From: Symbiobacterium thermophilum
Lineage (GTDB): Bacteria; Bacillota; Sulfobacillia; DYFQ01
Length of the DNA: 43,731 nucleotides
Reading direction: 5' to 3'
Assembly (NCBI GenBank): GCA_020725105.1
Contig: DYFQ01000024.1
Location: forward strand, 1-43,731
A model generated the notes under the pieces. The model did no database searches. It was not told the DNA's origin and saw only the letters and a list, made by a program, of their open reading frames with translations. Position 1 is the first letter of the stretch, and the number at the start of each line of letters is the position of its first letter. The position numbers and the translations under genes were made by a program. Of this stretch, positions 1 to 43,731 are shown piece by piece.

Positions 1-47
1 TGCAGGTAGCGGGAGGGCGGACCTGGCTCGGAGCCGCTCCCCAAACT

Positions 48-2192
48 TCAGGCCGAGGCGGGCGATGGCTTGGAGCCACTGGGCGTGGGAGGCATAGCCG
101 TTCTCGGCCAGCCAGTTCCCGGGCCTTCTTGTGGCTCCAAAGTCCGTACCGCTTGCCTGAAAAGCTGGTCACAATCGCCCGCAGGGAGATCCGGCCGCGC
201 CTTGGTCGCCTCCCCGCAAGACCGCCGCTCAGTCTTCCCCCCCCAGCACGGCCTCGGTTCCGGAGTGCACGTGATCTTCCTGCTCCGGGACGGTCGGCAG
301 GCGGGCGGGCGGCCGTAACCCAGCAGCCGGGCCGAGTTGAGAATGACGAAAACCGACGAGACGTTGTGCGCCACGGCTGCCGCGATGGGGCTGAGCCAGC
401 CACTGGAGGCCAGACCGACGCCCGCCACGTTGACGGCCACCCCAAAGACCCATATGTTCTGTCGGATGACCGCCACCGTCCGGCGCGCAAGTGCCAGGAT
501 CTCGGGAACCGCCCGCAGGTCGTTGCCCATCAAGGCGATATCGGCCGTCTCGATGGCCACGTCGGCGCCGGCGGCCCCCATGGCTATCCCCACGTCGGCG
601 AGGGCGAGGGCGGGGGCGTCGTTTACGCCATCGCCCACGACCGCCACCCGATGGCCCGCCTCCCGCAGGGACCGGACGAGGGCCAGCTTCTCCTCGGGCA
701 GCAGCCCGGCGCGCGCGGCCGCCGCTTCCAACCCGACACGCTCAGCGATGGCCGCGGCAGCCCGCTGGTTGTCGCCCGTGAGCATGAGCAGCCGCTTCAC
801 TCCCATCTGCCTCAGGCTGGCCACGGCTTCCGCCGCGCCCGGCCGTACGGTGTCACCGATGGCAATGCCCCCCACCACGTCGTCAGCTACTCCCACCACC
901 AGGGCCGTGCGGCCCACGGCCTCGTGTTCCGCCAAGAAGGCGTTGACCGCTCCGGCGGGCGCCGGCGCCATCTCGGCGAGCATCCGGCGGCTACCCACCC
1001 ACACCCCGCGGCGCCCGACCGCGGCGCGCACACCCTGACCGAACACGGGATGGAACTCCTCCGCCTCCGCGAGCGGCACCCCCGAGCGCTGGGCTTCCGC
1101 CACGATCGCCCGGGCGATGGGGTGCTCGGAACGGTATTCGGCCGCAGCCGCCAACCCGAGGACTTCGGAACGGGACCGCTCACCGAAGGTCTCCACGGCC
1201 AGGACCCGCATCTGACCCGTGGTCAAAGTCCCGGTCTTGTCCATACAGACCGTATCCAGGGCTGCCGCCGCCTCAAGGGCGGTGCCGCCCTTGATCAGGA
1301 CGCCCCGGCGGGCGGCGTTACCGACGCTGGCGACGACCGCGGTGGGGGTGGCGAGCACGAGCGCGCAGGGACAGGCGATCACCAGGACCGCCATGACCCG
1401 GACCAGGTCATGGGTGGCGAGCCACACCAGTCCGCAGATGAGAAGGATGGCCGGGGTGAAGTATTGAGCGAACCGATCGGCGACCCGCTGGATCTGACCC
1501 TTGTTTTCCTGGGCCGCATAGACCACTTCGATGATCCGACCCAGCGTGGTGTCCTGTCCCACCTTCTCGGCAACGACCTCAAGGGCGCCGGTCTGCGCAA
1601 TGGTTCCCGCAAAGACGCGGTCGCCAGCCGCCCGATCCACCGGGAGCGACTCGCCGGTAATGGGTGCCTGGTTCACGGCGGCCTCGCCGGCGACAACGGT
1701 TCCGTCCACCGCGATCTGCTCCCCGGGACGGACCAGGATCCTGTCTCCGGGCCGCACCTCGGAGATGGGGACGTCCACCCATTCGCCGTCGCGCCGGACG
1801 CGAGCCGCCCGCGGCGCCTGGCGCAGCAGTTCCGCCACGGCGTTGCGGGTTCGGGCGAGGGTCACGTCCTCCAGAAACTCGCCCCCGATCATCATGAGGG
1901 CAACCACGGCACCGGCCAGATACTCTCCGGTGTAGGCGGCTCCGACCAGCGCGATGGTGACCAGGGCGCCGGCTCCAATTCGCCCCATCTGAAACAGGGA
2001 GAGCACCGTCCGGTAGGCGATTCTGCCACCACCGGCCAGCAGCGGGACGAGGGTGAGGTCAACTCCCAGCCACGACTCTTGCCCGGGCACCAGCGCGATC
2101 AGGGTCGTCACCAGGAGAAAGAGGGTGAAACCCCACCGGTCGGGGCCGCCCACGGCCTGGCGCCAGTGCGCCCAGGTTGACCGCCGGGTCAT
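48..2192 (-). CDS. Heavy-metal translocating P-type (P1B) ATPase
   Basis: A 714-residue P1B-type ATPase that would pump a transition-metal ion across the cytoplasmic membrane. Visible motifs are TGES (about residue 180, actuator domain), the membrane motif CPC (about 275), DKTGTLT with the phosphorylated Asp (about 318), the SEHP motif of the nucleotide-binding domain, and GDGVNDAP in the P domain. No N-terminal HMA metal-binding domain is present. The last membrane helix carries HNVSSVF...NSARLL, which I cannot assign to a metal with confidence. The ATG at 2192 is chosen because it overlaps the stop of the upstream small gene (ATGA) and has GGAAAG in front; an in-frame ATG at 2207 is less likely. 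After the normal end (LLGYGR) there is an odd 86-residue Arg/Pro-rich tail, probably read-through into degenerate DNA. Confidence 0.93.
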   Translation of the reverse strand: MTRRSTWAHWRQAVGGPDRWGFTLFLLVTTLIALVPGQESWLGVDLTLVPLLAGGGRIAYRTVLSLFQMGRIGAGALVTIALVGAAYTGEYLAGAVVALMMIGGEFLEDVTLARTRNAVAELLRQAPRAARVRRDGEWVDVPISEVRPGDRILVRPGEQIAVDGTVVAGEAAVNQAPITGESLPVDRAAGDRVFAGTIAQTGALEVVAEKVGQDTTLGRIIEVVYAAQENKGQIQRVADRFAQYFTPAILLICGLVWLATHDLVRVMAVLVIACPCALVLATPTAVVASVGNAARRGVLIKGGTALEAAAALDTVCMDKTGTLTTGQMRVLAVETFGERSRSEVLGLAAAAEYRSEHPIARAIVAEAQRSGVPLAEAEEFHPVFGQGVRAAVGRRGVWVGSRRMLAEMAPAPAGAVNAFLAEHEAVGRTALVVGVADDVVGGIAIGDTVRPGAAEAVASLRQMGVKRLLMLTGDNQRAAAAIAERVGLEAAAARAGLLPEEKLALVRSLREAGHRVAVVGDGVNDAPALALADVGIAMGAAGADVAIETADIALMGNDLRAVPEILALARRTVAVIRQNIWVFGVAVNVAGVGLASSGWLSPIAAAVAHNVSSVFVILNSARLLGYGRPPACRPSRSRKITCTPEPRPCWGGKTERRSCGEATKARPDLPAGDCDQLFRQAVRTLEPQEGPGTGWPRTAMPPTPSGSKPSPASA

Positions 2193-2347
2193 GAGAGGAC
2201 TTTCCACCAGAGAAACGCCGCCATCATTACGGCCACGATGAACCCGGCCACGAGCTTCGGGACCAGCGATGGGCCGAACCTGGAGGTCCGTTCATCGGCG
2301 TCGCCGTGGTGGTGGGTGTACAGCAGACCGTGATGTCCTTCATGCAC
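2189..2347 (-). CDS. Small His-rich single-pass membrane protein upstream of the metal ATPase
   Basis: A 52-residue protein starting at a GTG that has GGGGAGG eight to nine bases ahead. The N-terminal part is histidine-rich (HEGHHG, then THHHGDADE) and the C-terminal 25 residues form one hydrophobic helix (VAGFIVAVMMAAFLWW). Its TGA overlaps the ATG of the P-type ATPase (ATGA), so the two are very likely translationally coupled. The cluster of histidines suggests metal binding, perhaps handing ions to the ATPase or modulating it; this is inference. A longer reading from the ATG at 2485 is unlikely because that codon sits at the predicted -10 region. I do not recognise a named family. Confidence 0.72.
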   Translation of the reverse strand: MHEGHHGLLYTHHHGDADERTSRFGPSLVPKLVAGFIVAVMMAAFLWWKVLS

Positions 2348-2488
2348 CGTGAACGCCTCCCCGTCACGTGCCCTCCCGGACGGAGCACCCGGACTGACCA
2401 GTGGCCCTCCACGGCGGCCGCGCACCCGGGCAAGGCAACGCGGAGAGCCGAGTGTCCCGTCCCCCGGGAGGGGATCCATCGTCATAAT

Positions 2489-2520
2489 ATAATACCAGCG
2501 GCTCTGTGGGGAGATGTCAA
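2489..2520 (-). promoter_or_regulatory. Promoter with 20-bp spacer for the metal-ATPase operon
   Basis: Reading on the minus strand, a perfect -35 hexamer TTGACA (2520..2515) is followed after 20 bases by TATTAT (2494..2489, five of six consensus bases). A 20-bp spacer is too long for ordinary sigma-A promoters but is typical of promoters remodelled by MerR-family metal sensors (ZntR, CueR, MerR). No convincing operator dyad is visible in the spacer. A leader of about 130 bases would separate the start point from the GTG at 2347. Confidence 0.55.
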
Positions 2521-2542
2521 TGACCGGAGCGCGAGCGAGGCT

Positions 2543-3541
2543 CTAGAAGCTGGCCGACAGGAGGTCCAGCACCGTCTGGATGGGGGACGCCACCGTCACC
2601 TGGGAGGACCCGGCAAAGAGCAGCCCGACGGCCCGGCGGTCCCGGTCCAGGACGAGGGACCCCGAATCGCCGCCTTCCGACATGGCGGTGGTGATCACCT
2701 GGCCGGTGAACTGGCCCATCCGGCCCGCGTCGTAGTGGACCCGCACCGTGGCGTGGAGCGTGATCACCCGGCCCCGGGTCAGACCCGTCGTCCGGCCGCT
2801 CTTCTGTACCTCCAGCCCGAGGGTGGCCTCGCCCGCGCCCTCAACCGGACCGATCCCGAGGATCTCCGGGTCCAGGGCAGCCGGCGACAGCGGCCGGGCC
2901 AGGGCGGCGTCCACCAGGTTGTCGCGGCCGTTCCCCGGAAAGCCCCGGTCCGCCCGGTACAGGGCCAGCGGCACGTAGCGGTATAGCGTCGCCAGCCGGT
3001 CCCGGTGACTACCCCCGTCGTAGGGACCGGGCTGGTAGATGGGGTCGCCCCGGCGGGCCCGGCGGTCCCGGCCACTGGTGGCGTTGGCCAGCACGTGGTT
3101 GTTGGAAAGGATCATCGGCCAGCCCCGGCTGCCGTAGAGCACCCGGCAGCCCAGCGTGCCGGTGGTGACGCGAAAGTGGCCCACCGAAACCCCGCCCGGC
3201 GCCGGCCGCCAGCTGGCCCGGGGATCGGGATCGTTCCGGTCGCCCGCCTGGGGCCGAGCCCGGCGGCGCTCGCCCGGCGCCAGGGTGTAACCCAGGGCGA
3301 CGAGCCGCCCCACCTCGATCACGTCGGTCTCGGTGTCGTCCACCACCCGGGGCACCACGTCGCTTGAGGTCAGGGCCTCGGGCGGCAGCTTCTGCTCCAC
3401 CAGGACCATCAGGCTGGGCCGGTCGGAGACCCGGCCCCCGACGGTCTTGAAACCAACCCCGACCCCCACCACGTTGGGCAGCGTCAACAGCCGGTCGCGG
3501 GAGGCCGCCAGGGCCCGGACCTCCCGGGACGCGTCACCCAT
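2543..3541 (-). CDS. Trypsin-like serine protease (NAL1-like)
   Basis: A 332-residue protein with a chymotrypsin-like catalytic layout. The His lies in SNNHVLA (about residue 150), a candidate Asp in the NLVDAALARP segment, and the nucleophile Ser in GGDSGSLVLD (about 295). The N-terminal part (LPNVVGVGVGFK, then the SLMVLVEQK strand) is the small beta domain found in front of this protease type in Bacillota. There is no signal peptide, so it acts in the cytoplasm or leaves by another route. The start ATG has GGAAGGAGAGG upstream. The neighbouring SLH gene ends upstream in the same direction about 90 bases away. The substrate is unknown. Confidence 0.8.
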   Translation of the reverse strand: MGDASREVRALAASRDRLLTLPNVVGVGVGFKTVGGRVSDRPSLMVLVEQKLPPEALTSSDVVPRVVDDTETDVIEVGRLVALGYTLAPGERRRARPQAGDRNDPDPRASWRPAPGGVSVGHFRVTTGTLGCRVLYGSRGWPMILSNNHVLANATSGRDRRARRGDPIYQPGPYDGGSHRDRLATLYRYVPLALYRADRGFPGNGRDNLVDAALARPLSPAALDPEILGIGPVEGAGEATLGLEVQKSGRTTGLTRGRVITLHATVRVHYDAGRMGQFTGQVITTAMSEGGDSGSLVLDRDRRAVGLLFAGSSQVTVASPIQTVLDLLSASF

Positions 3542-3631
3542 GGCTCGGACCTCTCCTTCCCGCTCGAGGGACGGGCCGCGGCCAGGACATCGTATGCCGG
3601 CGGCCGCCCGGGCGACCCCGGCGGACCAGGG

Positions 3632-5476
3632 CTACTCCGCCGCCTCCAGCACCGTCACGCTCCGGGCCGTCAGCACCCCCGCGCTCCAGCTACCCGCGGC
3701 GAAGACCCGGTCTCCGGCCTTGAGGAGGTTGACCGCCGCTCCGTGGCCCAGGTTGCCGAACCGGACGATGACCGTCGAGGCGTCCAGCCGCACCTCCCGT
3801 GAGGCTCCCGGCTGGGGAGACGTGGCCGGCGAGCCGGCCTCCACCTCCACGACCACGGTGGCGCCCTGCACGAACTTGACCACCCCGAGGAGGTAGTCGT
3901 AGCGGTCCACGCCGCGGATGGTGATCCGGGCCACCACGTCGGTTCTGAGTTCCAGCGTCACGGCGGTGCCGGGGGTCAGGTCCAGGAGCGACGCCGCCTG
4001 GTCGCCCCGGCGGACGACGGCACCGGGCCCCAGCCGGTAGGTGGCCTCCGTCCCGTCGCGGCGGGTGATGGTGACGGTGGTGGCCTCGGCGATCTTGACC
4101 TCCTTGACGGTGCCCTGGACCTCCTGCCTGATGCTGGTGGCCGCCACCCGGGTCGCCACGCCGCCCTCAAGGGTGACGGTGACCTGGTCGGCCCGGCGCA
4201 GGTCGGCCAGGCCGGCAGCGGCGCCGTCGCGGAGCACGGTGGCGCCGGCGGCCAGCCTGTAGGCCCGCTCCTGGGGCCCCAGGAAGGTCTCGACCGTCGC
4301 CCGGAGCACCGGCTGCGGGCCGAAGTCCACCCCGGCCACGGTTCCGGTGACCTGGGCGTTCAGCCGGTCAGCCCAGACCCGGACGACCCGCCCGGCCTCC
4401 GTCACCTCCACCACCGCCGGCATGCCTCTGGCCAGGCTGGCCAGGTCCAGGCGCACGCCGTCCAGCCGGACCTCGGCGCCGGCGGGCACGGCGAAGACCG
4501 GCCGGTCGCCCGCCGGCGTCAACAGGGTGAGGGTCGCGGGGCCCACGGCGTCCACGGTCCCCGGGTGCTTGACCGTCGGCGGGGTCGCCGCCAGGTAGGC
4601 GGCCTCGTTGCCCTGGCTGAGGACGATCGTGACCTGGTCTCGGGGCGCCACGCCGGCGACGCTCGTCCGGGCGCCGTCGCGGAACACCGAGACCCCGGCG
4701 GGGACAAAGACCACCAGTTCGGTGCCGTCGGGGCGGGCGACGGTGACGGCGGCCGGGGCGCCGGAGGCGACCGCCACCGACCTGACCGTGCCCCGCACCT
4801 CGCCGGCGTCGATGGCCGTCTCGGTCTGGTCGTCGTAGCGGGAAAGCACCGTGGCCATCTCGGCCCGGGTGACGGAAGCGTTGGGGGCGAAGGTCCCGTC
4901 GGGCCGGCCGGTCATCAGGTTGCGGTTGGCGGCCAGGTAGACGTGGCCCCACCACAACACCGGAACCTGGGTCCGGTCGGTGAAGGGCAGCACCTCCCCC
5001 GCCAGCCGCTCGGCCGCTGCCTCGAGCTTCATGGCCCGCACCAGGAACACGGCCACGTCGAGGCGGCTGGCGGGAGCGTTCGGGTTGAAGTAGACCAGGT
5101 AGGAGCCGTCGATCACCCGCTCCTCCACCGCCACCGCCACGTAGCCCCGGGCCCAGTCGGGAATCGGGTCCGAACTGGTGAACCTGGCCGGGATGACCGT
5201 CGTGGCCCTGGCCCTTGCCTCGAGCCCCATGGCCCGCACCAGCAGCACCACGGCCTCCAGGCGGGTGACACTCCGGTTTGGCTCGAACCGCACGTCCGAG
5301 ACGCCGCGCACGACCCCCTTCAGCGCCATCTTCTCGATGTGGACCGCCGCCCAGTGGTCGGTGGAGTCAAGAAACCTGGCGGTGCTCTGGGCGTGAACCG
5401 GCGCGAGAGCAAAGAGGACCAGGGCGGCTACCAGGGCCAGGGCCACCGGCACCCTGGCCGCGAGCGGGGAGGGCAT
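3632..5476 (-). CDS. Secreted S-layer homology (SLH) protein with repeated beta modules
   Basis: A 614-residue exported protein: signal peptide (cleavage after VHA, about residue 29), then three SLH repeats (about 34-90, 100-155 and 160-215, with the recurring pattern W...I......G.......F.P...VTR.E). SLH repeats anchor proteins to pyruvylated cell-wall polymer. The rest consists of five modules of about 65-80 residues, each beginning near a G-T/V-V motif and containing a PAG/AAG-V-R-DG turn, likely small beta-barrels. No enzyme motif is seen, so an envelope structural or stalk role is likely. The start ATG has AAGGAG upstream. A strong hairpin lies upstream, so it is probably its own transcription unit, perhaps with the protease gene downstream. 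Confidence 0.88.
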   Translation of the reverse strand: MPSPLAARVPVALALVAALVLFALAPVHAQSTARFLDSTDHWAAVHIEKMALKGVVRGVSDVRFEPNRSVTRLEAVVLLVRAMGLEARARATTVIPARFTSSDPIPDWARGYVAVAVEERVIDGSYLVYFNPNAPASRLDVAVFLVRAMKLEAAAERLAGEVLPFTDRTQVPVLWWGHVYLAANRNLMTGRPDGTFAPNASVTRAEMATVLSRYDDQTETAIDAGEVRGTVRSVAVASGAPAAVTVARPDGTELVVFVPAGVSVFRDGARTSVAGVAPRDQVTIVLSQGNEAAYLAATPPTVKHPGTVDAVGPATLTLLTPAGDRPVFAVPAGAEVRLDGVRLDLASLARGMPAVVEVTEAGRVVRVWADRLNAQVTGTVAGVDFGPQPVLRATVETFLGPQERAYRLAAGATVLRDGAAAGLADLRRADQVTVTLEGGVATRVAATSIRQEVQGTVKEVKIAEATTVTITRRDGTEATYRLGPGAVVRRGDQAASLLDLTPGTAVTLELRTDVVARITIRGVDRYDYLLGVVKFVQGATVVVEVEAGSPATSPQPGASREVRLDASTVIVRFGNLGHGAAVNLLKAGDRVFAAGSWSAGVLTARSVTVLEAAE

Positions 5477-5574
5477 GACACCGGCTCCTTCCTTGGCAGA
5501 GGCGCTCCCGACTGAGGACGCTGGTTTTCCTGGGAGAGGTTCCCCGGGCCGGCAGGGGAAACCTCCTGCAGGCG

Positions 5575-5606
5575 AACGCCCGGCCGCGGGGGGACGGCCG
5601 GGCGTT
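5575..5606 (-). terminator. Terminator-like hairpin after the YDPPPP peptide gene
   Basis: A perfect 12-bp stem, AACGCCCGGCCG with CGGCCGGGCGTT, around an 8-base loop. It lies 50 bases beyond the stop of the small peptide gene and upstream of the SLH gene, both on the minus strand. No T-run follows, as is common in GC-rich genomes. Confidence 0.6.
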
Positions 5607-5655
5607 CAGGTGCGGTGCGTGCTGCTTGCCAGTCTTGAAACTGAAGGTTCGGACG

Positions 5656-5874
5656 TTACCGCTTCAGGCCTGGCGCCTCGACGAAGTCGGGCACCGCCAT
5701 GAGGATCGGCCTCGGCGGCGGCGGGTCGTAGACCCCGGTCGACCGCGGTGGCGGCGGGTCGTAAACGCCTGTCGCCCTCGGCGGCGGGGGATCGTACACC
5801 CCGGCGAGGACCCAGGTGGGCAGGGCCAGCGTCACCAGGGCGACCACCAGCAAGAAGGCGATCCACCGACGCAT
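5656..5874 (-). CDS. Exported small peptide precursor with three VYDPPPPR repeats
   Basis: A 72-residue protein: MRRW start, a hydrophobic signal segment ending in WVLA (predicted signal peptidase cut before GVYDP), then three near-identical units GVYDPPPPR separated by AT or ST, and a tail ending in APGLKR. The start ATG overlaps the TGA of the upstream TPR gene by one base (TGATG), and AAGGAGG lies nine bases before it. The arrangement (TPR gene, overlapping small exported peptide) matches rap-phr pairs of Bacillus. Arg ends each repeat, so trypsin-like cleavage would release three identical peptides. A peptide signal is inference; a cell-wall-interacting Pro-rich peptide is an alternative. 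I know of no named family for it. Confidence 0.75.
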   Translation of the reverse strand: MRRWIAFLLVVALVTLALPTWVLAGVYDPPPPRATGVYDPPPPRSTGVYDPPPPRPILMAVPDFVEAPGLKR

Positions 5875-6632
5875 CACGGCGCCCCTCCTTTCCTGATGCA
5901 CTCCGCCTCGCGCAACTCCGGTTCCATGCTGAGTTCCCTGAAGATGCCCTCCGCCCGGGCGGCCAGGTGGCGGGCCAGCCGGCGCCAGCCCTCCCCCTGG
6001 GCGACTTTGGCCAGCAGCAGGTGGACCGAGCCGACCTCGGCCATGTCCGACCGGTCCAGGGCCAGGTCCCAGGCCTCGCAACCCAGTCGCACCGCCCGCG
6101 ACGTGTCTCCCTCCAGCCGGGCGACCTCTCCCAGTTCCGTCAGGATCCGGTGCCTGTACGCTCCTGACGCGCCCGCGTAGGCGTGCTCCAGCAGGCGCCG
6201 GGCTTCCTCCAGCCGCCCCAGCCGGCGCATGGCGACGGCCAGGTTCTGGAGGGCGCCCACCTCCTCCGGAACCATGCCCAGTTCCCGGTAGGCGGCGAGC
6301 GCCCGCTTGCCCCACTCGATGGCCTCCCGGAGCCGGTCGGTGCGCACGGCGTGGGCGGCCATGCTCTGGTAAACCCAGGCCTCCCGGGGCCCGTCTCCCG
6401 CCGCGCGGGCAAGGTCGGCCGCCTGCCGGTACAGCGGCACCGCCCGGTCCCAGTGGCCGGTCCGGGCCAGGTTGACCGCTTTGAGGGCCAGAACTTCCCA
6501 CTCAAGCGCGGGCTGGCCGCTCACGTTGCCCGAGGCCAGGCGGGCCAGCGCCCGCAGGGCCCGCGTGGGGTGGCCCAGACGGGTAGCCTCGCGCGCCGCT
6601 TCGACAATCGTGGTGACGTCCCCCTTGGCCAT
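5874..6632 (-). CDS. TPR repeat protein (Rap-like arrangement, no HTH)
   Basis: A 252-residue, all-helical, soluble protein of tetratricopeptide repeats. Repeats are seen as A....G....A...Y..A patterns, for example LARTGHWDRAVPLYRQAADLA and TDRLREAIEWGKRALAAYRE, covering most of the length. No DNA-binding domain or enzyme motif is present. The ATG at 6632 is chosen because GGAGGG lies seven bases upstream; longer in-frame readings upstream have no coding look. TPR proteins of this size bind peptides or partner proteins. Because its stop overlaps the start of an exported repeat peptide, a Rap-type role (a receptor that the re-imported peptide regulates) is plausible but unproven. It could also be a shortened XRE-TPR regulator that has lost its HTH. 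Confidence 0.8.
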   Translation of the reverse strand: MAKGDVTTIVEAAREATRLGHPTRALRALARLASGNVSGQPALEWEVLALKAVNLARTGHWDRAVPLYRQAADLARAAGDGPREAWVYQSMAAHAVRTDRLREAIEWGKRALAAYRELGMVPEEVGALQNLAVAMRRLGRLEEARRLLEHAYAGASGAYRHRILTELGEVARLEGDTSRAVRLGCEAWDLALDRSDMAEVGSVHLLLAKVAQGEGWRRLARHLAARAEGIFRELSMEPELREAECIRKGGAP

Positions 6633-6664
6633 GACCGGCCCTCCGTCACCCGCCCAAGACCAGA

Positions 6665-6747
6665 GCCCCGCTCCGGCCGAAGCGGGGCCCAGAATAGCTT
6701 CCCCGAACGCCACCGCTTCGGCAGCCCTGCCGACTCCACAAGGAGTC
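6665..6747 (-). other. Structured leader of the TPR/peptide operon
   Basis: Two dyads lie upstream of the TPR gene. GACTCC-ACAA-GGAGTC (6732-6747) is a perfect 6-bp dyad. GCCCCGCT with AGCGGGGC (6665-6688) forms an 8-bp hairpin about 33 bases before the start codon; on the minus strand it is followed by TCTGGTCTTGG. The second could act as an attenuator or terminator. No clear promoter hexamers are seen. Confidence 0.35.
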
Positions 6748-6830
6748 CGTGGCTTTGCGCCCCCGGCTCGCGCCGGGTTTGCCCTTTCGGCGGCCCGTCC
6801 GTGGACCAAACTCGTTCTCTACCTTAAGGC

Positions 6831-6850
6831 ATCGGCCGAAGACGGCCGAT
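6831..6850 (-). terminator. Hairpin directly after the DUF421 gene
   Basis: A perfect 8-bp stem, ATCGGCCG with CGGCCGAT, around a 4-base loop, begins three bases beyond the TAA of the DUF421 gene. No T-run follows, so it is a weak terminator candidate. Confidence 0.4.
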
Positions 6851-6853
6851 ACT

Positions 6854-7474
6854 TTAGCGCCGGTCCGCCCGGGCCAGCAGGTCCTCCCCCTCGGCCAGCC
6901 AGCGGTCGAGGGCGGCCCGCAGCGCGGTATCAGCCGGTCCGGCTTCGGCCAGCGCCCGGCGGAGTCCGGCCAGGGCGGCCCGGGGGTCGGGGACAGAGGG
7001 CTCGCTTTCTTCGGCCCGGCTCCGGTCCCGCAGCTTGAGCCCCAGCTTGCCCGAGGGTTCGATGGTCGCCAGTTCCACGTCGGCCAGCCGCGTCACCTTC
7101 CGCTCCCGCAACAGGCTGGCCAGTTCGGACTGGTTGATCCGCAGCCGGCCCAGGTTCCGGGCGAGCACGCGGCCGTGGCGGACGACGGGCGTCGGCCCCC
7201 CTTCCAGGAGCTTCCGGAAGCCCCGGTACTTGAGGGCGCCCAGCGACACCAGGACCTCCATGCCGCCCCAGACCGCCAGCGCCAGCAGCCCAAGCCGCAC
7301 CGGGAACGCGGGATCGAAGACGGTCGCCGCGGCCAGCGAACCGATGGTGATGCCCACCACCCAGTCAAAGTAGGACATGCGGGCCATCTCCCGCTTGCCC
7401 ATGATCCGGGCCAGGGTCAGCATGGCCACGTAGATGACCAGGCTACGCAGGATGACTTCTCCGGCCGTCAGCAT
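6854..7474 (-). CDS. DUF421 (YetF/YdfS-type) membrane protein
   Basis: A 206-residue protein with the DUF421 layout. An N-terminal membrane part contains LRSLVIYVAMLTLARIMGKRE (helix plus the conserved R-x-GKRE motif), then SYFDWVVGITIGSLAAA and a further hydrophobic helix. A soluble domain follows with the typical hydrogen-bonded strand elements (GFRKLLEGGPTPVVRHGRVL, then NLGRLRINQSELASLLRE and VELATIEPSGKLGL). The last 45 residues are Ala/Arg-rich and helical. Members are common in spore formers; a role in the spore or cell envelope is known for some relatives, but the biochemical function is not settled. Start ATG at 7474 without a strong ribosome site. Confidence 0.85.
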   Translation of the reverse strand: MLTAGEVILRSLVIYVAMLTLARIMGKREMARMSYFDWVVGITIGSLAAATVFDPAFPVRLGLLALAVWGGMEVLVSLGALKYRGFRKLLEGGPTPVVRHGRVLARNLGRLRINQSELASLLRERKVTRLADVELATIEPSGKLGLKLRDRSRAEESEPSVPDPRAALAGLRRALAEAGPADTALRAALDRWLAEGEDLLARADRR

Positions 7475-7547
7475 CCTGGTTCCCTCACGTCAAAGCATGC
7501 CCAGCGCGGCGTCATAGGGGCACCGTCGCAGGCGAAAACTATGCCAC

Positions 7548-9020
7548 ATGAGCCGGAACGGTGCGCAGACGGGAGCCCTGGCCATTCTGGCGGCCATCCC
7601 TTTTGTCATGACCCTTGGCAACTCCATGTTCGTCCCGATCCTGCCGCTGATGCAGCGTCGGATGGACCTGACGCCCCTGGAGACGGGGCTCATCATCACC
7701 GCCTTCTCCGTCCCCGGGGGCCTGCTCATCCCGGTGGCCGGCTTTCTGGCCGACCGGTTCGGCCGCCGGGCGGTGATGGTGCCGGCCCTCATCATCTTCG
7801 CCGCCGGCGGGGTGCTGGCCGGCCTGGCCCCGCTGCTTATGAAGCAGCCCTACCCCCTGTTTCTCGCCGGCCGGGCGCTGCAGGGGGTGGGCGTGGCCGG
7901 CACCGGTCCGATCGCCCTGGCGATGGCCGGCGACCTCTTCCAGCAGCAGGCCAGGAGCCGGGCCATGGGCGTCCTGGAGGCCGCCAACAATCTGGGCAAG
8001 GTCACCGCCCCCATCCTGGGTGTCCTGGCCGCGCTCATCGTCTGGTTCGCGCCGCTGTTCGTCTACGCCGTGTTCGCCCTGCCCGCGGCGGCGCTGGTCT
8101 GGTGGGGGTTGAAGGGCCGCGGCTTCCGGCCCGAGAAGCCGCGATCGGTGGCCAGCTACGGCAGGGACCTGCTGGCCGTGCTCCGCGCCAAGGGCGGGCC
8201 GCTGGCCGGCGTGCTGCTGGGCGGCGCCGTCGTGCTGTTCCTGTGGTTCGGCGTGCTCTTCTACTTCTCCGACGTGATCGACCGCCGCTTGAAGTTTCAT
8301 CCGGCCGTGAGAGGACTCATCTTCGCCGCGCCGGTGCTGGCCATGTCCGTAACCTCGTACCTCACGGGAACCTTTGCCCAGCGCCGCCTCAACGTCCTCA
8401 AATGGGTGGTCGGCGCCGGGCTTGGGCTGCTGGCCGGAGTGCTGGTGGCGCTGGGGTTCACCCAGCAGTTCGGCTGGTTGTTCGCGGCCGTCGCCCTGCT
8501 GGGGGTGGGCGCCGGGCTGGTCCTGCCGTCCCTGAACCTCCTGGCCACCAGCGCCGTGCCCGAGGCGGAGCGGGGCATGGTCACCGCCGTGTACGGGGCG
8601 GTGCGGTTCCTGGGGGTGGCCCTCGGCCCACCCGTCTTTGGCACGCTGCTGGGCGTCGGGACCGGCCTCACGTTCTTCAGCGCCGCCGGGCTGGCCACCG
8701 GGGTGCTGGCCGCCAGCCTGTGGCTCATCGATCTCCGCCGGCTGCTGCCCAGGAAACTCCTGCGGGCCAGGCCCGACGCTGAAGCCGGGACCGGAAGGGA
8801 GAGGCCGCGCGAGGCCAGGCCCGAGGGCGGGTGGCGCCGCCGGCTGCCGGCGCGCCCATCTCCGGCGCCCGGGCTCGTTGAGTCCGGCACCAACCCCGTG
8901 CCGGCGGCAGCGGAGGGCGGGGCTGACCCGGCAGCGGGCCCGCAAGCCGTCGGGCCGGCCGGCCCGACCGAGGCCGGCCCGGACAGCAGCCCGTGGGAGT
9001 GCGCGGGCCTGCCGGAATAA
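7548..9020 (+). CDS. MFS transporter (drug/metabolite efflux type)
   Basis: A 490-residue major facilitator superfamily protein. The first 405 residues hold twelve predicted helices. The loop between helices 2 and 3 carries the signature GFLADRFGRRAVM (about residues 65-77), and helix 5 a motif-C-like G-rich stretch. The subfamily resembles DHA-type proton-coupled efflux permeases. The last 80 residues form a hydrophilic Pro/Ala/Gly-rich tail with no membrane segment, which is unusual and may be a low-complexity extension. It stands alone, divergent from the DUF421 gene and convergent with the ger operon. The substrate cannot be read from the sequence. The start ATG has no strong ribosome site. 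Confidence 0.87.
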   Translation: MSRNGAQTGALAILAAIPFVMTLGNSMFVPILPLMQRRMDLTPLETGLIITAFSVPGGLLIPVAGFLADRFGRRAVMVPALIIFAAGGVLAGLAPLLMKQPYPLFLAGRALQGVGVAGTGPIALAMAGDLFQQQARSRAMGVLEAANNLGKVTAPILGVLAALIVWFAPLFVYAVFALPAAALVWWGLKGRGFRPEKPRSVASYGRDLLAVLRAKGGPLAGVLLGGAVVLFLWFGVLFYFSDVIDRRLKFHPAVRGLIFAAPVLAMSVTSYLTGTFAQRRLNVLKWVVGAGLGLLAGVLVALGFTQQFGWLFAAVALLGVGAGLVLPSLNLLATSAVPEAERGMVTAVYGAVRFLGVALGPPVFGTLLGVGTGLTFFSAAGLATGVLAASLWLIDLRRLLPRKLLRARPDAEAGTGRERPREARPEGGWRRRLPARPSPAPGLVESGTNPVPAAAEGGADPAAGPQAVGPAGPTEAGPDSSPWECAGLPE

Positions 9021-9083
9021 GCCCGGGCGCGGCCGTACCGCCCTCGCCGGATGACCCGGGACGGGTTCCGGCCCGCGGGACGG

Positions 9084-10259
9084 TCACCAGCCGATGCCAC
9101 GGCCGCGTAGTCCCGTTCGGAATAGCAGCTCAACGGTGACGTCCACCTCCAGATCGGGCCAGCCGTCGTGCCACCCCTCCGCCAGCCGTGGATCGATCCG
9201 GCGGAAGGTCTCGGCAAAGCCCAGCGGGTCCGCCCGCCAGTCCCGAAGCCGGTCGACGAGCCGCCGGACGGACTCTTCCATCGCCCGGGTCACCTTGGCC
9301 TGCCAGATCTCCGCCTCCGCCCTGGGTGACTCCGTCACCGGCAGCCCCTCGGTCACGATGGCCTCGGCCCGGAGGTTTATGGCCAGCCGCCTAGGCGCTA
9401 CCGAGGTGACCCTGACGGCCTTGCGGACCGATTTCAGCCGGATGGCCACGCTGTCGCCGGGGCCAGGCTCACCGGCGTCGGGGCCGGGCCTGGCAACGAA
9501 GACGTTCGACATGAACGCCCCGGGGAGGAACAACCCGAAGGCGGCGGCCTCCTCGTCCCTGAGGAGGCCGGCGAGCCGGTCACCGGAGAACACGGCAACG
9601 GCTTCGATCAAGTGGTTTCGCTCCAGGGCCGCCACGTAGGCGCACCAGGGGTCCCGGTGCGGCGCCACCAGGTAGTCGTAGAACCGCCAGAAGCGGAGGT
9701 TATGGGTGAGGGCCTGGCGGGGTTCCACCTGTTCGAAGGCGTCCTGCAGGTCCAGGACCTGGAAGCCCGACTCGTCGGAGGTGGCGGCCATGAGGTCTCT
9801 GGCCCTGCCCCGGGTCACCACGACCCAGACCTTCATGGGGAAGTCCGAGGCACGGATGAAGTAGTCAAGCCAGGGCCGGATCCCCTGGCGGGCCAGGTCC
9901 TCGCCGATGGCCAGGAGAGCCGAACTGCCGGTGTAGACCCGCCGGCCGATGCCCGGGTTGATGCCCAGGGTGGCCTCCTCGACGGTCCTGCCCGCGGAAG
10001 ACCGGACGATGAGCCGCCAGCCACCGGCGCCGCCGGCACCGCCGCCGGCGTTCCCCGCCCCGCCGCCCCCGGTGGCCCCCGCGGGCGCGGCAATGGCCAT
10101 CGAGACCTCCACCCGACCGGGCTCGTCAGCCGCGTCCAGTCCGACGGCCATGACGATCGCCCGGTCGTTGAGGTCCACCCGGTCCCGGCAACCCGTCAGC
10201 GCCAGTAACCCGGGGACCAGCAGCAGGGCCAGGGCCACCCGCGAGCGGCCGGCCTTCAT
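9084..10259 (-). CDS. gerC: Ger(x)C family spore germination lipoprotein
   Basis: A 391-residue GerC-type component of a nutrient germinant receptor in the inner spore membrane. The N-terminus is a lipoprotein signal ending in LTGCRDRVDLNDRAIVMAVGLD; LTGC is the lipobox, and the following NDRAIVMAVGLD-type segment is conserved in the family. Later family features include VTRGRARDLM and FPMKVWVVV. A Gly/Ala-rich insertion lies near residue 60. The start ATG overlaps the gerB stop (ATGA). The C-terminal region (AEIWQAKVTRAMEESVRRL..., LRDWRADPLGFAETFRR) matches GerC domain 3. Length is usual for the family. It works with the GerA and GerB products. Confidence 0.95.
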   Translation of the reverse strand: MKAGRSRVALALLLVPGLLALTGCRDRVDLNDRAIVMAVGLDAADEPGRVEVSMAIAAPAGATGGGGAGNAGGGAGGAGGWRLIVRSSAGRTVEEATLGINPGIGRRVYTGSSALLAIGEDLARQGIRPWLDYFIRASDFPMKVWVVVTRGRARDLMAATSDESGFQVLDLQDAFEQVEPRQALTHNLRFWRFYDYLVAPHRDPWCAYVAALERNHLIEAVAVFSGDRLAGLLRDEEAAAFGLFLPGAFMSNVFVARPGPDAGEPGPGDSVAIRLKSVRKAVRVTSVAPRRLAINLRAEAIVTEGLPVTESPRAEAEIWQAKVTRAMEESVRRLVDRLRDWRADPLGFAETFRRIDPRLAEGWHDGWPDLEVDVTVELLFRTGLRGRGIGW

Positions 10260-11344
10260 GGGTTCACCCGCTTTCCGCGCCGCAGCAGGAGGATGGCGGC
10301 GGGGAACACGAGTCCCACCACGTAACCCAGCAGCGACCAGCCAACCATCAGGGTTTCGCGCACCTGGGTCTGCAGGGGCAGCCGCAGGATGACAAAGGCC
10401 AGCCCCGCCAGGACGGGTACCAACCACCGGTGGTGCGGGAGGCGGAACAGGTCCGCGAACAGTGCCGCGGCCACGTAGAGGGTGGCCGCGACCACTACGA
10501 AGCCAATACCGTGCCAGATCAAGACGGTCACGAAAAGAGCGCTCTCCACGGGCAGGATGGTGATGGGGGAGGTGGCCATGGTCTCCAGACCCGGGTACTG
10601 CAGCGTTTTCAACGCCGCGTCGCTGAAGAGAAGGTGCGGGGTGGTGGTGATGACGCCCACCACCACCAGGGCAGCCAGGAGGCCGGCCAGCACGGGGCGG
10701 TGCACCCGCCGCCGGTAATCCAGGTAGGCGGCGTAAAGCGGCACCAGAAAGAAGCCCCGGATCCCCAGCACGTACGCCCACGTGGTGCCGTTGTAGAACG
10801 GGGCCGGGTCCGGCAGATCCACTGGTAGAAGCGCCCCGAGGCTGGCCTCGGCCAGCGGGATGACCAGGATCATGACCAGGCCGATCAGCAAAAACCAGCT
10901 AAAAGCCTCGGCAAAGCGGGCCACGACCTCCGGGCCCAGGTAGGCCGCGAAAGAGCTGATGCCCAAGGTCAACGCGGCGGGATACGCCGGCGAGGTCTCG
11001 GGAAGTTCCATCACCTCCAGTAGCTGGAGCATGGTGTCCAGGGTGCCCACGGGGCCCCAGAGGAAGACGTAGGTGGCCAGCAAGAACCCGTACACCCAAC
11101 CCAGCACCGGCCCCACCGCCCGCACCGAGAACCGACCGGCCGGTCCTGCCGCGAACCGCCTGGCCAGCGCCAGCGCCAGCAGCCCGCCGGCGCCGGTGAC
11201 CAGCCACTGTACCAGGTTGGCGACCCAGATGTGGCGGCCGAAGTCGTGATGGACGGCGGGAGAGCCAAAGGGCGTCAGGGAGATGGACGTCAAGGCCACC
11301 ACGACGAAGAGTTGCCACTGGGAAATCCGATAGGTGAAGGTCAT
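10256..11344 (-). CDS. gerB: GerB-type spore germination permease
   Basis: A 362-residue protein with ten predicted membrane helices, belonging to the GerB family of the amino acid-polyamine-organocation superfamily. It begins with the usual MTFTYRISQWQLFVVVAL segment and ends with a short basic tail (RRGKRVNP). In germinant receptors this subunit is thought to bind the nutrient. The ATG overlaps the gerA TGA, and its own TGA overlaps the gerC ATG, so all three are translationally coupled. Length is typical. Confidence 0.95.
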   Translation of the reverse strand: MTFTYRISQWQLFVVVALTSISLTPFGSPAVHHDFGRHIWVANLVQWLVTGAGGLLALALARRFAAGPAGRFSVRAVGPVLGWVYGFLLATYVFLWGPVGTLDTMLQLLEVMELPETSPAYPAALTLGISSFAAYLGPEVVARFAEAFSWFLLIGLVMILVIPLAEASLGALLPVDLPDPAPFYNGTTWAYVLGIRGFFLVPLYAAYLDYRRRVHRPVLAGLLAALVVVGVITTTPHLLFSDAALKTLQYPGLETMATSPITILPVESALFVTVLIWHGIGFVVVAATLYVAAALFADLFRLPHHRWLVPVLAGLAFVILRLPLQTQVRETLMVGWSLLGYVVGLVFPAAILLLRRGKRVNP

Positions 11345-12831
11345 GGCCCGTCCTGCCTCGCCCTGGAGCCGGTCCGCCTGGTGTCGGCGGCCCGCCAGGT
11401 CTGCGGTCGTCGCTCGATGGCCTGCCGCGACGGGGCGACGACCGAGTAGTGGACCAGGTCGTACCAGTTCAGGGGGGCAAAAGGCTTCAGGTACGGCACC
11501 CCGGCCGACTGGAGCGAGGCCAGGTGCACCAGCAGCGAGGCGAAGCCGGCCACCAGCCCGAAAGCGCCGAGGAACCCCGCCAGGACGGTGATGGGGTACT
11601 TCCAGATGCGGATCGCGAAGGACAGCGGGAAGTTGACGATGATCAGCGACCCGATGGCCGTGCCCGCCAGGACAATGATGACCAGGCTGCTGGCCAGCCT
11701 GGCGGTGACGGCGGCCTGGCCGATGATGAGGCTCCCGACGATGGTCAGGGTCTGCCCGAGTGGCCCCGGAGCCTGCATGGCCGCCTGCTGCACCAAGTCC
11801 TGCAGCAACAGGAGCACCAGGATCTCACCGAGTACCGGGTAGGGTACCCCTTCCCGGGTCACGGCCACCGTGACTGCCAGGGGGGTAGGCAGGATCTGCG
11901 GGTTCACCGCCAGGAGCGCTGCGTACGTGGCGGGGCCCAGCACGGCCAGCAAAGTCCCCGCCGCCCGGAGGAACCGGGCGAAGAGGCGGTTGAGGGGGCC
12001 CTGCAGGAAGCCCTCGCTGTCCTTCTGAAGCTCCACCAGGGTGGTCGGAACGATCAGGGCGAAGGGAGAGCCGTCAACCAGCACGGCGACCCTGCCGTTC
12101 ATCAGGGCCCTGGCAACCCGTACGGGCCGCTCGGTGAGTTGCCCCAGGGGGAAGGGCGTCAGCGTCCGGCCAAACAGAAGCTCCGACAGGACCGAGGCGT
12201 CGTCAACCCAGTCAATGTCGAGGGACTTCAACCCCTCCCGCACCTCGTGCAGGATCTCCCGGTTGGTGACGTCCTTGACGGAAAGCACGGCCACCTTGGT
12301 CCGGGAGCGGCGCCCGATTTCCAGCTGTTCGATCCGGAGTTCCTCGACCGGCAACCGGGAGCGGACCAGGTTCAGGTTGACCCGGAGTTGCTCGACGAAG
12401 GCGTATTTGGGCCCGAGCAGCGTCTGCTCGGTGCTGGGCTCGGGGACGTCTCTCGCGGCGGGATGGAACAGGTCAAAGGTGCAGGCCAGCGGCGCGCCGT
12501 CTACAAACACGGCGGCCCAGCCGTCGAGGACCTTGCGTTTGATCTCGGAAAGCGACTCCGCCGGCTCGCCCATCGAGAGGACCCGCCGGATGGCCTTCGG
12601 GTCGGGAGCCGCGTCAACCAGCGGCCGCACCACGTCTTCTCGGAGGCGGCGGCGGTCCACCACCGAGTCGAGGTAGGCCACGGCAGCCTCTCGCCCGCCG
12701 TCAAGCCGGAGCCGCAGCCACTTGAGTTCCGAAGGCGACAGCGCCGCGTCGAGGGCGCGTATCCAGTCCGACCACTTGCGCTTCGACTTCCACCAGCCAA
12801 ACACCTTGCGCTCTGACGCCTCCCCGGACAC
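11341..12831 (-). CDS. gerA: GerA-type spore germination protein
   Basis: A 496-residue GerA family subunit of a germinant receptor. The N-terminal half is a soluble cytoplasmic domain; the conserved core includes GRVAVLVDGSPFALIVPTTLVE (about residue 250) and EDF-like segments. The C-terminal half has about five membrane helices. It starts at a GTG with GAGGGG close upstream; a later in-frame GTG (VFGWWK) is an alternative. About 25 bases upstream the minus strand reads AATACTA (12862-12856), six of seven bases of the sigma-G/sigma-F -10 consensus CATNNTA, but the -35 match is poor. Forespore expression would fit the operon's role. Confidence 0.95.
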   Translation of the reverse strand: MSGEASERKVFGWWKSKRKWSDWIRALDAALSPSELKWLRLRLDGGREAAVAYLDSVVDRRRLREDVVRPLVDAAPDPKAIRRVLSMGEPAESLSEIKRKVLDGWAAVFVDGAPLACTFDLFHPAARDVPEPSTEQTLLGPKYAFVEQLRVNLNLVRSRLPVEELRIEQLEIGRRSRTKVAVLSVKDVTNREILHEVREGLKSLDIDWVDDASVLSELLFGRTLTPFPLGQLTERPVRVARALMNGRVAVLVDGSPFALIVPTTLVELQKDSEGFLQGPLNRLFARFLRAAGTLLAVLGPATYAALLAVNPQILPTPLAVTVAVTREGVPYPVLGEILVLLLLQDLVQQAAMQAPGPLGQTLTIVGSLIIGQAAVTARLASSLVIIVLAGTAIGSLIIVNFPLSFAIRIWKYPITVLAGFLGAFGLVAGFASLLVHLASLQSAGVPYLKPFAPLNWYDLVHYSVVAPSRQAIERRPQTWRAADTRRTGSRARQDGP

Positions 12832-12895
12832 CCCTCACGGGAGCGCCCACGGAGGTAGTATTGGGCAGAGCCGGGTAAGGTAGCCCGAGAACGAC

Positions 12896-12928
12896 CGGCG
12901 GCCGCCTTCGGGGGAGGGGCGGCCGCCG
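12896..12928 (-). terminator. Terminator-like hairpin between the stalk-domain gene and gerA
   Basis: A perfect 11-bp stem, CGGCGGCCGCC with GGCGGCCGCCG, with an 11-base loop. It lies 45 bases beyond the stop of the stalk-domain gene and 65 bases before the gerA start, so it would separate the two units. No T-run follows. Confidence 0.55.
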
Positions 12929-12973
12929 ATCCGTTCAGGGTGCGTCCGTGCGGCGATGCGCGGGGTGGGGAGC

Positions 12974-13675
12974 CTAGTCCGACCCGTCTTCGTCCGCAGG
13001 GTCCGTCACGATGACCATCTCGTTCTCGGCGTCCCAGTCGACGTTGGCCCGCAGGGCCTGGGCGATGAACCGGAGCGGGACCATGGTCCGGTTGTTAACC
13101 AGCGTGGCCGGCACGCCAAGCTCTACTGGCTCGCCGTTGACGTAGGCCGTGGTCTCACCCAGGGTCAGCACCACGGTGACGTCGCCCTTGACCACCGTCA
13201 CGGTCTTGGTCTCCGGGTCCCAGCTGACCTCCGCCTTCAGGCCCTGTGCCAGGGCCCGGAAGGGAATCAGCGTCCTGCCCTCCCTGATAACCGGCGGTAC
13301 GTCCATCTGAGGCCGGCGACCCTTGACGTAGACCAGGATCTCCTGGTGCCGGAGCTGCTCGCGGAACAACCGGCCCAGCCCCTTGTAGGCCTCCACGTCC
13401 TTGGGATCCTCGGCCAGCGCTTCTTCCAGCGCCGCGACGGCTTCCTCGGCCTTGCCAACCTGCTTGTAGGCGTCGGCCAGTGCCTTGAGCGCCTTGGAGC
13501 GGTCTTTGCCCTTGGGCGGCAGGTTCTCATGGAGTTGGGCGATTCGTCCCATGACCTGGTCCAGCGTCTCCTCGGCCTTCTGGCCGGGGGCCGCCGCCGG
13601 CTGGGCATACCCCAGGGAGGTCGCCAGCAGCAGGACCCCCAGGGCCAGCGCGACCACTCGGGAAACACGACGCAT
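12974..13675 (-). CDS. Secreted protein with TPR segment and copper-amine-oxidase-type stalk domain
   Basis: A 233-residue exported protein. A signal peptide (cut near GYAQ) is followed by a short helical TPR segment (about residues 50-115, with KALKALADAYKQVGKAEEAV and ALAEDPKDVEAYKGLG). The C-terminal 115 residues form a copper amine oxidase N-terminal-like stalk domain (VPPVIREGRTLIPFRALAQ, then GEPVELGVPATLVNNRTMVP and VPLRFIAQALRANVDWD). This domain is common in cell-surface proteins of spore-forming Bacillota and has no catalytic role. The tail is acidic (DPADEDGSD). The ATG at 13675 has GGAAGGAGG ten bases upstream; a longer in-frame reading lacks a ribosome site. Confidence 0.85.
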   Translation of the reverse strand: MRRVSRVVALALGVLLLATSLGYAQPAAAPGQKAEETLDQVMGRIAQLHENLPPKGKDRSKALKALADAYKQVGKAEEAVAALEEALAEDPKDVEAYKGLGRLFREQLRHQEILVYVKGRRPQMDVPPVIREGRTLIPFRALAQGLKAEVSWDPETKTVTVVKGDVTVVLTLGETTAYVNGEPVELGVPATLVNNRTMVPLRFIAQALRANVDWDAENEMVIVTDPADEDGSD

Positions 13676-13849
13676 CGGTCGATCCTCCTTCCAGCCGGCT
13701 CCGCGCGGCTGAATTCTTGCCTTCTGCCCTACCATTCGAACCGGAGCGGAAAGTTTCGGGGGGTTCCGCGGGCGGGGTATCCTGAAGCGGGCCGGGGGCG
13801 CTGGTCAAGGGCGGCGAGAGGTTCGCTCATGCGGGCCCGAAAATGAAGA

Positions 13850-13877
13850 GACCCCAGCCCGATACCTGGCTGGGGTC
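13850..13877 (-). terminator. Rho-independent terminator of the DDDPPP peptide gene
   Basis: A perfect 10-bp stem, GACCCCAGCC with GGCTGGGGTC, with an 8-base loop. On the minus strand it is followed by TCTTCATTTT, a T-rich tail. It lies about 90 bases beyond the stop of the small peptide gene and closes a single-gene unit. Confidence 0.7.
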
Positions 13878-13968
13878 AGCGGGGCAGAGCTCCACGCAGG
13901 CTGCCCACGGTGATCCCACCCTCCATGGCGGTATATTGTTCCTGATAACTCAGGGTATCGTCTGGGGT

Positions 13969-14118
13969 TTACCAGCCATCCGCGGGCGGGGGGTCGTCAT
14001 CAACCACCAGGAAGCTTGGTCCCTCCGTCCGGGTAGCAAGACCTCCTGCCACCGGAGCGAAGGCGAAGACGGCCAGCAGCACCAGACTGATCCCCCACAG
14101 CAGCACGCGCCGCGCCAT
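13969..14118 (-). CDS. Exported small peptide precursor ending in DDDPPPADGW
   Basis: A 49-residue protein: MARR start, a hydrophobic signal segment (residues 5-26), a likely signal-peptidase cut after GLA (about 28), and a short mature part ending in VVDDDPPPADGW. The ATG has a perfect AGGAGGTGA ribosome site seven bases upstream. A sigma-H-like promoter lies 30-60 bases upstream and a T-tailed terminator lies downstream, so it is a complete single-gene unit. It is divergent from an XRE-TPR regulator gene. Sigma-H promoters also drive many phr pheromone genes in Bacillus. The acidic D-P-P-P core recurs in the YDPPPP repeats of the other small exported protein in this window. A pheromone role is inference. 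Confidence 0.78.
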   Translation of the reverse strand: MARRVLLWGISLVLLAVFAFAPVAGGLATRTEGPSFLVVDDDPPPADGW

Positions 14119-14149
14119 CCGTTCTCACCTCCTCTCTGCACGGTGGACA

Positions 14150-14176
14150 GAATTCAAGGGAACGCGGCTAAATCCT
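14150..14176 (-). promoter_or_regulatory. Sigma-H-like promoter of the DDDPPP peptide gene
   Basis: On the minus strand AGGATTT (14176..14170), 11 bases, then CTTGAATTC (14158..14150). This matches the sigma-H (Spo0H) consensus RnAGGAwww, N11-12, RnnGAATww at every core base, with mismatches only at the flanking R positions and the final w. The predicted start is about 25-30 bases before the peptide ATG. Confidence 0.6.
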
Positions 14177-14181
14177 TGAAG

Positions 14182-14203
14182 ACTGTTTACGATAGCGGAC
14201 AAC
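14182..14203 (+). promoter_or_regulatory. Two-block element, copy 1 (peptide/regulator intergenic region)
   Basis: Reads ACTGTTTACG, three to four bases, GCGGACA. The same two blocks recur at 15725-15747 in front of the HD-GYP gene with one mismatch. It lies immediately upstream of the sigma-H-like promoter of the peptide gene and about 135 bases upstream of the regulator gene. An inverted copy of the TGTTTAC core (GTAAACA, 14302-14308) lies nearer the regulator start. It may be an operator for the XRE-TPR regulator. Confidence 0.5.
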
Positions 14204-14337
14204 GGAACAGCTGGAGAGCGTCACCGGGTCCCACGCGGAGGACGCTAGAAAGAACTGAAGGACCGCGACATCTGTACGGCGAACCGGCGTTCCGGTATGC
14301 TGTAAACAACGCGTTCGACATATGGGAGGGCTACGCC

Positions 14338-15687
14338 GTGGAAACGCTGGCGGAAAAGCTCAAGAACCTGATGGGCTGGAACCTTTCCGACCGTTCCCGC
14401 CGGCTGTCGCTGCGGGAAGTCGCCAGGGGCACGGGGCTGTCCCACTCGTACCTTTGGATGCTGGTCTCCGGAGCCCGCGACAACCCCACGGCCGACGTGC
14501 TGGAACGGCTGTCCCACTACTTCGGTACTGACATCAGCTACTTCCACGAGACTCGGGGGCCGGGTTCCGAAGGTGCGCAGTTCCGCGGGAGGCTGGTGGA
14601 GGTCCGCGCGCTGATTCACCGGGCAGAGACCGACGGACCCGAGGAACTGGGCCCCGAGCTGGAGGAAGCCTGGGAACTGGTCTGCCGAGCCGGCCCCGCT
14701 GAACTGGCCGTTCGCGTCGCCCTGGCCTACTGCCGCTGCCTTCGTAGCCAGAAGGCATATCCGAAAGGCGAAGCGGTGTTGCGGCAGCTCAGCGGACGGT
14801 GGCTAGGGAAGCTGCCGCTTGACTACGAGATCCGGGTGCAGTTTCAGTTTGCCGTCCTGGCTTACGAGCAGGCCCGGTACTTTGAGGCCGTAGAGCGGAT
14901 GGAAACCTGCCTGGAACGGATCGAGAGCGCGGGACACCAGACCCCCCTTCTTGAAGACGTCTGGTACAATCTGGGGATCTACTACCGGCGGGTAGGCCGG
15001 CCGGAGGATTCGGTCCGGGCGTACCTGCGGGCTCGCGAGCTTCACCCCGATGACAGTGGGCAGCGACTCGCCTTCATCCACATGGGGCTCGGACAGGCCT
15101 ACCGCGACTGCAGGCGCTACGAAGAATCACTGGAGCATTTGCTGGGGGCGCTGGAGATCCTGACCGAGCTGGGCGACGCCAAGTGGGCCGGGGCGGTCTG
15201 CAACAACCTGGGCGATACCCTGTGTGAACTCGGTCGCTGGCGTGAAGCCAGGGCCCGGTACGAAGCGGGGCTGCTGGCCCACAGAATGGTCCGCTACGAG
15301 AGGGGCGCCGGGCTGAACCTCGCCGGCATCGCCCGCTGCCAGCTGGAGCTCGGCGACCCGGCCAAGGCCCTGTCCACCGTCAACCAGGCTTTGTCCCTGC
15401 TGGCGCAACTGGGCGAAAAGCCCGACTGGGCCGACGCGCTGCTGGTCCGGGCCCGTGTGTACACGGCCCTCGAGGAGTGGGACAAGGCCCGCGCTGACCT
15501 GGAGAAGGCCAAGACCTGCTTCCACGAGGGCAGGATGGTGCCCCACCTGCTGCGGGCCATCGCCGTGGAGGCGGAACTTGACAGCCGGATGGGCGCCCTC
15601 GAGGACGGGGCCGAACGGCTGCGGCGATCGGCTGAAGTCGTCCGCGGCCTGGCCGACTGGGTACGGACCGTCGGCCGGGCGGCCTGA
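14338..15687 (+). CDS. XRE-family HTH + TPR regulator (RRNPP-like)
   Basis: A 449-residue regulator. Residues 5-65 form a helix-turn-helix of the XRE type (LSLREVARGTGLSHSYLWML, then NPTADVLERLSHYF). The rest is a run of TPR-like helical pairs, clearest from about residue 190 (YFEAVERMETCLERIE, RYEESLEHLLGALEILTELG, RWREARARYEAGLLAH and EWDKARADLEKAKTCFHEG). An XRE HTH fused to C-terminal TPRs is the layout of PlcR, NprR and related RRNPP peptide receptors. The GTG start has GGGAGGG seven bases upstream; the open frame runs further up but without a ribosome site. It is divergent from the small exported peptide gene, and upstream of an HD-GYP gene. Ligand identity is inferred only. Confidence 0.85.
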   Translation: METLAEKLKNLMGWNLSDRSRRLSLREVARGTGLSHSYLWMLVSGARDNPTADVLERLSHYFGTDISYFHETRGPGSEGAQFRGRLVEVRALIHRAETDGPEELGPELEEAWELVCRAGPAELAVRVALAYCRCLRSQKAYPKGEAVLRQLSGRWLGKLPLDYEIRVQFQFAVLAYEQARYFEAVERMETCLERIESAGHQTPLLEDVWYNLGIYYRRVGRPEDSVRAYLRARELHPDDSGQRLAFIHMGLGQAYRDCRRYEESLEHLLGALEILTELGDAKWAGAVCNNLGDTLCELGRWREARARYEAGLLAHRMVRYERGAGLNLAGIARCQLELGDPAKALSTVNQALSLLAQLGEKPDWADALLVRARVYTALEEWDKARADLEKAKTCFHEGRMVPHLLRAIAVEAELDSRMGALEDGAERLRRSAEVVRGLADWVRTVGRAA

Positions 15688-15724
15688 GCGAGAGGGATGT
15701 CTCTCGGCCAGGCCCCACAGGTCA

Positions 15725-15747
15725 ACTGTTAACGTATCGCGGACATC
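15725..15747 (+). promoter_or_regulatory. Two-block element, copy 2 (upstream of HD-GYP gene)
   Basis: Reads ACTGTTAACG, four bases, GCGGACA, matching the copy at 14182-14203 in 16 of 17 block positions and in the same orientation. It lies about 65 bases upstream of the HD-GYP start. A 6-bp hairpin (CGAGAG with CTCTCG, 15689-15706) separates it from the regulator stop. Confidence 0.5.
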
Positions 15748-15811
15748 TACCGAATCAGAAGACAGACACGACCGGGGTCGCTTCCACTGGAGCCGGCAGG
15801 GACGGTGGAGC

Positions 15812-16942
15812 TTGCACGCGGTACCGCTTGACGCCTTCATCCCCGGGCTGCGGCTCGGGAAATCGATCTACTCCTCCGACGGCCGGGTGCTTCTGCACCA
15901 GGGCACCGTCCTCAAGGACTCTTATGTCCGCATGCTCCGGGAGCGCGGCATCAAGATGGTGTTCGTGCTCGACGAGGCGGACCGGGTCGCCCCGGAGGCA
16001 ACCCCTGAAGACGTCATCCCGGACGAACTCAGGCAGGTGACCGTCACTCACGTCAGGGCCCTGATGGAAGACACCCGGGCGCAGGTGGCCAAGGGCGGGA
16101 CGGCCCGGTTGACCCTCGACGCCTCGCGGGCCCGACAAAGGGTGAACGACATCGTCGAAGCCATCCTGGCCGATCCCCAGGCCGTGGTGAACCTCCAGGA
16201 ACTCCGCAGTTCCGACGACTACCTCTTCGGTCACGCCGTCCAGGTCTGCGTGCTGGCGGTGATGACCGGCGTGTCTCTGGCCTATACCCACGAGCAACTC
16301 GTGGACGTCGGGGTGGGGGCTCTCCTGCACGACCTGGGAAAGCTGGCCCTGCCCGAACACGTCTGGCAACGGCCACCCGACCGGCTGCTGCCGGTCGACG
16401 GGTCCATCCTGCGGGACCATCCCGTGCGGGGCTTCGAGATGTTGTGGCGCCAGGAGGGGGTTGCTCTCCTGGCTGCTCACGTCGCCTTCCAGCACCACGA
16501 GCAGCCCGACGGGCGGGGCTACCCCCGCGGCCTGAAGGGCGACGCCATCCACCGCTACGCCAAGATCGTGGCCGCCGCCAACGCCTACGACCACCTGGTG
16601 GCCATCGGCGCCCAGGGCCGGGGATGGCTGCCCGATCGGGCGGCCCGCTGGCTGGCCAACCACCCCGAACGCTTTGACCGGCAGGTGGTGGGGGCGCTGC
16701 TCCTCAACGTCGCCCTTTACCCTCTTGGTTCCGCGGTCCGGCTCAACTCCGGAGAAACGGGCATCGTGATCCGGGTTCGCAAGGGCCTCAGCCCGAAGCC
16801 GGTGGTCCGAGTGGTGCTCGACCGGTACGGACGCCGGCTGGCGCCGCCGTACGACGTGGACCTGCTGCGTGAGGAGAACGTCCGCATCGAACGGGCCATC
16901 GCCGACCGGGCGGAACTGGAGGCCAGGCTGACCCAGCGCTAG
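15812..16942 (+). CDS. HD-GYP domain protein (cyclic-di-GMP phosphodiesterase type)
   Basis: A 376-residue protein. The N-terminal 110 residues match the domain often placed before HD-GYP (FIPGLRLGKSIYSSDGRVLL, then VLKDSYVRMLRERGIKMVFV). The HD-GYP part keeps HDLGK (about residue 175), the DHPVRGFEML helix, HHEQPDGRGYPRGLKGD with HHE and GYP (about 230), and the following AKIVAAANAYD. The family hydrolyses cyclic di-GMP (RpfG type) using two or three metal ions; metal ligands are present, so activity is plausible. A C-terminal 70-residue domain (LGSAVRLNSGETGIVIRVRK) is also usual. The TTG at 15812 is chosen because the family start motif follows it; the ribosome site (GCAGGGA) is modest. 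The shared element upstream links it to the regulator. Confidence 0.88.
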   Translation: MHAVPLDAFIPGLRLGKSIYSSDGRVLLHQGTVLKDSYVRMLRERGIKMVFVLDEADRVAPEATPEDVIPDELRQVTVTHVRALMEDTRAQVAKGGTARLTLDASRARQRVNDIVEAILADPQAVVNLQELRSSDDYLFGHAVQVCVLAVMTGVSLAYTHEQLVDVGVGALLHDLGKLALPEHVWQRPPDRLLPVDGSILRDHPVRGFEMLWRQEGVALLAAHVAFQHHEQPDGRGYPRGLKGDAIHRYAKIVAAANAYDHLVAIGAQGRGWLPDRAARWLANHPERFDRQVVGALLLNVALYPLGSAVRLNSGETGIVIRVRKGLSPKPVVRVVLDRYGRRLAPPYDVDLLREENVRIERAIADRAELEARLTQR

Positions 16943-16964
16943 GCGCACACTTCCGAACTGGTAC

Positions 16965-17016
16965 TTGCAACCGGGAACAGAGTTGCATATAATGCTCACA
17001 TAAGTGAATGTCACTT
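16965..17016 (+). promoter_or_regulatory. Strong sigma-A-type promoter with two dyads, opposing the XRE gene
   Basis: TTGCAA (16965-16970), exactly 17 bases, then a perfect TATAAT (16988-16993). The spacer contains the dyad TGCAAC-N10-GTTGCA (16966-16987). A second perfect dyad, AAGTGAATGTCACTT (17002-17016), sits at the predicted start point. It fires rightward, between two convergent genes, into the antisense strand of the XRE gene. The first sense gene downstream starts at 17492. Confidence 0.6.
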
Positions 17017-17375
17017 TACTCCAGACGGTTTCGGCGCAGGGCCGCGGCCTTGACTTCCAGGTAGGCGAGGATCTCCTCCCGGACCTCCTGCCTGGCCTGG
17101 GGTGAGAGGCCCTCGGTGGCCCGGTAGAAGGCCTGGACCAGCGGATCCGTCGCCTCGCCCGCGTTGTCCAGGTAGCCGGCGGCGTGCAGGAGTTCGGTGT
17201 AGGGGACTTTCAGCGCGGGGGCCAGGCGGGCAAGGATCGCGGGCGACGGGGCGGACCTGGCACCCCGCTCCACCATGGACAGGTAGGAATTGGACACCCG
17301 GGAGTACAGGGCCAGCTGGCGGATGGTCAGTCCCCGCCGCTGGCGGAGTTGTCGCAAGTATTCTCCAAAAGTCAC
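17016..17375 (-). CDS. XRE-family HTH transcriptional regulator
   Basis: A 119-residue protein with an XRE helix-turn-helix at residues 3-58 (YLRQLRQRRGLTIRQLALYS, then RVSNSYLSMVERG and PSPAILARLAPALKVPYTEL). This is close to the DNA-binding part of SinR/Xre-like repressors. The C-terminal 55 residues are helical and charged (ATEGLSPQARQEVREEILAY) and may mediate dimerisation. It has no TPR segment. Starts with GTG; GGGAGCGAG lies upstream. Its stop codon overlaps the dyad at 17002-17016. The opposing promoter at 16965 would make RNA antisense to this gene. Confidence 0.88.
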   Translation of the reverse strand: MTFGEYLRQLRQRRGLTIRQLALYSRVSNSYLSMVERGARSAPSPAILARLAPALKVPYTELLHAAGYLDNAGEATDPLVQAFYRATEGLSPQARQEVREEILAYLEVKAAALRRNRLE

Positions 17376-17491
17376 CGCGCCGCTCGCTCCCAGGCGCGTC
17401 CCGGCAGGTACGCGCCCCCGAGTGGGTGTCGTGTCAGTCTTGGCGGGGGGGTGGTGGCCCCCTGCCGGGCCGGTGAGGCGGAGGGAAGAAT

Positions 17492-17836
17492 ATGATCGCA
17501 GCTGTGAACAAAAGGGACCCCGGCGGTCACGGCAGCAACATCACCTCACCGGAGCAGGCCCGGGAAGCGGGCCCGTTGCAGCCGGGCGACGTGGTGGCCG
17601 TTCCCGGCGCCGTCGGCGTGGTCTACGCCGTGCACGACGACGTGGTGCTGGTCGAACTCGATTTCCGCTGGCTCATAGCGGTTCCCACCCGCCGGGCCAG
17701 GTTGATCGCCCGGCCCCCGTCCGAGGAACCCGCCCTCAAGTCTCGCGCCGCGGGGACCGATGTATTCCTTCGGATGGACCATGACGCCCACATGGCAACC
17801 GGACCCGGCGGGGGATCGCGTTGCGGGCCGAGGTGA
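17492..17836 (+). CDS. Small hypothetical protein upstream of cheX
   Basis: A 114-residue protein of unknown function. The ATG has GGAGGG six to seven bases upstream. The middle part (LQPGDVVAVPGAVGVVYAVHDDVVLV, given here in two halves: GDVVAVPGAVGVV and YAVHDDVVLVELDF) looks like a small SH3/KOW-type beta fold. The C-terminal third is low in hydrophobic residues and ends within the next gene, overlapping it by 16 bases. No family assigned. Confidence 0.6.
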   Translation: MIAAVNKRDPGGHGSNITSPEQAREAGPLQPGDVVAVPGAVGVVYAVHDDVVLVELDFRWLIAVPTRRARLIARPPSEEPALKSRAAGTDVFLRMDHDAHMATGPGGGSRCGPR

Positions 17837-18369
17837 TCGCGCCGTTTGTGGGCGCGACAGCAGAGGTCTTCAAGACCGTGGTAGGCGAGACCAGTTGCGA
17901 ACTGGGCGCGCCCAGCGTGTTTCGGGGGGACTGCACCACCCAGGAAGTCACCCTCGTCCTCAGCCTGACGGGCCACGTGGAGGGTTGCGTGTTCTACGGC
18001 TTGCAGACCGCCACCGCCAGGCGGATTGCCGCCGCCATGGTGGGCGAGCCCGTGCCAACTCTCGACCGGACGGCCCAGACGACCCTGGCGGAACTGGCCC
18101 ACTCCATCGGCGCGCGGCTGGAAACCCGGCTTGAACAGGCCGGTTATCGGTGTTCCATCACCCCGCCCACCGTGATCATCGGCCGGCTGGCCATCATCGC
18201 CCCGCTGCCCATCTCCCGGCTGGTCGTCCCACTGGAGACCAGCTTCGGACCGGTGGAGATCGGCCTGGCCATCCGGACCCGGGAGCGGGCAAAAACCAGG
18301 CCTGACTCGGCCGACGGACCGACACCGGAAGGTGAGGTCACCCGGGCCAGCGCGGCGGGCAGGGCCTGA
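17821..18369 (+). CDS. cheX: CheX/CheC-type chemotaxis phosphatase-like protein
   Basis: A 182-residue protein with the CheC/CheX/FliY-family fold: N-terminal VIAPFVGATAEVFKTVVGE, the strand TLVLSLTGHVEGCVFYGLQ, the helix TARRIAAAMVGE and the conserved ITPPTVIIG segment. CheX removes phosphate from CheY-P using a Glu and an Asn in an E-x2-N motif. Here the equivalent helix reads LAELAHSIGARL, so the Asn appears to be His; activity may be altered or lost. The last 30 residues are an unrelated charged tail. Starts at TTG with GGGGGA six bases upstream; a GTG four codons on is an alternative. No other chemotaxis gene is in view. Confidence 0.75.
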   Translation: MRAEVIAPFVGATAEVFKTVVGETSCELGAPSVFRGDCTTQEVTLVLSLTGHVEGCVFYGLQTATARRIAAAMVGEPVPTLDRTAQTTLAELAHSIGARLETRLEQAGYRCSITPPTVIIGRLAIIAPLPISRLVVPLETSFGPVEIGLAIRTRERAKTRPDSADGPTPEGEVTRASAAGRA

Positions 18370-18407
18370 GGAATCGCCGCCGCCGGCCGGCCGCATCCTA
18401 ACGGCGG

Positions 18408-19436
18408 ATGAGTGTGGCTGGCAGGCGGTGGGCAATGCGAAGCTGCCCGGTTCTGGCGGGGATCGTGCTGTTGCTGGCCGGAAGCCGGGCAGCGGCCCAC
18501 GTGAAGTGGTTCACCACCGAACCGGCCGTAAGGCTCCTTCCCCTCGAACGGGTCCTGACCGCCCCTTTCCTCCTGCAGGGGCTGGCCGCGGTGGCCATCA
18601 TCGGCCTCCTCACCCGGCTGAACCGCCCCCTGCAGCGCCGGCCGGGCGTGCAACGGGTGCAGGCGGCCCTGACCCGGTTGCGGCCCTGGACCACGTGGTT
18701 TCTGCGCCTGGGACTCGGCCTGACCATGCTGCTGGCGGGGCTTGGCGGCTTCATCTTTTACTACGAACTGCAGCCGCCGGCCGGGGCGGCGTGGGTCGGC
18801 CCCCTGCAGGTGGTCCTCGGGCTGCTGATCCTCACCCCCCGGGCCGAGCAGGTCGGCGCTCTCGGCGTGCTGGGACTCTACGCCTGGACGGTGGGCCGGT
18901 TCGGCCTGCACCACCTGCTGGACTACCTGAACGTGGCCGGCGCCGCGTATTTCCTCCTGGTCCGGGGCACCCGCCGGCGGCTGTCGGCCCTGCCGGCACT
19001 GTACTTCACCGTCGGCTTTGCCCTGGCCTGGCTGGCGGTGGAGAAGTGGGTGCTGCCCGAACTCAGCCGGGACGTGCTGGCCCGCCACGGCCTGTTCACC
19101 TTCGGCCTGCCGCCGGAACGCTTCATCGGGCCGGCCGGCTGGGTGGAGCTAAGCGTCGGCTTTCTGCTCATCAGCGGCATCCTCAACCGGTTCCTGGCGC
19201 TCGGGCTGAACCTGCTGCTGGTGCTCACCGGCACCGTGCTGGGGCTGAGAGAAGTGGTGGGCCACTGGCTGCTGCACATGACCCTCCTGGTCTTCCTGGT
19301 GGAGGGGACCGGTCCCTACCCGGCCCCGGTCGACTGGTACCGGAACCCGGTGAAGCAGGTGGCGGCCACGGCGCTCCAGTTCATCGCCTTCGTCGCGGCG
19401 GTGATGTTCCTCTACTACGCCCTGTGGCCGGGCTAG
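18408..19436 (+). CDS. DoxX-like multi-pass membrane protein
   Basis: A 342-residue membrane protein with eight or nine predicted helices. It begins with a signal-like helix ending AAAHVKWF, a feature of a DoxX-related group. The sequence is strongly hydrophobic throughout (for example LGLGLTMLLAGLGGFIFYY and VVGHWLLHMTLLVFLVEG). DoxX relatives act in membrane electron transfer or redox complexes in some organisms; the role here is unknown. ATG at 18408 is used; an in-frame ATG at 18435 is an alternative. It follows the cheX-like gene by about 40 bases and is convergent with lysA. Confidence 0.78.
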   Translation: MSVAGRRWAMRSCPVLAGIVLLLAGSRAAAHVKWFTTEPAVRLLPLERVLTAPFLLQGLAAVAIIGLLTRLNRPLQRRPGVQRVQAALTRLRPWTTWFLRLGLGLTMLLAGLGGFIFYYELQPPAGAAWVGPLQVVLGLLILTPRAEQVGALGVLGLYAWTVGRFGLHHLLDYLNVAGAAYFLLVRGTRRRLSALPALYFTVGFALAWLAVEKWVLPELSRDVLARHGLFTFGLPPERFIGPAGWVELSVGFLLISGILNRFLALGLNLLLVLTGTVLGLREVVGHWLLHMTLLVFLVEGTGPYPAPVDWYRNPVKQVAATALQFIAFVAAVMFLYYALWPG

Positions 19437-19444
19437 CGGGGCCT

Positions 19445-20758
19445 CTAGAGCCGGTCGCGGGCGAGCAGGTCGTCGAGGGTTTCGCGGGCCTGCACCAGCC
19501 GGGAGCGGCCGCCGCAACAGAAGACGACCGCCGGCCGGGGGAAGCGGTTGTAGTTGGAGGCCATGGCCACCTGGTAGGCTCCGGCGGCCAGAAAGGCCAC
19601 CACCTCCCCGCGCTGGAGCCGGGGCAGGGGGACATTCCTGGCCAGCACGTCGCCGGACTCGCAGTACCGTCCGACGACGGTGGTCGACACCGCCGCCGGG
19701 TCGCGGGGCCGGCCGGCCGGGACCACCTGGTAGCGGGCCCCGTAGAGCGTCGGCCGCGGGTTGTCGGCCATCCCGCCGTCCACCGCGACCATCACTCTGT
19801 CTCCGTTCAGTTCCCGGACCGCCCCCACCCGGTACAGCGCCACAGCCGCCGGCGCCACGATGCTGCGTCCGGGCTCCAGGACCAGCCGGGGGCGGGGCAG
19901 GCCGGCGCCGTCACACGCTTCGCCCACCGCCAAGGCGACGGTGGCCACGAAGTCCTCAGGCGTGGGCGCCCGCTCGCCGGGGAGGTACGGCACCCCCAGC
20001 CCGCCGCCGAGGTTCAACTCCGCCGGCGTCCACCCGGTGTGTCGCCGCACTTCGGCGGCCACCGCAACCATCGTCCGGGCCGCCGCGGTGAACGGCGCCA
20101 GGTCCATGATCTGGGATCCGATGTGGGCGTGCAGCCCCACCAGGTCCAGGCCCGGCTCGTCAAGGGCGAGCTCCACCGCCCGGTAGGCCTCGCCGGTGGA
20201 GAGCCGGAGCCCGAACTTGGAGTCGTTGTGACCGGTACGCAGATGAGCGTGGGTGTCCGCCTCCACGCCGGGAGTCACCCGCAGGGCGATGGGGGCCGGA
20301 CGGTCCCGGCCGCCGGCCAGTTTCGACAGCAACGCGAGTTCGTCCAGGTTGTCCACGACGACCCGGCCGACGCCGTGCTCCAGAGCGGCGGCCAGTTCCC
20401 AGGGGGCCTTGTTATTGCCGTGAAAGTAGATCCGCTCCGGCGGAAAGCCGGCCCGCAGGGCGGTGTGGAGTTCCCCACCGGAGACCACGTCGAGTCCCAG
20501 ATCTTCTTCGGCCACGAGCCTGGCCATGGCCAGGACGAGAAAGGCCTTGGCCGCGTAGACCACCAGGCCGTCGTCCCAGGCGCCGGCCAGGGCGTCCCGG
20601 TAGCGGCGGCAGGCCGCCCGCAAGGCCGCCTCGTCGTAGGCGTAGAGCGGCGTGTCGTAGGTCTCGGCCAGGTCGACAAGGTCACACCCGCCCAGCGCCA
20701 GGCGGCCCCGGTCATTGATCTCCACGGGACAGCAAAAATCCCTCGAACGCCCGTCCAT
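19445..20758 (-). CDS. lysA: Diaminopimelate decarboxylase
   Basis: A 437-residue PLP-dependent enzyme that converts meso-diaminopimelate to L-lysine, the last step of lysine synthesis. Visible: VVYAAKAF with the PLP-binding Lys (about residue 60), HIGSQ (about 215), the phosphate-binding GGGLGVPY, EPGRSIV, and YCESGDVLARN with the catalytic Cys near the C-terminus. Fold type III (alanine-racemase-like barrel). Length is normal. The ATG at 20758 is used; a GTG (VEINDRGRL) 15 codons on would also match the family start. A strong hairpin lies in its leader. Confidence 0.95.
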   Translation of the reverse strand: MDGRSRDFCCPVEINDRGRLALGGCDLVDLAETYDTPLYAYDEAALRAACRRYRDALAGAWDDGLVVYAAKAFLVLAMARLVAEEDLGLDVVSGGELHTALRAGFPPERIYFHGNNKAPWELAAALEHGVGRVVVDNLDELALLSKLAGGRDRPAPIALRVTPGVEADTHAHLRTGHNDSKFGLRLSTGEAYRAVELALDEPGLDLVGLHAHIGSQIMDLAPFTAAARTMVAVAAEVRRHTGWTPAELNLGGGLGVPYLPGERAPTPEDFVATVALAVGEACDGAGLPRPRLVLEPGRSIVAPAAVALYRVGAVRELNGDRVMVAVDGGMADNPRPTLYGARYQVVPAGRPRDPAAVSTTVVGRYCESGDVLARNVPLPRLQRGEVVAFLAAGAYQVAMASNYNRFPRPAVVFCCGGRSRLVQARETLDDLLARDRL

Positions 20759-20785
20759 CCTGTCGCACCATCTCCCCGCGTGCCA

Positions 20786-20824
20786 CCGGGGGAACGGGCC
20801 TGGCGAATGGTCCCGTTCACCCGG
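20786..20824 (-). other. Strong hairpin in the lysA leader
   Basis: A 7-bp stem GAACGGG/CCCGTTC extends across a single mismatch into CCGGG/CCCGG, giving 12 pairs around a 13-base loop. It lies 30 bases upstream of the lysA start on the minus strand. A further copy of GAACGGG lies at 20831. It may be a terminator or leader control structure; it does not match a lysine riboswitch that I can recognise. The rest of the 280-base lysA-rocD gap shows no gene. Confidence 0.4.
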
Positions 20825-21040
20825 GGACCTGAACGGGTAGGGATTGGCGGCGCGGCCGCCGGGTTCCTCTGCCCATTTCCCGGGAAAAATCGACGCCGGG
20901 CGAGCCCGCAGGGAACTTCGACCTCGGCCGGGAACACTCAATGGCGGCCAGCGATATAGCTGCACTACCGATCGCCACGATTCGCCGACGTGGCACGCCT
21001 GGAAGGGAGGACCGGCGCCGGACGCGGCGCCGAACCAGCG

Positions 21041-22234
21041 ATGAGCCTGACGACAGACATCATCAGCCTGACCGAGCAGTACGGTGCCCGCAACTACCTC
21101 CCCCTGCCCATCGTCATCTCCCGGGCCGAGGGCGTCTGGGTGTGGGACCCCGAAGGCAACCGCTACATGGACATGCTGAGCGCGTACTCCGCGCTGAACC
21201 AGGGGCACCGCCATCCCAGGATCGTCCAGGCCCTGAAGGACCAGGCCGACCGGGTCACCCTCACCTCGCGGGCCTTTCACAACGACCAGCTGGGGCGGTT
21301 CTACGCCAAGGTGGTCGAGGTCACCGGCAAGAACAGGGTCCTGCCCATGAACACCGGGGCCGAAGCGGTGGAAACCGCCATCAAGGCCGTCCGGCGCTGG
21401 GCTTACCGGGTCAAGAAGGTCCCCCCCGACCAGGCCGAGATCATCGTCGCGGAAGGCAACTTCCACGGCCGCACGACAACGGTCATCTCATTCTCGTCGG
21501 AGGCGGAATACAGAAAGGACTTCGGCCCCCTTACCCCGGGCTTCAAGCTCATCCCGTACGGTGACATCGAAGCCCTGAAGGCGGCCATCAACGAGAACAC
21601 CGCCGCTTTCCTGGTCGAGCCGATCCAGGGCGAAGCGGGGGTCAGGATCCCGCCCGCCGGTTACCTGCGCCAGGCGTGGGAGGTGTGCCGGAAGAACAAC
21701 GTCCTTCTGGCCGCCGACGAGATCCAGACCGGCCTGGGCCGCACCGGCAAGATGTTCGCCTGCGACTGGGAAGAAGTCGTGCCCGACGTCTACATCCTCG
21801 GCAAGGCCCTGGGCGGCGGGGTGTACCCGGTGTCGGTGGTGGCCGCCGACGAGGAGATCCTGGGCCTGTTCGAGCCGGGTTCCCACGGCTCGACCTTCGG
21901 CGGCAACCCCCTGGCCGCCGCCGTCGGCGTCGCGGCGCTGGAGGTCATCCAGGAAGAGGGGCTGGTGGAGAACTCCCTCCGGATGGGCCGGCGGATGATG
22001 GAGCTCTTGCGGCCCATCACCAACCCCCACATCCGGGAGATCCGCGGCAAGGGGCTGTTCGTCGGCATCGAGCTCGACGTGAACGCCAGGCCCTACTGCG
22101 AGCGGCTCAAGGAGGCCGGGGTCCTGGCCAAGGAGACCCACGTGAACGTGATCCGGCTGGCGCCGCCGCTCATCATCAGCGAGGAGGAACTCGAGTGGGC
22201 CATGGAGCGGGTGCTGCGGGTCCTTCAGACCTAG
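21041..22234 (+). CDS. rocD: Ornithine aminotransferase (ornithine--oxo-acid transaminase)
   Basis: A 397-residue class-III PLP aminotransferase that converts ornithine and 2-oxoglutarate to glutamate semialdehyde and glutamate, in arginine catabolism. It follows Bacillus RocD closely: [86 protein letters not shown] and [14 protein letters not shown] with the PLP-binding Lys. The ATG at 21041 matches the family start although it has no close ribosome site; an in-frame GTG at 20990 is an alternative. Its 3' end overlaps the next gene by 40 bases. Confidence 0.96.
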
Positions 22235-23253
22235 CGGCCCCATCGGCGGACCCGGGCGTCCGGTGGCTGCTGGGGCTGGATGAGCCCTCCGTCCGGTACT
22301 GGGTGCTGACCGACCTGCTCGACTACCCGGCCGGCGCGCCGGAGGTCCGGGCCGCCGGAGCGGCCATCGCCTCCGGCCCGCGGGTGACGGCTCTGTTCAG
22401 CGGGCAGGAGCCCGACGGCGGCTTCGGCTGCCACCCGTACCGCAAGTGGACCGGGGCCCACTGGCGGCTGGTTGCCCTGGCCGAACTGGGCCTGCCCGAG
22501 GGCGACCCGAGGGCCCGGGCCGCCGCCGACCAGGTGCTCCGCTGGCTCGACGGGCGGCCGGAACGGCGCACGGGCAAGCGCGTCCGCGGGCTGGCCAGGA
22601 TGTGCGCCTCCCAGGAAGGCAACGCCGTCGGCGCCTGCAGCCGGCTGGGCTTCGCCGGCGACCCCCGCGTGGCCCGGCTGGCCGAGCACCTGCTGGAGTG
22701 GCAGTGGCCCGACGGTGGCTGGAACTGCGACAAGCGGCCCGAGGCGCGCCACTCGTCGTTCTACGAGAGCCTGGCCACCGCCTGGGGCCTGGCGGAGTAC
22801 GCCCGGGCGACGGGCAGCCGCGAGGCGGCGGCCGGGGCCCGCCGCACGGCGGAGTTCTTCCTCCGCCACCGGCTCTTCCGGTCCGAGCGCACCGGCGAGG
22901 TGATCAACCCCCACTGGGTCCGGCTGCACTGGCCGCTGTACTTCCACTACGACGTCCTTCAGGCATTGAGGCTCCTGGCCCTCCTGGACTGTCTGCACGA
23001 CCCCCGCGCCGACGAAGCTCTCTCCGTCGTAGCCGGCAAGCGGCGGGCCGACGGTACCTGGCGGGCCGAGGGTTACTACTGGCGGCCGCCTGGAAAGGAA
23101 GGCCACCGGGTCGAGGTGGTCGACTGGGGCCGCCGGGGACCAAACCCGTGGCTCACGCTGAACGCGCTGCGGGTGCTGAAGCGGGCGCGCCGCTGGCCTC
23201 CCGGCGGGGCGACCTCGACGAGGCCGGCCTGCTGGAGGCCGGCGCGGAACTGA
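22195..23253 (+). CDS. Terpenoid-cyclase/prenyltransferase-like alpha-toroid protein
   Basis: A 352-residue protein that looks like an alpha/alpha toroid related to squalene cyclases and prenyltransferases. Repeated D-G-G/D-G-x-W motifs are visible: [11 protein letters not shown] (about residue 65), [13 protein letters not shown] (about 175), [13 protein letters not shown] (about 285). It lacks a recognisable DXDD or DDXXD catalytic motif, so enzymatic function is unclear. The GTG at 22195 is chosen because AGGAGG lies seven bases upstream, inside the end of rocD. The last 20 residues (after VLKRARRW) look frameshifted; another frame continues with helical sequence for about 40 residues. Confidence 0.72.
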
Positions 23254-23393
23254 GGCGCCTGAACCGGCTTCTGCAGCGCGAGGCCGGCATCGACCTCGGC
23301 CTGGCCGGACCGCTTGCCCCCCGGCCGGCCGCGTGGTACAAAAGACCCGCGGGCGCAGTCCCGGACAAGCCGGGCGGGCGAGGTGGAACTGCC

Positions 23394-23603
23394 ATTCCCG
23401 TCTACGACTACCGCTGCAACACCTGCGGCCACACTTTCAGCCGGCGAATGCCGGTGGAGGACCGGGACCGGGCTACCTGCCCCCGGTGCCGGGCCCCCGC
23501 CGCCCGCGAATTCGGGATCCCGTACGTCGCCGTTCGCGGCGGCGCCGGCTGCACCGCTTCTTCCTGCGCCGGCTGCGGCAGCCGGGCGACCTGCTCCCGC
23601 TAG
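23394..23603 (+). CDS. FmdB-type zinc-ribbon protein with probable ATT start
   Basis: A 69-residue zinc-ribbon protein of the FmdB/YHS-like putative regulatory family. The usual family start M-P-[IV]-Y-[ED]-Y-R-C is seen as I-PVYDYRCNTCGHTF, with CNTC and CPRC as the two zinc knuckles, and a Cys-rich C-terminus (CTASSCAGCGSRATC). The frame has no ATG, GTG or TTG at the right place. The codon in the family's Met position is ATT (23394), and GAGGTGG ends seven bases before it, which favours initiation at ATT. It follows the toroid-protein gene by 140 bases and ends in a bidirectional terminator. Confidence 0.7.
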   Translation: MPVYDYRCNTCGHTFSRRMPVEDRDRATCPRCRAPAAREFGIPYVAVRGGAGCTASSCAGCGSRATCSR

Positions 23604-23626
23604 CCGGCGGGCCCGCCGCCGGCTAG
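23600..23626. terminator. Bidirectional terminator containing both stop codons
   Basis: A perfect 11-bp stem, CTAGCCGGCGG with CCGCCGGCTAG, with a 5-base loop, between convergent genes. The TAG of the FmdB-type gene and the TAG of the alcohol dehydrogenase gene are both within the stem. Confidence 0.65.
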
Positions 23627-24663
23627 GGAACGGCTACCGCCCGGCCCACCACCTCACCGCGCCGCAGGGCCTCGAGGGTGTCGGGAACTTCTTCCAGGGT
23701 CACCACCCGGTCGATGACCGGCCGCAGCCGACCTTCGCCGGCCAGGCGCACCGCCAGGCACAACTCGTCCAGCGTGTTTCCGACCGACGCGGTCACCACC
23801 AGTTCGTCGATGACCAGTTGCAGGGTGTTGGCGGTGAAGGGGTCGCGGGAGTAGCCGATGAAGACCAGCCGGCCCCGCTTGCGCAGGCAGGCCAGGGCCC
23901 GGGGCATGGTCTCGGCCGTCCCCACCAGGTCGAAGACGCCGTCGGCGCCCTCCCCGTCCGTCAGCCGCCGCACCGCCGCGGCGACGTCCTCCTCGCGGGC
24001 GTTGATCACCGCATCGGCCCCTAGGTCGAGGGCCTTGTCGAGCTTGCGCGGGGTCCGCCCCACCGCCAGCACGCGGGCGCCGGCCAGCTTCGCCAGCTGC
24101 ACCAGGGCCAGGCCTACTCCACCCACCCCGTAGACCACGACCGTGTCCCCCAGGCCCACCCCGGCCAGGCGGGTGGCGTGGATGGCCGTGGTGGCGCTGC
24201 AACCCAGCGTGGCCGCCCCCTCAAGGGTCAGGGAGTCCGGCACGGGCACCAGGTTTCGCGCGGGCACCCTGACGTACTCGGCGTAGCCTCCGTCGGTGAT
24301 GAAGCCCAGTTCCGCTTCGACCTTGGGGCAGAGGTTCTCCCGGCCCGTCCGGCACCAGTGGCACCGGCCGCAGGTGACGTAGTAGTAGACCAGGACACGG
24401 TCGCCCGGCCGGACCCCGGTGACGGCCGGTCCCACCGCCGCCACCTCCCCCGCGATCTCGTGGCCCAGCACCAGCGGGGCCACGCCGAGGTTCAGCAGGC
24501 CGTCGGTGAAGTGCAGCTCGGTGTGGCAGATGCCGGCCGCCCTGATCCGGACCAGGACCTCGCCCGCCCCCGGCTCCGGCACGGGAAGGGTTTCCAGCCG
24601 CAGCGGCTGCCCGGGGCCGTGGTACCGCACCGCCCGCATGGTCGAGGGGATCGCAGCGGGCAT
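23623..24663 (-). CDS. Zinc-dependent alcohol dehydrogenase family protein
   Basis: A 346-residue medium-chain dehydrogenase/reductase. Catalytic zinc ligands are seen in GICHTELH and in GHEIAGEV; the structural zinc loop has CGRCHWCRTGRENLC with all four Cys. The NAD(P)-binding fold has GVGGVGLALVQLA (about residue 180). Likely oxidises an alcohol or reduces an aldehyde; the substrate is unknown. Starts at the ATG (MPAAIPSTMRAV); the inner ATG at MRAV is an alternative and is the more usual family start. Convergent with the FmdB-type gene. Confidence 0.93.
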   Translation of the reverse strand: MPAAIPSTMRAVRYHGPGQPLRLETLPVPEPGAGEVLVRIRAAGICHTELHFTDGLLNLGVAPLVLGHEIAGEVAAVGPAVTGVRPGDRVLVYYYVTCGRCHWCRTGRENLCPKVEAELGFITDGGYAEYVRVPARNLVPVPDSLTLEGAATLGCSATTAIHATRLAGVGLGDTVVVYGVGGVGLALVQLAKLAGARVLAVGRTPRKLDKALDLGADAVINAREEDVAAAVRRLTDGEGADGVFDLVGTAETMPRALACLRKRGRLVFIGYSRDPFTANTLQLVIDELVVTASVGNTLDELCLAVRLAGEGRLRPVIDRVVTLEEVPDTLEALRRGEVVGRAVAVP

Positions 24664-24686
24664 CCTAATCCCTCCCTGGGCCGGGC

Positions 24687-24703
24687 GGGCCGGCCGCCGG
24701 CCC
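24687..24703 (-). terminator. Hairpin between the MNT gene and the dehydrogenase
   Basis: A 7-bp stem, GGGCCGG with CCGGCCC, with a 3-base loop inside a longer GC-rich palindromic stretch. It lies between the stop of the MNT gene and the start of the dehydrogenase gene (both on the minus strand) and may separate them. No T-run. Confidence 0.35.
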
Positions 24704-24768
24704 GGCCCGCGGCATTCATTGGCCGGCGATGCCCAAACCCCTGCCGCCTGATGAGTGGAGACTGCGGG

Positions 24769-25191
24769 CTACTCGCGAAAGCGCCAGCCGCCGGGCACGG
24801 GCTCGATGCGCCCCTCGGCGATCAGGCGCTCGAAGCGCAGTCGCGCCTCGGCAAAGGCGCCGTCGTCGTAAAGGGGCCGTCCATCGCGCAGGACGTCCCA
24901 GAGCATGGGGCGAGACATGCCGAGGAGTTCATCGGGCGTGAAGCCCAGCAGGTCCACCCGCAGCCCGGGCTCGCGGAACCGGTAGAGGAGTTCGCCCCGC
25001 TCCAGGGGCGAAAGCCCTTCGAACCGCGGGCTGATCACCGCGACATCGGCGTCGCTTGTATCCAGAGCTTCGCCCCGCGCCCGCGAGCCGAAGAGCACCA
25101 CGGCCCGGGCGACTCCGGCCGCCGCCAGACGCTCGGCCAGGTCCCGCAACGCCGGCTCCACCGGTTCAGAGTCCGAAGGTCTGCCGGACAA
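24769..25191 (-). CDS. MNT-type nucleotidyltransferase (antitoxin-like)
   Basis: A minimal nucleotidyltransferase of about 130-140 residues. It holds the family signature GS-x10-DxD (VVLFGSRARGEALDTS, then DADVAV). In HepT-MntA (type VII) toxin-antitoxin pairs the MNT protein adds AMP to the HEPN toxin. The gene overlaps the end of the HEPN gene by 26 bases from the TTG at 25191, which has GGAAAGGA upstream; a GTG at 25161 just after the HEPN stop is a close alternative. C-terminal part (DDGAFAEARLRFERLIAEG) is usual for MNT partners. Confidence 0.82.
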   Translation of the reverse strand: MSGRPSDSEPVEPALRDLAERLAAAGVARAVVLFGSRARGEALDTSDADVAVISPRFEGLSPLERGELLYRFREPGLRVDLLGFTPDELLGMSRPMLWDVLRDGRPLYDDGAFAEARLRFERLIAEGRIEPVPGGWRFRE

Positions 25192-25570
25192 AGTCGTGGA
25201 TCCTTTCCGCAACCTGTATTGCTTCCTCCGCCAGCTGGCGGCTGTAGAAGCGGGCCGGCGCCCCGCCGACACTGTTGGGATACCGGGACTGCAAGTAGTG
25301 CAGGTCCAAGCGCTGGGCCGCGTCGCGGACGGCGGCGCCCACCGCCACTCCGGCAGCCTCGAGTTGGTCGACCAGCACAGTGCAGGAGTGCGTTCGCTGC
25401 CAGGTCTGTCCGTGTTTGAGCAGGCCGGCTTTCAGGAACTTTTCTCCCGCCTGCTGGGCGTGAAACGCAACCCCCTCAAAGAGGTCGCCTGAAAGGAGGG
25501 TCCGCGCCATCAGCAGGTCCCGCTCCCCAGCCTCCAACCACCAGCCGATCTCCTCGCGCAAGGGCGCCAC
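25166..25570 (-). CDS. HEPN domain protein (toxin-like partner)
   Basis: A 134-residue HEPN protein. The core pattern is AGERDLLMARTLL (helix 1), then FHAQQAGEKFLKAGLLKHG and the loop WQRTHSCTVLVDQLEAAG. The typical RNase motif R-x4-6-H of HepT toxins is not clear; the R-T-H in the loop matches the PF05168-type HEPN group instead, so RNase activity is uncertain. Starts at a GTG. TACAAT (25609-25604) upstream is a candidate -10. It stands directly upstream of the MNT gene. Confidence 0.8.
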   Translation of the reverse strand: MAPLREEIGWWLEAGERDLLMARTLLSGDLFEGVAFHAQQAGEKFLKAGLLKHGQTWQRTHSCTVLVDQLEAAGVAVGAAVRDAAQRLDLHYLQSRYPNSVGGAPARFYSRQLAEEAIQVAERIHDFVRQTFGL

Positions 25571-25646
25571 CCCGTCCCCCGGCTCCGGTCTCCGGGCAGC
25601 CCTATTGTATCGAGGAAGGCGAACCGTTGCCAGGCGAGAGCCTTCA

Positions 25647-25693
25647 TTGACAGGTGACCGTGCCGTCGCTTATTGTACTATTGTGTTAGTACA
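25647..25693 (+). promoter_or_regulatory. Promoter and YtrA-type operator of the GntR-ABC operon
   Basis: TTGACA (25647-25652), 18 bases, TATTGT (25671-25676). A perfect dyad TGTACTA-N6-TAGTACA (25674-25693) overlaps the -10 and start region. The sequence is of the type bound by YtrA-family GntR repressors, and the gene it precedes encodes one, so autorepression is likely. Confidence 0.75.
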
Positions 25694-25750
25694 TTGGTTC
25701 TCAGCCCCCGTCCCGGCAGCCTCTGGCGGGTGGCGCACCTGGAAGGGCCG

Positions 25751-26191
25751 ATGAGCGGTGCCGAGGGCGACCGCGTGAGCGAGAGAGAGGACGTGTGGCT
25801 CCGGGTGAACCCCGGCAGCGGCGTCCCCATCTACCTCCAACTGGTCGAGCAACTGAAGACCGCCATCGCCGCCGGGGTCCTCGAGCCGGGCCAGCGGCTG
25901 CCGTCCGTGCGGGACCTGGCAGTCCGCATCACCATCAACCCCAACACGGTGGCCCGCGCTTACCAGGAACTCGAGCGGCTGGGCCTGGTGACCAGCCGGG
26001 CCGGCCGGGGCACCCACGTGGCGGCCGGTCCGCCCCCGATTCCCGAAGCCGAGCGCCGCCGGCGCCTCCGCGAGGCCGTGGAGCGATTGCTGCTGGAAGG
26101 CCGGACGCTGGGCTTCTCCGACGACGAGATCCGGCGGGCGGTGGCCGGGCGGGCGAACCGCGCCGCGCCCGAGCCGGAGGAAGGAGGTTGA
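25751..26191 (+). CDS. GntR-family (YtrA-type) transcriptional regulator
   Basis: A 146-residue regulator: an N-terminal winged helix (PIYLQLVEQLKTAIAAGVLE, PGQRLPSVRDLAVRITINPN and TVARAYQELERLG) and a short helical C-terminal part of about 60 residues. The short C-terminus without a ligand domain is the YtrA type. These proteins usually repress a neighbouring ABC transporter operon and are often induced by cell-wall antibiotics; that role is inferred here. The ATG has GGAAGGG upstream. It stands first in an operon with ABC genes. Confidence 0.9.
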   Translation: MSGAEGDRVSEREDVWLRVNPGSGVPIYLQLVEQLKTAIAAGVLEPGQRLPSVRDLAVRITINPNTVARAYQELERLGLVTSRAGRGTHVAAGPPPIPEAERRRRLREAVERLLLEGRTLGFSDDEIRRAVAGRANRAAPEPEEGG

Positions 26192-26196
26192 GCCGC

Positions 26197-27129
26197 ATGG
26201 ACGAGCGCACCACGAGCGACCCGGCCATCCGGACCGAAGGACTGACCAGGCGCTACGGCCAGACCGTGGCCGTGCGCGACCTCGACCTCAGCGTGCCGCG
26301 GGGAAGCGTGCTGGGGCTGGTCGGACCCAACGGGGCGGGCAAGACGACCACCATCAAGCTGCTCCTCGGCCTGGCCCGCCCGACCGCCGGGCGAGCGGAG
26401 GTGCTGGGGTTTGACGCCATCACCCAGAGCCTGGAGGTCCGCCGGCGGACCGGGTACGCGCCGGAAAACGACGCGGTCTACGGCTGGATGACCGTCCGCG
26501 ACGCCCTGGACTTCTGCCGCGGCCTCTACCCGACGTGGGACCGGGAGCGCGCCGGGCGCTGCCTGGACCTGTTCGGCCTGGCGGCCGGCCAGCGGGTGGC
26601 GGCCATGTCCCGGGGCATGCGGCGCCAGCTTGCCCTGGTCCTGGCGGTGGCGGCCCGGCCTCAACTCTTGCTGCTCGACGAGCCCACGGAGGGTCTCGAC
26701 CCCGACCGCCGGCGGGACTTCTTCGGCGTGATCCTGGAGGACGTGGCGGCGGACGGGTCGACCGTGCTCATCTCGTCCCACCAGCTCCACGAGGTGGAGC
26801 GGGTGGCCGACCGCGTCGCCTTCCTCCGGGCCGGCCGGCTGGTCCGGGAGGGATCGCTGGACAGCATCAAAGAGACCGAGCGCCAGGTGCGGGTGGTGTT
26901 CCAGGGAGCGCCGCCGCCGGACCTCGCCGCCTGGCCCGAACTTGGCCGGGCGCACGCCGAGGGCCGCACCTGGGTGCTGGCGGTCAGGGGCGACCTCCAC
27001 GCGGTGCTGGCCCGGCTGCGGGCGCTGAACCCCTTCGCCCTGGAAGTGGTGGAACGAAACCTGGAGGACCTCTACTTCTCCCTGGGACGGGAGGCCGACG
27101 GCGATGCCCATCCGCCCTCTGCTGATTAA
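26197..27129 (+). CDS. ABC transporter ATP-binding protein (GntR-linked)
   Basis: A 310-residue ABC ATPase. Walker A GPNGAGKTTT (about residue 45), signature region AMSRGMRRQLAL (degenerate LSGGQ, common in this group), Walker B LLLLDEPTEGLDPD, and H-loop SSHQLHE. The C-terminal 80 residues form the usual accessory part for ABC-2 exporters. The ATG has AAGGAGG upstream. Start is just after the GntR stop; the end overlaps the permease by 26 bases, so one complex is likely. Confidence 0.93.
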   Translation: MDERTTSDPAIRTEGLTRRYGQTVAVRDLDLSVPRGSVLGLVGPNGAGKTTTIKLLLGLARPTAGRAEVLGFDAITQSLEVRRRTGYAPENDAVYGWMTVRDALDFCRGLYPTWDRERAGRCLDLFGLAAGQRVAAMSRGMRRQLALVLAVAARPQLLLLDEPTEGLDPDRRRDFFGVILEDVAADGSTVLISSHQLHEVERVADRVAFLRAGRLVREGSLDSIKETERQVRVVFQGAPPPDLAAWPELGRAHAEGRTWVLAVRGDLHAVLARLRALNPFALEVVERNLEDLYFSLGREADGDAHPPSAD

Positions 27130-27862
27130 GGAACTCCGGGAGGCCCGCTGGAAGCTTTTCACCGCCGGGCTCGTCATGGTAGCGCTGGGGGCGGTCATCC
27201 CGGCCACCCACGGCTTCGTCGTGGGCCTGCTGGAGGAAGTGCCCCTGCCGCCGGCACTCTTGCCGCAGGTCCAGGCACAGCTCAGGGACGTCACCACCTA
27301 CCTGTGGGCCAACTGGCCGGCCAAGAACCTGTACCAGACCCTTGTCGTCGCCGCGCTGGTCTTCGGCGCGGGCGCTTTGGCGCCCGAGTTTGGCCGCGGC
27401 ACGGCCGTGTTTCTCTTCTCCCGGCCCGTGACCCGCCGGGCGGTGGTGCTCGCCAAGTTCGCCGTGGGCGTGGCCGGGCTGGCCTTGGCGGCCCTGGCCG
27501 GGACCCTGGCCCTCGACCTGACGGCCCGCGCCGTGCTCGGCCAGGGCGTGCCGTGGACCTTTTACGCGGCCCTGGTTCCCGCGACGGCCGGCGCCTCGGT
27601 CGTCTACGGGATCGCGCTGTGGTTTTCCGCCCGCGGTGACGACGGCCTGCGGGCCGGCGTCTGGGCCGCCCTGGCCGCGGCGGCGCTTTCGGTGCCAAGC
27701 TGGGTCCCCAACCTGCAAGTGGCCTCGGTCTACGTGCACATGACCGCCCGGCCGCTGTTCCTGGAGGGCCGGTTTCCGTGGCTCGAGGTGCTGGGCCTCG
27801 CCGCCGTGACGGCCCTGCTCGTGCTGGCCTCGGCGCGGGCGCTCGAAGGGCGGGACGTATGA
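27104..27862 (+). CDS. ABC-2-type transporter permease (GntR-linked)
   Basis: A 252-residue membrane protein with six predicted helices, starting MPIRPLLIKELREARWKLF. Features of ABC-2 permeases are GTAVFLFSRPVTRRAVVLAK in the first half (the 'loop before helix' motif) and long hydrophobic helices after it. It is the membrane partner of the ATPase just upstream (26-base overlap). The stop TGA overlaps the ATG of the YbjQ-type gene. Confidence 0.88.
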   Translation: MPIRPLLIKELREARWKLFTAGLVMVALGAVIPATHGFVVGLLEEVPLPPALLPQVQAQLRDVTTYLWANWPAKNLYQTLVVAALVFGAGALAPEFGRGTAVFLFSRPVTRRAVVLAKFAVGVAGLALAALAGTLALDLTARAVLGQGVPWTFYAALVPATAGASVVYGIALWFSARGDDGLRAGVWAALAAAALSVPSWVPNLQVASVYVHMTARPLFLEGRFPWLEVLGLAAVTALLVLASARALEGRDV

Positions 27863-28146
27863 GCGGCGGGCCACGGCGCCCCGGGAGGCCTCGGGGCAGC
27901 CGCATGCGGGCCCGGCACCTGGGCATGGACATCCTGGCCGCCCTGCGGAAACTCGTCGGCGGCGAGATCACCGAGTACGCGCAGCTGCTGGAGGAGGCCC
28001 GGGAAGAAGCCATCAAGGCCATGGTCCGCCAGGCTGAGGACCTGGGGGCCAACGCCGTCATCGGCATCCGCCTGGCCTCCAGCACCATCACCACGGGGGC
28101 CGCCGAGGTCATCGCCTACGGCACGGCGGTGCGGATCGGGACCTAG
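27859..28146 (+). CDS. YbjQ/UPF0145-type protein with truncated N-terminus
   Basis: A 95-residue protein whose C-terminal 80 residues fit the YbjQ family (heavy-metal-binding-domain-like pentamer): RARHLGMDILAALRKLVGGE, ITEYAQLLEEAREEAIKAMV and DLGANAVIGIRLASS. The usual first 20-25 residues (M-I-x-T-T...LG-V-V) are absent and replaced by a Pro/Arg-rich stretch. The start overlaps the permease stop (ATGA). A deletion joining the permease end to the YbjQ gene would explain this. Function of the family is unknown. Confidence 0.75.
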   Translation: MSGGPRRPGRPRGSRMRARHLGMDILAALRKLVGGEITEYAQLLEEAREEAIKAMVRQAEDLGANAVIGIRLASSTITTGAAEVIAYGTAVRIGT

Positions 28147-28162
28147 AAAGGGAGGCGATGCC

Positions 28163-28360
28163 GTGACCGCAAACGTGTCGTCGCTATGGCCGCTCATCGT
28201 CATGGAACTCAGCCTCAAGGCGCTGGCCCTGGTCGACCTGGCCAAACGCCCCGACCACCAGGTCGTCGGCCGGACCAAGTGGGTGTGGGTCCTGGTCATC
28301 GTGTTCATCGGCCTGCTGGGACCCGTGGCGTACCTGGTGGTCGGCCGCAGGCAGGTGTGA
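28163..28360 (+). CDS. PLDc_N domain small membrane protein
   Basis: A 65-residue protein with two hydrophobic helices (SSLWPLIVMELSLKALALVD and VWVLVIVFIGLLGPVAYLVV) and the conserved closing motif of PLDc_N (GPVAYLVVGR). Family members are common next to ABC transporter genes of YtrA-type operons. The GTG start has GGGAGG upstream. Role unknown; probably a membrane accessory. Confidence 0.85.
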   Translation: MTANVSSLWPLIVMELSLKALALVDLAKRPDHQVVGRTKWVWVLVIVFIGLLGPVAYLVVGRRQV

Positions 28361-28361
28361 C

Positions 28362-29277
28362 GTGACCATCACCTGCGTCGGGCTGACCAAGTCGTACGGC
28401 AGAGTCCAGGCGCGTGATCATGTCCACCCACGTCCTGGCCGATGCCGACCGGGTCTGCGACGACGTGGTCATCATGACCGCGGGCCGGGCCGTGGTGGCG
28501 GAGCCCGCGGCGGACCTGCGGCGAAACTATGCCTCACCCGCCTACGAGGTGACCTGGTCCGGAACCGATCTCGGGCCCACCCTCCGCGGCCTGGACTTCG
28601 TGGCCGCCGCCGAAGGCGACGGCCCCATCCACCGCCTGCTCCTGGCCGGGGGGGACGCCGATCTGCCGCGCCTTCTCCGGGCCCTGGCCGAAGTTCCCGG
28701 CAGCCTGGAGCGCCTCGAGCGGAAGACCCCGACGCTGGAGGACATCTTCGCCGAGGCCCACCGCGGCACGCTGGAACAACTGTTCCTCGGTCGCTACGGT
28801 TTTGGGGTCGCGGCCGCGGGCCACGTGGCGTCCGCCATGCTGTTCCTCCTCGTGCAGAATTTCCTCCTGCTGGTCGTGATGCTGCTCATCACCGGGCAGC
28901 GGGTGTACTTCGACGCAGGGCCGGTCCTGGCGGCCACGGTGACCCTGCTCCTCCAGGGGTGCGGGATCGGGCTCATCACCGGCGGGCTCGCCCTCGTCGT
29001 GAAGCAGGTCCAGCGTGCCCAGGAAACCCTGTTCCTGGGGCTGATTCTGCTGGTGGCCATCCCGATCGCCGAGGCGCCGGCGCTGGTTGTGGCGCCCTTG
29101 AGCCTGGCCGCGGACATTCTCCGCCGCACGATGGTCGACGGCGCGCCGTTCGGGGCGCTTGCAGGGGACCTTGCCCTGAGCGCGGTGCTGGCCATCGGAT
29201 ACCTGGTGCTGGGCTGGTCGGCCTTCCGGCTCTGCGAGCGGGTGGTGAAAGCGCGGGGCAGCCTCGCGCTGTACTAG
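28362..29277 (+). pseudogene. ABC ATPase-permease chimera produced by deletions
   Basis: The frame opens with an ABC ATPase N-terminus (MTITCVGLTKSYGRVQA). The Walker A through Walker B regions are missing, and a frame change at about 28410 joins it to the H-loop part of an ATPase (RVIMSTHVLADADRVC, then an accessory part ending TLEDIFAEA). This runs directly into the middle of an ABC-2 permease (RGTLEQLFLGRYGFG and several membrane helices), ending VKARGSLALY. The second part (28414-29277) is open in one frame, so a membrane protein could still be made, but ATP binding is impossible. Confidence 0.75.
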
Positions 29278-29281
29278 CCCA

Positions 29282-29617
29282 TCACGCGCGCGCCCTCTCG
29301 GCGTAAACCGCCAGCTCACCGGGAGCCAGTCGTGCTTCGAATCGGCAAAGACAAGGCGGGCTAACTGGCTGGTTCACTTCCCGGCGGTTCCGTCCAATCA
29401 CCGTCCCGCGCTCGGCCCGGTACCGTTTGCGAGCAGCCTCCAGGTCGACCGGCTCCTGGCCCGGCCGGTACAAGATGCCATACGCGGCACCAGGTTCCAC
29501 CGTTCCGGGGAGCCGCTCGATGGTGATGCGGCCGTCCCGGTAGAGGAAAAGGACCTCATCGCCTTCACGGACGTTGAGGATCTCTGGCGGGCATGGCACG
29601 GCGCCTCCTGGTCGCAT
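29282..29617 (-). CDS. AbrB/MazE-type protein, N-terminally shortened
   Basis: About 111 residues. The core VREGDEVLFLYRDGRITIER matches the AbrB/SpoVT/MazE swapped-hairpin DNA-binding domain, but the usual first strand (K-G-Q-V-T-I-P-x-E-I-R) is reduced to AVPCPPEIL. It continues VDLEAARKRYRAERGTVIG, typical of antitoxins of this family. The last 35 residues look non-native. No toxin gene adjoins it, so it may be a decayed antitoxin. ATG at 29617 has AGGTGGG upstream. Between it and the TetR gene (29618-29817) nothing is recognised. Confidence 0.45.
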   Translation of the reverse strand: MRPGGAVPCPPEILNVREGDEVLFLYRDGRITIERLPGTVEPGAAYGILYRPGQEPVDLEAARKRYRAERGTVIGRNRREVNQPVSPPCLCRFEARLAPGELAVYAERARA

Positions 29618-29817
29618 CCCCCAAGAAGCCCACCTCCAGGGAAAAGGCACGGCGGCGCAGCCGTCCGCCACGCTCGAGCGGCGCCGGGGTTTGGCTCTGG
29701 GAGCCGTGCAGTGGGCGTGCCATGATGTGATGGGGAGGTTCGGGCCAAGGGTCGATGGGTGAACTGCAGGCTCAGGCGACTGAAAGCGAACTTGAATAAC
29801 GTCCCCATTGGCGCGTA

Positions 29818-29847
29818 TTGACTGAACGGTTCATTCAGTCTTAAAAT
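29818..29847 (+). promoter_or_regulatory. TetR gene promoter with embedded operator
   Basis: TTGACT (29818-29823), 18 bases, TAAAAT (29842-29847). The dyad GACTGAA-N7-TTCAGTC (29820-29840) fills the spacer, and an inner TGAACGGTTCA is also symmetric. Binding of the TetR product here would block its own promoter. The first ATG lies six bases beyond the -10, so the mRNA would be nearly leaderless. Confidence 0.7.
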
Positions 29848-29853
29848 AGATCC

Positions 29854-30570
29854 ATGGTCACCGACGAGCGCATTATGGCGCGATTGGTCGAGCTGGTCGA
29901 CGCGGCGAGCAGGGTCTTCACACGCCACGGCTACCGCCGCGCCAAGATGGCGGACATCGCCCGGGAACTTGGGGTTGCTCCCGGTACGCTGTATCTGTAC
30001 GTCCAGGGGAAAGAAGCGCTCTTCAATCTGGTGATTCGGTGGCAACTGCTGGGGCCCGACGAAGTTCCGCCGGTGGAACTGCCGGTCGCGACCGCGCCCG
30101 AAGAGACCACGCTGGCGCTGTTGCATGAACGCCTGCAAGAGGCGCTGAGGCTGCCGTCCCTTGTAGAAGCCCTGAAGGTTTCGTCGCCCGCCGATGTGGA
30201 GCGAGAACTGCGCGACGTCGTCGGCAAGTTCTTCGATCTGGCGCTCCGCCATCGCCGCCTCATCCTGCTGATCGAAGCCTGTGCCCAGGATTGGCCGGAG
30301 ATGGCCGCGCTGTTCTACGATCAGTTCCGCAGTGGATTTCTCGAACGCCTGACGTCTTACCTGCAGCGCCGCATGGAGGCAGGCTTGATCGAGCCCGTCC
30401 CCGACGCCGCCGTGGCGGCCCGTACGGTGGTCGAAACCGTGGCCTGGTGGGCAATCCACCGCTTTGGCGATTGGGATCCGATGCACCACCTCGAGGACGC
30501 GGTGCGCCCCACCGTGGTCGCCATGCTGGTGCGGGCCCTGCGGGGGAATGTCGGGGAGACCGCTCCATGA
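29854..30570 (+). CDS. TetR-family transcriptional regulator
   Basis: A 238-residue TetR repressor: N-terminal helix-turn-helix (FTRHGYRRAKMADIARELGV, then APGTLYLYVQGKEALFNLVI) and a long helical ligand domain. No ribosome site precedes the ATG, which sits at the expected transcription start, so translation is probably leaderless. Its stop overlaps the ATG of an ABC-2 permease, so it likely controls that exporter. This gene and the next two have somewhat lower GC than their neighbours, suggesting transfer from another source. Confidence 0.92.
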   Translation: MVTDERIMARLVELVDAASRVFTRHGYRRAKMADIARELGVAPGTLYLYVQGKEALFNLVIRWQLLGPDEVPPVELPVATAPEETTLALLHERLQEALRLPSLVEALKVSSPADVERELRDVVGKFFDLALRHRRLILLIEACAQDWPEMAALFYDQFRSGFLERLTSYLQRRMEAGLIEPVPDAAVAARTVVETVAWWAIHRFGDWDPMHHLEDAVRPTVVAMLVRALRGNVGETAP

Positions 30571-31433
30571 AGATCGCGTACGCGCCGCAGACGGCATCGC
30601 CGGGCCTCGCGGAACCCGTTTCAGGCGCCCGGGTGCTGGCCGCGACGATACGCAAGGACCTCAGGATTGCACGCCGTTACCTGCCGAACCTGGTCGGTCG
30701 TCTCGTCGAACTGGCGATTCGCTTCCTGTTTTTCTTGCTGCTCTCGGACGTGGTTGCCATGCAGGGCGAGGCGACCGTCGGCCGGCGCCTGACCGGTAGC
30801 GACCTGTTCGTGTTCTTTCAAGGCGGGCTGCTGCTGGTCATCTTCAAGGACGTGGCCCTATGGACGCCCTTAAACGCGATCCGCCAGGACCTGTACAACG
30901 GGACCCTCGAATACCTGTACAGCAATCCGTGTTCCCGTTACGCCTATTACCTGGGCACCGTGCTCAGCGAAGTCCTGATCGCCCAGGTCGTCTTCCTGCC
31001 GCTCTACGTCACGTTCGTCGTGTATTCAAAGGCCAGCCCGGTCAGCATGGCGCTCGTGCTGCTGGTGTGCGTGGCGGTGTTCTTCACCCTGAGCGGCATG
31101 GGCGTGATGATCGGGCTGCTGGGCTTGATGTGGCGCCAGGTGAGCTCCCTGGCGGGCATCCTCGCCATCGGTCTGGAGATGGTGGCGGGCGCCTACATCC
31201 CGGTGGCGGCCTTCCCCCAGGCGGTGCAGTACGTGGCCTACGCGCTGCCGTTCACCTGGGCGTACGACTTGATCCGCTACTACAGCTTCAACGGGGAATG
31301 GGTGACCCTGCTGCCGGTTCCCGTCGAATGGGGGATTCTGCTTTCCTTTGGCGCGGTGTTCACCGGGCTCTCCTGGTACCTGCTCGGGCTCGTCGAACGG
31401 TACGCCAAGCGAAGCGGGCTCCACCTGTTGTGA
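30567..31433 (+). CDS. ABC-2-type transporter permease (TetR-linked)
   Basis: A 288-residue membrane protein with six predicted helices. The region LYNGTLEYLYSNPCSRYAYY is the ABC-2 signature before helix 3. N-terminal cytoplasmic part contains RVLAATIRKDLRIARRYLPN. It overlaps the TetR stop by ATGA and lies about 40 bases before its ATPase partner. Similar to DrrB-like drug or lipid exporters. Confidence 0.9.
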   Translation: MKIAYAPQTASPGLAEPVSGARVLAATIRKDLRIARRYLPNLVGRLVELAIRFLFFLLLSDVVAMQGEATVGRRLTGSDLFVFFQGGLLLVIFKDVALWTPLNAIRQDLYNGTLEYLYSNPCSRYAYYLGTVLSEVLIAQVVFLPLYVTFVVYSKASPVSMALVLLVCVAVFFTLSGMGVMIGLLGLMWRQVSSLAGILAIGLEMVAGAYIPVAAFPQAVQYVAYALPFTWAYDLIRYYSFNGEWVTLLPVPVEWGILLSFGAVFTGLSWYLLGLVERYAKRSGLHLL

Positions 31434-31473
31434 ATCCTCGCCGTAACACGGCCGTGCCGAGGGGCGTGAAACC

Positions 31474-32412
31474 GTGATAACCGTGCTTGCTCAAGATGTT
31501 CACAAGTGGTTCGGCAAGACCCACGCGCTGCGAGGCGTGTCGTTGGAAGTGCGCCCGGGCGAGGTGCTGGCGCTGCTGGGTCCGAACGGCGCCGGCAAGA
31601 CGACACTCGTCAAGATCCTGGCGACACTGCTGACCAAGGACAGCGGGCACGTCGAGATCATGGGACACGATCTTGACGTCCATGTCGGCACCATCCGGCA
31701 GATGTTTGGGTATGTGGGCCAGGATACGGACCGCTCGGCCTACGCCCGCTTGACCGTCGCGGAAAACCTGGAGTTCTTCGGCGCCCTTCGCGGGTTGCCC
31801 CGCGCGGTGAGCAGGGAGCGGATCGAAGGTCTCGCCCGGTCGTTCGATTTCCACGAGAACCTGCACAAACCGTTCATGCACCTGTCGGGCGGGCAGAAGC
31901 AGACCGTGGTCGCCATGCGGGCGCTGCTTCATGACCCTCCGTTGATCTACCTCGACGAACCCACCAGGGGGCTCGATCCCATCGCGGCCGCCAGGCTACG
32001 CGCCTACCTCAAGTCGTTCGTCTACGAAAAAGGGAAGTCGCTCCTGCTGACCTCCCACATCCTCTCCGAAGTCGAAGACCTGGCGACCCGGGTGGCGCTC
32101 ATCCACCAGGGTCGCACCGTAGCTGCCGGCGATCCGCACGAACTGAAGTCAGCGCTTGGCGCCGCGGGCTATGTGGAAGTGCGCAAAGACCGTCTACCGG
32201 CCTCCGTCCGCGAGCGGATCTTGCAACTCGATCAGGTCACATCCGGCGTTGACCGAGATCCGCTCTGGATCGCTTTTGCCGTGGACGATGGGCTGGCCGG
32301 CTCCCAGGCCATTCTCCATGTCCTTAAAGCGAGTGGTGTCACAGCACCGTTTCGCTATCGAGATGTCTCCCTGGAAGACGTCTTCGCGCACTTCATCCCT
32401 TCGGCCGTATGA
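31474..32412 (+). CDS. ABC transporter ATP-binding protein (TetR-linked)
   Basis: A 312-residue ATPase: Walker A GPNGAGKTTLV, Q-loop region YVGQDTDRSAYARLTVAENL, signature HLSGGQKQTVVA, Walker B LIYLDEPTRGLDPI, H-loop TSHILSEVEDL. The DrrA-like C-terminal domain (about 85 residues) ends SLEDVFAHFIPSAV. GTG start at 31474 with GAGGGG upstream. It completes a TetR-permease-ATPase exporter operon. Confidence 0.92.
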   Translation: MITVLAQDVHKWFGKTHALRGVSLEVRPGEVLALLGPNGAGKTTLVKILATLLTKDSGHVEIMGHDLDVHVGTIRQMFGYVGQDTDRSAYARLTVAENLEFFGALRGLPRAVSRERIEGLARSFDFHENLHKPFMHLSGGQKQTVVAMRALLHDPPLIYLDEPTRGLDPIAAARLRAYLKSFVYEKGKSLLLTSHILSEVEDLATRVALIHQGRTVAAGDPHELKSALGAAGYVEVRKDRLPASVRERILQLDQVTSGVDRDPLWIAFAVDDGLAGSQAILHVLKASGVTAPFRYRDVSLEDVFAHFIPSAV

Positions 32413-32950
32413 GATCCGCGGGTCCGCTTTCGAAGCACTCCACTGATTTGAACGAGGCGTATTTTGCCACGCCCCATTTCGTCGGCTCCATGCCCCCTCG
32501 CCCGGCCCTGGCTCGGAGGCTGAGCAAACGAAACGTCGTATTGTCGTCTTCCATCTACATGGGCCCTGAGAAGGATGGTTCTATCAAGCGTTACGCGAGA
32601 CGAAAGGTGGCAGCGTACTCGCGGTTGAGTCTAGAGAGAGTTCGCATCTTGAGAACAAGGTCGCTGGACTTAATGCGTATTCGAACCAAGCATGATGTGG
32701 ACGAACTGTTGAGGTCTCTTGCGATATCCAAGACATGGAGGCCTGTACGTCGAGTTGACGGCTTACAGGGCGGCTGAGCTGCAGTTCTAGTGATAGGTTG
32801 ATAGGTTAACGCCCGAACCCAAGCTGGTCGCATAGTTTCTCATGCAGGTCCAGCGCTTACCGCGTTCCATGAAGGGGCGTGGTCTTCACGACACCTTTGG
32901 CAACCTCCCCATGTTCAAGATCCGGTCCACGGTCAACGAGGGTTCGGATT
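32413..32950 (+). other. Low-GC segment between two ABC operons
   Basis: About 540 bases with clearly lower GC than the surroundings. One open frame (32409-32777, 122 residues, start overlapping the ATPase stop) is rich in Arg and Ser and matches nothing that I recognise; I do not trust it. The direct repeat TGATAGGTTGATAGGTTAAC lies near 32790-32812. The right edge coincides with the broken N-terminus of the following ATPase gene. It may be a remnant of an inserted element; no transposase is visible. Confidence 0.4.
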
Positions 32951-33597
32951 GTGAACTCGGCCCCAACGGAGCGGGCAAGACCACAACCATGCGGCTGCTG
33001 GCCACGGTCCTGGAGCCGACGGACGGCACGGCCCGGATCGACGGCCACGAGCTGCGCCGGGAGCCCGCGGCGGTGCGGGCCGCCGTCGGGGTGCTGCCCG
33101 AGTTCTGGGGGCTCTACGGCCGGCTCACGCCCCGCGAGCACCTTCGTTACTTCGGCCGGCTGCACGGGCTTGGCGGCCGGGCGCTGGAAGAGCGGATCGA
33201 AGAGCTGATCGTCCGGCTTGGGATGACCGAGTACGCCGACCGGCGGTGCGAGCCCTTCTCCAAGGGCATGAAGCAGAAGGTGGTGCTGGGCCGGGCGTTG
33301 ATCCACAGCCCGCGCACGCTCCTCTTGGACGAGCCCACGGCGGGGCTCGACGTGATGAGCGCCCGACGGGTGCGGGAGCTCATCGCCGAGTTCCGGGCCG
33401 AGGGCCGCTGCGTGCTCCTGTCCACCCACCTCCTGGGGGAGGCGGAGCGGCTGTGCGACCGGATCGCCGTCATCGACCGGGGCCGGATCGTGGCCGAGGG
33501 CTCGCCCGCCCAGCTCGTGGAGGAGACGGGACGTACAAGCCTCGAAGAGGCCTTCGTCAGCCTCGTGGGTGAGGTTCCGGAGGAGGCGGCGTCATGA
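32842..33597 (+). CDS. NatA-type ABC ATPase with replaced N-terminus (probable pseudogene)
   Basis: From about residue 37 the sequence is a normal ABC ATPase: LGPNGAGKTTTMRLLATVLE (Walker A), RCEPFSKGMKQKVVLGRALI (signature), LLLDEPTAGLDVM (Walker B) and STHLLGEAERLC. The preceding 35-40 residues should form the first beta strands and the aromatic A-loop, but they are replaced by unrelated low-GC sequence (MQVQRLPRSMKGRG...). The junction is near 32952. The protein is likely non-functional or poorly so. It overlaps the permease start by 4 bases. Confidence 0.65.
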   Translation: MQVQRLPRSMKGRGLHDTFGNLPMFKIRSTVNEGSDCELGPNGAGKTTTMRLLATVLEPTDGTARIDGHELRREPAAVRAAVGVLPEFWGLYGRLTPREHLRYFGRLHGLGGRALEERIEELIVRLGMTEYADRRCEPFSKGMKQKVVLGRALIHSPRTLLLDEPTAGLDVMSARRVRELIAEFRAEGRCVLLSTHLLGEAERLCDRIAVIDRGRIVAEGSPAQLVEETGRTSLEEAFVSLVGEVPEEAAS

Positions 33598-34649
33598 GGC
33601 CGACCAGCGTGGTCTGGTTCAAAGAACTGGTCGACACCCTCCGCGACCGGCGCACCCTGTGGGCCATGGTACTGGGGCCGGTCCTCGTGATGCCGCTGCT
33701 GATCCTCATCCCCCAGTACCTGGTTCGCCAGCAGATGCAGGCCCAGGAAACGGCCACCCTCCGGGTCGCGGTGACCGGCGCGGCCCACGCGCCCGGCCGG
33801 CCCGCGGGCCTCGCCGTCCTGGGCGACGGGACGAAGCTCGCCTCCACGCGGCAGGCGGCCCGGCTGGAAGGCCTCTTACAGGCCTACGCTCAGGGCATCG
33901 TCGCCCAGCGCCTGGCGGCCCGGGGCGTCGACGTCACGCTGCTGGAGCCCTTTTCCGTCGACCGGCGGAACCTGGCGACCCCGCGGCAGATGGGCGGGGC
34001 GTTTCTGGGGATGATGCTGCCGCTGTTCGTGGTGCTGTGGGCCCTCGTGGGCGGGATGTACACGGCCATCGACGTGACGGCCGGGGAGAAGGAGCGCCAG
34101 ACGCTGGACCCGCTGTTGACCACGCCGGCGTCGAGGCTCCAGCTCCTCCTCGGTAAGCTCATGGCGGTGATCACCACCTCGCTTTCCGCGATGGTGCTGG
34201 CCGTCGGGAGCATGCTGGTGGCCTTCGTGCTGGCGGAGCCCATCTTCGCCGACACCGGCACGGAGGTCGCCTTCCGGCTGTCGCCGGTGACCGCCCTCCT
34301 GGTCCTGGTGGCCGCCTTCCCGGTGGTCCTCATGTTCGCCGCCCTGGAGCTGGCGGTGTGCCTCTTTGCCCGCAGCTTCAAGGAGGCCCAGAACTACATC
34401 GTGCCGCTCCAGTTCGTCGTGCTCATCCCCGCCATGGCGGTGATCGTCGCGCCCGACCTGACGCCGCCGCCGGCGGCCTTCGCCGCGCCGGTGTTCGGAC
34501 CCCTGGCCGTGCTGCGAAACCTCTTCCTGGGCACCGCCACGGGCGTCCAGTTCGGGGTCATGTTCGGCTCGTCCCTGGTGTACGCCGGCCTGAGCCTGGC
34601 GCTGGCGGCAAGCCTGTTCCGCCGGGAACGGGTTCTGTTCCGGACGTGA
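33594..34649 (+). CDS. NatB-type ABC permease with shortened external domain
   Basis: A 351-residue permease of the NatB/CcmB-like ABC-2 group. First helix near residues 22-42 (LWAMVLGPVLVMPLLILIPQ), then the outside domain, then five further helices. GEKERQTLDPLLTTPASRLQ is the conserved cytoplasmic motif. The outside domain goes from AVTGAAHAPG almost at once to LAVLGDGTKLAST, where relatives have around 50 more residues, so an in-frame deletion is likely. It is partnered with the damaged ATPase just upstream. Confidence 0.82.
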   Translation: MRPTSVVWFKELVDTLRDRRTLWAMVLGPVLVMPLLILIPQYLVRQQMQAQETATLRVAVTGAAHAPGRPAGLAVLGDGTKLASTRQAARLEGLLQAYAQGIVAQRLAARGVDVTLLEPFSVDRRNLATPRQMGGAFLGMMLPLFVVLWALVGGMYTAIDVTAGEKERQTLDPLLTTPASRLQLLLGKLMAVITTSLSAMVLAVGSMLVAFVLAEPIFADTGTEVAFRLSPVTALLVLVAAFPVVLMFAALELAVCLFARSFKEAQNYIVPLQFVVLIPAMAVIVAPDLTPPPAAFAAPVFGPLAVLRNLFLGTATGVQFGVMFGSSLVYAGLSLALAASLFRRERVLFRT

Positions 34650-34676
34650 CGGGGGACCGGAGGGAGGCCGGCCGTA

Positions 34677-35438
34677 ATGGACGTGACGGCGGCCCTGGCC
34701 CGGCTGGAATGGCGGGGTCTCCTGCTGACCGCGGCGGTGACCGCCGGCTGGCTGGCCCTGCTCTCGCGCGCCCCGCGCCCTCGGGCGCCCGCCCCCGACC
34801 CGGCCCGCCCCGTGGCCCTTGTCGTCGGGGCGCTGGCCTTCGTGCCTTCCATCCTGGTGGTACAGGTCCCGCTCCAGCAGGCGGTTACCCGGTGGGCCAT
34901 GGCGAACCTGGCCACCGCCAGCCCGCTGGTGACGCTGTTGCCGGCCGTGCTGCTGTCGGGCCTCGTCCAGGAGCCGGTCAAGGCCCTGGCCGCCGGAATG
35001 GCGCGCGGAGTGGCCGCCCGCTCCCCCGTGGTGGGCCGCGGGACGGCCGCCGGCCTGAGGTCCTGGACCGCGGTGGGCCTTTTCGCCGGTGCCGGGTACG
35101 GGGCTGCCGAGGCCTGGCTGGCGCTCTCGTTGACCCTGACGACCCCGGGCGTGGCCGTTCCGCACGCGGCGGCAGCCGTTGCCGAGCGCGTGGCAGCGCT
35201 GGGCTTTCACACGGCGGCCACCGGCCTCGCCCTGCTCTGGTGGGCCAGGCGGGGCCCGCGGGGCGGGCTCATGGCGCTGGCTTTGCTGTCACTGTATCAC
35301 GGGCTGCTGAACTACGCGGTCCCGCTCGCCCGGTCCGGCGTCCTCAGCGGCCCGGCGATGCAGGGCTACGTCTGGGTGGTCGCCCTGGTGCCCGCTGTCT
35401 ACCTGTTGTGGCTGACAAGGAGGGAGCCTCGTGCGTAG
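34677..35438 (+). CDS. PrsW/YhfC-like membrane protein (putative intramembrane protease)
   Basis: A 253-residue protein with about seven helices. It keeps the pattern of metal-dependent intramembrane protease families: E-P-x-K in LLSGLVQEPVKALAAG, GAGYGAAEAW with a Glu, FHTAATG with a His, and LYHGLLNY with a His. The family is PrsW- or YhfC-like; the residues are in order but spacing could not be compared with a profile. The ATG follows GGAGGGAGG by nine bases. It lies in one direction with the NatB-type gene and a lipoprotein gene. Confidence 0.6.
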   Translation: MDVTAALARLEWRGLLLTAAVTAGWLALLSRAPRPRAPAPDPARPVALVVGALAFVPSILVVQVPLQQAVTRWAMANLATASPLVTLLPAVLLSGLVQEPVKALAAGMARGVAARSPVVGRGTAAGLRSWTAVGLFAGAGYGAAEAWLALSLTLTTPGVAVPHAAAAVAERVAALGFHTAATGLALLWWARRGPRGGLMALALLSLYHGLLNYAVPLARSGVLSGPAMQGYVWVVALVPAVYLLWLTRREPRA

Positions 35439-36159
35439 CGTGCGGCTGGGAGGTCTGGGCCCCGTTCTCGCCCTGTTCGTCCCGCTGGTGGCGGGCCTGC
35501 CGGCCGCCGGGTGCGGCGGCGGTTCCGAGGTGACCCTGAGCATCCCCTGGCAGGCCGGTGAGCTGAGCGTGTTCGAACTGAGCCAGCGGGGGCAGGTCAT
35601 CGGCTCCACCAGCACCAGGGTGGACCTGCGGGACGGCCGCTGGGTGCTGGTGAGCCGGGTGGACGTGGCCACCGGTTACGAGCAGAGCACGGTCCTGGCG
35701 CACGCCGAAACCCTGGTCCCGGAGCGAACGGAGTTCGAGGCCGAGACCGCCCAGGGCCGCGTCACCTACACCGCCGTCTACGCCGGTGACAAGGTCACCA
35801 TCGAGGCCCGGCGGCCCGACGTCGAGCAGCGGGCCACGGTGAGGCTGCCCGCTCCCCCCTACCACGACAACGAGCAGTTCATCCTGCTGCTGCGGGCCCT
35901 GCCCCTGAAGGAAGGCTGGAAGGGTTCGGTCAACCTGATCGTCACCCGGAGCGCCAGCAAGATTCAACTGGCCGTCGCTGTGGTCGGGCGGGAGACGGTG
36001 ACCACCCCGGCCGGCGACTTCGACGCCTGGAAGGTGGAACTGAGGGGCGCCAACCAGTTCGGCTGGGTGGAGGTGGCGCCGCCCCACCGGCTGGTGAAGT
36101 ACGAGAACGTGGGGGCCCAGACGGTGACGCTGCTGAAAGAGTACCGGCCGGGGCGGTGA
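35431..36159 (+). CDS. Secreted (lipo)protein, DUF3108-like
   Basis: A 242-residue exported protein. Signal segment ends LPAAGCGGG; Cys 28 may be lipid-modified although the lipobox (AAGC) is weak. The mature part is beta-rich with strands such as VFELSQRGQVIGSTSTRVDL and the motif TPAGDFDAWKVEL near the end, as in DUF3108-type proteins. Starts at GTG with AGGAGGGAG upstream, overlapping the preceding gene by 8 bases. Function unknown. Confidence 0.72.
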   Translation: MRSVRLGGLGPVLALFVPLVAGLPAAGCGGGSEVTLSIPWQAGELSVFELSQRGQVIGSTSTRVDLRDGRWVLVSRVDVATGYEQSTVLAHAETLVPERTEFEAETAQGRVTYTAVYAGDKVTIEARRPDVEQRATVRLPAPPYHDNEQFILLLRALPLKEGWKGSVNLIVTRSASKIQLAVAVVGRETVTTPAGDFDAWKVELRGANQFGWVEVAPPHRLVKYENVGAQTVTLLKEYRPGR

Positions 36160-36196
36160 CGCTCCCGGCGACCGTGGCTGGAAGGTGCTGGGAGGC

Positions 36197-37018
36197 TCAC
36201 ACCAGGTCCCGGCGCCCGAAGACCCACAAGGCCACGACGACGCCGGCCAGGGCAGTAGCCCCATAGCCCGCGGCCAGCGCCCAGGGCACCGTGCCCTCCA
36301 CCAGGAGTTCCAGCACCTCCCAGTGGTAGAAGAGCGACACGCTTGCCACCGGCTCGGCCTGCTCGCTGATCACCCCGGCCACCCGGGCCAGCCACATCAA
36401 GAAGAGCAGGCCGCCGGCGGCGCCCAGGGCCCGCCGGCCGTCCAGCCACAGGGCCGACGTCACCAGGGCCAGCCCGCCGAAGGCGGCGCCCAGCAGCCAG
36501 GCGAGGACGGTGAAGCCCAGCACCCGGCCGGCCGGCAGCGCCGGTACCCCGTCCACCGCCCGCTCCAGACCCAGCTGGATGACGGCGGTGAGCCCCAGCA
36601 CCAGGCCGAGCCCCGCCAGGAACCCGACGTACTTTGACAGCGCCACCGACGCCCGGGACACCGGCTGGGCCAGGAGGAGGTCCAGGGTGCCCTGGTCGGC
36701 CTCGCGGGCGATGGCGCCGCCGCAGGCAAAGAGGGCATACAGCGTCACCGCCAGGGGCAGGGCGAAGGCGAGCCACTCCATGTAGAGGTACTGGGCGTAC
36801 CTTGCCAGCTCGTCCTGCCCAATGGCCGCGTAACGGCCCACGAAGAAGGCCTGGAAGGCCTCGGGGGTCTGGGCCAGCAGCGCCTCCAGGTCGAACTCCT
36901 TGTAGGTGGGCCACAAGACCACCAGCATGACCACCATGGCGGTCAGGCCGAGGGTCCAGAAGATAAGCCCCAGCCGCCCGGCCACCAGGGCATGGCGGAC
37001 GATACCCAGGCGGATCAC
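36197..37018 (-). CDS. ABC-2-type transporter permease
   Basis: A 273-residue permease with six helices. The conserved cytoplasmic motif reads CGGAIAREADQGTLDLLLAQ, followed by PVSRASVALSKYVG. It starts with ATG (MIRLGIVRHALVAGRLG) and overlaps the ATPase stop by 4 bases. A 38-bp piece of this gene is nearly repeated at 43173-43210. Confidence 0.9.
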   Translation of the reverse strand: MIRLGIVRHALVAGRLGLIFWTLGLTAMVVMLVVLWPTYKEFDLEALLAQTPEAFQAFFVGRYAAIGQDELARYAQYLYMEWLAFALPLAVTLYALFACGGAIAREADQGTLDLLLAQPVSRASVALSKYVGFLAGLGLVLGLTAVIQLGLERAVDGVPALPAGRVLGFTVLAWLLGAAFGGLALVTSALWLDGRRALGAAGGLLFLMWLARVAGVISEQAEPVASVSLFYHWEVLELLVEGTVPWALAAGYGATALAGVVVALWVFGRRDLV

Positions 37019-37935
37019 GCGGCATCACCGGCCGTTTCCCTCTGCTCGGAGCCGTCGCGGTAGTAGCGGAGGAAGACCTCCTCCAGGCTGAACTCGTGGG
37101 ACGCCAGGTCCTGGACGGGGTGGGCGGCGAGCGCCCGGACAAAGGGCCCCACGTCGCCGTGGACCAGGTAGGTGGCCCGGCTGTTCTCCAGGGCCACCGT
37201 CTCCACGCCCGGCACCCCCAGGTCCGCCGGGGCGGAGCCGGCGAAGGCGACCTCGAACCGGCGGACCCTGAGCGCGGCCAGTTCGGCCACCCCGTGCACC
37301 GCCACCAGCCGGCCCCGGCGCAGGATGGCCACCCGGTCGCAGAGCCGCTGCACCTCCGGCAGGTTGTGTGAGGAGAAGAAGACGGTCCGGCCGCGGTCCC
37401 GTTCCTGACGCAGCAGGCGGTAGACCACCTGCTGGGCCAGGGGGTCCAGGCCGAGGGTGGGCTCGTCGAGAATGGCAAGCTCGCGGTCGTGGTAGAGCGC
37501 CGCCACCAGCCCCAGCTTCTGCTTCATGCCCCGGGAGTAAGCGCGGATGGGGCGGTCAAGGTCCAGTTCCAGGGTGTCGGCAAGCTCCTGGGCCCGCCCG
37601 GCCAGGCGCCCACCCCGGAGGCTGCCCAGGTAAGCCAGGGTGCGCCGGCCGGTGAGGTGCGGCCAGAAGGCGACCTCGCCCGCCAGATACCCGACCCGGC
37701 GGCGGATTTCCAGCGAGTGCCGGCGGGTGTCAAGGCCGAGGACCCAGGCCTGTCCCTCGTCCGGCCGCAGGAAGTCCAAGAGGACCCGGATGGTCGTCGT
37801 CTTGCCCGCCCCGTTTGGGCCCAGGAACCCGTAGATCTCGCCCGGTTCCACCGCCAGGTCCAGGCCGGCGACGCCGACCCGGCGGCCGTAGCGCTTGGTG
37901 AGGCGGCCGGTCATGATGACGGGTTTCGCTGTCAT
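37015..37935 (-). CDS. ABC transporter ATP-binding protein
   Basis: A 306-residue ATPase: Walker A GPNGAGKTTTIRVLLDF, signature AYSRGMKQKLGLVAAL, Walker B LAILDEPTLGLDPL, H-loop SSHNLPEVQRLC. The C-terminal accessory domain ends FSLEEVFLRYYRDG. It is coupled to the downstream permease by ATGA overlap. Likely an export pair; substrate unknown. Confidence 0.93.
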   Translation of the reverse strand: MTAKPVIMTGRLTKRYGRRVGVAGLDLAVEPGEIYGFLGPNGAGKTTTIRVLLDFLRPDEGQAWVLGLDTRRHSLEIRRRVGYLAGEVAFWPHLTGRRTLAYLGSLRGGRLAGRAQELADTLELDLDRPIRAYSRGMKQKLGLVAALYHDRELAILDEPTLGLDPLAQQVVYRLLRQERDRGRTVFFSSHNLPEVQRLCDRVAILRRGRLVAVHGVAELAALRVRRFEVAFAGSAPADLGVPGVETVALENSRATYLVHGDVGPFVRALAAHPVQDLASHEFSLEEVFLRYYRDGSEQRETAGDAA

Positions 37936-37975
37936 CTCCAGACCACGGCCTTCCCAGGGCGGCTCCAGAATGCTG

Positions 37976-38908
37976 CTAGCGGAGGTCCAAGGTAAAGCGG
38001 GTGGCGGCTGCCGTCAGGCGGATCTCCACCCGCCGCTCCGCCGCTTCGAAATTGGGAGAAACCCACTCGCGGCCCGCGCGGGCGAACCCCAGCTGGTCCA
38101 GGTTGTGCGAACTCCCGGCCGCCTGAACCAGGACCCGAACCCCGGCCTCTCGCGGCGCGGAAACCGTGATTGACGACGCCCCGGCGTTCACGTCCACCAC
38201 GATGTCGGACTCGCTCCCCACCAGGATGTCCAGGCTGGCCGCGCCGCCGTTGACCATGACCCGCTGCACCTGGAGACCACGAAGGTCGAGCCTGCCGCGG
38301 GCGGCCCCCGCGTCGAGCTCCAGGTCCAGCGGAATCCCCGCCCCCAGCCGGATCTCCCACTCGTAGCGCAGGCCTTGCGGCCGGGCGACCCACGCGTCCC
38401 ACCTGTCCTGGTTCTCGATGGTCAGGGTGGCGGCCCCACCCAGCCGGCTGAGGTCCACCACGGGCTCGCGCAGGTAATAGCTGAGCCGGCCTTCGGCCAG
38501 CCCGCTGGCGCCCGGGCCAAGGTTCAGCTCTCCCGCGCCGAACCTCAGGCGCACGGTGACCCGGCCGGCGTCGGGAGGCCTGGCCAGGCTGAACTGCTCG
38601 TACCGCGGCTGGACCGCAGCCCCCGGCACCAGTCGGGGCGGCCACTCGTCCCAGTGAATCGTGTAGCCCGGACCCGCGACCAGGCTCCAGGCCAGCGCCG
38701 CGCCGAACAGGCCCACCAGGCCCAGGGCGATCACCGGGCCCCTGAGGCGTCCGCCGGCCAGGAGGCCCAGGCCGATGACGATGAGCCCCGCCGGCCACCA
38801 CCGCCAGAGGACGAGCCACAGACCCCACGGCAGTAGTCCGAAGTTCATTCCCAGAAACCACAACCCGGCCAGGATGAGGACGGTGCCCGCCACCCAGCGG
38901 CCGGTCAT
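37976..38908 (-). CDS. LiaF-like membrane protein with beta 'toastrack' domain
   Basis: A 310-residue protein. About four N-terminal membrane helices (including GTVLILAGLWFLGMNFGLLP and GLIVIGLGLLAGG) match the LiaF/DUF5668 type; the C-terminal 200 residues are repeated beta strands (LDLELDAGAARGRLDLRGLQ, VMVNGGAASLDILVG, VVDVNAGASSITVSAP) as in DUF4097/LiaF beta-helix domains. Such proteins monitor the cell envelope, often with PspC proteins and LiaRS. The ATG overlaps the PspC stop (ATGA), so they are co-expressed. Confidence 0.85.
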   Translation of the reverse strand: MTGRWVAGTVLILAGLWFLGMNFGLLPWGLWLVLWRWWPAGLIVIGLGLLAGGRLRGPVIALGLVGLFGAALAWSLVAGPGYTIHWDEWPPRLVPGAAVQPRYEQFSLARPPDAGRVTVRLRFGAGELNLGPGASGLAEGRLSYYLREPVVDLSRLGGAATLTIENQDRWDAWVARPQGLRYEWEIRLGAGIPLDLELDAGAARGRLDLRGLQVQRVMVNGGAASLDILVGSESDIVVDVNAGASSITVSAPREAGVRVLVQAAGSSHNLDQLGFARAGREWVSPNFEAAERRVEIRLTAAATRFTLDLR

Positions 38909-39423
38909 CCGCCGCGCCTCCCCAGCCCCCGGGCCAAAAGCGCCAGGCCGAGGGCGACCAGTACCAGCGGCCACAACTTGCCCAGCCGCAACCAGGGCAC
39001 AAGGTTCGCGGCCAGCAGCCAGGCGCCGAGCCCCACCAGGATGATGCCGAACAGCTGCCGCATCCGCTCCGCCTGCTCGGCCGTACCCCCCGGCGTCCGG
39101 GGATTCGCCTGGTCCGGCGGCCCGTTGCCCGCCGGTGGAGTTTCAGTAGCGCCAGGCTGATCCTCGGCCGGCGGCTGGTCCGTGCCGGCTGCCTCAGGTG
39201 TCGCCGCGGGCCGCGGTGCCGGCACCCACCGACCAAGGGCGGGAGCCTCGGGGATCACGATCCACGCGATGATGTAGACCAGTACGCCGCCACCGCCGGC
39301 CAGCGCCAGGACGACCCAGGCCAGCCGCACCAGGGTCACGTCCACCGAGAAGTAGTCGGCCAGCCCGCCGGCCACCCCGCCCAGAATCCTGTCGGTCCGC
39401 GAGCGATAGAGCCTCCGCTGCAC
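38905..39423 (-). CDS. PspC domain envelope-stress protein
   Basis: A 172-residue protein. Residues 2-60 are a PspC domain (RSRTDRILGGVAGGLADYF, then VRLAWVVLALAGGGG and YIIAWIVIPE). A Pro/Ala-rich linker follows, then a C-terminal two-helix part (LFGIILVGLGAWLLAANLVP, LWPLVLVALGLALLARG). The GTG at 39423 is chosen because GGGAGG lies seven bases upstream; an ATG at 39462 would add 13 residues without a ribosome site. Operon with the LiaF-like gene. Confidence 0.88.
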   Translation of the reverse strand: MQRRLYRSRTDRILGGVAGGLADYFSVDVTLVRLAWVVLALAGGGGVLVYIIAWIVIPEAPALGRWVPAPRPAATPEAAGTDQPPAEDQPGATETPPAGNGPPDQANPRTPGGTAEQAERMRQLFGIILVGLGAWLLAANLVPWLRLGKLWPLVLVALGLALLARGLGRRGG

Positions 39424-39640
39424 CGTCCGTCCTCCCGTCCGGGAGCCCGTGTCTGCTGGCATGCCTCGACAGTCTTCGACTGTCAGGGCTCAGACCCTCT
39501 GTCGGGCCCACCGCTCATGATTACATCGGTCTCGCCTGCTTGACACGGACAGGCCTGACAACCCGCCATGAGACCTGGGCCGGCCATGCGGAGTATGTGC
39601 CAGAAGGGTCGCCGGCGGACTCCGGCGCGTGCCAGGTATC

Positions 39641-39862
39641 TCCCGCCAAGAAGTCGATCAGCAGCCGGTTGACCTCCTTCGGGCACTCCCGCGGCGCCCA
39701 GTGGCCCGCTCCAGTCCGACCGCGTCCAGAAAGTTGCCGAGGAACTCGACGTGGTAGTCGATGGTCGCCCGGCGGGGGGCCTGGCTCTCGCCGAAGCCAG
39801 CGCCGAGCCCCGGGACAGGCGGGCGGAATCAACTCCACCACGTTGAGGCCGAGTGGCCCGTC
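39641..39862 (-). pseudogene. Alpha/beta-hydrolase remnant (internal deletion and frameshift)
   Basis: Pieces of a hydrolase of the epoxide hydrolase/MhpC type. Reading down the minus strand: GPLGLNVVELIPPACPG, then in a second frame GAGFGESQAPRR and YHVEFLGNFLDAVGLERA (the segment before the nucleophile elbow), then in another frame GAGHWAPRECPKEVNRLLI (C-terminal His motif). About 150-170 residues, including the nucleophile, are missing. The rest of the 39463-39881 gap shows no gene. Confidence 0.65.
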
Positions 39863-39881
39863 CTGGTTTGGTGAGGCGGGG

Positions 39882-40451
39882 CTAGGCCACCTGGCGGTCG
39901 AAGATCCGGGCCGCGACGAAGGTCAGCGTCGCCGCGCCCAGGGTCAGAACGAGAAAACCCTGGCCCAGGGCTGGCCAGTCGAGACCGACGAGGAACAGCG
40001 CCCGCAACGGCGTGACGGCATAGGTCAGCGGGTTGAACCGGGCCACGACCCCGAGCCAGCGGGGCATGAACTCCAGCGGCATCATGGCGCTGCTGGAGAA
40101 CATGAGCGGCATGGTGAGGAAGTTCACCACGGCCATCAGCGCCTCGTGGGAGGTGATGACGGCACCCAGGGCCAGCGAGATGCCGGCAAAGACCATGGTG
40201 ATCAGCATGGCCAGGGCGACCAGGAAGAGCACGCCCAGCAGGCCCGCCTTGAACTCGACCCCCATGGCCAGGGCGACGGCGAAGATGAGCAGTCCCTGGG
40301 CGGCCCCCTGCACGGCAGCGGCGAGCGACTTACCGACGACGATGGAACCCCTGGCGATGGGCGCGGCCAGCATCTTGTGGAGAAAGCCGAACCGCCGGTC
40401 CCAGACGATGCTCAGCCCGCCGAAGATTCCGCCGAAGAGGGTGACCATCAC
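39882..40451 (-). CDS. ABC-2-type permease lacking its N-terminus
   Basis: A 189-residue protein from the DrrB-like group, which is normally about 250-260 residues. It opens in the middle of the family sequence (MVTLFGGIFGGLSIVWDRRF, then KMLAAPIARGSIVVGKSLAA). The frame continues upstream as HGPLV, matching the expected preceding residues, but there it lies inside the ATPase end, so the first 60-70 residues have been lost by deletion. Start GTG at 40451 overlaps the ATPase stop. Five helices remain; function is doubtful. Confidence 0.78.
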   Translation of the reverse strand: MMVTLFGGIFGGLSIVWDRRFGFLHKMLAAPIARGSIVVGKSLAAAVQGAAQGLLIFAVALAMGVEFKAGLLGVLFLVALAMLITMVFAGISLALGAVITSHEALMAVVNFLTMPLMFSSSAMMPLEFMPRWLGVVARFNPLTYAVTPLRALFLVGLDWPALGQGFLVLTLGAATLTFVAARIFDRQVA

Positions 40452-41386
40452 CAGCGGCCCGTGAAGTGCAGAAACACGTCGTCGAGGCTCGGCTTCTTGA
40501 CCGTGATCATGGTCGCGGCCACGTTCAACTCCGACAGCGCCCGCATGACCGCTGGGAGCGCCGTCTCGGCCTCGGCGACCACCACGCGCAACTCACCATC
40601 GGTTTCCCCCGCGATGTCAATGACCTGTGGCAGCCGGCGCAGCCCGGCGGCCGCGGCCGCCGCGTCACCGCCGCCGAACCGCACCGTCACCAGGTCGCCG
40701 CCGAGTTCCTTCTTTAGTTCCGCCGGCGGCCCGATCGCCTTGATGGCACCGTGGTCGATGATGGCCACCCGGTCGCACAGAAACTCGGCCTCTTCCATGT
40801 AGTGGGTGGTCAGGAAGATGGTGATCCCGTGCTCCGCCCGGAGCCTGGCGACGTAGTCCCAGATGCGGCGCCTGGTCTGGATGTCCAGGCCAAGGGTGGG
40901 CTCGTCCAGAAACAGAATGGCCGGACGGTGGATCAGCCCCGCCGCGATGTCCAGCCGCTTGCGCATTCCGCCGGAGTAGGTACTCACCGGATGGTCGGCC
41001 CGGTCCGCCAGGTCCACCATGGCCAGAAGCTCGGTGATGCGCTCGGCGGCCCCGTGCCGGGGAAGGTGGTAGAAGCCGGCCTGCAGCAGCAGGTTCTCCC
41101 GTCCGGTCAGATTCTCGTCGACGGCGATGTCCTGGGAGACGTAGCCGATGAGCCCCCTGACCCGGGCCGGGCTCGCCACCACGTCCAGTCCCGCCACCGT
41201 GACCCGGCCAGCCGTCGGCCGGAGCAGGGTGATGAGCACGAGAATGGTCGTGGACTTGCCCGCCCCGTTGGGCCCCAGGAAACCGAAGATCTCGCCCCGC
41301 CCGACGTCAAAGCTGATCCCGTCTACCGCCCTGACCCCGCCGCGATACACCTTGACCAGGTCGCGGACCTCGATGATCCGCTCCAT
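40448..41386 (-). CDS. DrrA-like ABC transporter ATP-binding protein
   Basis: A 312-residue ATPase: Walker A GPNGAGKSTTILVLITLL, Q-loop YVSQDIAVDENLTGRENL, signature TYSGGMRKRLDIAAGL, Walker B ILFLDEPTLGLDIQT, H-loop TTHYMEEAE. The DrrA-type C-terminal domain ends KPSLDDVFLHFTGRW, slightly shorter than usual. ATG at 41386 has GGAGGG eight bases upstream. Its partner permease, directly downstream, is truncated. Confidence 0.92.
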   Translation of the reverse strand: MERIIEVRDLVKVYRGGVRAVDGISFDVGRGEIFGFLGPNGAGKSTTILVLITLLRPTAGRVTVAGLDVVASPARVRGLIGYVSQDIAVDENLTGRENLLLQAGFYHLPRHGAAERITELLAMVDLADRADHPVSTYSGGMRKRLDIAAGLIHRPAILFLDEPTLGLDIQTRRRIWDYVARLRAEHGITIFLTTHYMEEAEFLCDRVAIIDHGAIKAIGPPAELKKELGGDLVTVRFGGGDAAAAAAGLRRLPQVIDIAGETDGELRVVVAEAETALPAVMRALSELNVAATMITVKKPSLDDVFLHFTGRW

Positions 41387-41616
41387 CGCCGGATCCCTCC
41401 AGCCGCAGTACACCCTCGCGCCCCGGCCCAACTCCGTAGCGGGATCTCGGTGCAAACGGCACCCGACAGCCCTATTCTACAGGGGCGACCGGAACGGGAC
41501 CAGACGCACCACGGTGGTTGGGGTAGGAACGGGCTGTCTGGCGGCGAATGTAAGCCAAGCCACAAACTGGCAAACTCTGGCTCGATGACCGAGCCGTACG
41601 AAGCGGGGGGACAGCG

Positions 41617-43044
41617 ATGAAGAAGTGGCTCGCACTGTTCGCCGCGGCGGCACTCCTGGTCGCGGCGGTGCCGGCCGCCGGGGCCACGGGCGCATCAGAG
41701 ACCTACTTCACCGTGGTCTTCACCAGCGAGCAGTTGCCCGACGGCGCGGAGGCGTTGGTGGCGGCGGCAGGGGGGACCGTGACCTACCGGCTGCCGCAGG
41801 TGGGAGTCCTGCAGGTACGGGGTGGCACCGCCACGCTCCTGCGACTGCTGCGAGACCCGGCCGTCCTGGCGGTGGGCCCGTCCATTCCGGTGGCCCTGCC
41901 CGACGCGAAGGCACTGGCGCTGGAACCCGGAAGCGGGCACCTGAGCCCACCCGGGGACCTGTACACCATCTACCAGTGGGACATCAAGCGCGTGACCAGC
42001 AACGGGGCGTCGTGGGCCCTGGACGGCGGGACCGGCAGCCACGACGTGGTGGTGGGCGTGATCGACACCGGCATCTACGCCGCCCACCCAGACCTGGCCG
42101 CCAACCTGCTGCCGGGCTCGAAGAACTTCGTGCCGGCCGGCGGCTTCCGCGGCCAGGAGCCGTACGAAGCCGGCGACCCCTCTGACGTGACCGACCGGCA
42201 CGGCCACGGCACGCACGTTGCCGGTGCCATCGCCGGCAACGGCCGGATCTATGGCGTCGGGCCCAATCTGGGCTTCCGGGCCTACAAGGTGTTCGGGGCC
42301 AGGTCCGCGTTCAGCGAGTGGATCTGGGCGGCGATGATCGCGGCGGCCGACGACGGCACCGACGTGATCAACCTGAGCCTGGGGGGCTACGACTTCATCG
42401 GCCAGGTGTTCTACGTCGACCCGGACACCGGACGGCGCTACGCCCTGGGTAACGACGCCTACTACCACGTGGCCATCCGGCGCGTCGTTCAGTACGTGAC
42501 CGGCAAGGGCACCGTGGTGGTGGCGTCGGCGGGCAACGACGCCCTCAACGCCACCCGCAAGAAGGACGCCACCGACTACTTCAACGCCCTCTTCGAGGAG
42601 CTCGGCATGCCGTTCTACGTGGTCGGCGCCACCTTCCGGGCACCCGGTGGCGTCCCGGGCGTGGTCACCGTGTCGGCCACCGGGCCCGACGACTCGCCGG
42701 CGTCGTACTCCACCTACGGCCCGGGCTACGTGACCGTGTCCGCGCCGGGCGGCGACTTCCGGCGCCGGCCCCAGCCGGGGTGGTGGCTTGACATGAACCT
42801 GAGCAGCTGGAGCCCGAACTCGGTCGTGCTGCGGGCGTACTACGTCTTTGCCGCCGGTACCTCCATGGCCGCGCCGAAGGCCTCGGCGGTCGCGGCGCTC
42901 ATCGTCAACCGCTACGGGCCCATGCCGCCCGAACTCGTCGCGTCTCTTGTGTCGCGGACGGCCGACGACCTGGGGCAGACGGGCTACGACGGGTTCTACG
43001 GCTACGGGCTGGTCAACGCCTACCGGGCGCTGGGCGGCGAGTAA
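41617..43044 (+). CDS. Secreted subtilisin-like serine protease (S8 family)
   Basis: A 475-residue exported protease. Signal peptide ends near AGATGA (residue 25); an I9-like inhibitor pro-domain follows (TYFTVVFTSEQLPDGAEALV, then VGVLQVRGGTATLL). The catalytic triad is clear: Asp in GVIDTGIYAAHPDL, His in RHGHGTHVAGAI, and Ser in AGTSMAAPKASAVAA; the oxyanion Asn is in ASAGNDA. The ATG has a G-run (GGGGGGA) upstream. Likely degrades extracellular protein; it could also process exported peptides, but nothing links it directly to the peptide genes. Confidence 0.95.
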   Translation: MKKWLALFAAAALLVAAVPAAGATGASETYFTVVFTSEQLPDGAEALVAAAGGTVTYRLPQVGVLQVRGGTATLLRLLRDPAVLAVGPSIPVALPDAKALALEPGSGHLSPPGDLYTIYQWDIKRVTSNGASWALDGGTGSHDVVVGVIDTGIYAAHPDLAANLLPGSKNFVPAGGFRGQEPYEAGDPSDVTDRHGHGTHVAGAIAGNGRIYGVGPNLGFRAYKVFGARSAFSEWIWAAMIAAADDGTDVINLSLGGYDFIGQVFYVDPDTGRRYALGNDAYYHVAIRRVVQYVTGKGTVVVASAGNDALNATRKKDATDYFNALFEELGMPFYVVGATFRAPGGVPGVVTVSATGPDDSPASYSTYGPGYVTVSAPGGDFRRRPQPGWWLDMNLSSWSPNSVVLRAYYVFAAGTSMAAPKASAVAALIVNRYGPMPPELVASLVSRTADDLGQTGYDGFYGYGLVNAYRALGGE

Positions 43045-43081
43045 CCACAGCGCTTTAACACGGAACGAAGAGACGCTGTGT

Positions 43082-43111
43082 CCCGGGACCCGGTTACCGC
43101 CGGGTCCCGGG
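43082..43111 (+). terminator. Terminator-like hairpin after the subtilisin-like gene
   Basis: A perfect 12-bp stem, CCCGGGACCCGG with CCGGGTCCCGGG, with a 6-base loop, 37 bases beyond the stop of the protease gene. No T-run follows. Confidence 0.6.
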
Positions 43112-43172
43112 TGCTCCCGGCATGGAGCCGTGAACCCTCGGCGAGGCGTCTCAAACCAGGTCCCCCGGCCAG

Positions 43173-43210
43173 CCCTGGTCGGCCTCGCGGCCGATGGCGC
43201 CGCCGCAGGC
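43173..43210 (-). pseudogene. Fragment of an ABC-2 permease gene
   Basis: 38 bases match 36690-36727 with a single mismatch and in the same orientation. On the minus strand they read CGGAIGREADQG, the cytoplasmic motif of the permease at 36197-37018 with one residue changed. Flanking DNA does not match, and the frame stops soon after. It is a decayed fragment of a permease gene, or a small duplication. Confidence 0.6.
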
Positions 43211-43295
43211 AGCAGGATTTCCCGCCGCGGCGGCGAACCACATTCATCGATCTCTTTATGAAGTCTCCGCGAAAACTTTGGAGGACAGTATCACG

Positions 43296-43731
43296 TTGAG
43301 GCCGATGGTACAGACCGGCAACCACCAACTGGTGAAAGCCATGAACCGCTGGGCGGTCATGAGCGTGCTCGCGGACAGGACACCCTGTTCGCGGGGGGAG
43401 ATCGCCACCCTCACCGGTCTTAGCCCCACCACCGTACTGGCGGCCATGGAGGCGCTTCTGGCGGAGGATCTCATCCGGGCAACCGGGGTCGGCCAATCCC
43501 GGGGCGGCCGAAGGCCGCTCCTGTTCGAGCTCAACCCTCACGGGCGGTACGTGATCGCGGCCGACCTGGGGGGAACCAAACTGGTGACGGCGGTCGTCGG
43601 GCTGGATGGGCGGATCCTCCATTCCGAGCGGTTCCCGGTGGACGCCAGCGGGCCCGAACCCGTTCTAAACGGGTTGTTCAGCGGTCTGGAACAGGCCTGG
43701 GAGTGGGTCGCGGACCCCCATCGCGTCATGG
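43296..43731 (+). CDS. ROK-family transcriptional regulator (N-terminal part)
   Basis: About 145 residues of a ROK (NagC/XylR-type) repressor, cut off by the window end. An N-terminal winged helix (NRWAVMSVLADRTPCSRGEI, ATLTGLSPTTVLAAMEALLA and GQSRGGRRPLLFELNP) is followed by the start of the sugar-kinase-like domain with its phosphate motif VIAADLGGTKLV. Likely controls sugar use. GGAGGA lies ten bases before the TTG at 43296; the ATG at 43305 is an alternative start. Confidence 0.9.
   Translation, partial: MRPMVQTGNHQLVKAMNRWAVMSVLADRTPCSRGEIATLTGLSPTTVLAAMEALLAEDLIRATGVGQSRGGRRPLLFELNPHGRYVIAADLGGTKLVTAVVGLDGRILHSERFPVDASGPEPVLNGLFSGLEQAWEWVADPHRVM

Follow-up and report, generated by a model that had tools for sequence, protein, structure and literature searches.

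The window, by which is meant the whole analysed stretch of 43,731 nucleotides, carries on its minus strand a c-di-GMP riboswitch, a gene for a TPR-only protein and an overlapping small gene for an exported repeat peptide, all of which run in one direction between two hairpins. We consider it fairly probable that the two genes form a bicistronic receptor/pheromone unit working like Rap-Phr, that is, in an RRNPP-like manner, and the unit is probably switched off by c-di-GMP. The new elements are the lineage, a TPR-only receptor with proline-rich signals and the link to c-di-GMP; the multi-copy precursor is already known. The riboswitch directly upstream was missed by an earlier note on this DNA, and is a more unusual feature than the repeats. 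To our knowledge, studies of RRNPPA signalling have been confined almost entirely to Bacilli and a few Clostridia.

The repeat precursor

The precursor gene (5656-5874, minus strand) encodes 72 aa. Its start shares one base with the stop of the TPR gene (TGATG at 5874; spacing −1 nt), and the earlier reading of a peptide gene that begins inside this stop is thereby confirmed. A strong ribosome-binding site, AGGAAAGGAGGGG, was recognised from the sequence within the TPR gene (5882-5894, minus strand), and a strong hairpin predicted by folding 3′ of the peptide gene (5574-5607, minus strand) is the likely end of the unit. Signal peptides were judged using our own crude hydropathy script together with the sequence. 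A Sec-type signal peptide is likely at residues 1-24 (5803-5874, minus strand), given the basic n-region, the hydrophobic core and a site after residue 24 at which cleavage is plausible; the mature part then comprises 48 aa and has no anchor.

The precursor reads MRRWIAFLLVVALVTLALPTWVLA-GVYDPPPPRAT-GVYDPPPPRST-GVYDPPPPRPILMAVPDFVEAPGLKR. Three identical nonamers, GVYDPPPPR, are followed by AT, ST and PI with a period of 11 aa (5776-5802, 5743-5769 and 5710-5736, all on the minus strand), and the third leads into the C-terminal tail PILMAVPDFVEAPGLKR, which is not a repeat. The signal peptide, the three units and the linkers AT and ST are as previously described. The signal had also been called proline-rich and acidic; the former is correct and the latter is not, since D is balanced by R and the unit is neutral in charge. 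The three 27-nt repeat cores differ by at least seven nucleotide changes, and all seven are synonymous, against an expected share of approximately 28-30% for random changes (P about 1.3e-4 to 2.5e-4); at the two linker codons between the repeats, the amino acids are changed. Because all core changes are synonymous, the peptide is under selection; it is very likely that the gene is translated and that every copy of the nonamer is important.

Sequence searches, genome contigs included, revealed no homologue of VYDPPPPR, and P0001 and P0002 had no relatives in the genome contigs searched. Two viral contigs (L277 and L278) that appeared to match GVYDPPPP were rejected, as the matching DPPP/GGVYDPPPP tracts are of low complexity, have stop codons close by and are not TPR-linked genes. 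Pro-Pro endopeptidase is one conceivable processor of the repeat precursor. A repeat that ends in Arg would be suited to cleavage of the trypsin type; a gene for a Trypsin-2/NAL1-like protease is located near the TPR-peptide unit (2543-3541, minus strand), and its product has no signal peptide.

The TPR protein

The TPR-only gene (5874-6632, minus strand) encodes 252 aa, and its product is a candidate cytoplasmic peptide receptor on the basis of Pfam and AlphaFold2. The Pfam search matched TPR families only (TPR_12, 2.3e-14), with no HTH or enzyme domain in the protein. The AlphaFold2 model, for which six homologues served as input, is a confident TPR superhelix of 13 helices (pLDDT 92.7, pTM 0.86), as would be expected of five to nine TPR motifs forming a peptide-binding superhelix. 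RapI was the best bacterial PDB match of the model (Z 24.6, rmsd 3.0, 244 residues), accompanied by RapJ with its pheromone (Z 23.4), NprR with NprX (Z 23.3) and the Raps of phi3T, phi105 and pLS20 (Z 22.6-22.9). The top PDB matches were LGN and TONSOKU, and eukaryotic peptide-binding TPRs such as LGN equalled or exceeded the Rap scores. Similarly, the TPR profile of A1 reached a Rap (6t3h, 2.2e-6) and NprR (5dbk, 7.1e-6), and designed and eukaryotic TPRs scored higher. TPR folds are generic, and a common fold is in itself no proof of a common function. The model aligns only from residue 101 of RapI onward, and the segment ahead of the TPR domain is missing; according to both Pfam and the comparison with RapI, neither an HTH nor a three-helix bundle is present as an N-terminal effector domain. 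Without such a domain, the TPR protein has no visible output.

The riboswitch and its leader

A c-di-GMP-I-GGC riboswitch aptamer (RF03167; 6716-6792, minus strand) ends 83 nt before the TPR start codon on the same strand, and its score of 59.7 bits (E 9.7e-12) lies above the curated Rfam gathering score of 59. This riboswitch was recovered again by the whole-genome search. The fold of the leader contains a G+C-rich hairpin (6663-6690, minus strand; −21.6 kcal/mol), a candidate expression platform that is terminator-like with no U run; the hairpin was left unscored by the consensus terminator scan, and nothing was found by the sigma-70/terminator scan. Two candidate antiterminator arms, GCCGAAGCGG (6713-6722, minus strand), which covers the final 7 nt of the aptamer, and CCGCTTCGGC (6676-6685, minus strand), which is the 5′ arm of the hairpin, form a perfect alternative helix of 10 bp between the aptamer 3′ end and the hairpin. 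The two folds are nearly isoenergetic (MFE −96.3 versus forced antiterminator −95.6 kcal/mol), and the 3′ arm of the aptamer is common to both. On the customary logic of such leaders, c-di-GMP would turn the unit off.

The window genome (G000) has seven matches to this riboswitch in total; other sites among them lie ahead of a flagellar operon of flgB type, a pilus gene resembling TadE and the gene of a further small exported protein. Two tandem c-di-GMP-I riboswitches (L141 and L144; contig C56, 58180-58471) stand ahead of an flgB-type flagellar operon. On contig C33 (L142, approximately 1690-1938), an 82-aa exported protein, SSYGDPWRPTFSS..., is encoded behind a c-di-GMP riboswitch, and its gene is convergent with a 283-aa TPR-only gene with a slight overlap. 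A riboswitch directly before a TPR gene was found in 2 of the 133 riboswitch regions scanned; a general preference of riboswitches for TPR genes was therefore rejected, and the point of interest is the repeated triad described below.

Such neighbours give some weight to the alternative that the peptide serves as a secreted effector or as an envelope element, for instance a proline-rich surface or matrix repeat under c-di-GMP control, with the TPR protein as cytoplasmic chaperone, secretion partner or regulator. Surface proteins commonly carry proline-rich repeats, and TPR proteins are often chaperones. In this class, most c-di-GMP-I riboswitches lie ahead of flagellar operons and of genes for Flp/Tad pili, and the 82-aa protein is another exported product behind one of them. 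We nevertheless regard this explanation as unlikely, since the mature part of the window precursor has no anchor, those of its relatives are too short for a structural element, and the overlap and co-occurrence follow the pattern of receptor and pheromone.

Recurrence of the layout in the class

The search covered 154 genomes of the window's class, and the window genome is the sole representative of its order among the genomes analysed. TPR-only genes with an overlapping gene for a small, exported and proline-rich peptide were detected in at least three other families (G004; G037-G039; G126, G127 and G129). In G004 (f5), a 277-aa TPR gene overlaps the peptide gene at ATGA, the mature part is GPRHEPWASLKNNETIQFVVNPAGNPVPVFFPLQSFPAR, and a c-di-GMP-I-GGC riboswitch of 70.7 bits, stronger than that of the window, lies 76 nt upstream of the TPR gene; G004 thus repeats the complete set of three elements found in the window. 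One TPR family in G126, G127 and G129 (f38) has six members, each with an overlapping exported peptide, and the peptides have endings such as CNGGSGGPPPPPTGSKC, CNGGNGNGGPPPSGSRC and GPGGGSGPNPTATPTPTK; five are intact, and the peptide at locus 1 of G127 is shortened. The peptides of G037, G038 and G039 (f17), namely, DPTPEPGPYPPRCNVVLPGE, NPIDFPPNPPPAANVILGK and DPLDEPLPPPSADVITIGK, each overlap their TPR gene. The mature parts in these relatives comprise 17-20 aa, and proline accounts for 18-35% of the mature part in all intact cases. Small ORFs of 28 and 32 aa that overlap TPR genes in G035 (f15) are weak cases with little or no mature part. No riboswitch was present near the f17 and f38 pairs, and it accompanies two TPR-peptide lineages only. 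Conservation between lineages is limited to the layout and the richness in proline. The earlier suggestion to search small ORFs beside TPR genes in related genomes gave a positive result for these two properties and a negative one for the sequence VYDPPPPR, and the suggested rap/phr-like layout gains support from the overlaps in relatives and from the match to the Rap/NprR peptide-binding domain. No small exported ORF adjoined the TPR genes with transmembrane tails or the HTH-TPR genes of G009, G011, G034, G141, G150, G151 and contig C64 of the window genome. Symbiobacterium-like peptides in G129 (L105 and L109) and G127 (L108) contain exactly two cysteines, located at the ends of the 17-aa mature part (CNGG...GSKC), and this arrangement points to a disulphide ring or to a signal with paired Cys.

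It is improbable that the TPR gene and the small exported protein are chance neighbours with unrelated roles. Chance is favoured by two counts: a small exported-looking ORF follows about 5% of gene 3′ ends (14 of 285 in background stretches of G129 and G000, by a crude test), and the adjacency of riboswitch and TPR gene is confined to the two regions mentioned above. Against this background, three or four independent overlapping lineages are not expected by chance, where members of one lineage are not independent of each other; moreover, the overlapping layout recurs across several separate families of the class, the repeats bear the mark of protein-level selection and the order of riboswitch, TPR gene and peptide gene returns in G004. 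A secreted antimicrobial or competition peptide, with the TPR protein as regulator or source of immunity, is more improbable still: antimicrobials include proline-rich peptides and multi-copy precursors, and the short peptides of the Symbiobacterium-like relatives are flanked by two cysteines (as in CNGGSGGPPPPPTGSKC), but the repeat unit is neutral instead of cationic, and no dedicated exporter, modification enzyme or immunity gene was found beside the TPR-peptide unit.

TPR proteins with visible outputs

The genomes G037, G038 and G057 encode proteins in which TPR repeats are joined to an HD domain of the HD-GYP type (HD_5, E about 1e-36 to 1e-39), the c-di-GMP phosphodiesterase domain, and each fusion gene is followed within 60 nt by an exported peptide gene. 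In G132, a c-di-GMP-I-GGC riboswitch stands ahead of a TPR-HD-GYP gene (L311, 2361-4139), which predicts feedback of c-di-GMP on its own phosphodiesterase; an exported peptide gene was looked for beside this gene and not found. An HTH_3-TPR regulator of G140, which also matches RNPP_C, has an exported peptide 4 nt downstream that ends in GPNDGPIDPPDYPPGSGDGDSG. The three output types, that is, none visible, HTH and HD-GYP, look like one receptor module equipped with different effectors.

The window itself contains a further HTH_3-TPR regulator of RRNPP-like make-up (13843-15687, plus strand), the true start of which probably lies further downstream than the one listed; a search at the 3′ end of this gene gave no small exported ORF. 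Another arrangement is conserved among three members of a single family (L306, 578-1016, in G039; L307 in G038; L308 in G037): a c-di-GMP-I-GGC riboswitch is followed by a peptide of 26-27 aa that looks exported (MKALLRALVTLALLALAGGAWFNWPW and nearly identical forms, with a strong RBS) and then by a membrane protein of 939-982 aa, which in L306 comprises HD_5, GAF, PAS, HisKA and HATPase domains. In G147 (L309, 754-1144), a riboswitch precedes a 32-aa exported-looking peptide ending in LGLPWGPPAPP and a similar membrane protein of 1044 aa; this peptide may be another proline-rich small peptide controlled by c-di-GMP.

Discussion

The window pair resembles Rap-Phr of Bacillus in its TPR protein without a DNA-binding domain, in the small exported precursor that overlaps the 3′ end in the same direction and in the superposition of the TPR model on the TPR domain of RapI and RapJ. 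It differs in the lack of the three-helix bundle (about 250 aa versus about 370-380 aa for Rap), the internal proline-rich repeats of 8-9 aa, the c-di-GMP riboswitch in front and a lineage outside Bacilli. Known Phr signals are short and usually placed at the C terminus. Multi-copy precursors occur in Rap-Phr as well, and the earlier suggestion that several copies would denote another type of peptide system does not hold: two identical signal copies are present in Phr105, up to eight copies have been reported (PMC11343458), and up to six identical copies are described in AimR, NprR, PlcR and Rap systems (PMC9765709). With NprR-NprX, PlcR-PapR and other HTH-TPR regulators, the pair shares a TPR peptide-binding domain and a neighbouring exported propeptide; the window gene lacks the HTH, whereas the same class has an HTH_3-TPR regulator with an exported peptide in G140.

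In the sections of the RRNPP_detector survey drawn on here, the RRNPP signature comprises a receptor of 250-500 aa, a propeptide of 10-100 aa and a spacing of −60 to 400 (PMC10075063). The window pair fits this size, spacing and Sec-export signature (−1 nt, 72 aa, with export judged by script). Symbiobacterium, Thermaerobacter and Sulfobacillus are not named in the main text of the survey, and no mention of riboswitch control was found in those sections (PMC10075063). We make no claim that the pair belongs to RRNPPA, as the N-terminal effector domain of family members is absent. No description of such an arrangement, in which a c-di-GMP riboswitch or HD-GYP domain is joined with an RRNPP, TPR or pheromone system, was found in the open-licence papers searched, where RstA is the nearest case. 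This RRNPP protein of C. difficile represses flgB, and the flgB operon also has a c-di-GMP riboswitch (PMC6414698). Riboswitch and RRNPP-type protein thus meet in one regulatory pathway there too, with the riboswitch on flagella in C. difficile and on TPR-peptide genes in the window.

As a receptor/pheromone unit, the locus might function as follows. At low c-di-GMP, the leader would let transcription through, and the TPR protein and the precursor would be produced together via translational coupling. The precursor would be exported via Sec, and proteases would free VYDPPPPR-type peptides, three per precursor, which an oligopeptide permease could re-import. The 17 SBP_bac_5 matches in the window genome are binding proteins of the peptide-uptake type and show only that uptake systems exist. 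Inside the cell, the peptide would bind the TPR groove and alter the binding of a partner of the TPR protein. High c-di-GMP would shut the unit off, and the signal would be tied to the motile/sessile switch.

The receptor/pheromone reading is favoured by the synonymous-only divergence of the repeats, the recurrence of the overlap relative to the 5% background, the proline-rich mature parts and the triad in G004. The Rap/NprR TPR match, SBP_bac_5 proteins, peptide neighbours of TPR-HD-GYP and HTH_3-TPR genes and the fit to RRNPP size and spacing point in the same direction. The missing output domain, the generic TPR fold, a peptide without homologue and the non-repeat tail count against it, as do the restriction of the riboswitch to two lineages, the hairpin without a U run and the crude signal-peptide script. 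A wider peptide-pheromone network centred on c-di-GMP is a more tentative proposition, which we hold to be possible but somewhat doubtful; here, TPR receptors of exported proline-rich peptides would be either gated by riboswitches (window and G004) or fused to HD-GYP (G037, G038 and G057, and G132, where a riboswitch stands in front), and signals and c-di-GMP would control each other.

The recurring layout of TPR gene and exported peptide in a distant and little-studied class suggests a greater age for this type of peptide signalling than has been assumed, or more than one origin. If true, the riboswitch on the unit and the TPR-HD-GYP proteins with adjoining peptides would constitute a direct bridge between peptide signalling and c-di-GMP, and if the network reading also holds, cell-cell signals and a second messenger would control each other directly.

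Follow-up and report, generated by a model that had tools for sequence, protein, structure and literature searches.

We found a divergent pair of genes, one for a 49-aa propeptide with an export leader and the other for a 449-aa regulator with an HTH and TPRs, which probably adds one more case to the established RRNPP-type design of secreted peptide and internal receptor. We consider it likely that the two are a quorum-sensing peptide and its receptor. The window, as we call the whole stretch of 43,731 bp analyzed here, corresponds to contig C38 in a draft genome of 2.74 Mb, whose class is taken to be that of Sulfobacillus acidophilus. The pair comprises the following features:

13969..14118, minus strand: exported propeptide gene, a 49-aa ORF (MARRVLLWGISLVLLAVFAFAPVAGGLATRTEGPSFLVVDDDPPPADGW) recognized by its reading frame, Shine-Dalgarno site, codon-position GC and a shuffle test
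14125..14133, minus strand: Shine-Dalgarno site of the peptide gene, AGGAGGTGA, with 9/9 bases matched
13850..13877, minus strand: hairpin of the intrinsic terminator that follows the peptide gene, 10 pairs, tail TCTTCATTTT, with the T-rich tail at 13840-13849
14150..14178, minus strand: candidate sigma-H-like promoter, CAAGGATTT-N11-CTTGAATTC, containing the string AGGATTT-N11-CTTGAATTC at 14150-14176
14147..14186, no strand: inverted repeat and possible operator, ACAGAATTCAAGG / CCTTGAAGACTGT, with 13-nt arms and a 14-nt gap
14338..15687, plus strand: regulator with an HTH and nine TPRs (P0002), putative peptide receptor of 449 aa, based on Pfam, an AlphaFold2 model and Foldseek

The propeptide has a positively charged and hydrophobic N-terminus resembling a signal peptide, with an RR n-region and a hydrophobic core whose 12-residue Kyte-Doolittle mean is 2.88 (export was judged by eye), and its C-terminus, FLVVDDDPPPADGW, is acidic and proline-rich. 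GC contents at the three codon positions are alike in the peptide ORF (0.76/0.52/0.74) and the regulator (0.73/0.47/0.83). The 601-bp region was submitted to 4,000 dinucleotide shuffles, in which a small ORF with a hydrophobic leader and a Shine-Dalgarno match of at least 5 appeared in 0.5% of cases, and one with a match of at least 7 in none (0/4,000). Together with the complete Shine-Dalgarno match and the terminator hairpin (fold z = -3.2), these results bear out the 49-residue precursor with a perfect ribosome site and a T-tailed terminator that had been proposed. No homologue of the peptide was found, and the class genomes compared include no close relative of this genome.

The regulator likely starts at the GTG at 14338, preceded by the RBS GGGAGG at 14324-14329, and stops at 15687; a start at 13843, as in the mechanical ORF, which overlaps the peptide gene on the opposite strand, is unlikely. 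Pfam matches include HTH_3 (2.8e-7), TPR_12 (2.2e-28) and many TPR models. In the AlphaFold2 model, built from 27 aligned sequences (mean pLDDT 87.5), the HTH is followed by 18 helices, predicted to form nine TPRs. Among 50 listed PDB matches from Foldseek, the best TM-scores belong to RapJ-CSF (4gyo, 0.57/0.70), NprR (5dbk, 0.57/0.69) and RapI (4i1a, 0.56/0.68); these values for Rap and NprR are moderate, and by E-value the eukaryotic LGN TPRs rank first. A profile of the divergent receptors of the class matches PlcR collinearly from the HTH through the TPRs (E=4.4e-17). RNPP_C (PF18768) has no match in P0002 up to E=0.01 and is present in 5 of the 27 aligned relatives (best 9.8e-13). Named close relatives of the regulator were sought in a single scan of genome contigs, which returned distant generic TPR matches only; P0002 has no match in phages, and in plasmids only generic TPR matches. 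Its branch in the class tree is long.

The architectures of nine-TPR HTH receptors and of five-TPR PlcR are described in PMC12700828. As the model has an HTH and nine TPRs, not five, NprR-like is the better label for the predicted receptor than PlcR-like. The original prediction had compared the protein with both PlcR and NprR, and the NprR half of the comparison is the one that agrees with the model. According to the five-criterion RRNPP signature of PMC10075063, propeptides have 10-100 aa and are Sec-secreted, receptors have 250-500 aa with TPRs, and the two genes are direct neighbors, at a default distance of -60 to 400 bp. The propeptide and the regulator fall within these sizes, the TPRs are detected by Pfam as well as in the model, and the two start codons are 219 bp apart in divergent orientation.

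The peptide gene had also been assigned a sigma-H promoter. Scored against the consensus RnAGGAwWW-N11-12-RnnGAATww, the candidate matches 12 of 15 informative positions (local shuffle p = 0.013, in one of 29 regions tested). The pattern AGGAWWW-N14-15-GAATW occurs at only 5 sites in the 2.74-Mb genome and at 0 in the reversed control, and SigH and Spo0A are both encoded. We give somewhat less than an even chance to the reading that the sigma-H-like sequence is primarily the operator of the regulator, with the peptide gene transcribed from another type of promoter. The perfect 7+7 repeat TTCAAGG-N14-CCTTGAA, which extends to 13-nt arms with 11/13 matches, encloses both the -35 and the -10 element, and the 28 further peptide genes examined all lack a significant sigma-H-like site, both of which favor an operator. 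However, the repeat is borderline (p=0.076), no dyad enrichment was detected in the intergenic regions of relatives, and the other four genomic sites of the sigma-H pattern (C4:41323, C30:29568, C36:33012 and C39:15467) each lie 25-205 bp upstream of a start with a Shine-Dalgarno site, on the right strand. Operator and promoter can also hold together, and the operator concerns the promoter claim only, being compatible with an RRNPP pair. From the sequence, a sigma-H promoter of the peptide gene is thus plausible but weak: the string is present, but the other peptide genes have no significant match to the pattern, and the string coincides with the inverted repeat. As to the proposed link with sporulation, nothing ties the pair to it beyond the organism having sporulation genes.

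To see whether the arrangement exceeds chance, we ran profile searches for HTH-TPR and TPR loci in 154 genomes of the same class and scanned 109 of the loci obtained. Peptide ORFs were defined strictly, by a start codon, a Shine-Dalgarno match of at least 5, a hydrophobic leader, short length and a non-membrane tail, with divergent ORFs taken within about 310 bp. A divergent exported small ORF is found at 17 of the 109 regulator loci against 0.56 expected from shuffles of the same regions, an excess of about 30-fold, and an exported small ORF just downstream at 10 of the 109 against 0.16; these fractions are not a prevalence, since the loci are not independent, several coming from sister species, and since paired receptors were the seeds of the second search. 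One counted ORF (G081) may be spurious. In one well-supported clade, comprising 30 orthologous regulators, no exported small ORF was detected, which provides an internal negative control. Many HTH-TPR regulators of the class have no detectable neighbor peptide. The synteny expected for the divergent pair is found at the level of the arrangement, which recurs in the class, and not of the exact genes. Gene anatomy and this recurrence sustain the central claim that an exported small peptide gene is paired with an HTH-TPR regulator.

Several peptides of the relatives are built from repeated units. Divergent precursors of this kind occur in four related genomes, with an ADLMGPEIPEL-like unit four times in G147, ADLMGPG(I/V)PDMW twice each in G022 and G055, and LADWMGPGVLD twice in G148. 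Precursors of the ADLMGPG/EIPEL type, with 2-4 copies and divergent from an HTH-TPR receptor, were observed at loci L151, L152, L153 and L089, in two related genera. Exported precursors directly downstream of an HTH-TPR gene repeat SPVLPPDEY at L112 (G049) and L181 (G078), and the one at L158 (G076) ends in PVLPPDEY. G122, G134, G128 and G114 share the C-terminal P-(S/T)-DVTxPGV, although the leader of G122 is strongly different. Across 23 selected tails, P (20%), G (12%) and D (10%) are abundant, and the motifs DPG, NPG and DPP occur in peptide tails of the class. Multi-copy precursors are described as common in AimR, NprR, Rap and PlcR systems (PMC9765709; see also PMC11343458). Repeated units and conservation mainly at the C-terminus are both typical of pheromone precursors.

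The small exported peptide could instead be an effector, bacteriocin-like or associated with the envelope or the spore, that is controlled by the HTH-TPR protein and is not its ligand. Divergent regulator-target pairs are common, an extracellular role is conceivable for a product of 49 aa, and the peptide gene forms a single cistron with its own terminator. We nevertheless regard an effector as unlikely, because receptors of one type have peptide partners in either orientation, divergent or co-directional, because the release of short peptides would agree with the repeat precursors and the conserved C-termini, and because the peptide has no bacteriocin-type Pfam or NCBIfam match. It is very improbable that the small ORF is no true gene, or has nothing to do with the HTH-TPR regulator beside it, an ordinary one sensing something else: the missing peptide homologue, the long branch of the regulator and the many class regulators without an adjacent peptide would agree with it, against which stand the shuffle result, the coding-like base composition, the terminator and the excess of the arrangement in relatives.

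For the favored pair of signal and receptor, we infer export, maturation, re-import, binding, a DNA target and a direction of regulation. Sec would export the propeptide, and its cleavage would release a short C-terminal peptide from somewhere within FLVVDDDPPPADGW. An oligopeptide permease would then bring this peptide back into the cell, where it would bind to the nine-TPR domain in its concave groove; the genome encodes at least 15 SBP_bac_5 oligopeptide-binding proteins. As a result, the N-terminal HTH would bind DNA differently in the divergent promoter region that the two genes share, and probably at other sites too.

Besides the peptide gene of the divergent pair, a strict scan of the window for free-standing exported small ORFs found only the one at 5656-5874, other matches being inside longer ORFs. 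It belongs to a second module:

5656..5874, minus strand: second candidate propeptide, 72 aa, exported, with GVYDPPPPR three times
5875..6632, minus strand: TPR-only protein in which no HTH was found; its stop overlaps the propeptide ATG (TGATG)

All codon differences among the GVYDPPPPR copies are synonymous, numbering 6, 3 and 4 when the copies are compared two by two. The layout of this module resembles Rap-Phr, and as a pheromone candidate it is perhaps stronger than the divergent pair. When the other TPR and HTH genes in this genome were searched for neighboring exported small ORFs, one weak candidate only was obtained, at L222:870-1118 (G000:C33), where an 82-aa exported ORF with a 9-base Shine-Dalgarno site lies near another TPR gene and could be a further pair.

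Other genes surround the divergent pair. Downstream of the terminator of the peptide gene, 12974-13735 (minus strand) encodes a protein that combines TPRs with the N-terminal domain of copper amine oxidases. It is unlikely to be the partner of the peptide; given this domain and its signal-peptide-like start, a role as cytoplasmic receptor is improbable. Spore germination genes are present at 9084-12831 on the minus strand (GerA 1.2e-124, Spore_permease 4.2e-22), and a small HTH protein is encoded at 17016-17375 on the same strand (HTH_3 6.5e-14), with SlrR, below cut-off, as the closest NCBIfam model.

The class-wide repertoire around the pair is a more interesting result than the pair alone. 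The finding would extend peptide quorum sensing of the RRNPP type to the Sulfobacillus acidophilus class, which offers many peptide-receptor pairs for testing. It is possible, though rather doubtful, that both modules of the window are part of a class-wide undescribed RRNPP-type repertoire, with acidic proline-rich 'DP' peptides, tandem-repeat precursors and many divergent pairs, that is old enough to help root RRNPPA, and that the modules may cross-talk via their shared DPPP motif. Sulfobacillus and Thermaerobacter are not named in the main text of any RRNPP survey searched, although the supplementary tables may list them. PMC12700828 leaves open if the ancestor of RRNPPA receptors carried five TPRs or nine; the receptors of this class could help to root the RRNPPA tree.

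Among known systems, NprR-NprX of the Bacillus cereus group (RRNPPA clan B) shares with our pair an HTH followed by nine TPRs, here in the predicted model, and an adjacent exported propeptide. The gene order of nprR and nprX is co-directional, whereas our pair is divergent, with an acidic proline-rich peptide and 17% identity in the structural alignment. Rap-Phr of Bacillus has the nine-TPR fold and a short exported precursor, and phr genes are linked to sigma-H promoters, the type proposed before our peptide gene. However, Rap proteins have no HTH, and their co-directional layout with Phr is nearer to the module at 5656-6632 than to the divergent pair. PlcR-PapR also combines an HTH-TPR transcription factor with an exported peptide, and the profile of divergent receptors is collinear with 2qfc, but PlcR has five TPRs (PMC12700828), unlike the nine of the P0002 model, and P0002 lacks an RNPP_C match. 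AloR-AloP of Paenibacillus and AimR-AimP of phages likewise have nine-TPR receptors and exported peptides, with a DPG motif reported in their mature peptides (PMC12700828). Short ORFs directly follow aloR (PMC7425212), in contrast to our divergent pair, and AimR-AimP are phage systems, while P0002 has no phage match. The TPR motifs of AloR and AimR are described as degenerate, whereas those of the class receptors are well detected by Pfam models.
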